From Amaurobius ferox (lineage: Eukaryota > Arthropoda > Arachnida > Araneae > Amaurobiidae): a stretch of DNA of 64,000 bases. The stretch is taken from NCBI GenBank assembly GCA_951213105.1, contig OX578149.1, forward strand, positions 1,612,001 to 1,676,000. The letters run 5' to 3'. The notes below the pieces were generated by a model, which was not told the origin of the DNA, made no database searches, and saw only the letters and a program-made list of their open reading frames with translations. Positions 1 through 64,000 of the stretch are shown here, in pieces; the stretch's first letter is position 1; each line of letters opens with the position of its first letter. Both the position numbers and the translations under genes were made by a program.

Positions 1-582
1 ACGACGATCGAATCAGACGATTGATCGAGACACTGATAGATCGACATTAGACGGAGACACAGACTAATAGTCTGATACAGGCAGACAGAAATGCTTTAGA
101 CTGAAGCAGGCGAGATATCATTAGACGACGGTTTTTAGTCGAGACGGACATAGATGTGGTCAGTTTAAACCAGTATGTATTGAACGTTAAATTTACTTAC
201 ATATGTTCGAAAGTCACGTTAAAAATTTTCTGATGTCTTATCCATTGGTTGTACTTTTCCAAGTGTGATAACTTTGATGGTGGCTGCAAATACACGCAAG
301 TGATAGAGGTAGTATAGTTACTTACTACCAATGCTTCAAGAGATTGCTGTCGGATTATTTACAACTGCAAACTTTTTGTACATAGTATTATTTGATGTTT
401 TGTGGCATGGAAAATTACCTGGAATGTGTAATTTGCCTAGTTATGTTTCTCACGAAATAAAGTGAACGATGTTTTTCTTTGAAACTGGATCTGTATACTT
501 TTATGACCCAGCTAACACTTATTGACTCTATGCCAGTGCGTACTTTGCTGTTCAACTTCAAATTTTTAAATTTTCCAACAAG
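1..582. other. Unassigned sequence at window start
   Basis: I see no convincing coding region. The first 160 bases are rich in GACGA/AGAC-type words and less AT-rich than what follows. An AATAAA occurs near 458, but there is nothing to tie it to a transcript. Confidence 0.3.
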
Positions 583-770
583 ATAAGCTACGTGGCCAAG
601 TCACGGCTAACGGTACAGTTGATGAAGTAGCTATCTATCTCAGCTACGTGCGCAAGTTACGGCTAATGATATAGTTCATCAAATGGCTGTTGATCGCACG
701 TTTCCTTTACGCAAACAAGTTATGACTAACGGTGCAGTTCATGAAGCAGCTGTCAATCGCACACCTGTTA
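583..770. repeat. Degenerate short tandem repeat, array 1
   Basis: Three adjacent imperfect units of roughly 56-63 bp share the core AGCTACGTGNGCAAGT, then a 'GGCTAAYGRT.CAGTT.ATGAAG' block and a 'GCTGTCRATCGCAC' block. Core positions are about 597, 653 and 716. The same units reappear at 2688-2850, so this is a dispersed or once-continuous satellite. No protein is encoded. Confidence 0.6.
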
Positions 771-1640
771 TGTGGCTTTTGCCCTTCCCTTACTATTAAA
801 CTTCTTTATTTACTAAATTATAATTTACTATTAATACTTATTATTTGTATTTATATTATTAATTTATTATTCTTTAAGTTATTTACATTTCATTATTCTA
901 AGTTATTATATTTATTTAACCTGTGATCGTATAGTTTTTAAGATCGTAAAGTTTTCTTTTATAATTTATTTCTTTATTTATTTTAATTATTTTACTCAAC
1001 CATTACTATTGCATGGTCTGTGCTCAACCATGTTACACCTTTAAAAACACTTCAACATCATATAACTTCTAAAAATTCCACTTACCTTTAAGTAAAAAAA
1101 GCACAGCCAACAACATCTTAATAAAACACAACTCATTTGTTAAATTAAAAATTAACTTTTATTAACAATTAAGAATTTAAATTTAAACATTAGGATCTCT
1201 AAAACAATTATTTGATATATAGTACATTGCTCAAAATTAAAATCTATAAAAATTACCCAATTACAATAACCCATTAAACAGAATCCACTCTGGTCTGAAG
1301 ACCAGAGCTTGGTCTGCCTGGAGCTGGCTGTCCACCCCCTACAAAAATGTTAAAACGCAAAATAACATAAACACACACAAATTGTGAATGATAAAATTTT
1401 CCACATGTATATTCAAACTCTCGAAAAGGAAACAAAACAAATTAAAAGGGTAGAAAATCCCAAGTTACATTAAGACCAAGGTTTCACATATCTCATTGAA
1501 AAAAATTTAATTGTCATTTTGACTTAAGTTTTACGCTGAAATTTGTAGATGGCAGCATCATGCCCGATAACGGCGTGCAAACAAGTTGCACTTGCACCAC
1601 ATTTAAAACCAAAGAGACTGGCTGCATGGAAAACACTTAT
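771..1640. other. AT-rich spacer, nothing recognised
   Basis: Very AT-rich sequence, especially 800-1260. The short open frames have biased, low-complexity composition and no motif. I see no gene or repeat border here. Confidence 0.4.
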
Positions 1641-1644
1641 AAAG

Positions 1645-1960
1645 GAGGCAAGGAGACACCCAGGTTCTGAGCAATACCGGCAGTAGGGCGGAGTGTCACT
1701 TCTGTTGCCGACAGCACTTGCAGAAAATTGAACACCATCTTTAGTACCGGCCATTTAAACAGAACCGGCAGTTTGATGAAGATCACGGTTAGGTGGGAGA
1801 AGGCGAACCCGGGCGCTCAGCACTCTTAGATCAATGCCGGCAGTAGGGCAGGATTTCACTTTAGAGCAAACAGTACTTGCAGAAAAAAAACCGAACACAA
1901 TCTTTAGCTGAACATCACCGAACACCCTCTTTAGCTGACAGGCAATTGAAGCAGAATTGT
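1645..1960. repeat. Imperfect direct duplication, about 160 bp apart
   Basis: The block around 1670 (CCGGCAGTAGGGCGGAGT, then CACTTGCAGAAAA and ACACCATCTTTAG) recurs around 1832 (CCGGCAGTAGGGCAGGAT, then TACTTGCAGAAAA and ACACAATCTTTAG). This is a two-copy tandem duplication with divergence. It lies in a locally GC-richer island (about 1650-2350) that I cannot assign to a known element. Confidence 0.5.
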
Positions 1961-2687
1961 CACTTTGACGAGGATCCCCGCAAATGCGATTTTATCAACC
2001 TCAATTCGTCTGCTGCTTTAGAATCGAATAAATAGCATTCTTATGGCGACTGCGGGATACGGGCGCCCTTGCATTGGGGCCCCGTCCCACGGACCTTCGC
2101 AGCAACCAAAACTACCACCTCCAAAAATGCCGGTCAGGAATCGAATGTCGCCAGGCAACACGCCTGCCTCCCAGGAGATGCCAAACTTGGCGAGCGAAAC
2201 TCTGCGCTTCGCGCCGAGCGCCCACGCATACACTGCGGAAATAAAACGCTGTTATGCCAAGAACCATTAAACGGATCACTTCCGCCAAAACGGCAACCCG
2301 CCGCACAGCAACCCACCGGATGCACTGGCACCCTACTTGCAGGTGTTTACTGATAAGCGGTTCAAGGCCAAGTTTCGTCTAAAAATGCATCCTTTTTTCT
2401 TGCTCTCATGAATGAAGTGAATTGAAGTTAAAACACGAGAGCGAAAAGCCAAAAGATTAACAAAAGATATTTTAACGTTTGAGGATGCATTGCGTATAAT
2501 TTTGAATAATAAAACAAAGAAAAAGGATAACAAATTACGTTAAAGGGGAAACAAATCGCCGAAATATTCAAAAACAACAAATAAATTTTGAATTTTGAAG
2601 GGAAAGGGGAAAATAATGAATTTTAAGCTATTACAAATTTTGTACTATTAATTAAATTTAGAACTGTCAAATCTCGGCATAACACAC

Positions 2688-3150
2688 CTCAGCTACGTGT
2701 GCAAGTTATGGCTAACGATGTAGCAAAATGCGCAATTCACGGCTAATGATGCAGTTTATGAAGTTACTGTCGATCACACACCTCAGCGCTGCGTTCGGAA
2801 GTTACAGCTAACTCATTAAGTAGCTGTCAATCGCGTTTCCGACCGCAATGCGGACACACGGGTAATGATACAGCTGCTGCGTATCAAATGAATCGTCCTT
2901 TATTAGCGGATGCATGCAATCCACGTACGATATATGCAATAACAACAATTCTACTGCATGTAATAACTGTATACACGCTGCGCGGGCACATGCAATCTGC
3001 ATAGATTTGATATAGCTGTCAATCACGTTCCAGCCCACTACGAGGTATTAAGGCTAACAGATAAACACTTTTCCCAAAATAAATTGACTTTTATTAGCAT
3101 TATTTGCCTTAAGCCTGCCCTCTGCGCAGGTGCATGCAATCCTTGTACGT
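2688..3150. repeat. Degenerate short repeat, array 2 (same family as array 1)
   Basis: Units with the AGCTACGTGTGCAAGTTATG core start at about 2693, with further degenerate units near 2738 and 2798 and a fragment near 3015. A second word, GCATGCAATCC followed by TRTACG and ATGCAATAAC, occurs at about 2914 and again at about 3132. Together with array 1 this brackets an unassigned 1.9 kb stretch. Confidence 0.5.
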
Positions 3151-3159
3151 TACATGCAA

Positions 3160-5214
3160 TAACTACTAACTTACCAGCTAGATTTTTGCTCTTATGGCCG
3201 TATTTTATTTTACAATTCTTTAAAAATTTTAAATGTGATTTTGAGCTTTTTGGATTCTTTTTTTTTTATTTATATTAAGATTTTCTTTTTCTGTTTATAT
3301 AAAGTTGTTTGAAAACTAAACTAACATTTTTCTAACATACATATATATAGTGTGTATGTATGTATATATTTACACAAAAAATACCTATGATAAAGTGGCC
3401 ACTGGATACTGAGTGATAATTTGAATTTTCAAATCTACAGAGCATTAAAATGAAAAATGAAATAGGAAATATATTCAAAAGATTACCTTTTTCTTTCAAT
3501 GATGTTTGTTTTTTGTAACAATTCTCCTTTAATTAATGAAAAGAACGGTAATTAAACAGTACTAACAATAGAAATAATTAAAATTAGCTCCTAAAATTTT
3601 GAAAAAAATTTCTTAAATTCCTACCTAAAATTTTTTGAAAATCTGCTATGATCCCTGTAGAATGGTTTTACAAGTATGAGTGGGATCACAAGGAAACATG
3701 GTGTCATTCAGCTTCACTTATTAGTTGGATCTTAATAATCATTTTTTACAATATGGCTCATCCTTCATTAGGAGTGTATTTCATAAAATGCAAAGTTTTA
3801 AGAATAGAATTTGTATATGTATTTTTCAATATTTCTTAAAGACATTCTTTTCCTCCTTAGCTTCAAGACCTCATATGCCTTATTTTGCAAAGGAATATTG
3901 TTATGTTTAGGAAAGATTCCTTTCTTTCTGTTCTGAGTGAGTACTAAACTGAATAAATCATTTTTTATATTCTCTACTAACTAGATTTCAGATTATTACT
4001 TTATTCCCTAGTTAAATCTTCATTCCACTAACTAGTGAAATGCTACCCTCAAAGTACACAATGTCACCACCGGACTTGCTATAACCTGGTTGTCCATTGG
4101 CAGTTATTCTGGGTCCCTTCAAGAATAACAAATATATTCATTTTTGATTAAAGTTAGAAATGCAAATACAGTAACAAGGTTCATCCCAGCCCCGCTGCCC
4201 TCAGAAATTAGAAAACCCACCCTGCATCAGGGATCATTCTAGGATTTCAAAAGGGCAGGGTGCTCATTTTCAAAAAAGGGCACATTGCATGCGAAAGGGT
4301 ACAATTATAAATTTTAGCTAAAGAATGCATTGCATAATGTGGTCAACATGTAAAAAGTACAGATAATTTATCTATTTCAAAACTTAAATTCAAATCATAT
4401 AAATAATTAATAAAACAAAATTGCAAATATACAGAAAGTTTTATGATTACATATCTCTGACTACAATATATTCGTTATAAATTTATTTTTCTAACTGCAC
4501 ATATTGAAGTTAATAGTTAGAATCCTCATAATTTAGGCTGCTTACTGAAGATCAGAAAAGTAGAAATACTTATGCATCATTTTATATTATAGAGGGTATA
4601 TTTATAAGGGGTTCATAAAAGAACAATGGTTATTCTTAAGTTATTTCCTAATCTGTGTGGCAATGGTGCTTAACAACCCAGCTTTAAATAAATATTCATG
4701 TATCATGCAAATGCTAATACACTTCTTATTGATAGGAAACAGTAAGGAACATAAATGAATGGGAAGGAATAAAACCCATTGTAAAACAATGCCTGGGCTC
4801 AAAGCAGTCAGTCACTCGATGGTAGGTTCATGATGAGGCCAATTGTTGACAACTGAAAAATGTACGATGTTTTTTTTCAACTTGGTTGATGTTATGCAAA
4901 ATTGTGTTTAAATATTTCATATAATAATTAAAAAATTTACAGATATATTACCCATACTTATTTACAGGTTTATTATATAGTAGACATAAGTCAAACAACT
5001 GATCCTTCTGTCCATACCTTAAGCTGGCGAGTACTTTAGTTAGGTGCAAGACACTCTACTATGTATGTCTGTTAACAAGGAAAACGTTCCTTAAGAGATC
5101 TACTTTTGTAAGATCGATTATTTGGCAAAGGCGGTGGGGGGGTTAATTAGGGAAAATTTAAGAGATTGGCAAAATACAAAATTTAATTTTTCTGATAACA
5201 CAAATTTGCAAATA
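3160..5214. other. AT-rich stretch, nothing recognised
   Basis: No open frame with family motifs and no clear terminal repeats. A small GC-richer patch at 4190-4275 contains a pair of opposing words, CCCACCCTGCATC and GGGCAGGGTG, suggestive of an old repeat end, but no boundary could be fixed. Confidence 0.3.
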
Positions 5215-7330
5215 TATTTTTATTTTTTAATAAGTAATATTATTAACATGCATTTATTGCTAACTTCTCATTTTTGACATTAAATACATTTTCAAAACTT
5301 ATTTTAGGTGTTTTTTCTAAATCTAAGTTTTCTGCAAGTCACTGTCGGTATCCCCATCTTTTTCATTTCTTAAAAGTTTTCAAAATTTTGATCTTTCATT
5401 TATCCATTTTCTGAATATTTTTAACATTTACTGTCACTCATGTTTTTGACCTTGTTTTAAATCTTGCCAAAGTTTTTTATTACAGGTCTTTTACAGTGTT
5501 TTATAACTGTTTCCCAAGTCATCTAAAAAAATCCATTTACCTTGAAGCATTCAAATATTTTTGGGGGCAATTTTAAATTCCTTTTTTCCCATAACACTTT
5601 ACTTTTTCAACATTTTTTCAGCTTTCATTTTTTGTCAAAATTATTCTCTTATCTTGATCTTTTTTTTTACAGCTGATGAAGCATTTACTATTAATATTTA
5701 TGCCTTTTTTATTAAAAAAGCTGGCCACTCATTTTTGTTTTTCAGCTTTCATTTTTTGTCAAAATTATTCTCTTATCTTGATCTTTTTTTTACAGCTGAT
5801 GAAGCATTTACTATTAATATTTATGCCTTTTTTATTAAAAAAGCTGGCCACTCATTTTTCTTTAATTTTTTTAAGATTTTACCAATGAGTTTTGGCGATT
5901 TTTAAATAATCGGTATTCTTGTTTCTACCTTTTGATCACTTACTCTGCAACTTTTAAATCATTACGATCCCGATATTTTGGTCATTTTTTCCGTTATATT
6001 ATACATTGTATGATTGTAAACTTAGCAACCATATTTATTGTAAAATTTCCCCAATACACTTATTTTATAACAACTAAATTCTTTATCCTTTTGAAGAAAT
6101 TTGATTTTATTTAATATTTTGACGTTTCTGAATTAAAAAATATCAGTTCGTATCGCTAAAGACATAGACCATTTTATTGCTTTACTGGAATTTTCCAATC
6201 AACGGGATGGGGCATGAATCAACTTTGGCCTCGGATAAGTCGAAAATCGAGCTGATTAAACATTGAATTAATGATAATTGTTTACTGTTAGCACTTCTAT
6301 AAAAACACAACTAAGCAGTAAACTGTTTAAGAATACAAACATTTTTAGTTTTTTGCATCATCGATGACAGATTAATAACTTAAAACAGGGTATCATCTAT
6401 AACAGGAAATATGAAATCTCTCTGATCAAGAAACTGTTGCAGGCCGAAACTTTAACAGTTGCGAAATTCTTGAGATCTATAATATCTAGACAGCATAGAA
6501 GCCTCCAAATGTGCTATTCTGCTATCGTCTTGTTACTGTATGATCGTTTATAGACCATACATATAAACCGTAAATTTAAATACATAACTTAGAACAATAC
6601 ATAACATCGCAATATCGGCAATTTAGCTCCGAAAAACATCCCCAAGGTTGCCACCCTTTATTAGCACCTGGCACCCCCAGTTACAACATATACCCGAAAC
6701 TATTGCATATAGATTAATTTTTTTTAATTTATTTATCATGATGCAAAATGTTATGAATATTTAACCAATAAATAAATTTACAAGCCGAAAATAGTGGGGG
6801 CATTTTTCGTGCACCATTTTTATTTTAATGCGCGATTTTAATTCCGTTTGCACATCCTCTTTTGAAAATCATTTAAAATTTGAGGCAGGTGTAAAAGTGA
6901 TGAAAGCCCTATTAGTACAGTATGTAAAAGTGGGGGCACTCCAAATTTTGGTAAGGCACTGGTGTGGTCAATTGATAGAATGTGTTGCGCCCGGGCATGT
7001 CTTAAAAGTAAACATATCCATGATCACAGGGAAGAAGGAGATAGGAATGTGGATTGCACTCATTATTGGCTGCAAGTGCAATAAATTAACAGCTGTAGCA
7101 GTATTGTAGTGGTTTTTGACAGATTTTTTCACTCCCCAGAGGGATTGTTTAGAAAAAGAGTCATTTTAGACTATCGCAGTTAGGCCGATCACGATTTCGT
7201 TAATCGCTCATTTAAGTTGAATCGCCATGGGCGAGTGGGAATTTTAACAGCTGAGTTGGGGAGAAAAGAATAGGATATCTGCGGAATATTCACCTGAGGA
7301 AAGGGGGGACAAGTTTATAGCTTTTACAGT
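5215..7330 (+). repeat. Left arm of a large inverted repeat pair
   Basis: Blocks across this segment match, in reverse complement, blocks of 9590-12175. Examples: TTTTTGACATTAAAT at 5272 pairs with ATTTAATGTCAAAAA near 12105; the GTATCCCCATCTTTT region at 5349 pairs with 12030; the ATAGATTAATTTTTTTTAA region at 6710 pairs with 9980; GGGATTGTTTAGAAAA at 7141 pairs with 9597. The arms are clearly diverged. This arm lacks the MITE found in the right arm. No coding potential is convincing; the 93-codon open frame at 6828 is not preserved in the other arm. Confidence 0.7.
5620..5860. repeat. Two-copy 120-bp tandem duplication
   Basis: A block from TTCAGCTTTCATTTTTTG to GGCCACTCATTTTT is present twice in tandem with only one or two changes (about 5620-5739 and 5741-5860). 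The corresponding place in the right inverted arm (near 11580-11660) has a single copy, so the duplication arose after the two arms separated. Confidence 0.8.
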
Positions 7331-7339
7331 CTAGTTTTC

Positions 7340-9115
7340 TTTCATTTATATTTGGTAACTATTTACAGCAGACACTTTACAAGTATGGTATAAATATTCA
7401 AAATTTATGTGACAAATTCTTTTATGCCAGATTTTAGTATTTCCCCCTACCTCAGTAATGGATCTAACTTGCCTTTTACTTTTAAAAATATTATAATTAC
7501 AAGGCTTAGCATTATCTTTAAAAACTTTAGCACTACAAGAACTCACATTTTTACTCTTAAAAATCTTACTGGCATTAACATGTTTACAATTACTTTTACC
7601 TTTAAAAACTTTCTCATTTGAAACATTTACATTTGAAGCATTTACATTATTATGCTTTACAAATTTACTTTTAAAATCATTAGACTCATTAATTTTAAAA
7701 TTACTTTTATGGTTTATAATTATACTTTTAAAAACTTTTGAACCTTTAATTTTAAATCATTATCACGTTTTACAGTTTTATGTTTAAAAGTATTACCTTT
7801 AGCATCATTTAAATTACAGTTACTATTAAAACCAATCTCTTTAGCTTTTTCAATCTTAGATTTAGTACTTTTGCTTTTAACTTTCTCAATGTTACTACAC
7901 TTGTAACTAGGATTGTACTGAGGTCTGAGGAAATACGGACCCTCATTTCTTTTAGCATAAAATCATTCATTAATCATCTGATGTGTAAAACCAAATTGTA
8001 CCATTTGTACCAACAAAACTGCATTTGTTTTCTTTTAGAACAGATGCTGCAATTAAGTTCCGCTTAGTTTTGGTGAAAACATTACATTGGTTAAAACTAT
8101 TTGTTTCTTTTTACCATTAAAATTTACATACATTTTTACAGTACCGACACCTTCAATTGGGCTTTCGTAGTCTCCAGTAGCTAAAGACATTGACGCCCTG
8201 TCTAATCTTTTAATTTTTGAAAACAAGTCAATGTTATTACAAAAATGCCTAGTTGCTACTGTGTCTACAACCCAGCTGAATTTGTCGATAGATTCTGTGT
8301 TGTTACTTTCAAGTAAAAAATTTTTTTCTACAATTTCATTAATATTGGCATGGTACTTTTTGCAGTTACTTTTTAAATGGCCAAACTTTTTACATATATA
8401 ACAAGGACCTATCTTTTTCTCATTTAATTTTGAATTTTTAGAATGACTACTATTTTTATACATAGCACAAGAGTCCTTTACATTATATGCAGAAATAGTA
8501 CTCGCATTTCTTTCTTGGTCTCTCTTCTGTTGCCGGAGTCTTCCTTGGCTAGGTGTTCAGTTTCAATCTTTTGTAACTTGAAATCCTCATCCGGCAGTCA
8601 GTACAGGATCTGGACAATGCCATTGAAGTTTTCAGATAGATGGCGAATCATCTGAAACTCTATGTAAACTTCCGCTAATGAATATCCGCATCTTCTGCAC
8701 TCCGAAGTTTCTGCACTCTTCGCTTTATCCATGCGATGAAAATGCCGATGGATTCTTCCGGATGGGGTCACTCGTCAAAAAAATCATCAAGCAGTCTCAT
8801 AAGATGTGCACGGGAGTTAGGCTAGAAATGTTCTTTTATTATTTCCCATTATCTTGGGATCATCTTTGCCTGAGACGAGTTCCCTATACTCATCATCCAT
8901 TCCATAGAACAGCATGGCAATTGCTTTGTCCCTCCTTTGGTCATGATTCAATTTTTCTTTTCTAGTTGTGGTTTCATTAAATTATAATTTCATGCCGGCT
9001 ACATGGCTATAACAACCTTCGCTCATAAGAGCATAATTCATATTTACACTCCATGTAGCGTAATTGCTACGATTGAGATTTTCCATCTCTACCATGGTTG
9101 CTACTACTCGGTTCT
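7340..9115 (-). pseudogene. Decayed Copia retrotransposon, gag to pre-integrase
   Basis: Read on the minus strand, the order is that of a Copia (Ty1) polyprotein. Gag start: LNRSNYATW at about 9095-9060. Gag helix region: ENFNGIVQ...PDEDFKLQKI, about 8640-8570. CCHC zinc knuckle CYICKKFGHLKSNC near 8400. Protease active-site region WVVDTVATRHF near 8270. GAG-pre-integrase motif WHKRICHINFEYL near 7425. Integrase, reverse transcriptase and RNase H are absent downstream. Several frame breaks and stops occur (for example between 8460 and 8580), and the protease triad Asp-Ser/Thr-Gly is changed to Asp-Thr-Val. It sits exactly in the gap between the two arms of the large inverted repeat. No LTRs were found. 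Confidence 0.8.
8053..8463 (-). CDS. Longest open piece of the Copia gag-protease
   Basis: A 136-codon open frame inside the decayed Copia element. It holds the nucleocapsid-type zinc knuckle (Cys-X2-Cys-X4-His-X4-Cys, residues about 21-34) and the start of the aspartic protease (residues about 63-110). The catalytic Asp is present, but the following Gly is Val (DTV for DSG/DTG), so the protease would be inactive. The frame is continuous upstream of its Met with further gag codons, so the Met is not a real start. It is a relic rather than a functional gene. Confidence 0.7.
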   Translation of the reverse strand: MYKNSSHSKNSKLNEKKIGPCYICKKFGHLKSNCKKYHANINEIVEKNFLLESNNTESIDKFSWVVDTVATRHFCNNIDLFSKIKRLDRASMSLATGDYESPIEGVGTVKMYVNFNGKKKQIVLTNVMFSPKLSGT

Positions 9116-9589
9116 GATTTCATGTACACAAATATGGTGACTTCGTTGGACTTTGCTGTTAGGGCTAAGTTTTACAGCCTCCTTCATAATACTCCGTCGA
9201 ATTCCATTTTGTGCACTTTGTAGAAACTCCAATTGCATTTTAGATTTTGGCCACTTCATCCATCAATGTCTGGGCTACATAACCCGTTGTTGACTGGGCC
9301 CCATAACCCTGCTGTTGGAAATACAAAAAACTTCTTGTCGAATTTTTAGGATGTTAAAATCTTCCTCAAAGCATATGATCCAGATCTTAAAACAGTTAAA
9401 TGTAAACAAATTAAAATTTCACCTTTAACCATATCTGAATGAGGATACGTGATTTGCTTACTTAATTTTGTCTAACAGATATCCTATCCATAGATATTTT
9501 GTCTAATATATTCATTTTATATTTATATCCATCTAACTCCGTAGTTATTTAGGATATCTACACCAAGCTCTGTTATAGCCTGGAATGAC

Positions 9590-12175
9590 TTTCTTTTCTA
9601 AACAATCCCTCCTGTGGAGAGAGAAAAATCTGTCAACGATCACTATCATACTACTATGGCTCTTAATTTATTGCACTTGTAGACGAGAATAAGCGCAATC
9701 CGCATTCCTATCTTCTTCCCCATGATCACCGATATGTTTTGATGCATGCCCTGGTGCAGCACATTCTGTCGGAGGTGACGATTCTCTCCATTGACATCAC
9801 CATGCCGAAATTTACACTCTGTACTAATAGGGCTTTCATCATTTGTACAACTGCCTTAAATTTTAAAGGTTAGCCTAGGGTCTGTCGGGTAGCCTGGGTG
9901 TTCAACACCCGCTATTTTTGGCTTGTGAATTTATTTAGTGGTTAAATATTCATTATAACATAGTTTGTATTATGATAAATTAAAAAAAAAAATTAATCTA
10001 TATGCAATAGTTTCGGATATACACTGCAGCTGATAAAGCCGAACGTTAATAAAGGGCATCAACCTTAGAAATGGGCTGAGGAGACTTTTACGAGCTGAAT
10101 TGTTTATATTGCAATGATGTATTGTTCTACTTTAACCTATACAGGGTGTCCCAAAAAGATTGAATTCATTACCTGTTGGAAATAAGTGGGTAATGTAAAT
10201 TGCAAAAATGTTATTGATTTTCAAATGTAATTTAATTAATTTTTAAAAAGTTACATTTTTTATATTTTTATACGACTCCCTTAGACAAATTTGGTCAATC
10301 AGAAAATTTTTAGTGCAACAAGATCATTAAAAAAACCTGCATATCTGTATCTTTAAAATCAGCTGAATTATGATAAAGGAAAATATCTGACTTATGCCAC
10401 CTTCCCGTACCAAGTGAAAGGCTGTTTCATCAGTGAAAATAGGGATGATAAACAAAATGACGATAGAAATTGTTTAAATAAAAAAAAGTAATTAAAAGTT
10501 CTTAATTATTGAAAAAATACTTAGTTATTGAAAAGTACTTAAGAATCCGGAATTCCATTGTGAGCCTACGTGAAATTCGCTAGAATGCCTCCTATGTATT
10601 ATCATCCAGTTTTATCTTTTTTGTGATATGTCACAAATTTACATTTTTAATTTGATATATATTCCCCATTCACAATGTTCAATTTTCAATTAAATATAAC
10701 TCACTCAATTTTAAAGATACAGATATGCGGATTTTTTATTTATTTATTTATTTATTTATTTATTATTATTTTTTGTTGTTGTTGCATTAAAAATAAAAGT
10801 TTTCTGATTGACCAAACTTGTCTAAAGGGGGTCATATAAAAATTTAAAAAATGTAACTTTTTTAAAATTAATGGGAGGATTATTTCATTAACGTAGTCTT
10901 ATTTCCTACCTTACTTTCAACATTTTTGCAATTTACATTGCTCACTTATCTCCAACAGGTAAAGAATTAAAGCGTGTTTCAATCTTTTTGGGACACCCTG
11001 TATATGCAGTGTCCATAAATGATTATAAGGTAAATATGAAGGAAGGCGGCAAAAATTACACATTTAAAGGCTACTATTCCACTCAGCCATACTTTTTATT
11101 AATTTTAAAACTATAGACTGCAAGAATTTTGCTTTTTATAAAGATTTGATATGCAACAGTTTCTCGCTCAAAGAAATTGTAGCAATTCAAAGTTAAATCT
11201 GTTTGATTTTCAATTTACCGGCAGGCAAAATTGATTCATGCCCCCCTCCCCCATTCTATTTAATCTGTAAAATTCTAGTAAATTGGTAAAATGGCATATG
11301 TGTTTAACTATAAAGTGATATTTTGCAAATAAAGAAACATCAAATTCTTTCAAAAGGATAAAAAATTGAATTGTTATGAAATAGACATATTGGTGAACTT
11401 TTACTATTAAAATTTTTGCTAAATTCGTAACGTCTGATAATATAGCGGAAAAAATGACCGAAATATCGGGGTCTCGATGATTTAAAAGTTACAATGTAAG
11501 TGATCAAAATATAGAAAAAAGAATATAAATTAATTAATAAGTGCCAAAACTCATCGGTAAATCCAAATAAATTAAAGAAAAATTAGTGGCCAACCTTCTT
11601 AAAAATTAAAGAAATTAATAAATAGTGGTAAATGCTTCAGCTTGGAAAAGTAAAAAAAAAAACAAAGAAATCAAGATGAAAAAACTTGAGAAACAGATTC
11701 GGAAATACTCTGTAATTTTGACAAAAAATTAAGCTGAAATAATCTTATAATGTAAGTGCTATAATGAAAGTGCTATATGGGTGGAAAATGACTTTTAAAT
11801 TGCCCCAAAAAGTATTTGAATGCTTCATGGTAAATGAATTTTATGATGATCTTTAAAACATTTTTAAAACACCTAAAAAACCTATAACGAAAAACACTGG
11901 CAAGATTTAAAACAAGGTTAAAAAAAATGAGTAATAGCAGCTGTTTAAAATATTCAAAAACTGGATAAATGAAAAATCTAAATATTGAAAACTTTAGAAT
12001 TTTTTTTTTTTTTTCCCTTAAATGGGAAAAGATGGGGATACTGACTATTGATTTACGGAAAATTTAGATTGAGAAAAAACGCCTAAAATAATTTTGAAAA
12101 TTTATTTAATGTCAAAAATGTAAGATAACAACAATAAATGTAATAAGTTTAGCAAAATAATATATGTAGAAATAA
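9590..12175 (-). repeat. Right arm of the large inverted repeat pair
   Basis: Reverse-complement counterpart of 5215-7330, lengthened by the 859-bp MITE at 10142-11000. Between the arms lie the Copia relic and about 475 bp (9115-9590) with no identified content. The outer ends (about 5220 and 12175) show no simple terminal motif or target duplication, so I cannot tell whether the whole 7 kb is one transposon with long terminal inverted repeats or two independent copies of one repeat. Confidence 0.7.
10142..11000. mobile_element. Foldback MITE, mariner-type ends (TA target)
   Basis: The element begins CAGGGTGTCCCAAAAAG and ends CTTTTTGGGACACCCTG, flanked on both sides by TA (10140-10141 and 11001-11002). 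The inverted repeats run inward for roughly 230 bp with divergence: the left GTTATTGATT...GACAAATTTGGTCAATCAG block is mirrored at 10800-10960. The central part (about 10390-10690) is unique and non-coding. The left arm of the large inverted repeat lacks this element, giving an approximate empty site near 6560. The ends and TA duplication are those of Tc1/mariner non-autonomous elements. Confidence 0.85.
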
Positions 12176-12322
12176 ACTAAATTACTGCAGTTCAGAAAGA
12201 AACCAGGAGGCCATAATCAACGATGCTTAAGTGATTTAATTTTGAACTAGTGCACAGAGTTGAGTTGTAACATCCCGATTGTTTGCACCCTAACAGTTGA
12301 GTTATTTCATAAAACTTCCTCC

Positions 12323-12603
12323 GAGGGCGCTGTAACCCAGTGGTTAGCTTGCGGAAAGTGCACTCAGTAGGCCCGGGTTCGATTCTTGCCACTGCCAAAA
12401 CTGACGCCGTGTTCATGCGGAGTACAATCGTGTTAAACATGTGGGTCCGTAAGTCCTTCCGAGAGATTGGTGGTAGGGGAAGGAAGGTACAGTCCCTGTG
12501 GATGCCTCCCCCACTGGGTTCCGGTCTAAATTGGGTGGCACCTCCCGGACGTCCAAACAGTTACCTTACACCTTTCTAGTAGGTCAGATGGTCTGGGTCT
12601 CAA
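12323..12603 (+). mobile_element. tRNA-derived SINE, about 280 bp
   Basis: The head resembles a tRNA gene. An A-box-like stretch TAACCCAGTGGTTAG starts at about 12333, and a B box GGTTCGATTC lies at 12376-12385 within CCCGGGTTCGATTCTTGCC. Spacing is right for RNA polymerase III internal promoters. The body continues through a GC-rich unrelated region and ends GATGGTCTGGGTCT. The last 55 or so bases (from GGACGTCC at 12547) are the same domain that occurs alone at 15935, 49656, 55438 and 61476. It lies against a Copia pol fragment (12604 on); no target-site duplication was recognised, so the exact ends are uncertain. Confidence 0.75.
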
Positions 12604-12830
12604 ACATTGCACACAGTTTATCAAATCGAACTTGAGACAATGGTTTTGTCAAAATGTCTATGATTTGATTATCTCCTGGAACATGTTTAATATTCAGTCC
12701 ACCTTCCAGGATTCTTCCCCAGCAGCCTTCGTTCTGGACAAGGTACCCTACTGGGATGCTAATGAGGGAGAAATAGGCCAGAGGTCTCATCTGGTTTTGA
12801 AATCACTGGGCATTGGCTTAGTTTTGTAGG
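12604..12830 (-). pseudogene. Copia pol C-terminal fragment
   Basis: The minus-strand reading gives NIKHVPGDNQIIDILTKPL followed by RFDKLCAM, the conserved C-terminal end of Copia RNase H ('hVp.d.qiADilTKpL'). Upstream residues (12700-12790) do not match the usual RNase H and may be frame-shifted. The fragment is bounded on the left by the SINE. No LTR follows, so this is an isolated relic. Confidence 0.75.
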
Positions 12831-13094
12831 TGTGAGAGTTAGATCAGTTGGATGTGAAACATTGAGCTGAACAGCAGTCTAGTTGCATTTCTATTGGAAA
12901 TGATGTCTACCATTGGAAATGCTGCTTCATATTTTATCAGTTAAATTTTTAAATTTTGATTCTTAAATAGATTGTTCTTGCTACGATCCATTTTCATCTT
13001 ATAAAGCTTGAGTAAGTAAAGGCCTAAAAACAATTACTTTATAGAACAATAAAAGGCAACAAACTTGCGTGATCTTATACCTAGTAAATCTTTA

Positions 13095-14060
13095 TGTTCA
13101 AGTAAAGGTCAACCACTGAGAATTTCAAAAAGAGTAGTTCCGAAGAATATCAGACTAGTGAAATAGCCATTGAAACAGTCAACATAGCATGTAATGTATT
13201 GGATATCTCACCAATTAAAAAAAAACTAAGTTAATGCCAAAAAAATCACATGGAAAGACAAAACTCAAAACTGACTATGTTAACTTGACTCAAAAATCTG
13301 TTAAACTTAGTTGGCAAAACGTTTAGATGTTGAACTACCTTCCGAACAGTTATCAGAACTCTTCATATCTAGCTAGCTCACAGCATGAAGATTGTACTAA
13401 TTTTATCCCGAAACTAAAGAGGAAATATAACAAAAGCCGTTAACACCAGAAGAAATTAAAAATTTAAGTCTTATGCCTCAAAGTTGGGCTACTAAAACAA
13501 CAACTATCAAAGAGTTTGGAGCTAGCCAGTATCTAGTTCATAGAACTGAAGACTTCAAAAACATGGTCCTTCCTCAATTAAAAAAAGGTCGGACCCTTGA
13601 TTTGAAAGTGAAGGAAACAGTTTGCACATTCTTTACATGTAATGAAATCAGCTGTTGTTTTCCAGGGAAGAAAAAGTGTTTATCTGTACAATCTACTACA
13701 GGAATACTAGAATTAAAGCAAAAATGTTTGCTTTTAGGAAATCTTAAAAAAATTGTATACTAAATTTAAGCAATCTAAATTGCAAGATAGGCTTTTCGCA
13801 ATTTGCAGAGCTATGACCCAAATGGTGTATCTTAACTGGTGGTAGTAGTACTCACAGTGTATATGTATGCAGCTATCATCCAATATAAAACTAATAGTTT
13901 TAGCAATAAATATAAAGGCTGAGATATTACTTTATTACTAAAAATGATAGTTTGCTCAACAGAAGATGAAAGTTGCATACTTGGTGAATGTTCTAAATGC
14001 CCAGGAACTTTCATTTTGTAATTAAATGCTATCAGATAGAAAACACTCAGCAATGATATT
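13095..14060 (+). pseudogene. Decayed gene of an uncharacterised invertebrate repeat-type family
   Basis: A broken + strand coding sequence. The largest open part, about 13430-13763, reads LTPEEIKNLSLMPQSWATKT and later MPGKKK-type and QKCLLLGNLKK segments. After a stop at 13763 the same frame type resumes as KIGFSQFAEL, PKWC, THSVYVC, and near 13950 CSTEDESC with LGECSKCPG. From memory, many arthropod and cnidarian genomes carry multicopy 'uncharacterized' proteins with this order: SW..K..., MPGKKD, QKRLLLCNLKE, IGFSKFAELRPKWC, THSVCVC, GEC..CPG. I do not know the function; multicopy occurrence and Cys-rich blocks suggest a transposon-borne protein. At least four stops or shifts make it a pseudogene. 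No terminal repeats found. Confidence 0.6.
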
Positions 14061-14069
14061 TACAATAAA

Positions 14070-14870
14070 AATCTATGAAATCACATTAAAATTAATGTTA
14101 ATAATAAGAAAGGAGCAAATAGACAGATAAAACAACATATTTTAGGTTAGACCTTTAAATACGAATAAATAACCTCTTGTTTTAAAAAAAATTCATATAC
14201 TGAAAATGACACTTTTTGTTTTCAATTTTAAAAATAGAAAGGATAAAATATACAAAAAAAAAACCTTTCACTTGATTATCTATATAGATTTGTTGTTTTA
14301 TTAAATCAGTTTTTAGATTTTTAAATTATGCCCCACATGGGGTTTTAGGAGTGTTAAAAGTGATCATTTTTGGAAGTTTGGCAACCCTAAAATCCAAGTA
14401 AAAAGTGATTAGAAGCTTAAATTTTTTTGTGCTTATAAAACACTTCCAACTCTTTAAATCAACCATATTTTATCCATGTTTTAATTTCAACAGCTAAATT
14501 GAAAAAATCTTAAACATGAGAAAAAAAACTTCAAAAATTTCAAATTTAAGTGCTTAAAAAGAGTTTCATTAAAAAAAATATTACGATTAGGTTATATCAT
14601 ATGAAAGCTTGAAATCTTAGCTTTAAAATGGCACCTGAAATATTGGTTTGTGACAAATACAAGTGGTTTTATTTTAAAAAGAATGAGCATCACTTTTCAC
14701 AGATATATGACCTTGAACAATGTTTCAAGGATCAAAATCTCCCCTTCTACATTTAAAAAAAAAATTGGAAATTCTGGCTTTCACCTTCTTCCCACATATA
14801 TAAGCTAATTTTAATTTTTGATCAAAATCTATTACTATGATGCAACCCCCATTTGTTGATCTGACACTGA
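14070..14870. other. AT-rich spacer
   Basis: No coding motif or repeat border recognised. The sequence is dominated by A/T runs. Confidence 0.3.
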
Positions 14871-14879
14871 AAGACCCTT

Positions 14880-15734
14880 TAGGAAAAATTTTACTACTAG
14901 GTATTGAGTTTGAGGAAAACCAAAAAAACTATTTCTTTCATTAAAATCAATACATAAGAAAATTTTTCAAAATTTAAATACCCAATCTCAAGTTTGCTAA
15001 TATCTAAAGGTATTATACTAAGTAAAGCAGATTGTCCTGCTAATCAATTTTCAATTGAACAAATAGAAAAACTACCATATAGGAATTTATTAAAATATCT
15101 TTCATTTCTTGCTTGTAGAACTCGACCTGACATTTGCTATGCAGTTAACATACTTTCACAATTTCAGGAAAACCCAGGTAATAAACACTGGGATTGTTTA
15201 CTTAAATTGTTAGGATATGTAGATCAAACTGAACATTTTAAATTAAATTTATCTAATATCCAAATTATAAATCCTAAATGTTTTTCTGATTTTGCAGCTA
15301 ATCGAGATGACAGAGTGTCATTAGGGGGCATGATATTTTTAATTGACAATGTTCCAATATCATGGAGGACTTTTAAGCACAAATGTGTTAATCTGTCTAC
15401 TGTGGTGACAGAATATATTTCCATAACGGAATCTGCAAAAGAAATGGTGTGGATACAAAACATTATAATGGAATGTCAAAAGCTTGGAATTGAATTAGGC
15501 AACAATGTAATATTCTGCGACAATCAAGCCGCAATTAACTTTTCAAAATCACCCATAGAGAATCACTGTCCAAAACATATAGATGTAAGATACCATTTTT
15601 TATAAAATTTAGTAGAAAAGAAACTTTTTGAAATTAAATTTATTAACAGCAAAAATAATAAAACTGACGGTTTTACTAAACCAATAACTAAAGAAATGAT
15701 TTTTAGATTCTGTGACATATTTAAAAGAAAATAA
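14880..15734 (+). pseudogene. Copia reverse transcriptase C-terminus and RNase H
   Basis: The frame starts in degraded RT (GIEFEENQKNYFFH near 14900, two stops). It then runs open from 14994 for 203 codons: YRNLLKYLSFLACRTRPDI, YAVNILSQF and KHW (RT/RNase H connection), then RNase H with CFSDFAANRDDRVSLGG, SWRTFKHKC, TEYISITESAKEMVW, DNQAAINFSKSP and KHIDVRYHF. A TAA at 15603-15605 interrupts the usual RYHFIR; the same frame continues to KTDGFTKPITKEM and stops at 15734. The RNase H 'SDFAANRDDR' stands where SD.D.A....R is usual. Typical Copia 3' end with one late nonsense codon plus N-terminal decay. A different element from the Copia at 7.3-9.1 kb (opposite strand). Confidence 0.85.
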
Positions 15735-15768
15735 AAATTACTTAAAAGCAAAATAAAATGAGTAAACA

Positions 15769-15934
15769 TTTTTCAAATATATAAACTTTTTTAAAATCCC
15801 TCAAACAGTAGATTAGCTACTATTGAGTTTCAACTGTGTGGCGATGTTTAATATTTAAAATTTTGATACAATCTATAAACTTTTTGAAAAATACCTCAAT
15901 CAGTAGATTAGATACTATTGAGTTTCAACTGTGT
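15769..15934. repeat. Two-copy direct duplication beside Copia 3' end
   Basis: A block of about 95 bp (TATAAACTTTTT...CAGTAGATTAGCTACTATTGAGTTTCAACTGTGT) occurs twice, about 15780-15840 and 15875-15934, with a few differences. It follows the Copia stop closely and may be element 3' sequence. The second copy's end was the target of the short insertion at 15935. Confidence 0.7.
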
Positions 15935-15990
15935 TGAAGACCCAGACCGTCCAACTCATCCGAAGACAAAGAGCATCCATTTGGATGGCC
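15935..15990 (-). mobile_element. Mini-SINE insertion A (56 bp, 16-bp TSD)
   Basis: A 56-bp insertion flanked by perfect 16-bp direct repeats TGAGTTTCAACTGTGT (15919-15934 and 15991-16006). An uninserted copy of the target (TTGAGTTTCAACTGTGTGG) is present in the neighbouring duplication at about 15824. On the minus strand the insert runs GGCCATCC... to ...GGACGGTCTGGGTCTTCA, matching the 3' end of the SINE at 12547-12600. A 14-16 bp TSD is typical of LINE-machinery target-primed retrotransposition. Confidence 0.85.
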
Positions 15991-16242
15991 TGAGTTTCAA
16001 CTGTGTGGCGATGTTTTTGATAAAGGATTTAAATGATTCTCTTGCTACTAGAATAGAGATCTTTTAGATATTTTTTTTATCATGTTATTGTATCATGAAT
16101 GTGTTTATACATAATAATTAACATTGTCTACAACTTGTTTATACATAAAAATTTTATTCCAAAACTCAATAATCTTCACTTTTAATGAAATATGAAATGC
16201 TTTACTGTGTTCTTTCGACACAATGTGCAGGAAGGGACCACT

Positions 16243-16845
16243 TGTTGGAAACCCTATGTAAACAAACTCGCGTATTTGCTTAAAGGTGCGGTTAAAATCT
16301 AAAAATTAATTTTATCACTGTTAACTGTCTAGAATTTGGAACATTTGTTTTGTGTCTCATCCGTTTTTTACTTGAATTTCTGCAGATCGTTACGTAATAT
16401 GACCGGGATATGCATATTTCCATTCATCCGGACATTTGCATACTCCAGGCCTCACTTGAAAGTTAAACCAGTATATATACCCCATTGTAGGGGGATATCA
16501 ATGTTCTTTCATATTATTCTGTTCTCTTTCGATGATCTTTGGATCATAGTCGAACCGTCAGATAGCAAAAGTGAATCTCTCCTGCGATTTGTATATTATG
16601 TAGTTCAATGACTGTTTGGCCAGTTGTGGCCTTGTATCTAAGTTCCTATGTCTTTAAAATTACTTTACTTGGAATATTTGACTAATGTTAGATAGTCAAT
16701 GTATTGTGGGTTTGGACAATGTTAAATTGCTCTGTATCAGCCTTTTTCTATGAACTGCATCAAAGTTATAAAGATGCAAGTTCATTTTTCTGTTCGTTAA
16801 ATGCCTTGTTTCGTGAAAAATAAAATTACGTTATTTCGTTTAACA
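16243..16845 (+). mobile_element. Possible Copia-type LTR (solo)
   Basis: A purine-rich stretch GCAGGAAGGGACCACT is followed by TGTTGGAAACCC, a common Copia LTR start. About 600 bp later TTTAACA could be the terminal CA. In between are a TATATATACCCC promoter-like box (about 16473) and an AATAAA near 16820, as expected of U3 and R. I found neither a second copy in the window nor a clear target duplication, so this is tentative. Confidence 0.4.
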
Positions 16846-16944
16846 AACCTTGTCTTGATGTGAGTATCTTCAAAAACTTTTCTCGTGAAACATCCTCTAC
16901 GCAATATCTGCTACTTTGGCAATTCAGTTTTCGATCCGTGAATT

Positions 16945-17902
16945 TCCACATCCTCATTTGCCAACAGAGAGGACAGACATGTTGTTCTCTCAGCCTTGCG
17001 GGATCGTACAGCCACGTCACGTACCCTGAGTCAGGAACTTGGATCATTTGCAGGGTTACAAGTGTCCTCACAGACAGTGCGACGACTTCTGCAGCACCAT
17101 GGTTGTCAGCACAGCGACCATTGTTATGGCTTCCCTTGACGCTGTAGCAGAGACAGGCATGCCTACAGTGGTGCGACAAACGACGACACGACACAGGAGT
17201 GGCACCACGTCATCTTTTCAGACGAATCCCGGTTTTGCATACAGCATCATAATGGACGTATCCTTGTGTGGAAGCACTGAGGAGAATAAACGTTGCCAGC
17301 TTGCATTCGTCATCATACAGGCCCAGCACCTGGTGTGATGGTATGAGGTGCCATTGGGTACACATCCTGGTCACCTCTTGTTAGCATAGCCAGTAATATG
17401 GACAGCCTCCGTTACATTTCTGAAGTGTAAGACCCGTGGCTGTACCCTATCTTCGAGGCTTGCATGACGCCATTGTTCAACAATATAATGCATGACCGCA
17501 TGTTGTCCATGCTGTCCTCGATATAGAGGGTGTTCAAGTGTTGCCCTGGCCAGCATGTTCTCCAGATCTGTCACCCATTGAGAACATTTGGTCATGGATT
17601 ACCGAGATGCTAACACGTCACCACTCGCCAGCCACTACGATTGATGAACTTGGGCATAGAGTTGAAGCCACATGGAATGACGTACCCCTATATATTGTCA
17701 TTCAACTCGATGCCCAGCCGGATTACAGCCGTTGTTGCTGCCAGAGGTGGCAGCTCTGTGTGCTGAATTCTGCATGCTGTGTACCCCAAACTACCTACAA
17801 ATTTAATCATGTCTTCCTCCCATTATACTGTATATGTACAATAAATAAAATTCTGCTATTTGCTTTCTTTCCTGGTGTATCAATTTAATGGCCAGCAGTG
17901 TA
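16945..17902 (+). pseudogene. Dead Tc1-like transposase gene with right terminal repeat
   Basis: Fragments in shifting frames follow a Tc1 transposase. DNA-binding part: REDRHVVLSALRDRTATSRT and VSSQTVRRLLQHHG (16955-17100). First catalytic Asp in FSDESRFCIQHHNGR (about 17215). IASNMDSLRYIS (about 17385). QQYNA where the second catalytic Asp should be (QQDNA), so that residue is lost (about 17478). Then WPACSPDLSPIENIWSW with the catalytic Glu (17540-17590) and a PATTIDELGHRVEATWNDVP tail. Multiple frameshifts and a stop are present. The right end GGTGTATCAATTTAATGGCC followed by AGCAGTG-TA (17876-17904) is a Tc1-type terminal repeat with TA target. The left terminal repeat was not found. Confidence 0.85.
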
Positions 17903-18173
17903 TTTAAAAATTCTCTTTACAGCACACCAATCTGAAATTTTTGGGTTTTGTAGAATCTCTGAAACAACACTGACTGCATAAGCAAGGTCAGGCCTTGTTG
18001 CAGTAGCTAAATACATCAGACTGCCAACAGCCTGGCAATAAGGAATTTCTTTCCTTATCAATGCATTTTCCTCATCACTACAAACATAACTTTTGTTGCA
18101 TGGTATCGACACTGCATTGGCACAATCCGTGTTGAACTTTGAAAGAAGAAAGAATCTTCCTTGAGTAAGCATA
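17903..18173 (-). pseudogene. Copia RT fragment, distal half of a split copy
   Basis: Minus-strand frame with PYCQAVGSLMYLATATRPDL followed by AYAVSVVSEILQNP, the hallmark Copia RT/RNase H connection ('YR.avGsLmYla..TRPDiayav'), preceded by LLSKFNTDCANAVSIP (Copia 'kfnm.....vstP'). The left side stops at the Tc1 terminal repeat. The right side is cut by the Gypsy element at TSD CTGTT, and the preceding part of the same gene continues beyond that element at 27144. Confidence 0.9.
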
Positions 18174-18178
18174 CTGTT

Positions 18179-19077
18179 TGTAATGCCAGAAATGTAAAGT
18201 AATAAATATTTGGAAGGATTAAAAAATAATGGAACCAGGAATGCGGGCGGATTATCCCCACGCTAAGCAGATGGGCGATAATATACAGGTGGCCCCATAT
18301 CTTACATACCACGCCCATGTTTACATACCACACTAAGCCGTTTGGCGGCAACCGAGACGGCGACGCCATGTCTACGGATTAGCTCTCAGCTCTACATTTC
18401 AGCACGTGGACCGCCGACCGAAAAAGGGATATAAGTGAGAGTTGATCGAAGTGGGAGTCAGAATTGGTCAAGGCAGGCTGTTGGAGTTAGACTAGTCAAG
18501 AAGAAGCGACGGTAGCAGAGTTAAGAGTTGTGTGTGCGTCTCTGATATAGGAATTCGAAGGAGAGCTCATGTTCATCTGGTATTGCAAGTGTAAAGTGTG
18601 ACAAAGCATCGGTGTTACCCAAGTTATATGAAAGAAGATCAGGTACCGTACAATTAAACTATATGAGGATAACCTCTTTGTCTAAATTTGTGTTTTTAAG
18701 GGAAAGCTAATTAATGCATCCCACCACGTGCTCCAACCAAATATCAATTCATCTGGCATTACACCCCCCGAACTACCATTGAGATGTATTCCACTATTGT
18801 GATATTTATTTAATTTGTAAAACTAAAGAGTGTAAATTGAGTATGTGATAAATAAATGTTTGTTCCTTTACTATTAACCTTAATTTTTAGTTTGTTAACT
18901 TAGTATCCCGTTAAGCACAGAAATAGGTGGGTTTTGCAGCCACCAACGCAATGTACACAGCAGTAAGTTTTAGAACAGATTACATGTATAATTAATATAC
19001 TAATAAATAATTAATTTAATGTAAAATGCATTTTTTGACAATATTAATTTTAATCAACAAAATTAATAATCGGCACA
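18179..19077 (+). repeat. 5' LTR of the Gypsy element
   Basis: 899 bp, TG...CA ends. Contains the promoter and transcript start region: AAAAAGGGATATAAGTGAGAG near 18423 offers a TATA-like box. An AATAAA at about 18851 could serve as the polyadenylation signal in the 3' copy. The apparent 100-codon minus-strand frame inside it also occurs in the 3' LTR and is not a gene. Confidence 0.95.
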
Positions 19078-19095
19078 TTTGGTGCTCGTGACTTT
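19078..19095 (+). promoter_or_regulatory. Gypsy primer-binding site
   Basis: Directly after the LTR terminal CA comes TTTGGTGCTCGTGAC; the TGG start is what pairs with the CCA end of a priming tRNA. The tRNA species was not identified. Confidence 0.6.
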
Positions 19096-19341
19096 AGCAG
19101 TAACGGGAATAAAATAAGGATTTATGAAATTAATAAAAATAAAAGGAATAATAATAATAAAAAATAAATATTGATAAGGTTGGACAACTGGTGGCGACAT
19201 AGATGATTGTGAAAATATTGTGCACAATTCTCATTTCTCCTTATGTTATATGTATGATTATGTAAAGTTTTATCAATGAAATGGAAAAAATGGTTCTTGT
19301 AAATGAGATTAAAGGTATAATTAGAAAAATGGGATATAGGA

Positions 19342-20361
19342 ATGGGACCAGTTAAAAAAGTGGTGAAAAGTTCAATTATAACAAGGAGTTCAAGTTTGAA
19401 AGAAGATTCAAAAATATCAAATAAAAATTATAGTAAATTGGATAGAAATAATAAAAATATGGATATTCCAGTAATGCAGATCCTGCCATTATTTAGTGGG
19501 AGTAAGGAGGAAGATATAAATTTCTTTATAAAACAATTTGATGAATTAGCGGAGTTAGCAAGTTGGAAGGAAGAGCATAAAGTGGCTATCATTAAAACCA
19601 GATTAAAAGATAAGGCTATGCAGTTTTTAATTCAAAACCCTGAATTACAAAACGAAAAGGAGTTTGATAAAATAAAAATATTACTAATAAATAAATTTTC
19701 AAACAGAATAACGATAACGCAAGAACAGGACGCTTTCAATAAAATAAAACAAACGCCTGATATGTCAGTGGACGAGCTTGTGCTAAAAATAAAAAACGCA
19801 GCGCGTAAATTTTTGAACCTTAAGGATACAACAGATGGAGAGGTAGAGAAAATAACCAATAAAATAATGTTGGGAAAATTCATTAGCGCATTACGCCCTG
19901 ATTTGGCAATTGAAGTGAAGAAAAAAGATCCGCAGCGGTTTGAAGATGCCATAAAAGATGCCGAACTGTTTGAAATAATTCTTAATGATAGGACTCCAGA
20001 AGAATCACATAACGAACTGAAAGAAATGTTACTTACAACACAGGTTCAAGATTTGACTTTAGAAATTAATAAATTAAAATTGCAAAATATACCAAATCAA
20101 TCCATGGAACGAGCTGTTTTTTGCATAGGGTGCGGAAAAAATGGACATTATTTCTCAGATTGCTGGTACAATGAGTGTAATACTGCATTTGCAAGGAATC
20201 CCAAACGAATGAATTATCAGCAATATGGGTTGGAGCAAACAAATTATATCAGAGGAAACAGAAACGAAAATCGCAGAAATTTTGAACGAGGAGGATATAA
20301 TAGAAATAATAGGGAATATCAAGGAAATAATAATGATCAAAGAAATTATTACATCAATTAG
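19342..20361 (+). CDS. gag: Gypsy gag polyprotein
   Basis: 339 codons. Residues about 45-230 form the helical capsid-like region, with MQILPLFSGSKEEDINFF at the start, a typical Ty3 Gag opening. One zinc knuckle, CIGCGKNGHYFSDC (Cys-X2-Cys-X4-His-X4-Cys), lies at about 260-273 and binds RNA in the particle. The C-terminus is Asn/Arg/Gly rich. The stop at 20359-20361 is followed in the -1 frame by a continuing Arg/Gly/Asn-rich tail (20358-20480: RGNFRGRNGRN), so the natural product may be longer, through frameshift or mutation. The Met at 19342 is the first good start after the leader. Confidence 0.9.
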   Translation: MGPVKKVVKSSIITRSSSLKEDSKISNKNYSKLDRNNKNMDIPVMQILPLFSGSKEEDINFFIKQFDELAELASWKEEHKVAIIKTRLKDKAMQFLIQNPELQNEKEFDKIKILLINKFSNRITITQEQDAFNKIKQTPDMSVDELVLKIKNAARKFLNLKDTTDGEVEKITNKIMLGKFISALRPDLAIEVKKKDPQRFEDAIKDAELFEIILNDRTPEESHNELKEMLLTTQVQDLTLEINKLKLQNIPNQSMERAVFCIGCGKNGHYFSDCWYNECNTAFARNPKRMNYQQYGLEQTNYIRGNRNENRRNFERGGYNRNNREYQGNNNDQRNYYIN

Positions 20362-20470
20362 AAACCAACGTAGAAAATAGAGAGAGGCAAAGTATAAGAG
20401 GAAATTTTAGGGGGCGCAACGGAAGAAATATAAGATCAAACACATATGAGAGAAACAATAATAATAGTAA

Positions 20471-21817
20471 TTTAAACTAAGAGCTGGAATTTGGGACCAA
20501 GGAACGAATTGTACAAATTCCAGAGAAATAAATAAATTCGGTTCACAAACATATAGAAATAACAAAAATGGAGATGACTGGCAAAACTATACAAATTTGG
20601 AGAGAGGACAATATTATGAAAATAATGATAAAGCAAAATATGATACCAAAAGTATCCTTTCAAGCGAATGTGAAAACGTATCTAGCCCACAATTACCGAT
20701 GGTAGAAATAGATTGCAAAGGAATAAAAATAATAAGTGTAATTGATAGTGGGGCTCAAGTTAGTATTATAGATTTGGAAACATTTCAAAAACTAAAACAG
20801 AATAGAAATGTAAAAATAAAATACATAACCAGAAGAGTAATACTTCAGACGTTTACTAAAGAAAATATAGAATTTTTAAATTGCATTCAATTTTCATTTA
20901 GAATTGGGGAAAAGGCATGCAAAAATTATTTTTTCGTGACAAAACAGAACTTTCAGGGGCAATATAAAATGCTTTTAGGCTACGACTTTTTATCCTCACA
21001 TAAAGCAATTTTAAATACAAAAGATAACGAAGTACAATTTGGGAATACTGCGATTAAATTGTATAAAAGTGAAAATACAAACCCAATACAGAATTCAAAA
21101 CAAAAACCACAAAGCCAGGGAATTCGCGATGAAAATAGATATAATAGTAATTATGAAAATTATAATACTGATGACGACGAATATGAGGAAATAAATAATT
21201 GTTGTAATGAATTCAATAATGAGAATGAAGGTAGAATAAGCGAGGATAATGAAAGCGATAACGATAGAAAAAACGCTAATATGCAAAATTGTAGCACTCG
21301 CGATAATGTAAATGATGAAAAATGGTTACCAAGTTCTAATGAAAGTAATAAGAATAAGAATGTTAAAAAGAAAGAGGAAAAGCAGATTTTCGCTAAATTG
21401 AAAAGAAAAATAACATTAAAGCCAGGGGAGTCAGAAATAGTCCAATTGATTTTGTCACAGGAATTAAATGAGGGACAGGATGTTTTATTTTCTCCAATAA
21501 AAATGGCAAGAACATTAATCACGGAGGAAGCGATCCAAAGTATAGAAAATAAAAATAAGATTAGAATGTTGTTATACAATGAAAAAAATTGCCAAATTAC
21601 ACTTAATAAAAATATGAACGTGGGTATAATAACAGAACAAATCGAAATTGTTGATACAAAAAATAAAAGCAGTAAACCCACGTTGGAAATTAATAATATT
21701 CAAAATTTAAATAAAACAGATTATCAACAAATTCGGGAATTAAGAAAGAAAGAAATATCTCCAGACGATTTTCAAGTACAGCACTTAAATAAGGAAGATA
21801 GAAAGTTATTGCATTAA
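20471..21817 (+). CDS. Gypsy protease region of pol
   Basis: Open frame from 20471 (after a TAA) to the stop at 21815-21817; no obvious initiator Met, so probably translated by frameshift from gag. The aspartic protease active site is VIDSGAQVSIID (about codons 90-101 of the open frame; Asp-Ser-Gly catalytic triad intact), followed by a flap/core region ending MLLGYDFLSSHKAI, the usual Gypsy 'LLG.DFL..h.a.id'. After this comes a long low-complexity Asn/Glu/Asp/Lys linker (21060-21400), then a segment leading to RT (ITLKPGESEIVQL). Its last 16 nt overlap the next frame, which is -1 relative to it. Confidence 0.9.
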   Translation, partial: FKLRAGIWDQGTNCTNSREINKFGSQTYRNNKNGDDWQNYTNLERGQYYENNDKAKYDTKSILSSECENVSSPQLPMVEIDCKGIKIISVIDSGAQVSIIDLETFQKLKQNRNVKIKYITRRVILQTFTKENIEFLNCIQFSFRIGEKACKNYFFVTKQNFQGQYKMLLGYDFLSSHKAILNTKDNEVQFGNTAIKLYKSENTNPIQNSKQKPQSQGIRDENRYNSNYENYNTDDDEYEEINNCCNEFNNENEGRISEDNESDNDRKNANMQNCSTRDNVNDEKWLPSSNESNKNKNVKKKEEKQIFAKLKRKITLKPGESEIVQLILSQELNEGQDVLFSPIKMARTLITEEAIQSIENKNKIRMLLYNEKNCQITLNKNMNVGIITEQIEIVDTKNKSSKPTLEINNIQNLNKTDYQQIRELRKKEISPDDFQVQHLNKEDRKLLH

Positions 21818-24216
21818 TGATGACCAATACAGAGGTTTTTTCAAAGTCATATGCTACCCTAGGTAAAACATCAGCAATAGTACCGAAAATCGAACTTATG
21901 CACAATTATCCTATTCAGAGTCGACCATACCCAATTCCGAGAGCAGTACGAGAAATTGCGCAAAAAGAAATTAGGGAATTATTGGAAAATGACATTATTG
22001 AAAGTTCACAAAGCACGTACGCTAGTCCCATTATTCTTGTAAAGAAACCAAGTAAACCAAATGAAGAACCTAAATATAGACTTGCTATTGATTATAGGGC
22101 CATAAACGCGTATTTACCACTTTTGCCAATAAACTTACCAAAGGTGAAGGATATATTACAAAATATCGCTGGTAGTAAAATTTATACAGTTATGGATTTG
22201 AAGGCGGCGTTTTTTCAGATCGAACTAAGAAAACAAGATAGAAAGGCCTTAACGTTCACAACTTTTATGGGAAATTTTAATCCTAAAAGAATTCCGTTTG
22301 GTCTTAAAAACTCAGGAGCATATTTTCAACTTTTAATGAACAAAGTGTTAGGAGATCTATCAGAGTTAAAAATATACTTTTACTTAGATGACTTAGTCAT
22401 ATGCGCACAAAATAACGACGAAATGTTAGAGAAAATCAAAATTGTTTTCCAAAGATTGAAAGAAAATAATTTAACACTCGACCCGGCGAAGTTACAGATA
22501 TGCAAATCGCAAATTGAATTTTTAGGATATAAAGTAAATGCGAATGGTATAAGCCCATCAATAAAAAACTGTGCAAAAGTGCAAAATTTCAAACAACCCC
22601 AAACGGTTAAACAAGTAAAAAGCTTTCTTGGGACAACAAACTATTTTAGAGGTCTGATAAAAAATTATGCACAAATTGCAGAACCGTTGGTAAATTTGAC
22701 AAAAAAGAATGTTAGGTTCGAGTGGAATAATGAATGTAGAAAAGCTTTTGAAAAATTAAAAAATGCAATTTTTAAAGAACCAGTTGTAAGACAGCCTGAT
22801 GAAGTAAACCCGTTTGTCTTAACTACGGATGGCTCAGGTAAGGGAATTAGTAGTATTTTGATGCAAAGGGTAAATGGAGTCGATCATGTTATCGAATTTT
22901 ATTCAAGACCTGTGAACCCGGCAGAGAAGCGTTATCCTGCAATAAAGCTAGAATTGCTAGCTATACACGCATCCTTACAACACTTCAGAGAATATCTGTT
23001 CGGAAGGAGTTTCACCTTGCTGAGTGACGCAAAATCCCTTATGTACCACATAAAATTAGATAAAATGCCAAATATCATATCGAGGTGGCTAATTGACATA
23101 AGTCAGTATGATTTTAAATTCAAATATCAAAAAGGTGAAAATAACGCAAGTGATTATTGCTCGAGATATGTATTTGACAATGATAACCAAATCAAATATG
23201 TAAATACTTTAATTAAAAATGATGAGATAAATGTGGAGAAAATATTAGAGCAACAAATGGTAGATGAAAAATTAAGTAAAATTAGAGAGGAATTACAAAA
23301 AGGAAGAAACCGATATCACAATAACAAGGTATACTATATTGATAGCCAAAATAAACTGTTAATGGTAAAGAAGGAAAATAAAAGACAAACGTATAGGAAA
23401 ATAAATGAGAATAAGATTGTAATACCGTACTCGCTAAAGGGAAAGATAATAGAGATAGCACATTTCCCTCATTTCGGAGTAAAAAAGACATACCAATTAC
23501 TTTCAAGAAAATATTTTTGGATAGGGGCTTTCCAAGACGTGGAAAATTTTTGTAAGTCTTGTAATCAATGCTTATTAGTAAAACACAAAAATATACCACC
23601 AGCCAGACTTCAGGCTATGCCAGAAATATTAAAACCAGGAATATATTTACAACTGGATTGCGTAGGAAAACTACCGCGCAGTAATGGAGGAAATAATTTT
23701 GTAATTACAATTGTAGACATGTTTTCACGATACTTTGAGGCCTATGCAGTCAGAGACATTACTGCTAAAACAATAGTGAATAAGCTAACAAACTTCGTGA
23801 CAACTTATGGAGTTCCAATTATTATTCAAAGCGATAATGCTCAAATTTTTAAAAGTAAAGAATACATAGATTTTACAAATGCATTAAATATTGAAAGGCG
23901 ATACAGTTCGGTTTATTTCCCAAGTTCTTTAGGTCGTTGTGAAAGAATACACAGAGACATGAAACAATGTATAATGTGTTTGTCAAAGACTACGTTTGAA
24001 TGGGATGAATCTTTAAAATGGTTTAAGTTTTATGTGAATAACACTATTAACAGTAATACAGGATTTGAGCCTTCATTCCTGTTCTATCTTAGAGATTTAT
24101 CATTGCCATTTGAAAATATTAAACAAACAAACATACCAAGTAAGGAAGAAATAGATATAATGTATAGTGATGTAAATAATTATAAAAATTATGTGGCACA
24201 GCATTTAAAAAAAAAT
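21817..24216 (+). CDS. pol: Gypsy reverse transcriptase, RNase H and integrase (interrupted)
   Basis: About 800 codons before the insertion. RT: residues about 30-240, with YASPIILVKKPSK, YRLAIDYRAIN, MDLKAAFFQIEL, PFGLKNSGAYFQ and the catalytic FYLDDLVICA (YLDD near 188). RNase H: about 330-460, LTTDGSGKGISSIL, YPAIKLELLAI, LLSDAKSLMYH; the catalytic Asp, Glu, Asp look intact. Integrase: His/Cys zinc finger at about 550-590 (HFPHFGVKKTYQLL...CKSCNQC), core with LQLDCVG, IIQSDNAQIFKS and GRCERIHRD supplying Asp, Asp, Glu. At 24216 the frame enters a Helentron-like insertion and would stop at 24276. The frame is open from 21802, so the Met at 21817 is not necessarily the start. Confidence 0.95.
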
Positions 24217-25032
24217 CTGATGTGGGCAGCACATGACTTTCCCTGCAGACTTATATCTATGTTCTCTTTATTTTAATTAAATTTATTTCACTTTTAATTC
24301 CATTTTCGTTCTCATTCGGTAACCGGACTTATTTTCAAAGGTGGCGTAGAGAAAATACGAAAAACTAAAATATCTCGAGAACGGCTAGTCCTAATGTAAT
24401 GGGGTTGGTCTTATTCTTTTCGTCGTTAAACATTACGTATTAAACGGGCATTTAATGGATATATCTTAGTATACCTAGTTCTTTACTTTAGATTTTGAAG
24501 ATTTGTGCGGGCCGTTTTGCAAAAAAAGGCAGGTTATTTTTTTCCGAATCGTACCAAAATCTAATCAGCACCAGAGTGACCTATACGTGACTCATCTACT
24601 GAATTTTGTGAAATTCGGTCCATTAGTTTTTCAGCTAGAGTGGATACAAGCTTTTGCGGGCCATTTCGCAAAAAAAGGCGGGTTCTTTTATTCCGAATCG
24701 TATCCAAAACTAATCAGCACTAGCCCCGCCCACAAGTGACTTACCTACCAAATTTTGTGAAATTCGGTCCATTAGTTTTTTAGTTACAGTGGATACAAAA
24801 TCTGCACAGACAGACAGACACACAGACAGACACACAGACAGACACACAGACAGACAGACAGACACACAGACAGACAGACAGACAGACACACGCACAGACG
24901 TCACTCTAAAAATGGTTTTTTCGTATTCTAGAGGTCTCGAAACGTGTAGATCCGTCGAAAACTCGAGTTGTGATTTTCGGTATGATTCCAATACTTTCCC
25001 TATACATTACCATGTATTGCAGGGAAAGTAAT
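24217..25032 (+). mobile_element. Helentron-like (HINE/DINE-1 type) non-autonomous element H1
   Basis: An 816-bp insertion in Gypsy integrase; boundaries are fixed to 1-2 bp because the integrase frame resumes exactly at 25033. The left end carries GATGTGGGCAGCACATGAC, then TTTCCCTGCAG. The right end is a hairpin, TACTTTCCCTATACATT and its partner ATGTATTGCAGGGAAAGTA, so a subterminal inverted repeat (ACTTTCCCTGCA / TGCAGGGAAAGT) links both ends. A (CAGA/CACA)n microsatellite lies at 24805-24897 near the right end. No target duplication. These are the features described for Helentron-associated interspersed elements such as Drosophila DINE-1. No coding capacity. Confidence 0.8.
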
Positions 25033-25560
25033 ATAGATAAAGTCGTGAAAGACGCATCGGAACAACAAAAGCTGATAAATGACAAACAAATAAAGAAATA
25101 TAAAATAGTGAGAAAAAACGATATATTTATAGGAGCGACAGTGTACTTAAAAAAGTTCCTAAAACCAAGGGTATTAGAGGATCGATATGATGGACCCTTT
25201 AGAATTACGAAATTAGTCCGAAATAATAATGTTATAATATGTCTTAAAAGTGATGAAAATAAAACTTATAAAGTGCACATAAATAAACTATACATGGCAG
25301 CGGAGCGAAAACAATATTTGAAAGATAGTGACGAAAGCGAATCAAACCACACACACACACAGGACAAAGAAAAAAATCAAAATGAGAAAGTGATTAGAAA
25401 TAATGATCAAAGTCAAATTAAGGAAGGGAAGGTCACTAAAGAAAAGCAATTAAACTGTGAAAATAATAGAAATGATGATGAGGTTTGTTATAATGCCAGA
25501 GGGTATAATTTTCGCCCTCGAATTGTTGTAAATAGTAATTTCATAAAACAAAGAATATGA
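25033..25560 (+). CDS. pol: Gypsy integrase C-terminal part after the insertion
   Basis: Continues the integrase frame broken at 24216: IDKVVKDASEQQKLINDKQI, then the GPY/F-type motif DRYDGPFRITKL and YKVHINKLYM, which closes the integrase C-terminal domain. After about codon 100 the tail is Lys/Glu/Asn rich, with a short TH-rich stretch, and ends at 25558-25560. Both flanks of the Helentron insertion are in the same codon register (816 bp = 272 codons), but stops inside the insert prevent read-through. Confidence 0.9.
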   Translation: MDKVVKDASEQQKLINDKQIKKYKIVRKNDIFIGATVYLKKFLKPRVLEDRYDGPFRITKLVRNNNVIICLKSDENKTYKVHINKLYMAAERKQYLKDSDESESNHTHTQDKEKNQNEKVIRNNDQSQIKEGKVTKEKQLNCENNRNDDEVCYNARGYNFRPRIVVNSNFIKQRI

Positions 25561-26239
25561 AAAATATGTAAAAAGTTTGTAATTAATGTCATAAATAGAA
25601 AGTGATAATTGAGTGTATATGTATATGTTTTTATGTTTTAAATTGTGGATATAAGTATATTTCAAAAAGTATGTTATGTATTTCTGACATTACATATATG
25701 GCAAGTTCAAAAAAAAAAAAAAAAAAAGTGAAATAACAAAGTAATTTATAAATAATATGGTGGTATGGAATTCAACCATAACCAAGAATCGGAAGTTGAT
25801 AGTTGCACTACTACAATATGTTACAAAATGAAATGATAACAAGAAAATGTATAATAATAATAAAGTAATGAATGCTGTTATGTAATGATATGTCGTATGT
25901 AAATAATTATGTAAAAGGAGAAATGAAAATTATGCATTGCAAATAATATATATCAAAATTTACAATTTAATAATAATGTGAATGTTGGTAATCCTCATGT
26001 AATTTATGGTACATTATGTCAATTATGAATAATGGACTAACTTGACAGGGAACTATCAAGAAACTACAAAGAACTATCAAAGCTATGAGTTGTACGAGGT
26101 TAAAAAGTGGAACTCAGCCTTTCTCACGATGGATGAACTTATGTGTTTGCGAGGAACCATTGTGAACTTAATTTCTTACCACTGGGGTGAAACTGTGGGA
26201 GAGTAACTTTTGGACTTTTTTTTCGCGGGGGGGTGAGAA
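25561..26239 (+). other. Gypsy 3' untranslated region and polypurine tract
   Basis: Non-coding AT-rich sequence with an A18 run at about 25710. Immediately before the 3' LTR is GCGGGGGGGTGAGAA (26225-26239), a good polypurine tract for plus-strand priming. No envelope-like gene is present. Confidence 0.8.
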
Positions 26240-27138
26240 TGTAATGCCAGAAATGTAAAGTAATAAATATTTGGAAGGATTAAAAAATAATGGAACCAGG
26301 AATGCGGGCGGATTATCCCCACGCTAAGCAGATGGGCGATAATATACAGGTGGCCCCATATCTTACATACCACGCCCATGTTTACATACCACACTAAGCC
26401 GTTTGGCGGCAACCGAGACGGCGACGCCATGTCTACGGATTAGCTCTCAGCTCTACATTTCAGCACGTGGACCGCCGACCGAAAAAGGGATATAAGTGAG
26501 AGTTGATCGAAGTGGGAGTCAGAATTGGTCAAGGCAGGCTGTTGGAGTTAGACTAGTCAAGAAGAAGCGACGGTAGCAGAGTTAAGAGTTGTGTGTGCGT
26601 CTCTGATATAGGAATTCGAAGGAGAGCTCATGTTCATCTGGTATTGCAAGTGTAAAGTGTGACAAAGCATCGGTGTTACCCAAGTTATATGAAAGAAGAT
26701 CAGGTACCGTACAATTAAACTATATGAGGATAACCTCTTTGTCTAAATTTGTGTTTTTAAGGGAAAGCTAATTAATGCATCCCACCACGTGCTCCAACCA
26801 AATATCAATTCATCTGGCATTACACCCCCCGAACTACCATTGAGATGTATTCCACTATTGTGATATTTATTTAATTTGTAAAACTAAAGAGTGTAAATTG
26901 AGTATGTGATAAATAAATGTTTGTTCCTTTACTATTAACCTTAATTTTTAGTTTGTTAACTTAGTATCCCGTTAAGCACAGAAATAGGTGGGTTTTGCGG
27001 CCACCAACGCAATGTACACAGCAGTAAGTTTTAGAACAGATTACATGTATAATTAATATACTAATAAATAATTAATTTAATGTAAAATGCATTTTTTGAC
27101 AATATTAATTTTAATCAACAAAATTAATAATCGGCACA
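26240..27138 (+). repeat. 3' LTR of the Gypsy element
   Basis: 899 bp, same length as and nearly identical to the 5' LTR, ending CGGCACA followed by TSD CTGTT. The near-identity indicates little time since insertion. Confidence 0.95.
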
Positions 27139-27143
27139 CTGTT

Positions 27144-27300
27144 TGATAAAAATGGTTGACGAAATGGCTGTGGTGATCTTAAATGATTGATGAAGTTGAT
27201 TCAATAAACTCCTTCACTTCAACTTTGTCTCTCTGAACAACAAGACCGCCATCAGCAGATGACAACTAGAAGTTTCTCTCCATTTTTTCTTCTAACAAAC
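27144..27300 (-). pseudogene. Copia RT fragment, proximal half of the split copy
   Basis: On the minus strand KLLVVIC, then after a shift DGGLVVQRDKVEVKEFIEST. This corresponds to the Copia RT block around the catalytic Tyr-Val-Asp-Asp (usual 'lllvYVDDglv'), here degraded (Tyr-Val lost, a stop and a one-base shift). It abuts the Gypsy 3' LTR; the continuing part of the gene is at 17903-18173 on the other side of the 9 kb element. Confidence 0.8.
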
Positions 27301-27702
27301 AGACACAGATCAGTTGTTTAAACTTCCCATAATTCCCTCGTTCCCTTAAAATGGATGGCTGATAGCAAAAAACAGATTTCATATTTGGATTCAGCGGTAT
27401 ACAGTCTATATGACTTATGACTTAAAGGTGAGTGGCACACCAGAGGTCTATTGTACTGTTCAGTCTGTAGGAATCATCCACAAAAGTTAGAGGGAGGAGA
27501 AAAAAGTTTTAAAATGCAGAACAGTGTCATTTGAATTTGTGGAGTTTAAAACCGTAATGTGTAAGCTTAGTGTCATTTTTTTTTTTCTGACCATTGATAA
27601 TAACATGGATGATGGCTATCCACATAAGTTTGTATTGTATAATGGCAAATGCCCTATGTGTATACTCATTACTAAAAGAATGATTTTGTACATTTCATAC
27701 AG

Positions 27703-27816
27703 ATGCCAGTTTAGAATGGGAATCTTTTGAACAGTTCTGCTTATGGCAATTAATATCGGCACACAATATTCCTCTTGACTACATTCTTCCAATATTACCA
27801 AAGCTTGAATTCACAG
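27703..27816 (+). CDS. INTS3: INTS3 exon (first seen in window), Integrator subunit 3
   Basis: 114-nt exon between TTTCATACAG and GTAAGT; enters in phase with two bases (AT) and leaves with one (G). Codes [32 protein letters not shown] and KLEFT, which I recognise as the conserved C-terminal helical (HEAT-like) part of INTS3 ('LeWE.FEQyc.WQL..AHNIPLe.iiPiL'). INTS3 is a subunit of the nuclear Integrator complex and organises the SOSS complex with a single-strand-DNA-binding protein in DNA-damage response. The exon carrying the preceding residues was not found in the 27 kb to the left, which is filled with transposons, so it lies in a very long intron or outside the window. Confidence 0.9.
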
Positions 27817-28199
27817 GTAAGTTCATCTCTTAATTACCATTAGAGAATGTGTTGGGATTCTTTTCTGTCATTTCTAACTGTGCCTATTAATTTATTGTCA
27901 TTTCTAAACTGTGCCTATTTTTAATAATTGTCTCTAACTTGTGTCCCTGTTATGCTGGCCCAATTCCATTTTAAAAACAGATGTTTCCACATGCCTCCTT
28001 TCCATTTCAGTCACTTTTATTAAATTCATTTTAGAATAATATATTGAAAGATTATGAATTAAATTAGCATACCGTATCCAACTATATCGGCATACTTAGC
28101 TACAAAACTAGGATAAATTTTCAAATTTGGGAATTTTAATATTTAAAAGAAAAAAAAAAATGCAGGAGTTTTTAATGGAGTATTTGTGACAGAAAAAAA

Positions 28200-28262
28200 T
28201 CTTTTGTGGGCAGCACATGACTTTCGCAATGCATTTGCTTCTTTCACAGTGAAAAAATGATG
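28200..28262 (+). mobile_element. Helentron-like left-end fragment H2
   Basis: TCTTTTGTGGGCAGCACATGACTTTCGCAATGC repeats the left terminus of H1, H3 and H4, followed by a TTTCACAGTGAAAAAATGATG stretch like that in H3 (TTTTACAGTAAAAACAAAAT). No right-end hairpin follows, so it is a truncated copy. Confidence 0.65.
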
Positions 28263-29131
28263 TATATAAATATGATCTACAGCACAACATTTTTAATATG
28301 TTCATTTAATGATGACACCCCTGTAAAACTATTTCTAAATACTCTATGAACTCCTATTTCAAGTAACTCTAAATGGACAATGATCCATATGGATAGCATT
28401 CGCAATCAGCAGTAGAGTCCATATATTAAAATATTTTAATAATGCTCTTATGTCGAGAACTCGAATTTAAAATATTGTATATAGGGAAAATAATTAATAT
28501 TTTTCTACTAAACTTTTTATGTGACAATGTTAATTTTTTAAGTCCACTTTGTTTAAAACATTCTGCAGATTTTGAACATAAATTATAAAAATAAATAATT
28601 GAACATAAATTATAAAAATAAATTTAAGTGTAATATGGCAATCTCTGAGTGAATATTCAAACATGTTTGGCAGGGTTGCCACTCTACTACTGTGAAAACA
28701 GAGAAAACCTAACATTTTGAGTGAATTTGAAAAATGGATCAAAATAGGCCTAGGAATGTATTAAACATGAAAAATATAGCAATGTTATCATAATAATAAA
28801 CTGGTTTACAGCGTAAAGTACAGCACAAGTCAAAATAAATAAGGATACATACATTTCCGAAATCCTTGCTTTTATTTAGTCATTTAGATCCAAATTTTTT
28901 GCACTAATAAAAGAAATCCAGTTTATTTATGCAACTTATGTATGCTTATTTATCTTGATTTGCACTGCATTTTATGTTGTAAACCAGTTTATTATTAATT
29001 GTGCACAAAGTCATATGTTTTATATGTTATCATAATGTTTGTGCTTCATGAGGGGTGGCGCAAACAATGTTGCAAAAGGCTATTTCTGGGGGTATTGAAT
29101 TTCATCAATGTATGAAATTCATCTTAAAAAA

Positions 29132-30615
29132 TCTAATGTGAGCAGCACATGACTTTCCTTATATAATGCAATGTATTTATTACTTTTACAGTAAAAACAA
29201 AATAGGTTATTCGTATAGTTTCTTTTTTCTTTTTAATCCTATGCCGAACCTTGGTTTTTCAACCATCAGTCTCTGTCGGGCAGCCCAGTAAAGTCTTGAA
29301 CGAAACAAAAAGTCATCCTCCCCAGAATTTCTATCTGCGACGTCAATAAGCTCAGGGCAAGTGTAGAGGTGGTCAACAGTCATGTCACCAAGGCCACATA
29401 GTGGGCATGTCGGAGAATCCGACAAGCCCAAACTATGTAAATGTTTCTGTAGAAAGTCGTAGCCAGTCTTGAGCCGTAAGTTAGCCACTCCCACAGCTTT
29501 ATAGAGGGAGAACGGGACAGGCTTCCTTAACAAAGAAGCCCAAGTTTTTTCCTTCGTAAAATCCCTATAAAATTTTTGTTGAAAGGAGCTAATTTTTAGT
29601 TTAACAAGCCTTTTAACAGTGTGATAGTCCAAAGTTCGACAAGGTTGCTGTAAGTTTGAACCAGCCTTAGCCAGTTTGTCCGCCAGGTCATTACCAGAGA
29701 TACTGCAGTGGTGGGGGATCCACTGCAGAACGATTTGACGTCCCACCTCCAAAAGAGCATTGATAGCCATCTGACAGTGGTACACAGTTTTTATATTGCT
29801 AGGTGTGATTAAAGAGAGTGAATTGATGGTAGCCTGTGAGTCAATAAAGATTACAATGTTATACTCTCTTCCTTTGCCAAATTCATCAAGTGCCAAAGAC
29901 ATAGCTGCCACCTCACCATTGCAGCTGTTACAGAATTCTCCTATAGTTTTGCTCAGCCTGAAACATTTTGAATACACACCGCATGCATTCTTATAGTAGA
30001 TATATTTTTTCCAAGATATTGAATTTTCGTCAAATAGTCATTATTTTTATTGATTTAGCATCATTTTTATCCATTTGGCGAGATTTTCTTTGATTTGGTA
30101 ACATTTAAAAAAGTCACCAGGTTGACGACATTCCGCCAAATTCGTCGCCAAATCTCACCAAGTGTTATGGACGGAGAAATAATTTGTTCTTATAGCAGAT
30201 AAATGACTATTTGCTTTCAAATACAAAAGTATTACTCAAAGTATCTTTTTTCATGAATGGAACGAGCTAGGATCCACGAGAATGATGTCACCAAATTTAT
30301 TGCATGATATTGCATATGAAAAGCGAACATGTTTCTCAATAAGAAATATTTTTTTTTATTTTATGTAATTTTTTGATAATTTTTTTTCAAATGTGCGAAA
30401 TCTCGAGAACGATTCATGTTAGCGTTCTAAAATTTATGTCAATCGTTTTCTAATGTAAAATTACATTAGAAATGTCTATTTGCATAACTTTATTAGTCGT
30501 TTTGATTTTTTCTTGATTTTGATTTTTTGTTTTGTGCTCTTCCGTCAAAAACTCAAATTCGAATTTTGGACCCCGTCACAATACTTTCCTTATACATTAT
30601 GTATATAAGGAAAGT
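29132..30615 (+). mobile_element. Helentron-like element H3, split by a LINE
   Basis: The left end TCTAATGTGAGCAGCACATGA with CTTTCCTTATATAATGCAATG starts at 29132. The right-end hairpin (ACTTTCCTTATACATTAT with its partner TATATAAGGAAAGT) ends at 30615. The LINE at 29218-29986 interrupts it; without the LINE the element is about 700 bp. It aligns along its length with H4: shared blocks include TTCTTATAGTAGATA, CCAAGATATTGAATTTTCGT, CACCAAGTGTTATGGAC and CGAGAACGATTCATG. Confidence 0.8.
29218..29986 (-). pseudogene. 5'-truncated LINE: RNase H and Zn-finger tail
   Basis: Minus-strand frame of about 250 codons. RNase H features: CNSCNGEVAAMSLAL (Glu), VIFIDSQATINSL (Asp) and WIPHHCSISGNDLADKLAKA (His/Asp). 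Then a C-terminal Cys-His zinc finger, CPLCGLGDMTVDHLYTCPEL. This is the 3' end of an I/Jockey-superfamily LINE with RNase H; the RT and everything upstream are missing. It is flanked by ATTCGTATAG (29208-29217) and ATTCTTATAG (29987-29996), a 10-bp target duplication with one change. The A-rich tail (AAAAAGAAAAAAGAAA) ends at the duplication, and the stop codon of the long frame is supplied by the flanking DNA. Confidence 0.9.
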
Positions 30616-30755
30616 AAAAATAAATAAAATAGGATATTCTTATAATAGATACTTATATTCTTTCCAAGATAATGAATTTGGATTCCTGTGGATTTTAAAC
30701 GCAATATAATGTCAAGAAGACACCTCCCAAATTTTCAAATTGATTTTTTAAAAAA

Positions 30756-31685
30756 TCGGATGTGGGCAGCACATGACTTTCCTTATATAATACAATGAAT
30801 TGACTACTTTTACAGCAAAAAAATAGGTTATTCTTATAGGTTATTCTTATAGTAGATACTTATAGTCTTTCCAAGATATTGAATTTTCGTCAATGAGTCT
30901 TCATTTTCATGGATTGAGCCTCATTTTTATCCATTGGACGAGATTTTCATTCATTTGACATTTAAAAAAAAATCACAAAGTTGTCAACATTCCGCCACAT
31001 GCTTCGCCAAAATCTCGCCAAGTGTTATGGACAGAGAAATAAGTTATTCTCATAGCAGATAAATGACTATGGGCGTTCAAATACAAAAGTATGGCTCAAA
31101 GTATCTTTTCTCATGAATGGAACAAGCTAGATCCATGAGAATGTCGTCGTCCAATGGATCGCATGGATGTTACATATGAAAAGTGAACATGTTTCTCAAC
31201 AGTTAATATATATATTTTTTTAATTTATGGGATTTTTTGACACATTTATTTGAAAAATGGGCAATATTTCGAGAACGGTTCATGCTAACATTCTAAAATT
31301 TATGTCAATCATTTTCTAATGTAAAATTACATAAGAAATGTCTATTTGTGTAACTTTATTACAGGTTTTGATTTTTTGATGATTTTTTCAAAATTTCACT
31401 CTAAAATTTAGGGGGACTCTGAACATTCGATTGTGTATAAAAACAATAGGCTTCCAGTATTCACGGATTGTAATTTTTATACCAAATTTTGTTTGAATCG
31501 GCCTATTCGTTCATCAGTTATCATCTCCACAGACTCATTGACACATACACACACAGACATCACCTCAAAAATGTTCGATTCGTGATCAGGGATGCTTGAA
31601 ATGTGCTCTCCCGTTGAAAACTCGAATTCGAATTTTCGACCCCGTCACAATACTTTCCTTATACATTATTGTATATAAGGAAAGT
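30756..31685 (+). mobile_element. Helentron-like element H4 (full length, about 930 bp)
   Basis: Left end TCGGATGTGGGCAGCACATG then ACTTTCCTTATATAATACAATG. Right hairpin ACTTTCCTTATACATTATTG with its partner TATATAAGGAAAGT ending at 31685. The left ACTTTCCTTATATAATACAATG and the reverse complement of the right end agree over about 20 bp with one offset. A short CACATACACACACAGACA microsatellite lies about 130 bp before the right end, as in H1. Confidence 0.8.
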
Positions 31686-31801
31686 AAAAATAAAAGGCTA
31701 TGTCTGTACACTGTAGGAAAAAATCTGACACACAATTTTAAAATTTAGTACAGAGATAACTGGGAGCACGCTAAAAAAATTCAATTTAGTTTTTTACTTA
31801 T

Positions 31802-32190
31802 TTAACATGTTAAACGTGGGGTCAGTCCTTGGGGACTGACAATGAACTTTTCATTTGGGTGACGTCGATCCGTGGGACAGACAGTATCAGGGTTAAAAAA
31901 TAAATGTTATAATTTTAATGGAGTTTATTAAAGCATTCTAAGCGAAGATGTGGTTTGGTTTTACACATATTACAGAAAGTGATGACCTGTTTGGTTAACT
32001 TTCTGGCTGTATTGCGCCTAAATGTTTTTGCGCCATTCGCATAGCCAAAACGGACAGTGAAATACAATTGCCACCTCGACGTGTGTGTTATCTTCTTCTT
32101 ATACTCCGAACACCTCGCCGAGCGATCGCAGCTGTGTGCCGCCTGAACGGTAGGCAGAGCAAGAACAGCTCCTTGCTCTCAACGTGTTAA
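31802..32190. mobile_element. Possible piggyBac-type MITE (TTAA target)
   Basis: Left TTAACATGTTAAACG and right CTCTCAACGTGTTAA; the reverse complement of the right end, TTAACACGTTGAGAG, matches the left at 10 of the first 12 positions. TTAA borders and the TTAACACGTT start are typical of piggyBac-like elements. There is an internal palindrome, GTCAGTCC-TTGG-GGACTGAC, at 31821-31840. The 389-bp body is non-coding and GC-richer than its surroundings. Confidence 0.55.
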
Positions 32191-34143
32191 TATTGTGGCC
32201 AAAGTTTGGGCCATCTTCGCACCAATCTGTTTGTATCGATTGGAAAAGTGATCACAGAATTTCTCATAAAGTATAAAGATCCATGCATGCCACAACATTT
32301 TCTTTCAAATAATTTTCATTCTTAAAAAATCACATGACTTCGACCAGAACAGATGGTGCCTGGCGGATTAGAGAGAATTTAGAGTTCTGTGTAGAAAAAA
32401 AAAGTTGCGAAGCAACTATTGTTACACAAAATCTATCTTTAGAAATTCAGTGTTTTTGATTAGCAATTGAAAAATGCATTTAATATTTTTGAAAATTAAG
32501 CTAACAGAAGAATTCCACAGATTTTCAAGAGTGATCTCCAGTTATGTTTCTAATGAGCCTAAATCATTCTAAGTGCCTAAATAAATAATAATGTATTAAT
32601 AATGCTGTTCTGAAAATATATCTTTATTTTATTTATATTATGTTTCAAAGATAATTTCTCTGTATAAAAAGAAAAATAAATTTAGAAATATTAGTCGATG
32701 CAAACAGATTACAAAAATTAAAAAATATTTAAAAATAAAATAAAATATGCTGATAATCATGTCTAAATACAAAATTTCGCAATATTGCAAGTCTTTATTT
32801 ATGAATTATTAACTAGTAAAAGAAACACATCCAATAAACATACTGAAGGAATTTTTGGCAAAATAATAGGAGGAGGCAGTCAGTCCCAAATAACCATTTC
32901 ATTCAAGTGAAGGATTTCATTTAAAGATATTCAGGGAAGAAATTCCATCAAAAACCTTTTTTTAAAAAATCAAGATTTATTTGCATATTTTCTCAGAGAT
33001 GAGAAAAATCTATTTTTTTTTTTTTTTTTTTCTGGGAGAATTTAGAATTGGCTGGCGAGGTTTAAGTTTTCGAAGTAGCCAATCAGTTGTTATAACATTT
33101 TATCTTCCCATTTCAGCAAAATTTATTTCAGGAATTTGTTAAGAAAAAACTCACGATTCATGGTGTTAGATAAAAAAAAATTAGTAGATAGAATTTCCCT
33201 TCTGTGAAAGAAGTTATATTTTACTATTTACTTTAAGTTATTATGATTTCTTGGTGATATGAAAAGCTGGACTATTTTTACTAAAATTCAAATTCCCAGA
33301 ATTGAAAAAAAAAATAATAATAATAATAATGGAACACATTCTGGGAAGTCTGAATAATTTGCAGCTCATCCCACAAAATTCCCTCAACAGTGCAGAAATG
33401 AGTATCACTCAGAAACTCAGTGATCAAAGACTTTTAGTAAAGCTGCTTACTTTTCAAAAAGTAATAAAAAGCTTGGAAAGGGTATATTTTCTATTTATGA
33501 ATTAATTAAAAAGAAAATAAAGAGTAGAAATTTTTTCGAAAAAACATTGTGAAAATTTTTCTGACCCACATTTTGAACGGGAAATAAAAGTATTAAAATG
33601 CCTGATTAGAATAATCGAAAAATAATGAGAATACGAAAAAGGGATTTTCATTTCATTAATTTTGCTGTACTTTGTGAATCAGAATCAGGCACGATGTTAA
33701 CACAGAAAAATGTACAGAAAGTGAAAGTAAATGCCAAATTACATACTAGTGTTAACAAAGATACTAAATTTTAAAATTTTCATATTTAATCCAAGGTCAG
33801 AACGATTTTATTTTCAACTTAACCGTGACTACAAATGAAGTTACCGTCTTAATTAAAATAACAAATAATTGGCAAATTCGCTTAAAATATAGTTAATGAT
33901 CAATGTTTAAATTGTTTTCCATATTATGTGGAAAAGCATAATATTTTTATATCATTTTAAAATCAGAAAAATTGGGATATTATTCATACATATCACTAGA
34001 ATTTTCTATAAAAAAAAATGTAATATGAAAAAAATTGATTAAGTTAAAAAAAATAAATAATAATAATAATAATAATAATCATAATTATTATTAAAGGTAA
34101 AAATGGTAGAAAGGTTATTTGATAAAAAAAAATTACCTTGTCC

Positions 34144-34146
<3 letters not shown>

Positions 34147-34219
<73 letters not shown>
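34147..34219. repeat. (AT)n microsatellite, about 36 units
   Basis: Uninterrupted ATATAT run after CCACACAT. A shorter (AT)n follows at 34501-34523, and an (AAT)n tract precedes at 34052-34078. Intronic. Confidence 0.95.
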
Positions 34220-34223
<4 letters not shown>

Positions 34224-35486
34224 TAAATTATTAAATCCAAAGTTAGAATGTATGTAGTAACTCATAATACACTATTCCAAAATTTTCTACAAAATACAAA
34301 GAAATAAAAGAAATTAAGACTAAAAGAGGAAATAATAAAGCATAATGCAAGTCATAAAGACAAAGACAATCGACAAATTTCAAAAATGAGGAATGCAAAT
34401 TAGAAAACAAAAAAATCAAGCAAAAAAGCTTGCACATGGAGGAGATTTAAGCTTACGATAAGTTCATTTCGAAAAAATTCTCTTCGGGTCCATATATCCC
34501 TTATATATATATATATATATATATTAATCTGAAATATCAAAAGAACAATGTTTTCTCATAGTTAAAGAATTACAGAAATCCACCTATGTGAAAAGCTGTT
34601 ATTAAAAGAATATTTCTAAGTCAAAGTTATTTTAATAGAGAATTAAATATGCTATCAATCAAGGGTATATCCAATGGAATAAGCTGGAGATTTGGGGGTC
34701 TATTTCTAAGCCATTCTCATCAGTCCAATTATTGAAAGACCTACAGTAAGAAATAAAAGCATATTTTTATTTGGACCACTAAAAATATCATACTTAATTA
34801 CATGGCTGTCCTATAATATCTTTATTTGAAAGAAAATACTGAACGCACTGAGGAAATAAAATGAAAATAAGTTCTTTACCCGGGATTTATGTATTCATGT
34901 TTCCATTGCTGAATAACAGCAGGAATCCTTTTATTCTGCCTCATTAAAATTTTGTGCAAAACTACCATTGTCTCCAAACTTTCCCAAGTTTAGTTCATTG
35001 TGAAAAAAATTTCTTATAGAGAATTGTGGTATATTTTTTCATAACCATGAAAAATTATAATTGGTAGAGCTAAAAAATAATGCCAAGATTATAAAAGATG
35101 TATGTATGCACACACACAGAAGATTTCTTTTAGTTGTGCCGTACCCTTTTTTACCTTCTATAATCCAGTGAAATCTGCCTCCAATCGAATAGACTCCAAA
35201 GCAAATCCTTTGACTGTCTCTCCAATCAAAATATTATGTGTGACCTATGTTATTTTTCGATCCCATGTGGTTCTGTCTTAGACAGATTTCACTGTGTATT
35301 ACTCTGACAGAAGGTTTGAATGTTGTCCCAATCCAAATGTTTTGCTAGAAATGACTAGATTGCTGCTAAAGCATTTGACTGAAAGAGAAAACTCTCACTC
35401 GAAAATGAGTGATGTATATGTAATGATTGCATAGTATTTTTCCTGATTGTGTTGAAACACTTTCTGATTCCATTTCATCCTTCTAG

Positions 35487-35535
35487 CTCATTCAGAAGCT
35501 TTAACAAGTATCTTATTGCTGCTGAAGCAAGAAAA
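35487..35535 (+). CDS. INTS3: INTS3 exon 2 seen
   Basis: A 49-nt micro-exon, TTCTAG before and GTAAGTG after. The phase fits the previous exon (G + CT) and gives AHSEALTSILLLLKQEK, aligning with the INTS3 'hpEALs.lLl.l..eK' segment after the AHNIPL block. Too short for ORF detection; found by phase continuity between the neighbouring exons. Confidence 0.88.
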
Positions 35536-36610
35536 GTAAGTGTCTTCATGCATATTACTAAAATAAACACTGCTTAGTAGAGTACACTTTGAATCTCTTT
35601 TCAAATGGGTTCATATTTAGCATACTGAATAAAATCAACTTCTTGCTTGGGGTCGTTTTTACATTGAGTTAAATTTTTACTCACTGAAAGTTAAATGTAA
35701 AAAAGATCTTAAAGTTTCATTTTTTTTTTCAAAAGAATATTTCTAATATAAATTTTATATTATTTACTTATAAAATTACAAAAAAAATTATATAGTATTA
35801 TTTACTTAAAATGTCTCAAAAGGGTCTCATTAAGTTGATTTTGATATTCTCTTTCTCAAGTGACTGGAGAATAATGGCAGAAGTGTTAATGTCAGTTAGG
35901 CAATCAGTTTACCGAGAATTTTTGGTGAATGTTTGGAACTTTTAATTGGGTTTAAGATTTAATGGATCAGTTGAAAGTTTTAAAATCAAACAAAAATATT
36001 GTGTATAAAGTATTATTATTGCAAAAAGGTATTTTAAGGTAATATAATTTCTTACTTTTTTAAAAGTGAATAGCATAAACAGATCTACATTGTCAAACAT
36101 AGATTTGTTACTATTCGGCAAATAAGAATAGCATTTATAAATGACTCATACTCGAAATTATGTTGTTTGATTGAATTGCTTACCTAAGTATGTGTTCCAA
36201 ATTTATATATTACCTAAAAAAACTTTAAAAAGTGAAAAGTAGAAAAACCTGCCAATCCTAGGGGGAAAAGAATAGAAAGTTGTCTAAAAATAGTATAATA
36301 TTAAATTACCAAACTTTTACTTTTTTAATTCTGATATACTTTGCACTTAACAGCAACCTTTTAAATACATTTATTAGTTACTATATTGCATGTATGCAAT
36401 TATGCACTGTATGCAATTTAATTGTGGCCTATTTATTTTTTTATTATTGAATTGAAGATGGTTATGAAGGAGAATTATATTATTTATTTATTTATTTATT
36501 TATTTTCAAAAGTTAGCTGCCAAGCACCTTGTGTACCAGAATAAAAAAAGTAAAATCTTGATGATTTGAAGTTTTTTAATGGTAAATAATTTTTTTTTAA
36601 GGTCATGTAG

Positions 36611-36817
36611 TATTTCGCATCAGTAATCACAAGACTGCCAAATCGTCATCTATTTCTTTATTACAAAACACATTCTACTTACAACACTTCAACTTACCAG
36701 CACAAGTGACAGCGAAGAACTGATGTTCTATTAGAACCAGAACAAGAATGCGTATCTGACGCGCTATACATCACGCTTAGCAGATGGCCAAGAATCCAAT
36801 ACACGTCGAATGCCACA
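36611..36817 (-). repeat. 3' LTR of the second Gypsy element
   Basis: 207 bp, matching 45074-45279 over its length with moderate divergence: CATCAGTAATCAC, ACTGCCAAATC, TTTATTACAAAACACATTCTAC, GAATGCGTATCTGAC, AGATGGCCAAGAATC, TCGAATGCCACA. Read on the minus strand it begins TGTGGCATTCG. The polypurine tract lies just inside (minus strand CTGGGGGAATACTCA, 36818-36832). No target duplication could be matched between the outer flanks. Confidence 0.85.
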
Positions 36818-37231
36818 TGAGTATTCCCCCAGTGAACGAGGAATACTGAGAAACGATGTCAAATATAGCACAAAATATATACAAATATACATGTTTGAAA
36901 TATACAAATTAAATTAGTTTAGAGTACATCGATCTTACATGTACTATACTAGTCTCTTAGGAAACCGTACCGTCCTACCACTCCTGGTTGTGATGGCAGA
37001 TTTCGAATTCTCATTTGATGTATTGGAAGTAATAAGAGGTTTATATTTTTCTGCCTCTTTACACAGGAGGAAGGCAGGCTTCACTCAATCTAAAGATACA
37101 GTTTTCTTTTTATCTTTAAGTTCAATTGTTATAGTTTTAATATTTACATTATTATTTATTATAATTTCTATCACTCTGTCAGGTCCCTTGTACGATTGAC
37201 TTAAAGGTGATTTCGTACAATCTGTGCTAAG
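36818..37231 (-). pseudogene. Gypsy pol C-terminal end (piece 1)
   Basis: The minus strand from 37231 reads TDCTKSPLSQSYKGPDRVIE (the 'kkPL.ppY.GP..v' motif), then KTVSLD, stop, VKPAFLL (Gypsy 'vsiDrlKPAf'), then TTRSGRTVRFPKRLV and a stop at about 36947. This is the integrase C-terminal domain and the end of pol. One internal nonsense codon replaces Arg. The upstream part continues beyond the LINE at 40708. Confidence 0.85.
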
Positions 37232-38526
37232 AAAAATATGTATGCAGCTTTCCAAAGAGGGATGAATGAATGAATGATATGAAGGTGGGTGGCTCCAATA
37301 AAACCCAGCATATCAACCAGTGATCTATTATACTATCCCCAGAAATGAAAAAGTCCCTAAGAAAAGAGACCAGTAGCCAAGGCAAAAATCGCAGGCATTT
37401 GACAGGAATGTCTTGTAACTCCCAGGGCTCAATCATATGCTGACCCAAATGTTCAAACCTATGGGCGGAGAACACCTCACACTCACAGAGTATGTGTGTG
37501 GCGGTTTCTTCGCTGTAATTGCAGCCTTTACATAGCAAATCCTTAATAACACCCATAATATTTAGGTGTCTTTTAAGGGTGCAATGCCCAGTAAGGAGCC
37601 CAACAGCCCTTCTGATTCCAGTTCTACTGAGGTTGAATAATTCCTTTTGATGCATACTAGGGCACTTACAGTTTAGTTCTTTCACCTGCCTTTGGCCCTT
37701 AGTATTACGCCAGTTCTCATACTCAAGCTTTCTGAAGATGTCATAAACAATTCTTCTAGTCAGTTCATTAGGAGCACCCAAAGCTGGCTCAGGACCAACA
37801 AAAGGTATTCCTTTTCTAGCCAACTCATCAGCAATTTCATTACCTGGAATGCCTGAATATCCAGGCACCCAGTAAAGTATGACTTGATTGTTGCTAGCAA
37901 TCTTACAAAGTGCAGTATAGCACTACCAGACAAGGGATGACATCATAGTAGACTGCCCTAAAGCCATAAAAGCAGCCTGACTATCAGAGCAGATAAGAAT
38001 TTGTTGCTCCTGTAATTTCTGTCAGACCAAATTCTACAACACATTAGAATAGCAAAGACCTCAACCAGAAAGACAGTAGTGTAGCTGTCAAGAGGGTAAA
38101 ATAAGTAGTGTAGCTGTCAAGAGGGTAAAATAATTTTGTACCATCATCCGGATATCATACTCCAGCAGCAGTACTAGTGCCTAGTTTAGAACCATCAGTA
38201 TACCATACAATACATTTCTTCTTATTGTAGGTAGGAGTCCTCTTCCAGTTATCCCATGAAGGGACCTGAATTTCATAAGGCTTGTCAAACGTATATCTGA
38301 CAAGAATGCCATCAGATGGCATATGGAAATAAGGATGATTTGTAACATTACTCTTCAGATTACTCCAAGATAAATACTTTGAGTAATTTTTCCAATGTTT
38401 CAGATATTTAAGTCTGTTCATGCATATGAGAGCCCCAGCTTCAATGTGCATGTAGAGTGGGTACAATCTAAGCAAAAGTTCTAGAGTTGAAGTAGGAGTG
38501 GTTTTCCCTGTATCCAGAGATCGCAA
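37232..38526 (-). pseudogene. LINE RNase H and C-terminal Zn-binding tail
   Basis: In broken frames: CIVWYTDGSKLGTSTAAGV (first Asp, about 38200), VFLVEVFAIL (Glu, about 38065), GYSGIPGNEIADELARKG (about 37860-37805, the usual H.G..GNE.AD.LA), then RRAVGLLTGHCTLKRHLNIM and CKGCNYSEETATHILCEC, a zinc-finger-like end. It has at least two frameshifts and a 30-bp internal tandem duplication (GTAGTGTAGCTGTCAAGAGG at about 38078 and 38106). Confidence 0.85.
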
Positions 38527-40030
38527 TACATACCATCCTTTGAAGCCTAATTAAATCTAATTTAGCAGTTTCACATCTAATTCTAGACCACCATATAATG
38601 GAGCCATAGGTAATGATGGGATAGATTACCATAGGGCAAATCCAACGGATAACCTTAGGATTCAAACCCCAGGTTTTTCCAATAGCGTTTCTACATGACC
38701 AGAAAATTCTTCTGGCTTTAGTTACGCAATATTCAATGTGTCTCTTCCAATTGAGACCCATATCAAAGTAAATTCCTAGGAATTTTACCTCCTTGGAGCA
38801 AATAAGCTTCTGACCAAAGAAGCAAATGTCTTTAAGATTAAGAATACGTTTTCTTGTAAACGCAACCATAGCAGTCTTTTGTGGATTAACAGAGAGACCT
38901 GCATTTTTATACCATGACTCAACACTCCTAAGAGCAGCGGACATCATGTCAAAGACAGTATTACCAAATTTGTCTCTAGCAATGATTACAACGTCATCAG
39001 CATATCCGACACAGGATACATCAGAACTAGCTATGTTCTCCAAAAGAGAGTCTACAACTAAACACCAAAGAATTAGTGAAAGAACACCTCCCTGCAGACA
39101 GTCTGCCAAAGCATGCATCTTCATATTATCACCAAATAAAGATGCACAGATGTACCTATTAGATAACAAATTCTTGATCCAATAAGATATCATCATATCA
39201 ACACCTTTCCTATCAAGAGCATGTAGGATGGTGTCAATGGGCACTTTATCAAAAGCACTTTCAATGTCAAGAAAAATAGCTAAAGCAATTTTCTTAGCAT
39301 TTAAGTTTCTCTCTAGTATAAAGGAGAGACTGTAAAAGGCAGTACCCGTAGATCTACCCTGTTGATAGGTATATTGAGAGTTGGACAGCGGCTTTGAAGC
39401 CAGAATCTCTTCCCTAATATACCTGTCAATAAGCTTTTCAATAGTCTCTAGAAGAAAAGACTTAAGGCCAATAGGCCTGAAGGACTTGAGAATCACCATC
39501 TGGATGAAGTCAACTTCTTCCTTGCTCAACTTACCAGAAGGGAAGGAATCCTTTGTGACAGCCATCTTAATGACCTGGACTGCATGAGCAAATGACCCAG
39601 GTTGGATGTCTGTCCTTGGCCTCTTTTCCATGACCAGGTTTCTTGGAGATGGTGTGGTACCATCCGATCTAAATCGTTTGGTGCCTCCGACCTTCTCTTT
39701 AACAGCTCCAACTTTCATTAACTGCTGGTCTTGTTGCCTATGAGTGCACCTCCTCTTGCATCTCTGTGACTTTGAGAGTACTCCCTGCATCCCGACAATA
39801 GTTTCAGTGTGTTGCTCACCCAAGCTTGCAACTCCACCTCTTTCCACAGCAAGGTTGCTGGTTTCCCCCTTTTTACCATGATCCAACCCCAAGGGGATTG
39901 TTTCAATGGCTGATTGGGTTTCACCCAAAGGTGTACCCAATCCTTTTGAAGAAATATCTCTATGGGAGCATGAACTAGGAAATGGCACATCTGAGCTCTC
40001 CATGTTGTATCCACTAAATGAGAAAAACAC
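38468..40030 (-). pseudogene. LINE ORF1-RT fusion created by internal deletion
   Basis: A 520-codon open frame. Residues about 130-190 (RPRTD...PGSFAHAVQ, KMAVTKDSFPSGKLSKEEVDF) resemble the C-terminal half of LOA-type ORF1. At about residue 190 it jumps, in frame, to RPIGLKSFLLETIEKLIDRY, the first conserved RT block, so the rest of ORF1, the endonuclease and the RT N-terminus are missing. RT motifs follow: YQQGRSTGTAF, FLDIESAFDKV (first Asp), LQGGVLSLILW, CVGYADDVVIIA (YADD), GLSVNPQKT and EVKFLGIYFD. The catalytic Asp residues look intact. The frame continues past 38468 in a shifted frame into RNase H. Confidence 0.85.
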
Positions 40031-40707
40031 TGATTACTTCCAGTTTGTTCGGATCCCCCTCCAGGCTCCGTGTCCCCACACTTTTCTAACATAAAAAGTG
40101 TAACCAGCGGAGTCATTTGTAAAGCTAGATGTGATGTAGAGCGGACTATAATGTGTACCTAGTGCACAGGGCCCAAGGATCAACAAAGATACAAGGAGGA
40201 TTTCTCGATATGAAACACTCTCCACCATCCAACCAACACAACCAAGGGACTCAACCTCTGGAACCGTTTACCACAAACGTTTCTTAAAAGCAATACTACA
40301 GATGCACAGCACTCTGCCCTTTTCGCATTACATCCGCATGAACCCATTCCCGAGCCCAAAACGGTATACCTTATGGCAGAGGCCAAAGGGTGGTACTAGA
40401 GTCCATAGAGCAGAAGTGATGTTTACTAAGGGTTCGGCATTGATAACACCTGCAGCTGAGAAGAAAAGATAGCACAGGTACCTCGGGATTGCAATACCCG
40501 TATCCACTAAAGACGTGAACCCCTGAGGATTTTACAGGGTGAGGCTATTTGTCTCACTCCCAACCCCCAACCTGGAGGACCAGGATGTCTCATTTCATCA
40601 GGAACCTCACCTTTGACCTGTCCGGCATGGGAAAGCCCTACCAGTAGCAAAAACTACCATTGGCATAGCTCTCAGGATCATTGGAACACGCAAGCCCCAC
40701 CACCGCG

Positions 40708-41620
40708 ACAAGACACAGACATCATTCAGTGGAGTTCCAAAGAAGGATGGATGAAAACAGAATTTTTGCCATATCTTTATGTTGCTACAGGATTGAGTAT
40801 CCTCATTTTTTCTTGTAGCTTTGTCACCCACGTTGAATCATACTATTGTTTAGGTATGGAATCGTAAAACATGTCTGATGGTAAAGTTAATGTCTTACCA
40901 TATACCAATTCCACACAAGAAGCTTAGATGTCATTTTTGAGAGTCGTTCGAATTCCTAAGAGTGTGATGGGAAGTTTGTCTGTCCAATTGGCATTGTGAT
41001 GTGCTTTTAATGCACATTTTAGGTGTCTGTGGAAACATTCAATTATTCTGATGGTAAAGTTAATGCCTTACCATATATCAATTCCACACAAGAGGCTTGG
41101 ATGTCATTTTTGAGAGTTGTTCGAATTCCTAAGAGTGTGATAGGAAGTGTGTCTGTCCAATTGTCATTGTCATTTGCTTTTAATGCACATTTTAGGTGTC
41201 TGTCGAAACGTTCAATTATTCCATTTGAAATAGGGTGGTATGCTGTTGAACGAATGCGATTTGTACCCATCATTGTATTAAGTTGTTGGAAAAGAGAGGA
41301 TTCCAGTTGTCTTCCTTGATCTGTTGTCAAGATTGCTGGTACTCCAAAACGCGAAATCCAGACAGAAAATAATGCTTTACACACAGTTTCAGCTTTTATA
41401 TCTGGAATTGGTACAATTTCGTGCCATCTTATGAAGCGGTCGACTATTGTTAAACAATAAATGTTATCATTAGATGGTGGAAATGGGCCAATTATGTCTA
41501 GATGTATGTGTGCAAAACGTGAGTCTGGGAGAGCAAATGTGCCAATCGGATTTTTGATGCACTTTTAATCGTTGGCAAGGAATGCAACTGTCATGATGGA
41601 AAAGACTTCCATGTTTTTAA
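40708..41620 (-). pseudogene. Gypsy integrase (piece 2)
   Basis: Minus strand: CIPCQR (zinc-finger end, about 41590), HIHLDIIGPFP (catalytic Asp, about 41500), TIVDRFIRWHE, FGVPAILTTDQGRQLES (second Asp, about 41330), STAYHPISNGIIERFDRHLK (Glu, about 41230), then VELIYGKALTLPSE and a C-terminal stretch (VFIHPSLELH near 40730). One frameshift lies near 41560. A 173-bp segment is tandemly duplicated (40874-41046 and 41047-41219). The integrase N-terminus, RNase H and late RT are deleted between about 41620 and 41690. Confidence 0.85.
40874..41219. repeat. 173-bp tandem duplication inside Gypsy integrase
   Basis: TCTGATGGTAAAGTTAATG starts at 40874 and again at 41047. The two copies differ at several positions (for example AAGAAGCTTAG versus AAGAGGCTTGG), so the duplication is old. 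It repeats the codons around the catalytic Glu and the domain after it. Confidence 0.85.
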
Positions 41621-41639
41621 AGTATACTGATTATTTATT

Positions 41640-42110
41640 AAATAAATTTATTTAATATATTTATTAATATATTTATTTAATAAATCGTTGAAAAGTAGCA
41701 GCTGCATTACAGAGGCCAAACTGCATACGAGTGCTTTAAAATAATCTGAAGGGCGTTGTGATTGCAGTTTTGTGCACATCTTCTGGATTGATAGGAATTT
41801 GATGATAGGCTTTGATAAGATCTATGTGTGAATTAATTTTGCTTCCATGGAGGTTTGAAGTGAAATCTAGACTGTTGGATACTCCATAATTATCCTTTAC
41901 CATTTGAACATTCAGTGCTCGGTAGTCACCTACAGGTCTCCATTCAGTACTGTCCTTTTTAGGTACCATATGTAATGGGGATGAGTAATTACTTTTGGAA
42001 GGACTCATGCGACCAAGGTCAATCGTACTTTGAAATTCCTGCTTTGCAATGCACAAATGATCAGTTACGGGAGGTCCAATAGCGGGATGGATAAAAATCA
42101 TGATTTTTTT
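41640..42110 (-). pseudogene. Gypsy reverse transcriptase N-terminal part
   Basis: Minus strand: SKSNYSSPLHMVPKKDSTEW, RPVGDYRALNVQ, SKINSHIDLIKAYHQIPINP, KTAITTPF, then in another frame MQFGLCNAAATFQRF (about 41735-41690). These are RT motifs up to, but not including, the catalytic YxDD block; the element is deleted after this point at an AT-rich TTTATTAATATATTTATT repeat (41640-41690). On the high-coordinate side the frame is interrupted by the hAT insertion at 42083. Confidence 0.85.
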
Positions 42111-43503
42111 TTAAAAATCAAAAAAATCGGATTTTTTTTATTTCAATCGAATTTTTTTTATTTATATTAGCCTTTTTCAAAATCAATTTTTTATATTTTT
42201 CACATCAGAAGGTAGGTTAGACTATATTAATGTACTGTATAATTTAAAAAAATTTAATTGAATATATATTAATATAAGATTAAAAAATATATGCAGGGGT
42301 TAAAAAAAAATTAAAATTAAATATTGGGTTATTTTATTCATTTTATAAATCTAGGCAATATTATATGGAACTATTATGCAGTTTTAAGTTCTTTATTTGA
42401 ATTTATATTAATAAAGAGCTATGATATTTCAAAATCTATTAGGTTTGATATTATGAAGGACTTGAAAAAAAGGGAAGGGATTATGACAAGTTTATTAAAA
42501 AGTCAAGATTTTAGAGAAAGATGGTATTTTTAAGTATTAATATTTAATAATACCTTTCTCATTTATATAATAAAAACTTACAATTTAACAGGTAATTTCA
42601 TTCATCTGAGTCTCTTAAATGATTTTTTATTAGTACAAATTTCTAACACTGGAAATTGGAAAAGAAACAAAACAAGCATGAAAATACAAATTTAAGTAAA
42701 CAGTAAAGTAATACAGCAGACTCTTGGTATAATGACCCTCTTTTTCGAGACATTTCCAATATATCGACCAGAGACTTTGGCTCCGGATGCATCCTCATAG
42801 ATGTTATGTGTGATCTTTATAACTACCTTTGGTTATTACGACACACATTCAATGGTCCCGCTGGGATTGGTGGGGAAGCCCAATCTGCTAAACTGCTTAA
42901 CGGCCGGTCAATCCTATTCCCAACATTGTTTGCTATGTTGGTATGCGCCAGCAAAAATCACAAAAAAAAAGGAAGGATCCAAATTTTCTTATTTGTATGG
43001 TAAAAATTATTGCAGCACATATGACATTTCAAAAGGTATTTTAAATTTTTGTAGCATGTAAAAACTGTATCGCAACCACTGATCCCAATAAATCATCACA
43101 AGAACAATTAAAATGTTAAATATTGTCTAGCTATGTTTTTAGATAACTGACAGAAAATCTAGATAATTCTAGATATATTTTGAGTGATTTTTAGCTATAA
43201 AATTAGAAAATAGGTTGGCAACAGTTGTCATTGTTGCTTGATTTTATACTCCAAGCAATGAATAGTGCGATCTCCACTGACCGAGAGTTAAGGAAAGGAT
43301 TTCAGTTTGTTTTATATACTCTAAAGATGTCTTGATGTGGAATTTTATTATTTTAAACATTTATTCTGTTCCAGGTTATTTTAGCATAAAAATACAAAAA
43401 AAAAACTTCAAGAAATGACAAAATTAAAAAATGATTTTAATCAATGATTTTTTTTAAAAAATCAAGTGATTTAAATCAAGCCGATTTAAATCAAACAACC
43501 CTG
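42083..43503. mobile_element. hAT-type non-autonomous element (8-bp TSD)
   Basis: 1421 bp flanked by TCCAATAG on both sides (42075-42082 and 43504-43511). Ends CGGGATGGATAAAAATC and, on the other strand, CAGGGTTGTTTGATTTAAATC; the CAGGG-type ends and 8-bp duplication are those of hAT. Long AAAAATC/GATTTTT-rich subterminal repeats lie at both ends. The interior, including a GC-richer part at 42720-42960, encodes no recognised transposase. Confidence 0.85.
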
Positions 43504-43511
43504 TCCAATAG

Positions 43512-44021
43512 TTTCAATGTAGTGAACTACCGAGTGTTTTACTGCTTGATCAGGATGATGTGGTCTGGCTATTTCCGGAAATTCTTTTATAAGTTTATGA
43601 TAAATAAATGCTATCACCTGATACAGTTTTAATTGAATGGATGTCACTTACACTCAATGTACAATGAGAACTTATTTTGGTTTCTGAATCAATCAATTTT
43701 TGTTTAGACAGATCAGGTATTAAGTTAAAATTGTATAAAAAATCCACACCTATAATGAGAGTAGAAACATTGCCAACTAAAAATGACCATTTAAAAATAC
43801 GTCTCAGACCAAAATCTAAGGAAATACATTGAGATGTATACGCATGAATAGGTGAAGTGTTAGCTGCAGAAAGAGTCATTTGGGAGGTGTTTCTTCTTTG
43901 TAATTTTGAAGCTGGAACGATAGATATATCTGATCTCGTATCGATAAAATATTTTACATTAGTGTGTTTGTCACACACAAAAAGACGACGAGAATTTCTA
44001 GGCAAGGCGCTAGTTGCCTTT
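43512..44021 (-). pseudogene. Gypsy aspartic protease region
   Basis: Minus strand: SRRLFVCDKHTNVKYFIDTR then SDISIVPAS, the retroviral-type protease active site (usual 'f.vDTGAdvSviP'), here DTR-S, so the essential Gly is lost. Then SLDFGLRRIFKWSFLVG and TLIIGVDFLYNFNLI, the usual 'iLGaDFL....l'. Between 43511 and 43595 the frame leads on toward RT. Same element as the RT and integrase pieces. Confidence 0.85.
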
Positions 44022-44036
44022 ACACCTGCCTCTTCA

Positions 44037-44037
44037 C

Positions 44038-44113
<76 letters not shown>

Positions 44114-44120
44114 ATTTATT
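44037..44120. repeat. Long poly-T tract followed by (TTTA)n
   Basis: About 60 T with one C, then TTTATTTATTTATTTATTTA. It separates the gag and protease pieces of the minus-strand Gypsy. On the minus strand it reads as (TAAA)n then poly-A, so it could be the tail of a small retroposed insertion (44037 to about 44215), but no body or target duplication could be defined. Confidence 0.7.
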
Positions 44121-44230
44121 TATTTACAGGGAGAAATACATTTCTAAGCTTTTCGACCAAATTTTTTATGATAATAACAATTTTCATTATTTTTAGTTTC
44201 AGATGTGTTTCTTTGCCATGAAGCCTTGCT

Positions 44231-44990
44231 TCAGTTGCGACTGAGGCTTCTGCTATGAGAAAGATCATGTATCCTCCAATGTAATATTTTTATTTCAGCA
44301 AGTAATCTATCTTCAATAGAATTTAAGGATGAAACGGAAGAACAAGAACTCACCAAAATCAGTGTCACTACAATTACACCATCCGCTATTTCTGCTGCAG
44401 CGCTCAATTCCAGAGGCGTAATGGCAGCTAAAATAGTTTGGACTTGAGAGGGTAAATGCTGAAGAAAAAATTCTAACATTAGTTCATCGGATAGTTTATA
44501 CTTTTCAATGTGGGATTTCATGCTGCGTAGTAGTTCCGAAGGCTTGCGATCACAAAGTTGTTCTCCTATAAGTATTTTCTAATTTTTTGGTGGGATGATT
44601 CACTGCTGCATTTAATGAGTTCTGTTTTAACATGAAGGTATGGGTCGTCCTTGTTAGGATTCATAATTATGTCTCTAATGATTGTAGCAGCTTCTTGAGG
44701 CAAATGTGACACGATAATTAAATTTAGTTTTACTTTCAGCTCACAGCTTTCGGTGTACCCAATTCGAAAGTGCTTTCAGACATGAAGCACAATGCAGGAT
44801 CACTGAAATTGTATGGCAGAATTTTAATTGCATTTGAAAATGCCTTGACAAATTGATTGTTTGAAATGAGAATCCAAAATTAATCAGCTATCTTCAGTCC
44901 GAACTTATACATAAGAGAGATTTCACTCGAAGGTACCAGAATATTGGTAAAGCGATATTTTTCAAACTTCGAAACAGTCAGATTCGAAAG
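44231..44990 (-). pseudogene. Gypsy gag
   Basis: Minus strand, broken frames: EAATIIRDIIMNPNKDDPYL and HVKTELIKC (about 44700-44610), then KLSDELMLEFFLQHLPSQVQ (about 44500) and ILAAITPLELSAAAEIADGV. This matches the conserved capsid C-terminal region of mdg1/412-like Gypsy Gag ('L.deLLlq.fLq.LP..vq.iLa.....l..lA..AD'). Several stops. The preceding gag part and leader run to the LTR at 45074. Confidence 0.8.
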
Positions 44991-45049
44991 TCTATATCAG
45001 TGAATTTGATACGAAACAGTTTGGAATGAGAAACATTTACACGATCAAA

Positions 45050-45073
45050 CACGGTACCGGGTCACCACTGAAG
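45050..45073 (-). promoter_or_regulatory. Primer-binding site of the second Gypsy
   Basis: Minus strand directly after the 5' LTR: CTTCAGTGGTGACCCGG. The TGGTGACCC string is common just inside LTRs of Gypsy elements of this type. Confidence 0.6.
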
Positions 45074-45279
45074 TGTTTCACATCAGTAATCACGAGACTG
45101 CCAAATCATCATCTGCTTCTTTATTACAAAACACATTCTACCTACAACACTTCAACTTACAGCGCAAGCGACAGTGAAGAATTGATGTTCTTTTAGAGCC
45201 GGAAGAAGAATGCGTATCTGACTCGCTGTGTGTCAGGCCTGGTAGATGGCCAAGAATCGAATACGTGTCGAATGCCACA
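45074..45279 (-). repeat. 5' LTR of the second Gypsy element
   Basis: 206 bp, minus strand TGTGGCATTCG ... GATGTGAAACA (TG...CA ends), counterpart of 36611-36817. It contains AATAAA (minus strand TGTAATAAAGAAG). The LTR pair is clearly more diverged than that of the 18-27 kb Gypsy, consistent with the decayed reading frames. Confidence 0.85.
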
Positions 45280-45429
45280 GGCATATCAAAAGAGCCTATT
45301 TGTGACATACAGAAGGCCATTTCCACTTTATCAAAATGATTTTGATAATTAATTTTTATGCATAAAGGGTTTATTTCTTGCGGCGATTTGTTTCTATCTG
45401 ATAGCCTTGATTATTGACTATAGCTCTAG

Positions 45430-45795
45430 TCCGAATTTTCTATAAAAGTAAACTTTTTCTTGACACCGTCATGTCAATTTTATCCCACTCCTCTTTGGTC
45501 ATTTTCCAAAGTTCGTTCAGTGTTCTTGGATGCCGTTTTCCTAAGGCTCCTTTTTAAAAAAACCGAAAGTGCAAAAGTTCATAGGAGAAGCGTTATGTGA
45601 TTTTACAGGTATTTCATTAAATGGGATACATTTTATTCCTGTTTCTGATTCTTTCTTTACTAAATATGTGGCAGTTGACTTAGACCTGTGTCTAGAGGCT
45701 TTGTCCATATGAAGCTCAACTGTATTGATGTCCTTTCCATATAAGGCTGGAATTTCTTCTTCAAAAATGGGTTCTATATATTGAAAATGCCACAT
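45430..45795 (-). pseudogene. Tc1/mariner-superfamily transposase C-terminal fragment
   Basis: Minus strand: LHMDKASRHRSKSTATYL (second catalytic Asp region), KESETGIKCIPF, PVKSHNASPMNFCTFG (equivalent of 'P.k..D.sPmDf..fg' with the third acidic residue changed to Asn), then after a shift PRTLNELWKMTKEEWDKID. From memory this is the C-terminal third of a mariner-type transposase found in arthropods. The N-terminal two thirds are missing and the catalytic set is broken. Confidence 0.7.
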
Positions 45796-46012
45796 CTTTA
45801 TCTCAAAATGCTAACGAGAAACATAAATACAAAATCGTTTCCATAAAGTGAGAACGACCTCTGTATGCTCTGACAAGGGTAAAAAGTGAGTAAAATTTGT
45901 TGATGTTTCCTATGCCTATACAATTTGAGTTCTAATTAACAACATAATTGTTGAAGTCTTGTATATTCTTTGTATCAAAATTACTGTTGAAAGATGTCCT
46001 CATTTCTTTTAG

Positions 46013-46177
46013 GCCTTCAGCAGACCTCTTAAAGCATATAATGTGTCGAGAAGTGAAATCTAATGATTATTTTGTGGTATCTGCACTCAATTATTGGACA
46101 CAAGAACATGAAGAAAAATTGGCTGAGCTTATTTCTTCTCAGTTATCTAAATCTGGATCAGCAATGAAGCGAAAGAG
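46013..46177 (+). CDS. INTS3: INTS3 exon 3 seen
   Basis: 165 nt between TTTCTTTTAG and GTTTAT (a non-consensus but GT donor). Phases fit both neighbours: AA + G at the start, AG + A at the end. Codes PSADLLKHIMCREVKSNDYF, VVSALNYWTQEHEEKLAELI and SSQLSKSGSAMKRKR, matching the INTS3 segment with the conserved 'alL..W...h...La..i...L' helices and the following basic KRKR stretch that could act as a nuclear localisation signal. The weak donor is the least certain splice site in the gene. Confidence 0.9.
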
Positions 46178-49103
46178 GTTTATAAATTTTTTTGTCATTT
46201 CCATATTCTAAATGGATTGCCAACCCAATAATTAAAAATTATAATTACTGAAAATTGTGCTAACTAGATGCCCAGTTACGTAGAGGCTGTGCAGGGGGAT
46301 GCACAATTTCAATGGGTTGGATTTTTGGATGAGCAACAGTTATTCAAAGATGACAGAGGGGCCGAATTAGCAAAAACAAGTTATTGAAGGACATCGTAAA
46401 GTTTTACGGAAGCATAATCTAAGGCATTATAAAATTGCTTTGGTGTCTAGTGCGAGTTCTTTTTTGTTATACTAAATTGATTGAGATTTTTTAAATTAAC
46501 TATTAATTTTTCATAATTTGTACAATGTGGTTCATTTCCGTATAATTTACATTTTCTAATTTTTAACTTTCTTAATGTCAATAATATCCTTTATGATGCC
46601 ATTGATCTCTTTGGAACTTTGATTGTATAATTATTTAAAATTTGCTCTTTATATTTATGTCCTCCTATTAAGTAATTTTACTATAAAGTATTTTGCTGGC
46701 AATATTACCTGCGTTCGTGACAGACCTTTAGTGAGACGTGCCTCCTGGGTGGTGCTCAATGAATAACGGCTAATGGCTATGGTATCTGTAATTCATTTGT
46801 AATATTCTTGTTTTGTGTTTAGTCAGTTTTCTCTGTTTTGTATTTCTACCTTTGTTCTCTTAGTGGGATGCCAGTACTGTAATGGCTTGATTTCCAATAA
46901 AGCCATAGGTAACAACAGATACCCAGTTAATTGTGATGGCAGTTGATCTTCTCCTTTTCCATATACTAGGAAATGGACCCAGAATTTAAGATGCAAAGCT
47001 CTGATTAAAATTGTAATGCAGTCAATTCTCAAAATTGAAACAACGCTTTTACGATAATGACTTGCTTCCAGAGCAATGTAGATGTCCCTCAGTACAGCCG
47101 AATGAACCCAAACATTTTTGAACAACAATGCACGCTCCTTACTATTCCCCTTTTCACAAAAAGCCTTCCTCTCCCCTATGTAAAGCATACTTGAAATTTT
47201 ATGTTTTGAATTTTACAAAATAATGCATTTATTGGGAACTTATGAAAAGCTTTAAACGTATGAAATAATTCTTTTAAATGAAAGAAAATAATTTCAGAAA
47301 ATAGATGATGAGGCGCCCTGGCATGGTTGTTTAGTGATATAGTCCCTTTATACTATCTTTTTAGTGAGGAATCCCTTTCAGACCATCAGTATTGCAGGAA
47401 AAAGGGTCATAATAAAGTCTTTGGAGGTTCATTTCATGTAAATGTTAACCTAGACACTATTTTTAAAATATAAAAGAATTGATATGTTTTGGTTTCTAAA
47501 TATTTGTTTACAAATACTCAGATTTTATAAAAAAAAATACAAAAAATTTTTCAAAAATTTTTATAAAAAGTTGATTTACCAGATGTTTTTTATGTCCACT
47601 CTTTCAGCCGAATGATGATGCCGACTTATCCCAAATTTTTACATGCTCTGGATACCCTCATTTTTATCATATCTTTTTCTTTTCTTTTTTGTGTAAAATA
47701 ATCACTTTTTGCCTTCTTAAAAATGAAAACAAATATTTAATTGCTCAAATAATTTATTTTTTTATAGCCACTAAGCCAAAGGTTGCTTTGTATTTCATGT
47801 CTGTCATATAAAACATAGTTTTTTTAATTTAAAAAAAACACCACTCATATAAAATACTTAGCACTTCATTTCCTCTTTCAATGTGTCAGAATAAAGTGTT
47901 TCTTCAAAATAGGTAAAAAAGTTTCATAAAGGAAATGAAATAATAAAATTTTAATTTTGTCATGTCTGTCAGTTTATCCTCCAAAGAACTATTAATTCTT
48001 AAATTAAATTTTCCCAATAATCTTATACAAACATAGAAATAGTTAACAGATTAGGTCACAGCCTATTCATTTTAAGGATAACTGTAACAATTCAAGCAAA
48101 TCTACCTAAAAATCTACCATGAAATACAGTACTAAAAATTCAGTGAAAACATCGAAATGCATGTGCTTCAACTGTCTGCAGTAAAAAAAGTTTCTTCATA
48201 AATGTGGAACATTAGGATCCTTCTATTACTCAGAATGATATAATGTTAAAAATTCCATTCATGCCTCAACTGACAAAAGGTAACAATAAATTGAGCTGCA
48301 CAAAAGACTAGAAGGACTGGATTGCTACCAATTCCTGGAAAACTGCCACAACTGAGAAACACTGTGCCCCATGTACATTCTATCAGATTGAATGAGTTAT
48401 GAAATGAGTTTAAAAAGCTGTAAAATACTTAAAATCAAATGCACTGATTAAAAAAAAATAATAATCTAAAAAAATCTTAAATAACATTGAAAATAAAAAA
48501 TTTGAAATCATCAAAAAAAGATTTAAAACTTAAAATAGGGATATGGGTCATTTCAAAACATCCTGGAAAAAACCTGAAGATTTCTAAAGAAATTTGGGAA
48601 GATTCTTTAAATAAGGCAGTTCTATAAATAAGTAATAAGCCAATATGAAAATTGTTTAAAGAAATTTTCTTCTGAAAGCATCTTGCAGCAGTTAAAAAGA
48701 AAAAAATTATATATATGAAAACATTCCGATATAAGGAAAGTTTAAAGTTTAAATATAAAAATATATAAAAAAAATTTTAAATATAAAAGTATATAAAAAA
48801 AATAACAAATGACCAAATTAAATAAGCAATAACAAAATCACAATTTTTAATGCAAGTGATAATTGAAATACACCATAAATGTTTATGCCAGAAATAGCTA
48901 AAATAATGTAAAAGTGACTAAAATATTTTAGTAGTCTTTCTGAAGAGAAAAATATTCCAGTCAAAACCCTGATTTCTATTTTTGCCTGTCAATTGTACGT
49001 ATGGCCTTGTCACAATTTGGACTGAATGCTGGGCTCGAAAAGGAGCTCCATTCTGAATTAACCTTCCTATTAAGTCTTGCGCTGGCCATCTCATTTAGCA
49101 TCA

Positions 49104-49939
49104 TTGCAATACATGGTAATGTATAGGGAAAGAATTGGAATTATGCCAAGTTTTCGACGGATCTTCATGTTTTGGGACCTGTAGTATACGAAAAAGATAT
49201 TTTTAGTGTATCTGTCTGTCTGTGCAATGTATATACCCACTCTAACTCAAAAAAGTAATGGACCAAATTTCATAAAATTTGGTAGGGAGGCACCTTTAAC
49301 TAATCAGCACCAGGGTCACACTTGAGTGTGACCTTGCATTTGTGTGACCTTGAACCTGCATTTTTTGTGAAATGGCCTTAAAAAATGACCTGTAGCCACT
49401 CTACTTCAAAAACTAATAAATCAAATTTTACAAAATTTGGTAGATAAGTCACTTATGGGTTACTCTGGTACTGATTAGATTTTAGTACAATTCGGAAAAA
49501 GATAACCTGCCTTTTTTACGAAATGGCCCACAAACATCGTCAAAATCTAAAGTAAAAGACTACGTATGCTGAAATATATCCATTAAATGCATGTTTTATA
49601 CATAATTTTTAACAATGAAAAGAATAAGATCAACTCCATTACACTATAGCCTCTCCGGCTGCCCTTACAGCTGCTCTATGTCCTCGGATGAGCTGGACGG
49701 TCTGGGCTATCGACACTGTAGCCTTTCTCAAGATATTTTAGGTTTTTGCATTTTTGCTGTGCCACTTTTGAAAATAAGTCCAGTTGCCAAGTGAGAACGA
49801 AAATTGAATTAAAAATGTAAATTCAGTGTCATTTTAAATAATGATGGATGTTATTTTGTGCCATTAAACTCAATATAATAAATTATTGAAGAAATAAAGT
49901 AAACATGGATATGAATCTGCAGGGAAAGTCATGTGCTGC
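49104..49939 (-). mobile_element. Helentron-like element H6 (minus), carrying a mini-SINE
   Basis: Reverse complement of the H1 subfamily. The minus strand starts GGATATAGGCAGCACATGAC, then TTTCCCTGCAGATTC (49939-49907), and ends CTTTCCCTATACATTACCAT, TGTATTGC near 49104. The terminal hairpin arm (AGGGAAAGT) is missing, so the right end is truncated. CTGTCTGTCTGTGC near 49208 is the microsatellite. The 58-bp insertion at 49656 splits it. Confidence 0.8.
49656..49713 (+). mobile_element. Mini-SINE insertion C (58 bp) in Helentron H6
   Basis: CGGCTGCCC ... GGACGGTCTGGGCTATCGA, flanked by CACTATAGCCTCTC (49642-49655) and CACTGTAGCCTTTCTC (49714-49729), a diverged target duplication of 14-16 bp. 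The homologous place in H1 (24370-24405, reverse complement CATTAGGACTAGCCGTTCTC) is uninterrupted and single-copy, giving an empty-site comparison. This is the most diverged copy and probably the oldest. Confidence 0.8.
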
Positions 49940-50751
49940 CTATATCCGTTTTTTTTCTGTTTGAGACACTTTATTGTGTTTTGTCTATGATCGTGTACAT
50001 ACTTTTTAATTGTTATTTTGAGATTTAATATATAGGGTAATTTGAGTGAAAAATAAGGTGTTTAGACCTCTGTCTGTAAGAAAAACGACTGGGCAAATCT
50101 CAACCAAATTTTGTATACATACTTTCCTGGGTATGTGGTTTCAATTTCTGAAGAAAAAGTAATAGTTCAAATTTCGGCCACTAGGTGGGAATTCCGGCAC
50201 TACTGTCCCCTTAATTTTCATATTGCAGAGTGTATCTTACAATCACAACTTATAAAAGTTTTCTCAAATCCAAGACTAGTGAAGGGTTAGAGCTCGCCTT
50301 GCCAGATAGCCGTACCATTATTTGTTAAACTCTTCTCCAAAGGAAACAGCGATGCTTCTGCACTTATGGCTATTCAACAGTTAAAAGGTTTAAGTACAGG
50401 TTCACTCACCATTTGTAATCTTCGCAACTCCTTTGTCGATATAGATTGGATAACTTAGACAATGTGTAAGTTGTGGGGGATGCAGTAGCAAATTCACCAA
50501 AATTTGAACTACGTTTTTCTTCAAAAATCAAAACTGCATATTCAAAAAAGTATACACATGAAATTGGGTTGCAATTCGCCTAGTCGTTTTTCCTACAGAG
50601 AGGTAGATCTTCGTTTAATTTGAATCACCCTGTATATATATTAAAATTTATGTAATTATTATGTGAATATAGATGTTTACTAAATGAAGCATTATAAATT
50701 GTGTTAAAAATGTCTTATGTAATATATAAGATGTATTTTACATACTTTCAG

Positions 50752-50840
50752 ACAACCCAACACAAAGACATCCGGCCCTTCAGTCGATCAAACTTTAGCA
50801 CATTTAGACCAACTCAGGCAAAACTGTAAGCAAAATTCCT
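50752..50840 (+). CDS. INTS3: INTS3 exon 4 seen
   Basis: 89 nt between ACTTTCAG and GTGAGT. Phase AG + A, then T + TT. Codes QPNTKTSGPSVDQTLAHLDQ and LRQNCKQNS, matching the INTS3 region '...T.eqiLeHLd.LR......kqn'. Preceded by the KRKR basic stretch of exon 3, as in the family. Confidence 0.9.
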
Positions 50841-51904
50841 GTGAGTATTTCATTTCATTTTTTAAACCCCATTTTTAGTTGAATTTAAATTATTTATAAA
50901 TGAATTTCTTGTCAAAGGAGCCTTAAAAAATACTGTTATTTTGCATTTATTGAGAATATAAAAGCAAATGATTGTTTCGGAATTGAACTTATCTTGACAA
51001 AATATTTCCTTTTTTATAATGCATTCTAAAAAGTAATTATGGAAAGGTTTTGATTGTGTCCGAGCTCTAGAAGAGTGTGAGCTGTAGATTACGATCAAAG
51101 TAGGTTATACATTATTATGGCTGTTTAAAAACACGACAAGGAAAATAATTTTTCTTTTTTTAAGAAATGAAATTGTGAATACTTGAACCAATCCTACCCA
51201 TTGGGTAAAGGATAACCATGTAAAACTATTATACGGCTTGAATACTTCTTCATGTAAGGTCATGTGAATCATGAATATTTTATAAATGAATTGACAGTGC
51301 ATATTTTTGTAATGAAAGATTCGTTTTTCTTAAAATTTGAGTGTATCTTAATCACCAATCTAAGGCTTACTAGACAAGTGCGTACACATTTTGAAATCCT
51401 ACAATATGGTATTGACTTCTTCCCAATAGAATATGTGAAAAGCACTAGTGTTAAGAAATTTTTAAAGCCTTTAAAGAATTACGAATTGACAAAGTATAAA
51501 GTCACTAAAAAAATGGGTGGCATAGGAATGGTGATTAAGAAACACTCATTCTGTGGAGGAGGTTTGGGTTTTTCTTCTTTTGTATTTTCTCAGGATTAAA
51601 GCATTCTTTTCTTGACATTTGAAATGTATGATAGAAAAGTGCATTTTAAATCTTTTGGAGATAGAATCTCAATGATTGCATTACAATGAGATTGCCTGTG
51701 TACATAAAAGCAATGTTAGTGCTTCAATTATTAATACTTTGCTTATATTCATAATTGTCTTTCTGCGCTTTCAACAAATAGAATCTGTATTTATGAGTTT
51801 TAAAAGTTAATTTTTACTTTCTGTACAATTGCACATGTCAACATCATCTGGTGAGTTATAAAGCCATTCACTTTCTTTCCCCTCCTCAGTTCTGCTGGCG
51901 ACAA

Positions 51905-52641
51905 TATTCTTTTCTATATTTTTGACACATTTATTCGGTTTTCTGTTTTCATCTCCTGAAATCTATTTTTTGGAGTGTCTGTTGCATAGAAACTTTTGCC
52001 TTATTTTTCTGCCTTTGAATATCCTCTATAACACTTGTTATTACACCAAAGCGTGTCAGAGATCACAGACCTTTTATTTTTTCCTAGTTTTCTATATATA
52101 TATATATTTATTTTATTTATTTATTTTTTTTTTTTTTTACATTGTTGCTTCGTTTCCCTATTTTTCCACATTCAAGCAATCAATCAATCAAAAAAATATT
52201 GTCAATGGGCCTAGCCCAAGCAATAGAAGTGACAACAAGAATAAGTGGAGATAATAATTGATCAATCAATATAAAATACAAACAATTTTCTTTTCTATAT
52301 TTTTGACACATTTTTTCACTCTTTTCGATTTTCGGTTTTCATCTCCTGAAATCCGTTTTTCGGAGTGTCTGTTGTAGTGAAACTTTTGCCTTATTTTTCT
52401 GCCTTTGAATATCCTCTAAAACACTTGTTATTACACCAAAACTAATCAGATATCACAGACCTTTTATTTTCTCCTAGTTTTCTATATATTTTTTTTACAT
52501 TGTTGCTTTGTTTCCCTATTTTTCCATATTCAATCAGTCAAAAAAAAAATTGTCAATGGGCCTAGCCCAAGCAATAGGACTGGTAACAAAAATAAGTGGA
52601 GATAATAATTGATCATTCAATATAAAATACAAATAATTTTC
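51905..52641. repeat. Two-copy tandem duplication, about 370 bp per unit
   Basis: The unit begins TTCTTTTCTATATTTTTGAC and ends ATATAAAATACAAA; copies are about 51905-52285 and 52287-52641. Shared blocks include TCATCTCCTGAAATC, CGGAGTGTCTGTTG, GCCTTTGAATATCCTCT, GGGCCTAGCCCAAGCAATAG and AAGTGGAGATAATAATTGATCA. The copies differ by scattered changes and by microsatellite length. Each unit contains the palindrome GGGCCTAGCCC. Confidence 0.85.
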
Positions 52642-52774
52642 TAAGAAAACATATTATAAAACTTTAGGCTGGAACATATTATAAAACCTATGAAACATAC
52701 TATAAAACCCAAGCTGGGTGGATTAGAGTGGGACATGTTATGAAACCGGGCAGAAATATATTAAATCCAAGCTG

Positions 52775-53228
52775 GGCTGATTTTTTTTTTATAAATTTAT
52801 TTGAAAAAGTGCAATATCTTGAGAACGGTTCATGCTAGCCTTTTAAAGTCTGTATCAATCATTTCCTAATGAAAAATTATGTAGGAAATGATTATTTGTA
52901 TAACATTCTTGTAGATTCTGATTTTTCAAAATTTTATTAAAATAATAGGTGGTGGGGGGGGGGGGGTTGTCTTCCGAACAGTCAGTTGCATTTAAAATCT
53001 ATACGCTTCCAGTATTTACAGATTGTAATTTTTGTACCAAATTTCATTCAAAATGTTCCATTCTTTTTTCATGAAATAGCATCTTCACAGACTTACAGAA
53101 ACACAGGCATCATCTCAAAAGCATTCGATTTAAGTTCAGGGAAAAGTACTCTTCTATTTAAAACTCTGAATTCAAATTTTGGACTCTGCCATAATACTTT
53201 CCCTATACATTACAATATATAGGGAAAG
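52775..53228 (+). mobile_element. Helentron-like element H5, left-truncated
   Basis: Matches the right half of H4: GAGAACGGTTCATGCTA, ATCAATCATTTCCTAATG, CTTCCAGTATTTACAGATTG, then the terminal ATACTTTCCCTATACATTAC and TATATAGGGAAAG hairpin ending at 53228. The conserved left end is missing. It includes a G15 run at about 52955. The copy is preceded by a short tandem stretch with 'ACATATTATAAAACC' motifs (52630-52770). Confidence 0.7.
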
Positions 53229-53577
53229 CAGTAAGCATTGTTTGCCTCAAAATAAAAGAATGTTGATAGTTTAATTACACACAGCAGCGATATCTCAGAT
53301 TGCACCAGGTCACTTATACTATTGTTCCATGGGTACCAGCACTTTGACAAATCCTTTATTTCTATTTTTTTCTTTTTAGTGTGCCCCATTCTCTCACTGT
53401 GCTGAAAGTTTGTAAATGAATGAATGAATTTTTTAAGCAAATTCCATAAAATAATCAAAAAAATGATTGTTTTATATTGTTTTGAATAATGAACTAAATT
53501 CAAATTTTATATTAACATAAAAAAGAAGCAAAATTGCACAATACATATATACAGTGTTTAAGAATAACAATACAAAC

Positions 53578-54286
53578 CTTACTTACAATGCTTACGTAAT
53601 ATTATCGAAGTCTTTGCTGTGTATGAAAGATCAACACAGGGTCCTACTTCACACACTTTACATTTATAACAGGAAATTTTTTGCTCTTTTACTTTTGTGA
53701 CACTTCTTGAACAGATTATACATTTTCTCCAAAATATTCTACCATTATTATTATTGCGAAGAAACAGATTTTAAAAATGTAACTCCCTTTCACTATACAC
53801 TGAACAATAAGGATTGAAATTATGTTGAACATATGTAAACCCAACTTCAAAAATGTAGATAAGAACATCAAGAACTCCTCGCCCTTTTCGATAATTCCCT
53901 ATAAAACCCACGACAGAGAAAATAAACAAAGTAATAAACGAGAAAGAGAGATCCTTTAAAACTCATGCACTTTTAAAGGGCGGCCATACAGATTTGTTTA
54001 CATCAGCATTTCCCCCTATACACAACCATGCATCGAAATAAACCAAAACGGATGCCACTGTTCAGAAGGTCAACATCCCTAGCACTTAGCCTTTGGAATT
54101 TTTATGGCAAAGTAACACCATCTAGTACCATTTAAAAATTCAAATAAAGCGTTCCACCCCTTTGTAACGAATACATTACTTTGGTCCGATAAGCACATTT
54201 TCCATGCATCGCTTGGAAGACGCGGTGGGCTGATAAGAGGAAATTGCTTTGTCACGCCAATGCTATGTTGGTGCCTAGCGGGTTAA
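53578..54286 (-). pseudogene. piggyBac-type fragment: Cys-rich C-terminus and element end
   Basis: Minus strand 53752-53578 reads KCIICSRSVTKVKEQKISCY, KCKVCEVGPCVDLSYTAKTS and a final RKHCK, with the spacing C-X2-C, C-X2-C-X2-C-X4-C, H-X-C of the C-terminal zinc-binding domain of piggyBac transposases. Upstream (to 54286) no transposase core remains. The high-coordinate end is GGTGCCTAGCGGGTTAA; its reverse complement TTAACCCGCTAGGCACC is a plausible piggyBac terminus at the TTAA target. Probably an internally deleted element. Confidence 0.5.
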
Positions 54287-54499
54287 TTTTGGGACAATGG
54301 GTAGTTATCTGATACTAATCACTGAAAGAAGCCTTGCCATGATATGTGTTTGCTTGAAGAATTTATGTTTTTAAAGCATGGCTGTAGGTCAGACAAAAAT
54401 GTGTAACTTGAATTTGTTCATTAAATTCTTGAAAGTGGTTGAGTCATTTTGAACTGTATTTATCTTGTTACTTTTGTAAAATAATATTTTTGATTTCAG

Positions 54500-54572
54500 T
54501 TTTCAATTTGGAATCTGTTCAATCTGCTCTTTCGCAAGTTCAGACATCTTGTTCAGATGCACAGAAAACAAA
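54500..54572 (+). CDS. INTS3: INTS3 exon 5 seen
   Basis: 73 nt between GATTTCAG and GTAAGT; phase T + TT, then AA + A. Codes FNLESVQSALSQVQTSCSDA and QKTK, matching the INTS3 helix '.ff....iL.aLq.vq.sC.ea.k.k' that precedes the FSDLF block. Found through phase continuity with exons 4 and 6. Confidence 0.9.
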
Positions 54573-55423
54573 GTAAGTTTATTTTAACAGATGTATAGTT
54601 TTTCAGCATTTAATAATCAAAATCATGGTGTTGACTTTGCTCATAAAATTTTATAATAATGAGTTTGGTTACCTATTTTTTGTGTTGGATAGGGAGGGGG
54701 GGATCTCGTCTTAATTTCGCTACTGGGAAAAGATACATTGAATTAGTTCTTTAGCTTAACACAACAGATGTACCAACTTAAAGTGTGAAGTAAAGAGGAA
54801 AATTTATTGTTTCCTTAGAAGTGGAAGAAGCACCAGCTTCAGGTGGTAAATATTCTAGGAGACAGCAAAATTCAACCCAAAAAATTTAGTTAAAATGTGT
54901 TTAAATATCATTAATCAATATTATTAAATATTATAGATCCATTTTCCAGTTCAAGCGACCATAACTTCATATTTAATAAAATGGTTGTAACAGTTTAACT
55001 AATTTAGAAATTAAGAAACATTTAGAATGTTATATTTTGTACTTATTTGTCTTACATAGGTAATATATTTTTAAATATCATGCATTTCCTTCAGTTTTAG
55101 CATTTTTATGTTGAATTATTTTATTTTACTCACCAAGGAAATGAAACTTATTGAAAGTGTGCAATACAAAAATCCTTTCCAAGTTTAAACGCCAATGGCT
55201 CACCTCCCCAGTCCAAAATATCACACTACACTACTGGATTATAAAAAGTTTGTGGTTAATTGAAACTCCTTATTAATTGTGAAAGTCATATGAAAAGTGT
55301 GTTGATATAATTTTGAATTAATATTAAGACTGTATAAAAGCAAAATATTACAATAAAATTATAGAAATAGGTATCAGAGGGCAGCATCTGCCAGTGGGAG
55401 AGTCAGGGGACTTCAGTCAGTGG

Positions 55424-55661
55424 GAGAGCCAACATGTTGAAGACCCAGACCGTCCGACTCTTCCAAGGGACTTAAGCAACCATTTGGATGGCCGAGAGCC
55501 AACATGTTGAAGACCCAGACCGTCCGACTCTTCCAAGGGACTTAAGCAACCATTTGGATGGCCGAGAGCCAACATGTTGAAGACCCAGACCGTCCGACTC
55601 TTCCAAGGGACTTAAGCAACCATTTGGATGGCCGAGAGCCAACATGTTGAAGACCCAGACC
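55424..55661 (-). repeat. Mini-SINE B: 70-bp tandem array (56-bp unit + 14-bp TSD)
   Basis: Three identical 56-bp units (55438-55493, 55508-55563, 55578-55633) and a 14-bp partial unit (55648-55661), each preceded by the same 14 bases GAGAGCCAACATGT. On the minus strand each unit runs GGCCATCC to GGACGGTCTGGGTCTTCA, as in copy A. The simplest reading is one insertion that made a 14-bp target duplication, then tandem expansion of insert plus duplication. The units appear identical, so expansion is recent. No coding meaning: 70 is not a multiple of three. Confidence 0.85.
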
Positions 55662-55825
55662 AACTCATTTTCCAAAAGAAGGGCATGCAATTTTAATAAG
55701 TTTTCTTTTATTCAAGACTTTTTGTGTCTGTGAAAAATATGTACCACCAATAAATGGTACCACTATTAATTTGTTTTAATGCATATTTAAAATCAAGATT
55801 TTGCTTTTTAGCTTTTTTTAACACT

Positions 55826-56790
55826 TAGCAACATAGTTAAAAAGTGTTTGACTTTGTTCATTCTGTCTGTCTGTCCATTTGCACGATAACTGCCATAAAA
55901 ATGACTTTATCAAAATGAAATTTTAGTATGTTGTTCAGACGGTCTGTTGGACATATAGGAATATATATGAATAATATCACCCAATTAATTTTGGATTGAA
56001 CCTGGATTGAAAAAATGAAATACATTGAACCCTATGGGGCATAAATTTTTTTTAAGTGAATTTAAAATTCGCAAATTGCTAATTTGCAAATATTTAGTGT
56101 TGTGTGCATCCTAAAACCGCTTTATTTTTGAATTTTTTTTCTGTACATCTGCATTCTGAAACAACACAATTACAATATATATTTCAGCTTAAACGATCAT
56201 GAAACGCTGATTATTTCTACAACGAAGGTGAATTTTAACATATGCAGAATGTAAACACATCAAGCTGTAAGATGAGTTGTATAAGAATTACTGAATTTTT
56301 TTAACACAAAATTATTTAGCTCTGGAGTCTGGAATAAAGCTGATATGAATGAAATATTCATTGATTTTACATAGAGAAGCAGACGATTTTATAGCAGACT
56401 TTTTGGATGAAGTTTTAAGCATACAGTTAAAGTACTTTTACCTCCATAGTTAAGTCTCAAAGTAAAATAAATTAGTGTAGTATTATGATGAATGAAGGAA
56501 ATGGATTAAAAGTGTATGAATGAAATATTACTGCTTTTACATAGAGAGCAAGGCGATTTATATTTCGATGACATCATTTGAAGAAAGTTAATTTTTTTTT
56601 TTCGATAAAGTTTTCAGTTTTCAAATATAATAAATTATCATAGTATTGTGATAATTTTAAAAATATTACCACTGAATGTATCGCATTTTAGAGATGTTTA
56701 AATAAAACATTTCAGTTGGAAAGTGTTTCATAATCAATGCTTTATGCATGATTAATCTTTCTTGTTCATACTGAAATGATTCACACATCT
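55826..56790 (+). repeat. Long dispersed repeat, copy 1 (possibly Helentron-like)
   Basis: Starts around AACATAGTTAAAAAGTGTTT and includes TTCATTCTGTCTGTCTGTCC, GCACGATAACTGCC, AAAATGACTTTATCAAAAT, CACCCAATTA and AACCCTATGGG; ends around GGAAAGTGTTTCATAATCA with CTTTATGCATGATTAAT. A second copy follows at 57182. The TCTG-rich stretch and AT-rich non-coding body resemble DINE-type elements, but I could not define terminal structures. Confidence 0.7.
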
Positions 56791-58183
56791 TCATGTTGTA
56801 GGACTACTGCATCTGAATTTGAATGTTAGCAGATGGACGGTTTAGATTATTACAACACATTATTTTAAATTGGCTGTCTGTTTTACACAGTTAAACATAA
56901 ATTTCTGGGGCTATAAATATTTTCTGTTTCACACAGCATTTGACTTGTTTTCTATTTGTGGAGATGACCTACTTCCTTGAGTGATGCAGGTACAGAAGCA
57001 TTGTTAAAAGAGAGTCATTTGCATATAAGGATTCATATGAGGAATGGACTATTCGTGTATCAGAAATAATTTTTAATGCTTAGGTGCATCATAGGTTTTT
57101 CATAAAAAATGGATGACATTGGATGATGGAGATTGCATCCAGCATAATCCAGTAGGTTCAGGGGTGGTCCCCAAATCACTTGACACTTGGTATTAACACT
57201 TTACAACATAGTTGAAAAGTGTTTATGACTTTGTTCATTCTGTCTGTTTGTCCGTTAGCACGATAACTGCCGTAAAAATGACTTTATCAAAATAAAATAT
57301 TACTACATTATTCAGATGGTCTGTGGGACCTATGGGAATGAATAATATCACCCAATTAGTTTAGACCAGTTGAAAAAATGAAATACATTGAACCCTATGG
57401 GTCCTAATCTTCCGGACATTTTTTAAACATATTTAAAATTCACAAATGGCTTCGAAAGTTTTATTATCCCATAAAAAAATATGAAAAAATTTTCAGCAAA
57501 ATATATTTGGTTTTTTTTTTAATAAAAATTAAAATAATAGTGGCAGCCATATTATTGGAGAGATCACATGACCCACTTCAAATTAAATATGGCATCTATC
57601 TTGTCAAAATCATGATTTTTAAAGTTCTTTTTAATTTATATTTAGTGTTGCATCTGTCCTAAAACCGCTTTATTTTTGCTTAGTTTCTGTGCATCTACAT
57701 TCTGAAACAACGCAACTACATTATATTTGAGTTTAAATGATCAATGCCACATCCGTCTTGTGTCAAAATCGTGATTTTTAAAGTTCTTTTTAATTTATAT
57801 TTAGTGTTGTATGCGTCCTAAAACCGTTTAATTTTATTAATTTCTGTGCATCTACATTCTGAAACAGCGCAATTACAATATATTTGAGTTTAAATGATCA
57901 TCAAATATTGATTAATTTTACAACAAAGCCTAATTTTTACTTATGGAGAATGTGAACACATAAAGATGTAGGATGAGTTGTATAAGAATTGCTGAATTTC
58001 TTTAACACAAAATTTAGCTCTTTGAATCTGATATCTGATATGAATGATTTCTGATTCATTGATTTTGCATAGAGAACAGACAATTTTATAGCAGACTTTT
58101 GGATGAAGTTTTAAGCATTGAGTTAAATTATGTTTACCTTCATGGTTTTAAGTTTTTAAATGAAATAAATTATTGTAGTATTG

Positions 58184-59706
58184 CATACCTGCCAAATCTC
58201 CCGATTTTTCCGGGAGTCTCCCGACTTTTGAGGCAATCTCCCGAACTTTTACAATAATTAGAAAAAATCCCTATCCGGCCTCCGGATTACTAACGAAATT
58301 CTCCGGCGTTTTTTGTTGGAAATTTATCAATTAACCAGACATGGTATAATTCCTCGAAAACACCAATTTTCCGCATTTTTAGCACTGATTTTTATCATTC
58401 CCGGGATCGTAGCAAATCCATAATACAATGCAGGATAATGCCAATCAAATTAACGGAGATTTACGGCCGCGTGTATTGTAAATTAAGATCTCGATCGCTT
58501 ATTTTATGAAAGTAATAAACATACTTCTTCAAAGGTTATTGAGCATAAATCGCTAAAATGTTATTTTGTTCATTAATTTCGCATAAACACTGCGATTGCG
58601 CAATTTAGTTTGTTCTCATGAATCGCCGAGAGTACAATAGTATCTTTTTCCATCCATCTCAATCTTCTACATATTGCATTTTTGATTGACTAAACTAGCT
58701 TATTTTCATATTCTGATTAATTATTATGGTTAATTTCTTAATTATTTTCACATAAATAATGCGATTGCGCAACTCAGTTGCTTCGCGTGAATTGCCGAGA
58801 GTAAGTTAGTATCTTTTTCCATCCATCACCATCATTTAAATGTTGCATATTAGATCAGCTAAACTAGCTTATTTTTATATTCTGATTAATTATTGTGGTT
58901 AATTTCTTATTTATTTTCACATAAATAGTGCGATTGCGCAATTCAGTTACTTCGCGTGAATTGCCAAGAGTACGTTAGTATCTTTTTCCATCCATCTCCA
59001 TCATTTAAATGTTGCATATTAGATTGACTAAACTAGCTTATTTTCATATTATGGCTAATTATTAAGGTTAATTTTTTGATTATTTTTGCATAATACAAAT
59101 TTTTCTATTTTGAAAAATCGGTATGAACTCTGTGAAGGGATAGTGAAGAATTTAGTAAGGAGTTCTTAAAAAAAGCAAAAAGAGCTACTACTTTATTTTT
59201 AAGTAGTAAGAAGGATTGAATTTGACATTTTTTAATTATATAGAACTTTTACGTGCTGTTACTTACCAAAAGATTTCTTTCATTCAATATTTTATCTGCA
59301 GAGAAGTGTTTCTGTGTCAAAGACATGTGAATGATTATTAAACAGTAACCAATGACATTTTTCTTTATGCATCATATTTAGTGTAATGAACATTGTTATA
59401 GACTCTGATGAGAATAACTCTAACGAATGTGCTTATTTTTTAAAAGATGATTTAATTCTTTTGTATTCGTTGAAATTAAATTGTGTTTATAGATACAATA
59501 CAGATTTTTTATCATATTTGTCTATTTTTTATGGTGCAGTTTTGTAGTAGAGGGAAAAAATCCCTATTCTGTCTTGAAAATTCCCTTTTATGCTTTCTGT
59601 AAAAAAAAGAAATTGTTATCGCGCTGTGTGATTTTTCGATTTTTATCGCGAATTGCAAATATTTAAAAATCTCCCTAATTTTCATTTTCCAAGGTTGGCA
59701 GCTATG
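58184..59706. mobile_element. Unclassified DNA transposon, 6-bp TSD
   Basis: 1523 bp with ends CATACCTGCCAA and (other strand) CATAGCTGCCAA, flanked by GTATTG on both sides (58178-58183 and 59707-59712). The sister repeat copy at about 56478 (GTAGTATTATGATGAATG) shows the site without insertion. The left subterminal region has a run of TCTCCCGA/CGGGAG words. The interior contains a 169-bp tandem repeat and no transposase. TIR plus a 6-bp duplication indicates cut-and-paste transposition; superfamilies I recall with TSDs of about 6 bp (Dada, IS3EU) are possible but unproven. Confidence 0.75.
58577..59092. repeat. 169-bp tandem repeat, three units
   Basis: GCGATTGCGCAA occurs at 58592, 58761 and 58930. 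Each unit continues with TTGCCGAGAGTA or TTGCCAAGAGTA, then TAGTATCTTTTTCCATCCATC, TTGCATATTAGAT and CTAAACTAGCTTATTT. Units 2 and 3 are more alike than unit 1. The array lies inside the 58184-59706 transposon. Confidence 0.85.
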
Positions 59707-60158
59707 GTATTGTGATGAATGAAAGAAATGGAATAAAAATGTAGGAATGAAATATTTACAGCTTTTACATAGAGTCAGGTGATTTATATTTCAATGACAT
59801 CATTTGAATAAAGTTCATTTTTTTCGATGAAGTTTTAAGTTTTCAAATGTAATAAATTATTGTATTGTGATAATTTTAAAAATATTGCCGCTGAATGTGT
59901 CGGATTTTGGAGATGTTTAAACCAGGTGAGTTATATTTCAATGAGGTCATTTGAATAGAGCTAATTTTTTTTCAATATATAATAAATTAATGTAGTATTG
60001 TGATAATTTTTAAAATATTACCACTGAATGTATCGCATTTTTGAAATATTTAAATAAAATTGAATTGCAGTTGGAAAGTGTTTCATAATCAGTTCTTTAT
60101 GCATGATTGATCTTTCTTGTGTTGGATTACCATTTGATTTCATGAATCTCTTTTACAG

Positions 60159-60315
60159 ATTTAGTGATCTATTTGCCTTAGTAGAAGACCTAGATGACAT
60201 TAAAGTATCAAAACCTGCAAGAACAGGGGGTCGGGGTAAGGTGTCTGGACCTAAGAATATGTCAAAATCGAAGCAGGCTGTGATGGACTCCGATACAGAA
60301 ACAGATAGCACAGAG
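60159..60315 (+). CDS. INTS3: INTS3 exon 6 seen (acidic tail begins)
   Basis: 157 nt after TTTTACAG. Codes FSDLFALVEDLDDIKVSKPA, RTGGRGKVSGPKNMSKSKQA and VMDSDTETDSTE, matching INTS3 'kFSDLF.L.Ee.ed' and its following basic then Ser/Asp/Glu-rich tail. I end it at GAG|GTGTGT (60315); an internal GGGG|GTAAGG near 60235 has a stronger donor consensus and could be used alternatively, but the coding similarity continues past it. The final exon with the basic C-terminal end was not recognised in 60316-64000. Confidence 0.88.
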
Positions 60316-60597
60316 GTGTGTTTTTCTTAATTCATTTTAGGTTCACTTCTCTATATTTATGCATTTTATACAGAAAATATATTTACTTTTTATATATGAC
60401 ATTTTTTTGTACATACTCTGCTAGACAATTGCTAAGGATGGATGACGCTATCACCTATGGCAATCACAATTGTCACATGATAGCACTGATAAGAGATTTA
60501 AAGAATTTGTGTGCAGACAGCTGTTCCAAGTGAAAGTTTTACAGGAAAGATGTAATTGATGAACTTGAAATTTTCGGTATGTCTTCCTGATATCACT

Positions 60598-61646
60598 TAG
60601 AAAATTTTACGTGTAACTGGAAAGATCGAAGAAGGGCGAAAAATAACAGATGTTGCCAGTGTGTTTGACATCGCCCCCACAGAGTTGTTTCATGGCTGTG
60701 GTAAGCATATAAAACAACTGGAATGTGTAGCAAGCATCACGGGAAAGGTCGTGTTAGAAGTACGACGCCTGCAGGAGACAGGTACATTGTCCTATCGGTA
60801 AAAAGGGACCAGCGCACCACAGCTCAGCAGGTTACAAATCAGTTTTTTGTTACCACAGGACAGAGAATCTCCCAAAAAACTGTAGCCAGACGTTTGGGAG
60901 AAGGAGGACGATGCGCCTGTAGACCTGTTGTGTGTCCCATTATCCAGACTGCACCATACCGTATGTTTGCAATGGTGTCATGAGCATCGCAATTGGACCA
61001 AACAGGACTGGGCTTGCGTACTATTCTCAGATGAGAGTAGGTTCAGTCCGTCATCAGATTCTGGACTCCAACTGATTTGGCGTGAGAGTGGTACTGCTTA
61101 TCATCCAGGAAAGGGACCAATATCTGACATACAGTATCATGGTATGGGCCGGCATCATGATCAATGGCCACACACCCCTACATGTGGTTGCAACTGAAAC
61201 TATGACCAGCCAACGATACATTGATGAAGTTCTACTGCCTCATGTTCGCCTTTCCCGTGGTGCTGTCGGTGATAAATTTGTTTTATGGATGGCAATGCGC
61301 CATGTCATTGAACACTCGCTGTTCCGGATTGTCTAGTCAGTGAAGGTATTCAATGCTTTGTATGGCCAGCATTTTCTCCAGATCTAAACCCCATTGAAAA
61401 TATTTGGGATGCTTTGGAAAGACTAATTTCTGGTCGAAAATATCCTCCAACAAACAAGAACACCCTCATCTGTGCCTGGCCACCCAAACTGCTGCTGTAA
61501 ACCTTTGGGTTAGTCGGGTGGTCTGGATTTTCGACCCTCATCCGTGCATTAAAAGAGGAGTGGGATAACTTGACTCAACAGCTGTTGGATAATGTTGTAC
61601 AAAGCATGACACGGAGCGTGGAATATTGCATTGCACTCCACGGTTA
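60598..61646 (+). pseudogene. Tc1-like transposase pseudogene
   Basis: Frames in order: helix-turn-helix start VTGKIEEGRKITDVASVFDI (60612-60670), GKGRVRSTTPAGDRYIVLSV, QRTTAQQVTNQF, TGQRISQKTVARRL (second helix-turn-helix), then HEHRNWTKQDWACVLFSDES (first catalytic Asp, about 61030), MVWAGIMINGHTPLHVV, TSQRYIDEVLLPHVRL, FMDGNAPCH (second Asp kept), FSPDLNPIENIWDAL (Glu, about 61390), and after an insertion IRALKEEWDNLTQQL to a TAA at 61646. Several one-base shifts inactivate it. The 58-bp mini-SINE D interrupts the last 60 codons. Terminal repeats were not identified. Confidence 0.9.
61476..61533 (+). mobile_element. Mini-SINE insertion D (58 bp) in Tc1 transposase
   Basis: CTGGCCACCCAAACTGCTGC ... 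GGGTGGTCTGGATTTTCG, flanked by ACCCTCATCTGTGC (61462-61475) and ACCCTCATCCGTGC (61534-61547), a 14-bp duplication with one change. Removing the insert and one duplicate restores the transposase reading (NTL, then IRALKEEW), which proves the insertion independently of the repeat comparison. In this copy the end segments GGCCACCC and GGGTGGTC can pair at all 8 positions (one G-U). Confidence 0.9.
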
Positions 61647-61905
61647 ACATATCCCGTACTGACACCTTTCTCAAAAGTGCCTGCTGTCGTTCATATGCAT
61701 TTTTCCATTTCTCCATACACAGCATCAAATGAACACTTTTCCTTTCCGATGTTTCAAAACCTTCTGTATTTTTCAGAACAATAAATGAACTTTATTCCAA
61801 TGTCCAGACAGTATGGCAACAATATTTTATCCTGTTGGGCCTCCACTCCCGCTTAATATTGTGCTACCTTGCAATTTGTGATATGTCCTTAGCAATTGTC
61901 CAGTA

Positions 61906-61909
<4 letters not shown>

Positions 61910-61941
<32 letters not shown>
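61910..61941. repeat. (TA)n microsatellite
   Basis: About 16 TA units after CCAGTAG, shortly after the Tc1 pseudogene. Confidence 0.9.
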
Positions 61942-61942
<1 letters not shown>

Positions 61943-64000
61943 TAGGTATGCATTTCATTGATAAGAACTTAATTACTGAAATGATTCACCTCTATAATAT
62001 AAAATAGCTTATAAATATATTACCATGAGTTTTATTTTCTTTACCAGACTAAAATAATGAAATAAGTAATGGATCCACATACACCACTTAAAAGCCTTGC
62101 GTAGGGTTCTAAGACTGCATTTCTATATCTCGGACCAGATGCAGATCTTTTGTCAGACACATGCTTCCCAAACCATCCGATCTGAACCACTGTAATAGTC
62201 CTATTACCTGATATTAGTGGGACGACTTCCTGGCTCCCTCCTATTTAAATGCACTTAGAATCGGAGGTTAAACTGTACCTCGACTTTAGTGGAAAGAGCA
62301 CTGACCCATTGTTCTTGACTCCAACTCTGATGTTCTCTACACCAATTCAGGCAGTCCCTCTTAAGTTGTGAAGTCAATGAAGCACATACCATTGTCTTTC
62401 TGACATAAAGCTCTTTCTCATTAAGCCTTCTGTATACTGTTTATCATGATACTGAAGTTTAAATTGTAAACTCTGCTGCCTAGCAGTCAACTTGCTGTCT
62501 TGACGATCAGTTACAGATAGATACCAATTTTGAGAAGCAGATATTATAATTATCCAGCCTTATCCAGGCTTTCTATCAACAGTTCTAAAGTCTTGAAATT
62601 GTTTCTAGAGGGCAGAAACTCTGTCATGAAACATTCAGCCTTTTTGCCCATCCATGTCTGCACAGCCCCTAAATGGCCGACAGCTCGCTACCTCAAAAAT
62701 TCTTCCAAATGACACTTCGAAGCCTTTAAATTCTGTTTTGAGTGGATAAACACCGAAATCAAATCCTGAATGGCAGAAGGTCACTTTCACCATGGAAATG
62801 AACCTGAATTGCAGAAGTTCGCAGGGAAACATATTGTGCGCACCACCTTTGGATGACGTAACGTCTATTTGCATAATTAGGTTTGCCTTTTGCTCATTTC
62901 CTGGAAAAATAAATCATGCAGTTTGGGCATTTCCATGAAATATCATTATTTTTATGTATGTAAAGATTAATTTTGCCACCAGTGTAGTTCAAATTTATTA
63001 AGTAGCAATATGGATGGAAATAAATGCTTAATATTGTGTGAATTTATAACATATTTTGTTAGAAAATAGCTCAATAATGGATTTGCTTTCTGCAATTTTT
63101 TATTATAAAATTTTACAGACATTGTTAAGTATTCTGTCTCCCCAAGAAATTGTTTCCCTTTTATAATACACCCCATATCGTAAAAATGTTGTTTTCTCAT
63201 TCTAAAGCTGGCTCTTATTTTTATCTCTGTGTGTTACTATACATATTATAATGATGTCCTGTTTCAAACTTGCATCTTCTGTTAAGGATTAAAAGATGTA
63301 TTCAGGCAAATGCAATGCAAAGGTGTGTGATGTCATCGAATAAGGCACTGTTCTAATCAATGGTGCAGGCACAAAGCACCCTATAATTGAATAAACAGAA
63401 ATCATTTGGGGACAAAATTCAATTTTCAATTTATTGCTGTGTTGAAAGTGAAAGTAGCAATACTACATATTTAGTGTATATTATAAATTTTGATGAAGTC
63501 ATTCTATTTGTGAAAGAAGCCATTATTGTACAACACAAGCCAGAATTCGATAATACTACACAATTTAGATTTTGGTATACTGCTGACTGAATGACTCAGG
63601 ATGGATAGGAAAGTTTAATTGACATCCCAAGAAGGATTGATTTTGATGTGTTTAAATTACAGATTCTATGTAACATGAGTCTGAATACTCTTCACTAAAA
63701 TATTGGTTTTCCTTTAAACATTAAAGCACCCTGCTGGGACTTGCAGGGTGCATCAGAGGTAGGGCAGGTTGTGTCCTCTCTAGTAACAATGCTATTTCTC
63801 CCTTACCTATGGACCTTGGTTTTTTGACTGTGTTATAAATGCTGCCAATAGGACCCTTTTCTTGTAAACGATTTGGGAAAATTTATTATCGATAGATGAA
63901 CCATTTCCTCCCATTTGGATGTATTTTGTCACATAAGACTTAGTAAACCATTGCTACAATATCCATCTGTCTCTCTACTTTGATCTATTCGAATGTTCTA
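61942..64000. other. Unassigned sequence at window end
   Basis: No convincing exon, repeat border or transposon motif. GC is slightly higher at 62060-62860 than in the neighbouring introns. A palindrome at 63726-63751 (stems GCACCCTGC / GCAGGGTGC, 8-base loop) is the only clear structure. The remaining INTS3 exon is expected to the right. Confidence 0.3.
63726..63751. other. Perfect 9-bp inverted repeat, 8-nt loop
   Basis: GCACCCTGC, loop TGGGACTT, GCAGGGTGC. GC-rich stem in AT-rich surroundings. Function unknown; could be a repeat end or simply chance. Confidence 0.5.

Follow-up and report, generated by a model that had tools for sequence, protein, structure and literature searches.

Short inserts in the spider Amaurobius ferox as probable hairpin-only products of a LINE 3' tail

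What kind of element is an insert of under sixty bases that carries a target duplication of its own? The question was raised by a 64,000-nucleotide stretch of the Amaurobius ferox genome (assembly GCA_951213105.1, contig OX578149.1, positions 1,612,001 to 1,676,000 of the forward strand; hereafter the window), in which a preliminary description, made from the letters alone, had placed four inserts of 56-58 bp and proposed them as a mini-SINE family. Direct reading of the window confirmed all four at the positions and lengths given. Read in one sense, they share the start GGCYRYCC and the end GGTCTGG...TCR(A) in four cases out of four, and every insert contains a unit of 57 nt, running from GGC to TCRA and preceded on the 5' side by 0-2 additional bases. 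The first and third lie on the minus strand and the second and fourth on the plus strand. Each also has the separate target duplication that had been claimed for it. The first unit, e1 (GGCCATCC...TCTTCAA), occupies 15934..15990 (minus) and is bordered by a duplication at 15919..15934 with its second copy at 15991-16006 (16/16 positions matching); a matching stretch of host sequence lacking the insert, at 15823..15848 (plus), supplies an empty-site copy. The second, e2, at 49657..49713 (plus), lies between CACTATAGCCTCTC and CACTGTAGCCTTTC (12/14), and the fourth, e4, at 61478..61534 (plus), between ACCCTCATCTGTGC and ACCCTCATCCGTGC (13/14). The third, e3, at 55437..55493 (minus; duplication 14/14), is the first full copy of a tandem array at 55424..55661 (minus) with a period of 70, that is a 14-bp target plus a 56-bp unit, 3.4 copies and 100% matches. 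This array holds three full units and, at its far end, a 14-nt stub adjoining unrelated DNA; as the site is a tandem array the e3 duplication is itself repeated, and as the units are identical the array looks like amplification. Two other tandem repeats were seen in the window, at 58560-59093 (169 bp, 3.2 copies) and 40874-41221 (173 bp, 2 copies). A Gypsy protein encoded in the window matches an unnamed protein best (58% identity); among the 120 of 337 matches listed, the best with a name come from the spider Araneus ventricosus (44-51%), and a tick protein reaches 33%, which makes an arachnid genome probable. A weak match at 9873-9905 (E 0.12 to 1.8), where no duplication was found, was excluded.

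A profile of the four inserts finds a fifth relative in the window, at 12547-12604 (plus, E 4e-10), and this relative is the last 58 bases of a longer element at 12325..12604 (plus), a tRNA-derived SINE with its head, which we call SINE-A. The window copy has A- and B-box-like sites within its first 61 bases. The family is ~287 bp long with a (CAA)n tail, occurs in loci L010, L017, L021, L025 and others, and contributed 11 tail-bearing copies to 200 kb of random sequence, sampled as 20 stretches, each of 10 kb, taken from parts of 17 contigs. At L023 (1961-3624, minus) there is also a tandem run of SINE-A heads without the tail, with a period of 245 bp and seven copies.

The same hairpin module ends LINEs. 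Locus L017 contains a reverse transcriptase (RT) ORF (RVT_1, 2e-22), which is only partial, at the locus edge, and an RNase H ORF (RNase_H, 2e-14), with a 3' UTR downstream that the hairpin terminates; L009 and L021 contain related LINE ends, the RNase_H part of the L021 LINE scoring 2e-4, under Pfam's own cut-off. A further LINE copy at L074, of ~860 bp and flanked by ACGGTGATGCATG and ACGGTGATACATG, has an ORF end with 59% identity to the L017 ORF across 88 amino acids, and its hairpin is identical over 57/57 bases to two hairpin-only units (hereafter minis), L066 and L070. LINEs that carry RT and RNase H ORFs terminate in the hairpin unit on their 3' side, and so does a tRNA-derived SINE. 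The proposal of a separate SINE family was accordingly not borne out, the unit being a LINE 3'-terminal hairpin by the match of one LINE copy to two minis. SINE-A as the sole parent was rejected, since it has a (CAA)n tail and a different hairpin whereas the L074 LINE fits at every base, and a 'Family B', considered as another SINE, was rejected as such and represents the 3' terminus of the L017/L009 LINE (LINE-B). The identity expected of a truncated LINE copy is therefore seen for L066 and L070, whereas e1, e3 and e4 match the L074 hairpin at only 46, 42 and 42 of 57 bases, and e2 matches it at 50. Across the other 12 units compared with this hairpin the range is 35-55/57, the L021 LINE giving 35, and from these identities other LINE subfamilies are the likely sources of e1, e3 and e4; their parents were not found among the LINE tails compared. 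No intact LINE was seen among the loci examined, and the LINE remnants of the window (29-30 kb and 37-40 kb) have no hairpin behind them. Two side observations concern these LINEs: the LINE-B copies at L009 3700-4750 and L017 6850-7345 run into one and the same host sequence (CAGACCTCCAACATC | TTTGCACTAACCTACAGGG and similar), as a site-specific element would, and the region just downstream of a LINE copy at L073 (285-425) is palindrome-like, with miRNA-family matches on both strands under the gathering scores.

The 57-nt unit has a definite architecture, with an 8-bp stem, two inner helices, a loop (UUCG in several copies) and a tail resembling TGGGYTTTCRA. On an alignment of 30 hairpins, made up of 22 units from minis or LINE L021, six SINE-A tails and two LINE-B tails, we tested a structure of 16 pairs that we had named ourselves; the controls were that structure slid along by 1-3 columns, and 500 shuffles. 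In the named structure 94.8% of 480 cells were paired, against 22-45% when slid, while the shuffles retained 83%; the covariation score was 0.497, against 0.055-0.114 slid and 0.254 shuffled. Changes on both sides of a pair occurred at 9 of the 16 pairs in this alignment, and pair types were varied, with four at positions 7/41 and six at 20/35. Further pair types were matched by 3 of the 500 shuffles, and the remaining four measures by none. RNAalifold, unprompted, recovers 14 of the 16 named pairs. The unit is a conserved RNA stem-loop kept by compensatory changes. Directly before the stem stands CCC in 14 of 15 parent hairpins, and in five of six folds it extends the stem as CCC/GGG, the exception being an e2-like unit with TTTCCC. 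Since CCC can pair with the GGG that follows the stem, the stem probably has its structural base 3 nt further upstream than GGCC.

The central observation is where the inserts begin. We scored 49 units, comprising the four in the window, four from the random stretches and, for the rest, query matches and their neighbours, with the LINE copy L073 included; most were found by hairpin queries, to which much shorter copies would be invisible. Left out were L001 (which is e2 of the window), L029 (the same as L008), L031 (the same as L030), the two extra copies and stub of the e3 array, 23 additional copies of the L006 insertion in an amplified repeat, the short units of L068 (112, 326, 373, 418), short or degenerate units in L005 (1400-1445, 1055-1095) and L002 (1131-1169), a partial SINE-A tail in L035, and every SINE-A and LINE-B/L021 hairpin. 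A clear duplication (score of at least 8) flanks 41 of the 49, so that the view of these sequences as retroposed inserts with duplications of their own was upheld. Of 8000 random places of the same geometry, with a wider offset range permitted than in the scoring of the 49 units, 172 scored at least 10 and 359 at least 8; 98 of the high-scoring random places carry the top score, as expected from tandem repeats or from the units themselves. The eight units without a clean gap-free duplication are L034:406, L062, L063, L064, L065, L068:254, L070 and the LINE copy L073, although imperfect repeats are visible by eye at L063 and L070.

When the 5' ends of the 41 units with a duplication are plotted, 39 fall 0-8 nt upstream of the hairpin (GGCC) in the available sample. 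The gap from duplication to GGCC measured 0 bases in two units, 1 in five, 2 in fourteen, 3 to 7 in three each and 8 in three, with one outlier at 13 and one at -6, inside the hairpin. Starts inside the hairpin also exist at L068 (112, 326 and 373, with a SINE-A piece at 418), at L040:107 and in one copy of SINE-A (L024); the border is accordingly a strong peak without being absolute. The argument that a common 5' border speaks against random truncation therefore stands. Truncated LINE copies, often described as dead on arrival, keep the 3' end, lose the 5' part, carry target duplications and have spread 5' ends; the minis share with them the 3' end and the duplications, but their 5' ends stack at a structural border in place of running across many lengths. 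Other lengths do occur for LINE-B and L021, at ~118 bp, ~231 bp, ~0.7 kb and >1.5 kb.

Counting by insert gives a similar picture. The window and the 20 random 10-kb stretches together hold 13 LINE-type inserts ending in the hairpin, of which eight are hairpin-only, four in the window and four in the random stretches (two of the latter sharing one site). This is 8/14 if the two hairpins of L021, taken here as one, are counted separately, and it should be considered that the window had been chosen for its inserts; the random 200 kb alone gives 4/9. The five longer inserts are those at L009 (~118 bp and ~0.7 kb), L017 (~231 bp and >2 kb) and L021 (>1.5 kb). With lengths log-uniform from 30 to 2000, eight of 13 in the hairpin-length band would have a probability of 1e-8. 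Weak model matches in the random stretches at L010:7306 (E 0.016), L025:4697 and L021:9576 were chance-like on reading and were not counted.

We consider it probable, with good confidence, that the inserts arose by retrotransposition of just the 3' tail hairpin of a stringent-type LINE, probably from trimmed tail RNA; as a class, these hairpin-only LINE-tail insertions are real and well bounded. The form of tail that defines the stringent type, a conserved stem-loop at the very 3' terminus of a LINE and its SINE, is found here, and LINE ORF2 proteins of this type bind the 3' stem-loop of their own RNA (PMC4176376). By extension, the LINE protein would bind the tail hairpin and reverse transcription would be primed at nicked ACAC-type sites. 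The template for a mini may be the short piece left at the 3' end of a LINE RNA once trimming, for example by a 5'-3' exonuclease, has reached the hairpin to which the protein is bound, and the RT would run off the end of this trimmed template at the hairpin base. Inserts of 57-66 bases suggest that the tail alone is enough for copying and insertion. The 0-8 ragged nucleotides at the 5' end, often letters of the LINE 3' UTR (CC, TTTCCC, TTTTTCCC), would seem to be explained better by trimming than by a fixed start or by self-cleavage.

A sharp border may also be set by the enzyme, and the preliminary description had offered a preferred RT stop as one option. On that account the whole LINE RNA serves as template and an RT that holds the tail hairpin drops off after copying its 5' strand. 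Arrest predicts 5' ends that scatter by a few nucleotides, as they do, and the minis share with the L074 LINE the letters upstream of the hairpin (for example TTTTTCCC in L072), which indicates that longer RNAs exist. RTs usually pause on entering a hairpin, however, and not once it has been copied. SINE-A provides a control here, as it ends in the same module. Among 12 copies from the window and the random stretches, ten have the head and the one at L016 starts ~40 nt upstream of the hairpin; for the copy at L024:8938 a 13/14 duplication places the start inside the hairpin, although the alignment itself begins at the hairpin base and the case is debatable. By duplications, then, SINE-A starts at the hairpin base in 0 of 12 copies against 8 of 13 for the LINE-type inserts (Fisher p 0.0016; 0.011 with L024 counted as a base start; 0.026 or 0.13 for the random part alone), a comparison in small numbers that is suggestive and not firm, and to which the caveat applies that SINE-A may use another LINE of the group. 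That SINE-A copies start elsewhere suggests that the border is set by the template and not by the enzyme. The RT stop survives as an option, which we regard as rather unlikely. A template with its 5' end at the hairpin base is favoured over it, since an RT working from the 3' end should run on freely once the stem's 5' strand has been copied, and since SINE-A starts elsewhere.

It is also worth asking whether some minis are transcribed in their own right, as ~60-nt RNAs made from outside promoters that breed true and borrow the LINE machinery. Several distinct mini subfamilies with compensatory stem changes would be in keeping with such a minimal retroposon. So would the e2-like matches: two e2-like genome queries returned 729 and 1386 candidates, of which 40 were scored in each, and among the 27 units so obtained all 20 with a duplication were of hairpin length, though longer copies would match equally. 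Yet one subfamily has an exact LINE parent, the bases upstream in many minis are LINE 3' UTR letters with no fixed start, and the unit has no complete promoter. On this last point the preliminary description had stated that the unit has no A or B box. With up to two mismatches allowed, no B-box-like site occurs in e1-e4 and a complete Pol III promoter is absent, as it said, but an A-box-like site is present at position 29 in each of the four; the same looseness gives six in the SINE. The four units therefore do not have the internal A and B boxes of a SINE. Taken together we find true-breeding minis an improbable explanation. The minis have duplications (41/49) and a tail common to a LINE, and their mobilisation may be in cis or in trans; 'mini-SINE' is a fair nickname for the behaviour of an insert that is without a SINE's defining promoter.

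Two explanations outside LINE biology were weighed. A short DNA transposon or MITE leaving 14-16 bp duplications would account for exact duplications and fixed ends, but here the 3' tail is fixed while the 5' end is ragged, and the tail is shared with a LINE and a tRNA-derived SINE. The stem moreover stops ~10 nt before the 3' end, so the unit's ends are not inverted repeats of each other, which counts against such an element, and we find it scarcely credible. The inserts could instead be pieces of an element with a self-cleaving ribozyme, HDV-like or hammerhead, in which the cut would set the 5' end; this would explain a sharp 5' end, and by eye a stem with initial GG at the extreme 5' end resembles HDV. 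Against it, the partner strand of P2 is missing by eye and the 5' ends are ragged across 0-8 nt. Rfam gave no HDV or hammerhead match at E 10 in the window, nothing over the hairpin units of L073 and L066, and named no such ribozyme in L030 and L034. A ribozyme origin is thus very improbable. A trypanosome mitochondrial rRNA match at L030 10-278, spanning a unit, has an E of 6.4, far under the gathering score, and was taken as chance.

The nearest relatives in kind of the tail described here are those of UnaL2, ZfL2-1 and ZfL2-2 (PMC4176376), with which it has in common a 3'-terminal stem-loop present in LINEs and in a tRNA-derived SINE of one genome, presumably as the RT recognition signal. 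The A. ferox case differs from these in that the bare stem-loop, without body or head, is a frequent insert, in that the LINEs carry an RNase H domain, and in that no Rfam family names the stem-loop, either in the window or in loci L066, L073, L030 and L034. Compared with SINE-A, the minis are likewise non-autonomous, have the same 3' module and use the same target sites (L005, L068), but they are without head, B box and body. In the literature searched, judged by titles and abstract openings, no account of hairpin-only or mini-SINE inserts was found.

Four minis in 200 kb of a 3.56-Gb genome would correspond to ~7 x 10^4 copies, with a Poisson range of ~2 x 10^4 to 2 x 10^5. Abundance among query matches is a different matter, as one passenger mini inside a genome-wide amplified repeat accounts for 24 of the 53 loci collected at e2-like matches (L006, L033, L036, L037, L041-L051, L053-L060 and L071). 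We tentatively propose, as a stronger reading that falls somewhat short of an even chance, that the bare ~60-nt hairpin is a competent substrate and the commonest product of this LINE group, arising from trimmed, protein-protected tail RNA that enters target-primed reverse transcription, present at ~10^4-10^5 copies and inserted time after time next to earlier copies at one ACAC-type site. LINE 3' stem-loops are known to be required, and so large a number of hairpin-only inserts would demonstrate at the level of a genome that they are sufficient as well and would fix the minimal template size. If this is true, the bare hairpin would be the smallest retroposon known to us, and the footprint of a minimal LINE RNA-protein complex. 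The minis also offer a natural experiment that reveals which stem pairs and tail letters the RT demands, where the endonuclease cuts (mostly ACAC) and where the template RNA starts. There is an operational consequence too, in that repeat libraries based on longer consensus sequences may leave inserts of ~57-66 bp unmasked.

The target sites themselves show a preference. Among 23 target duplications, listed with loci L061-L073 excluded and the register set by hand, 18 start with ACA and 16 with ACAC. The R1-clade LINEs Waldo and Mino use AC-rich targets with a preference for ACAC or ACAY; the preference here is similar, in many ACAC contexts and not only in microsatellites, and the comparison is by target only. 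Units of different subfamilies adjoin one another, separated by copies of one target, as pairs in L004, L008 and L015 and as fours in L030 and L034, and SINE-A and minis occur at one target site in L035, L040 and L068. As the units differ, these pile-ups look like repeated insertion at one site and not like tandem amplification. The most extended stack lies in L005 (the G000:C7:132762582 region; minus, 850-2200), where ~nine successive insertions, of SINE-A and several mini subfamilies, are set apart by copies of a single target, ACATAATATAATATAT, so that the locus naturally documents insertion after insertion at the same site.
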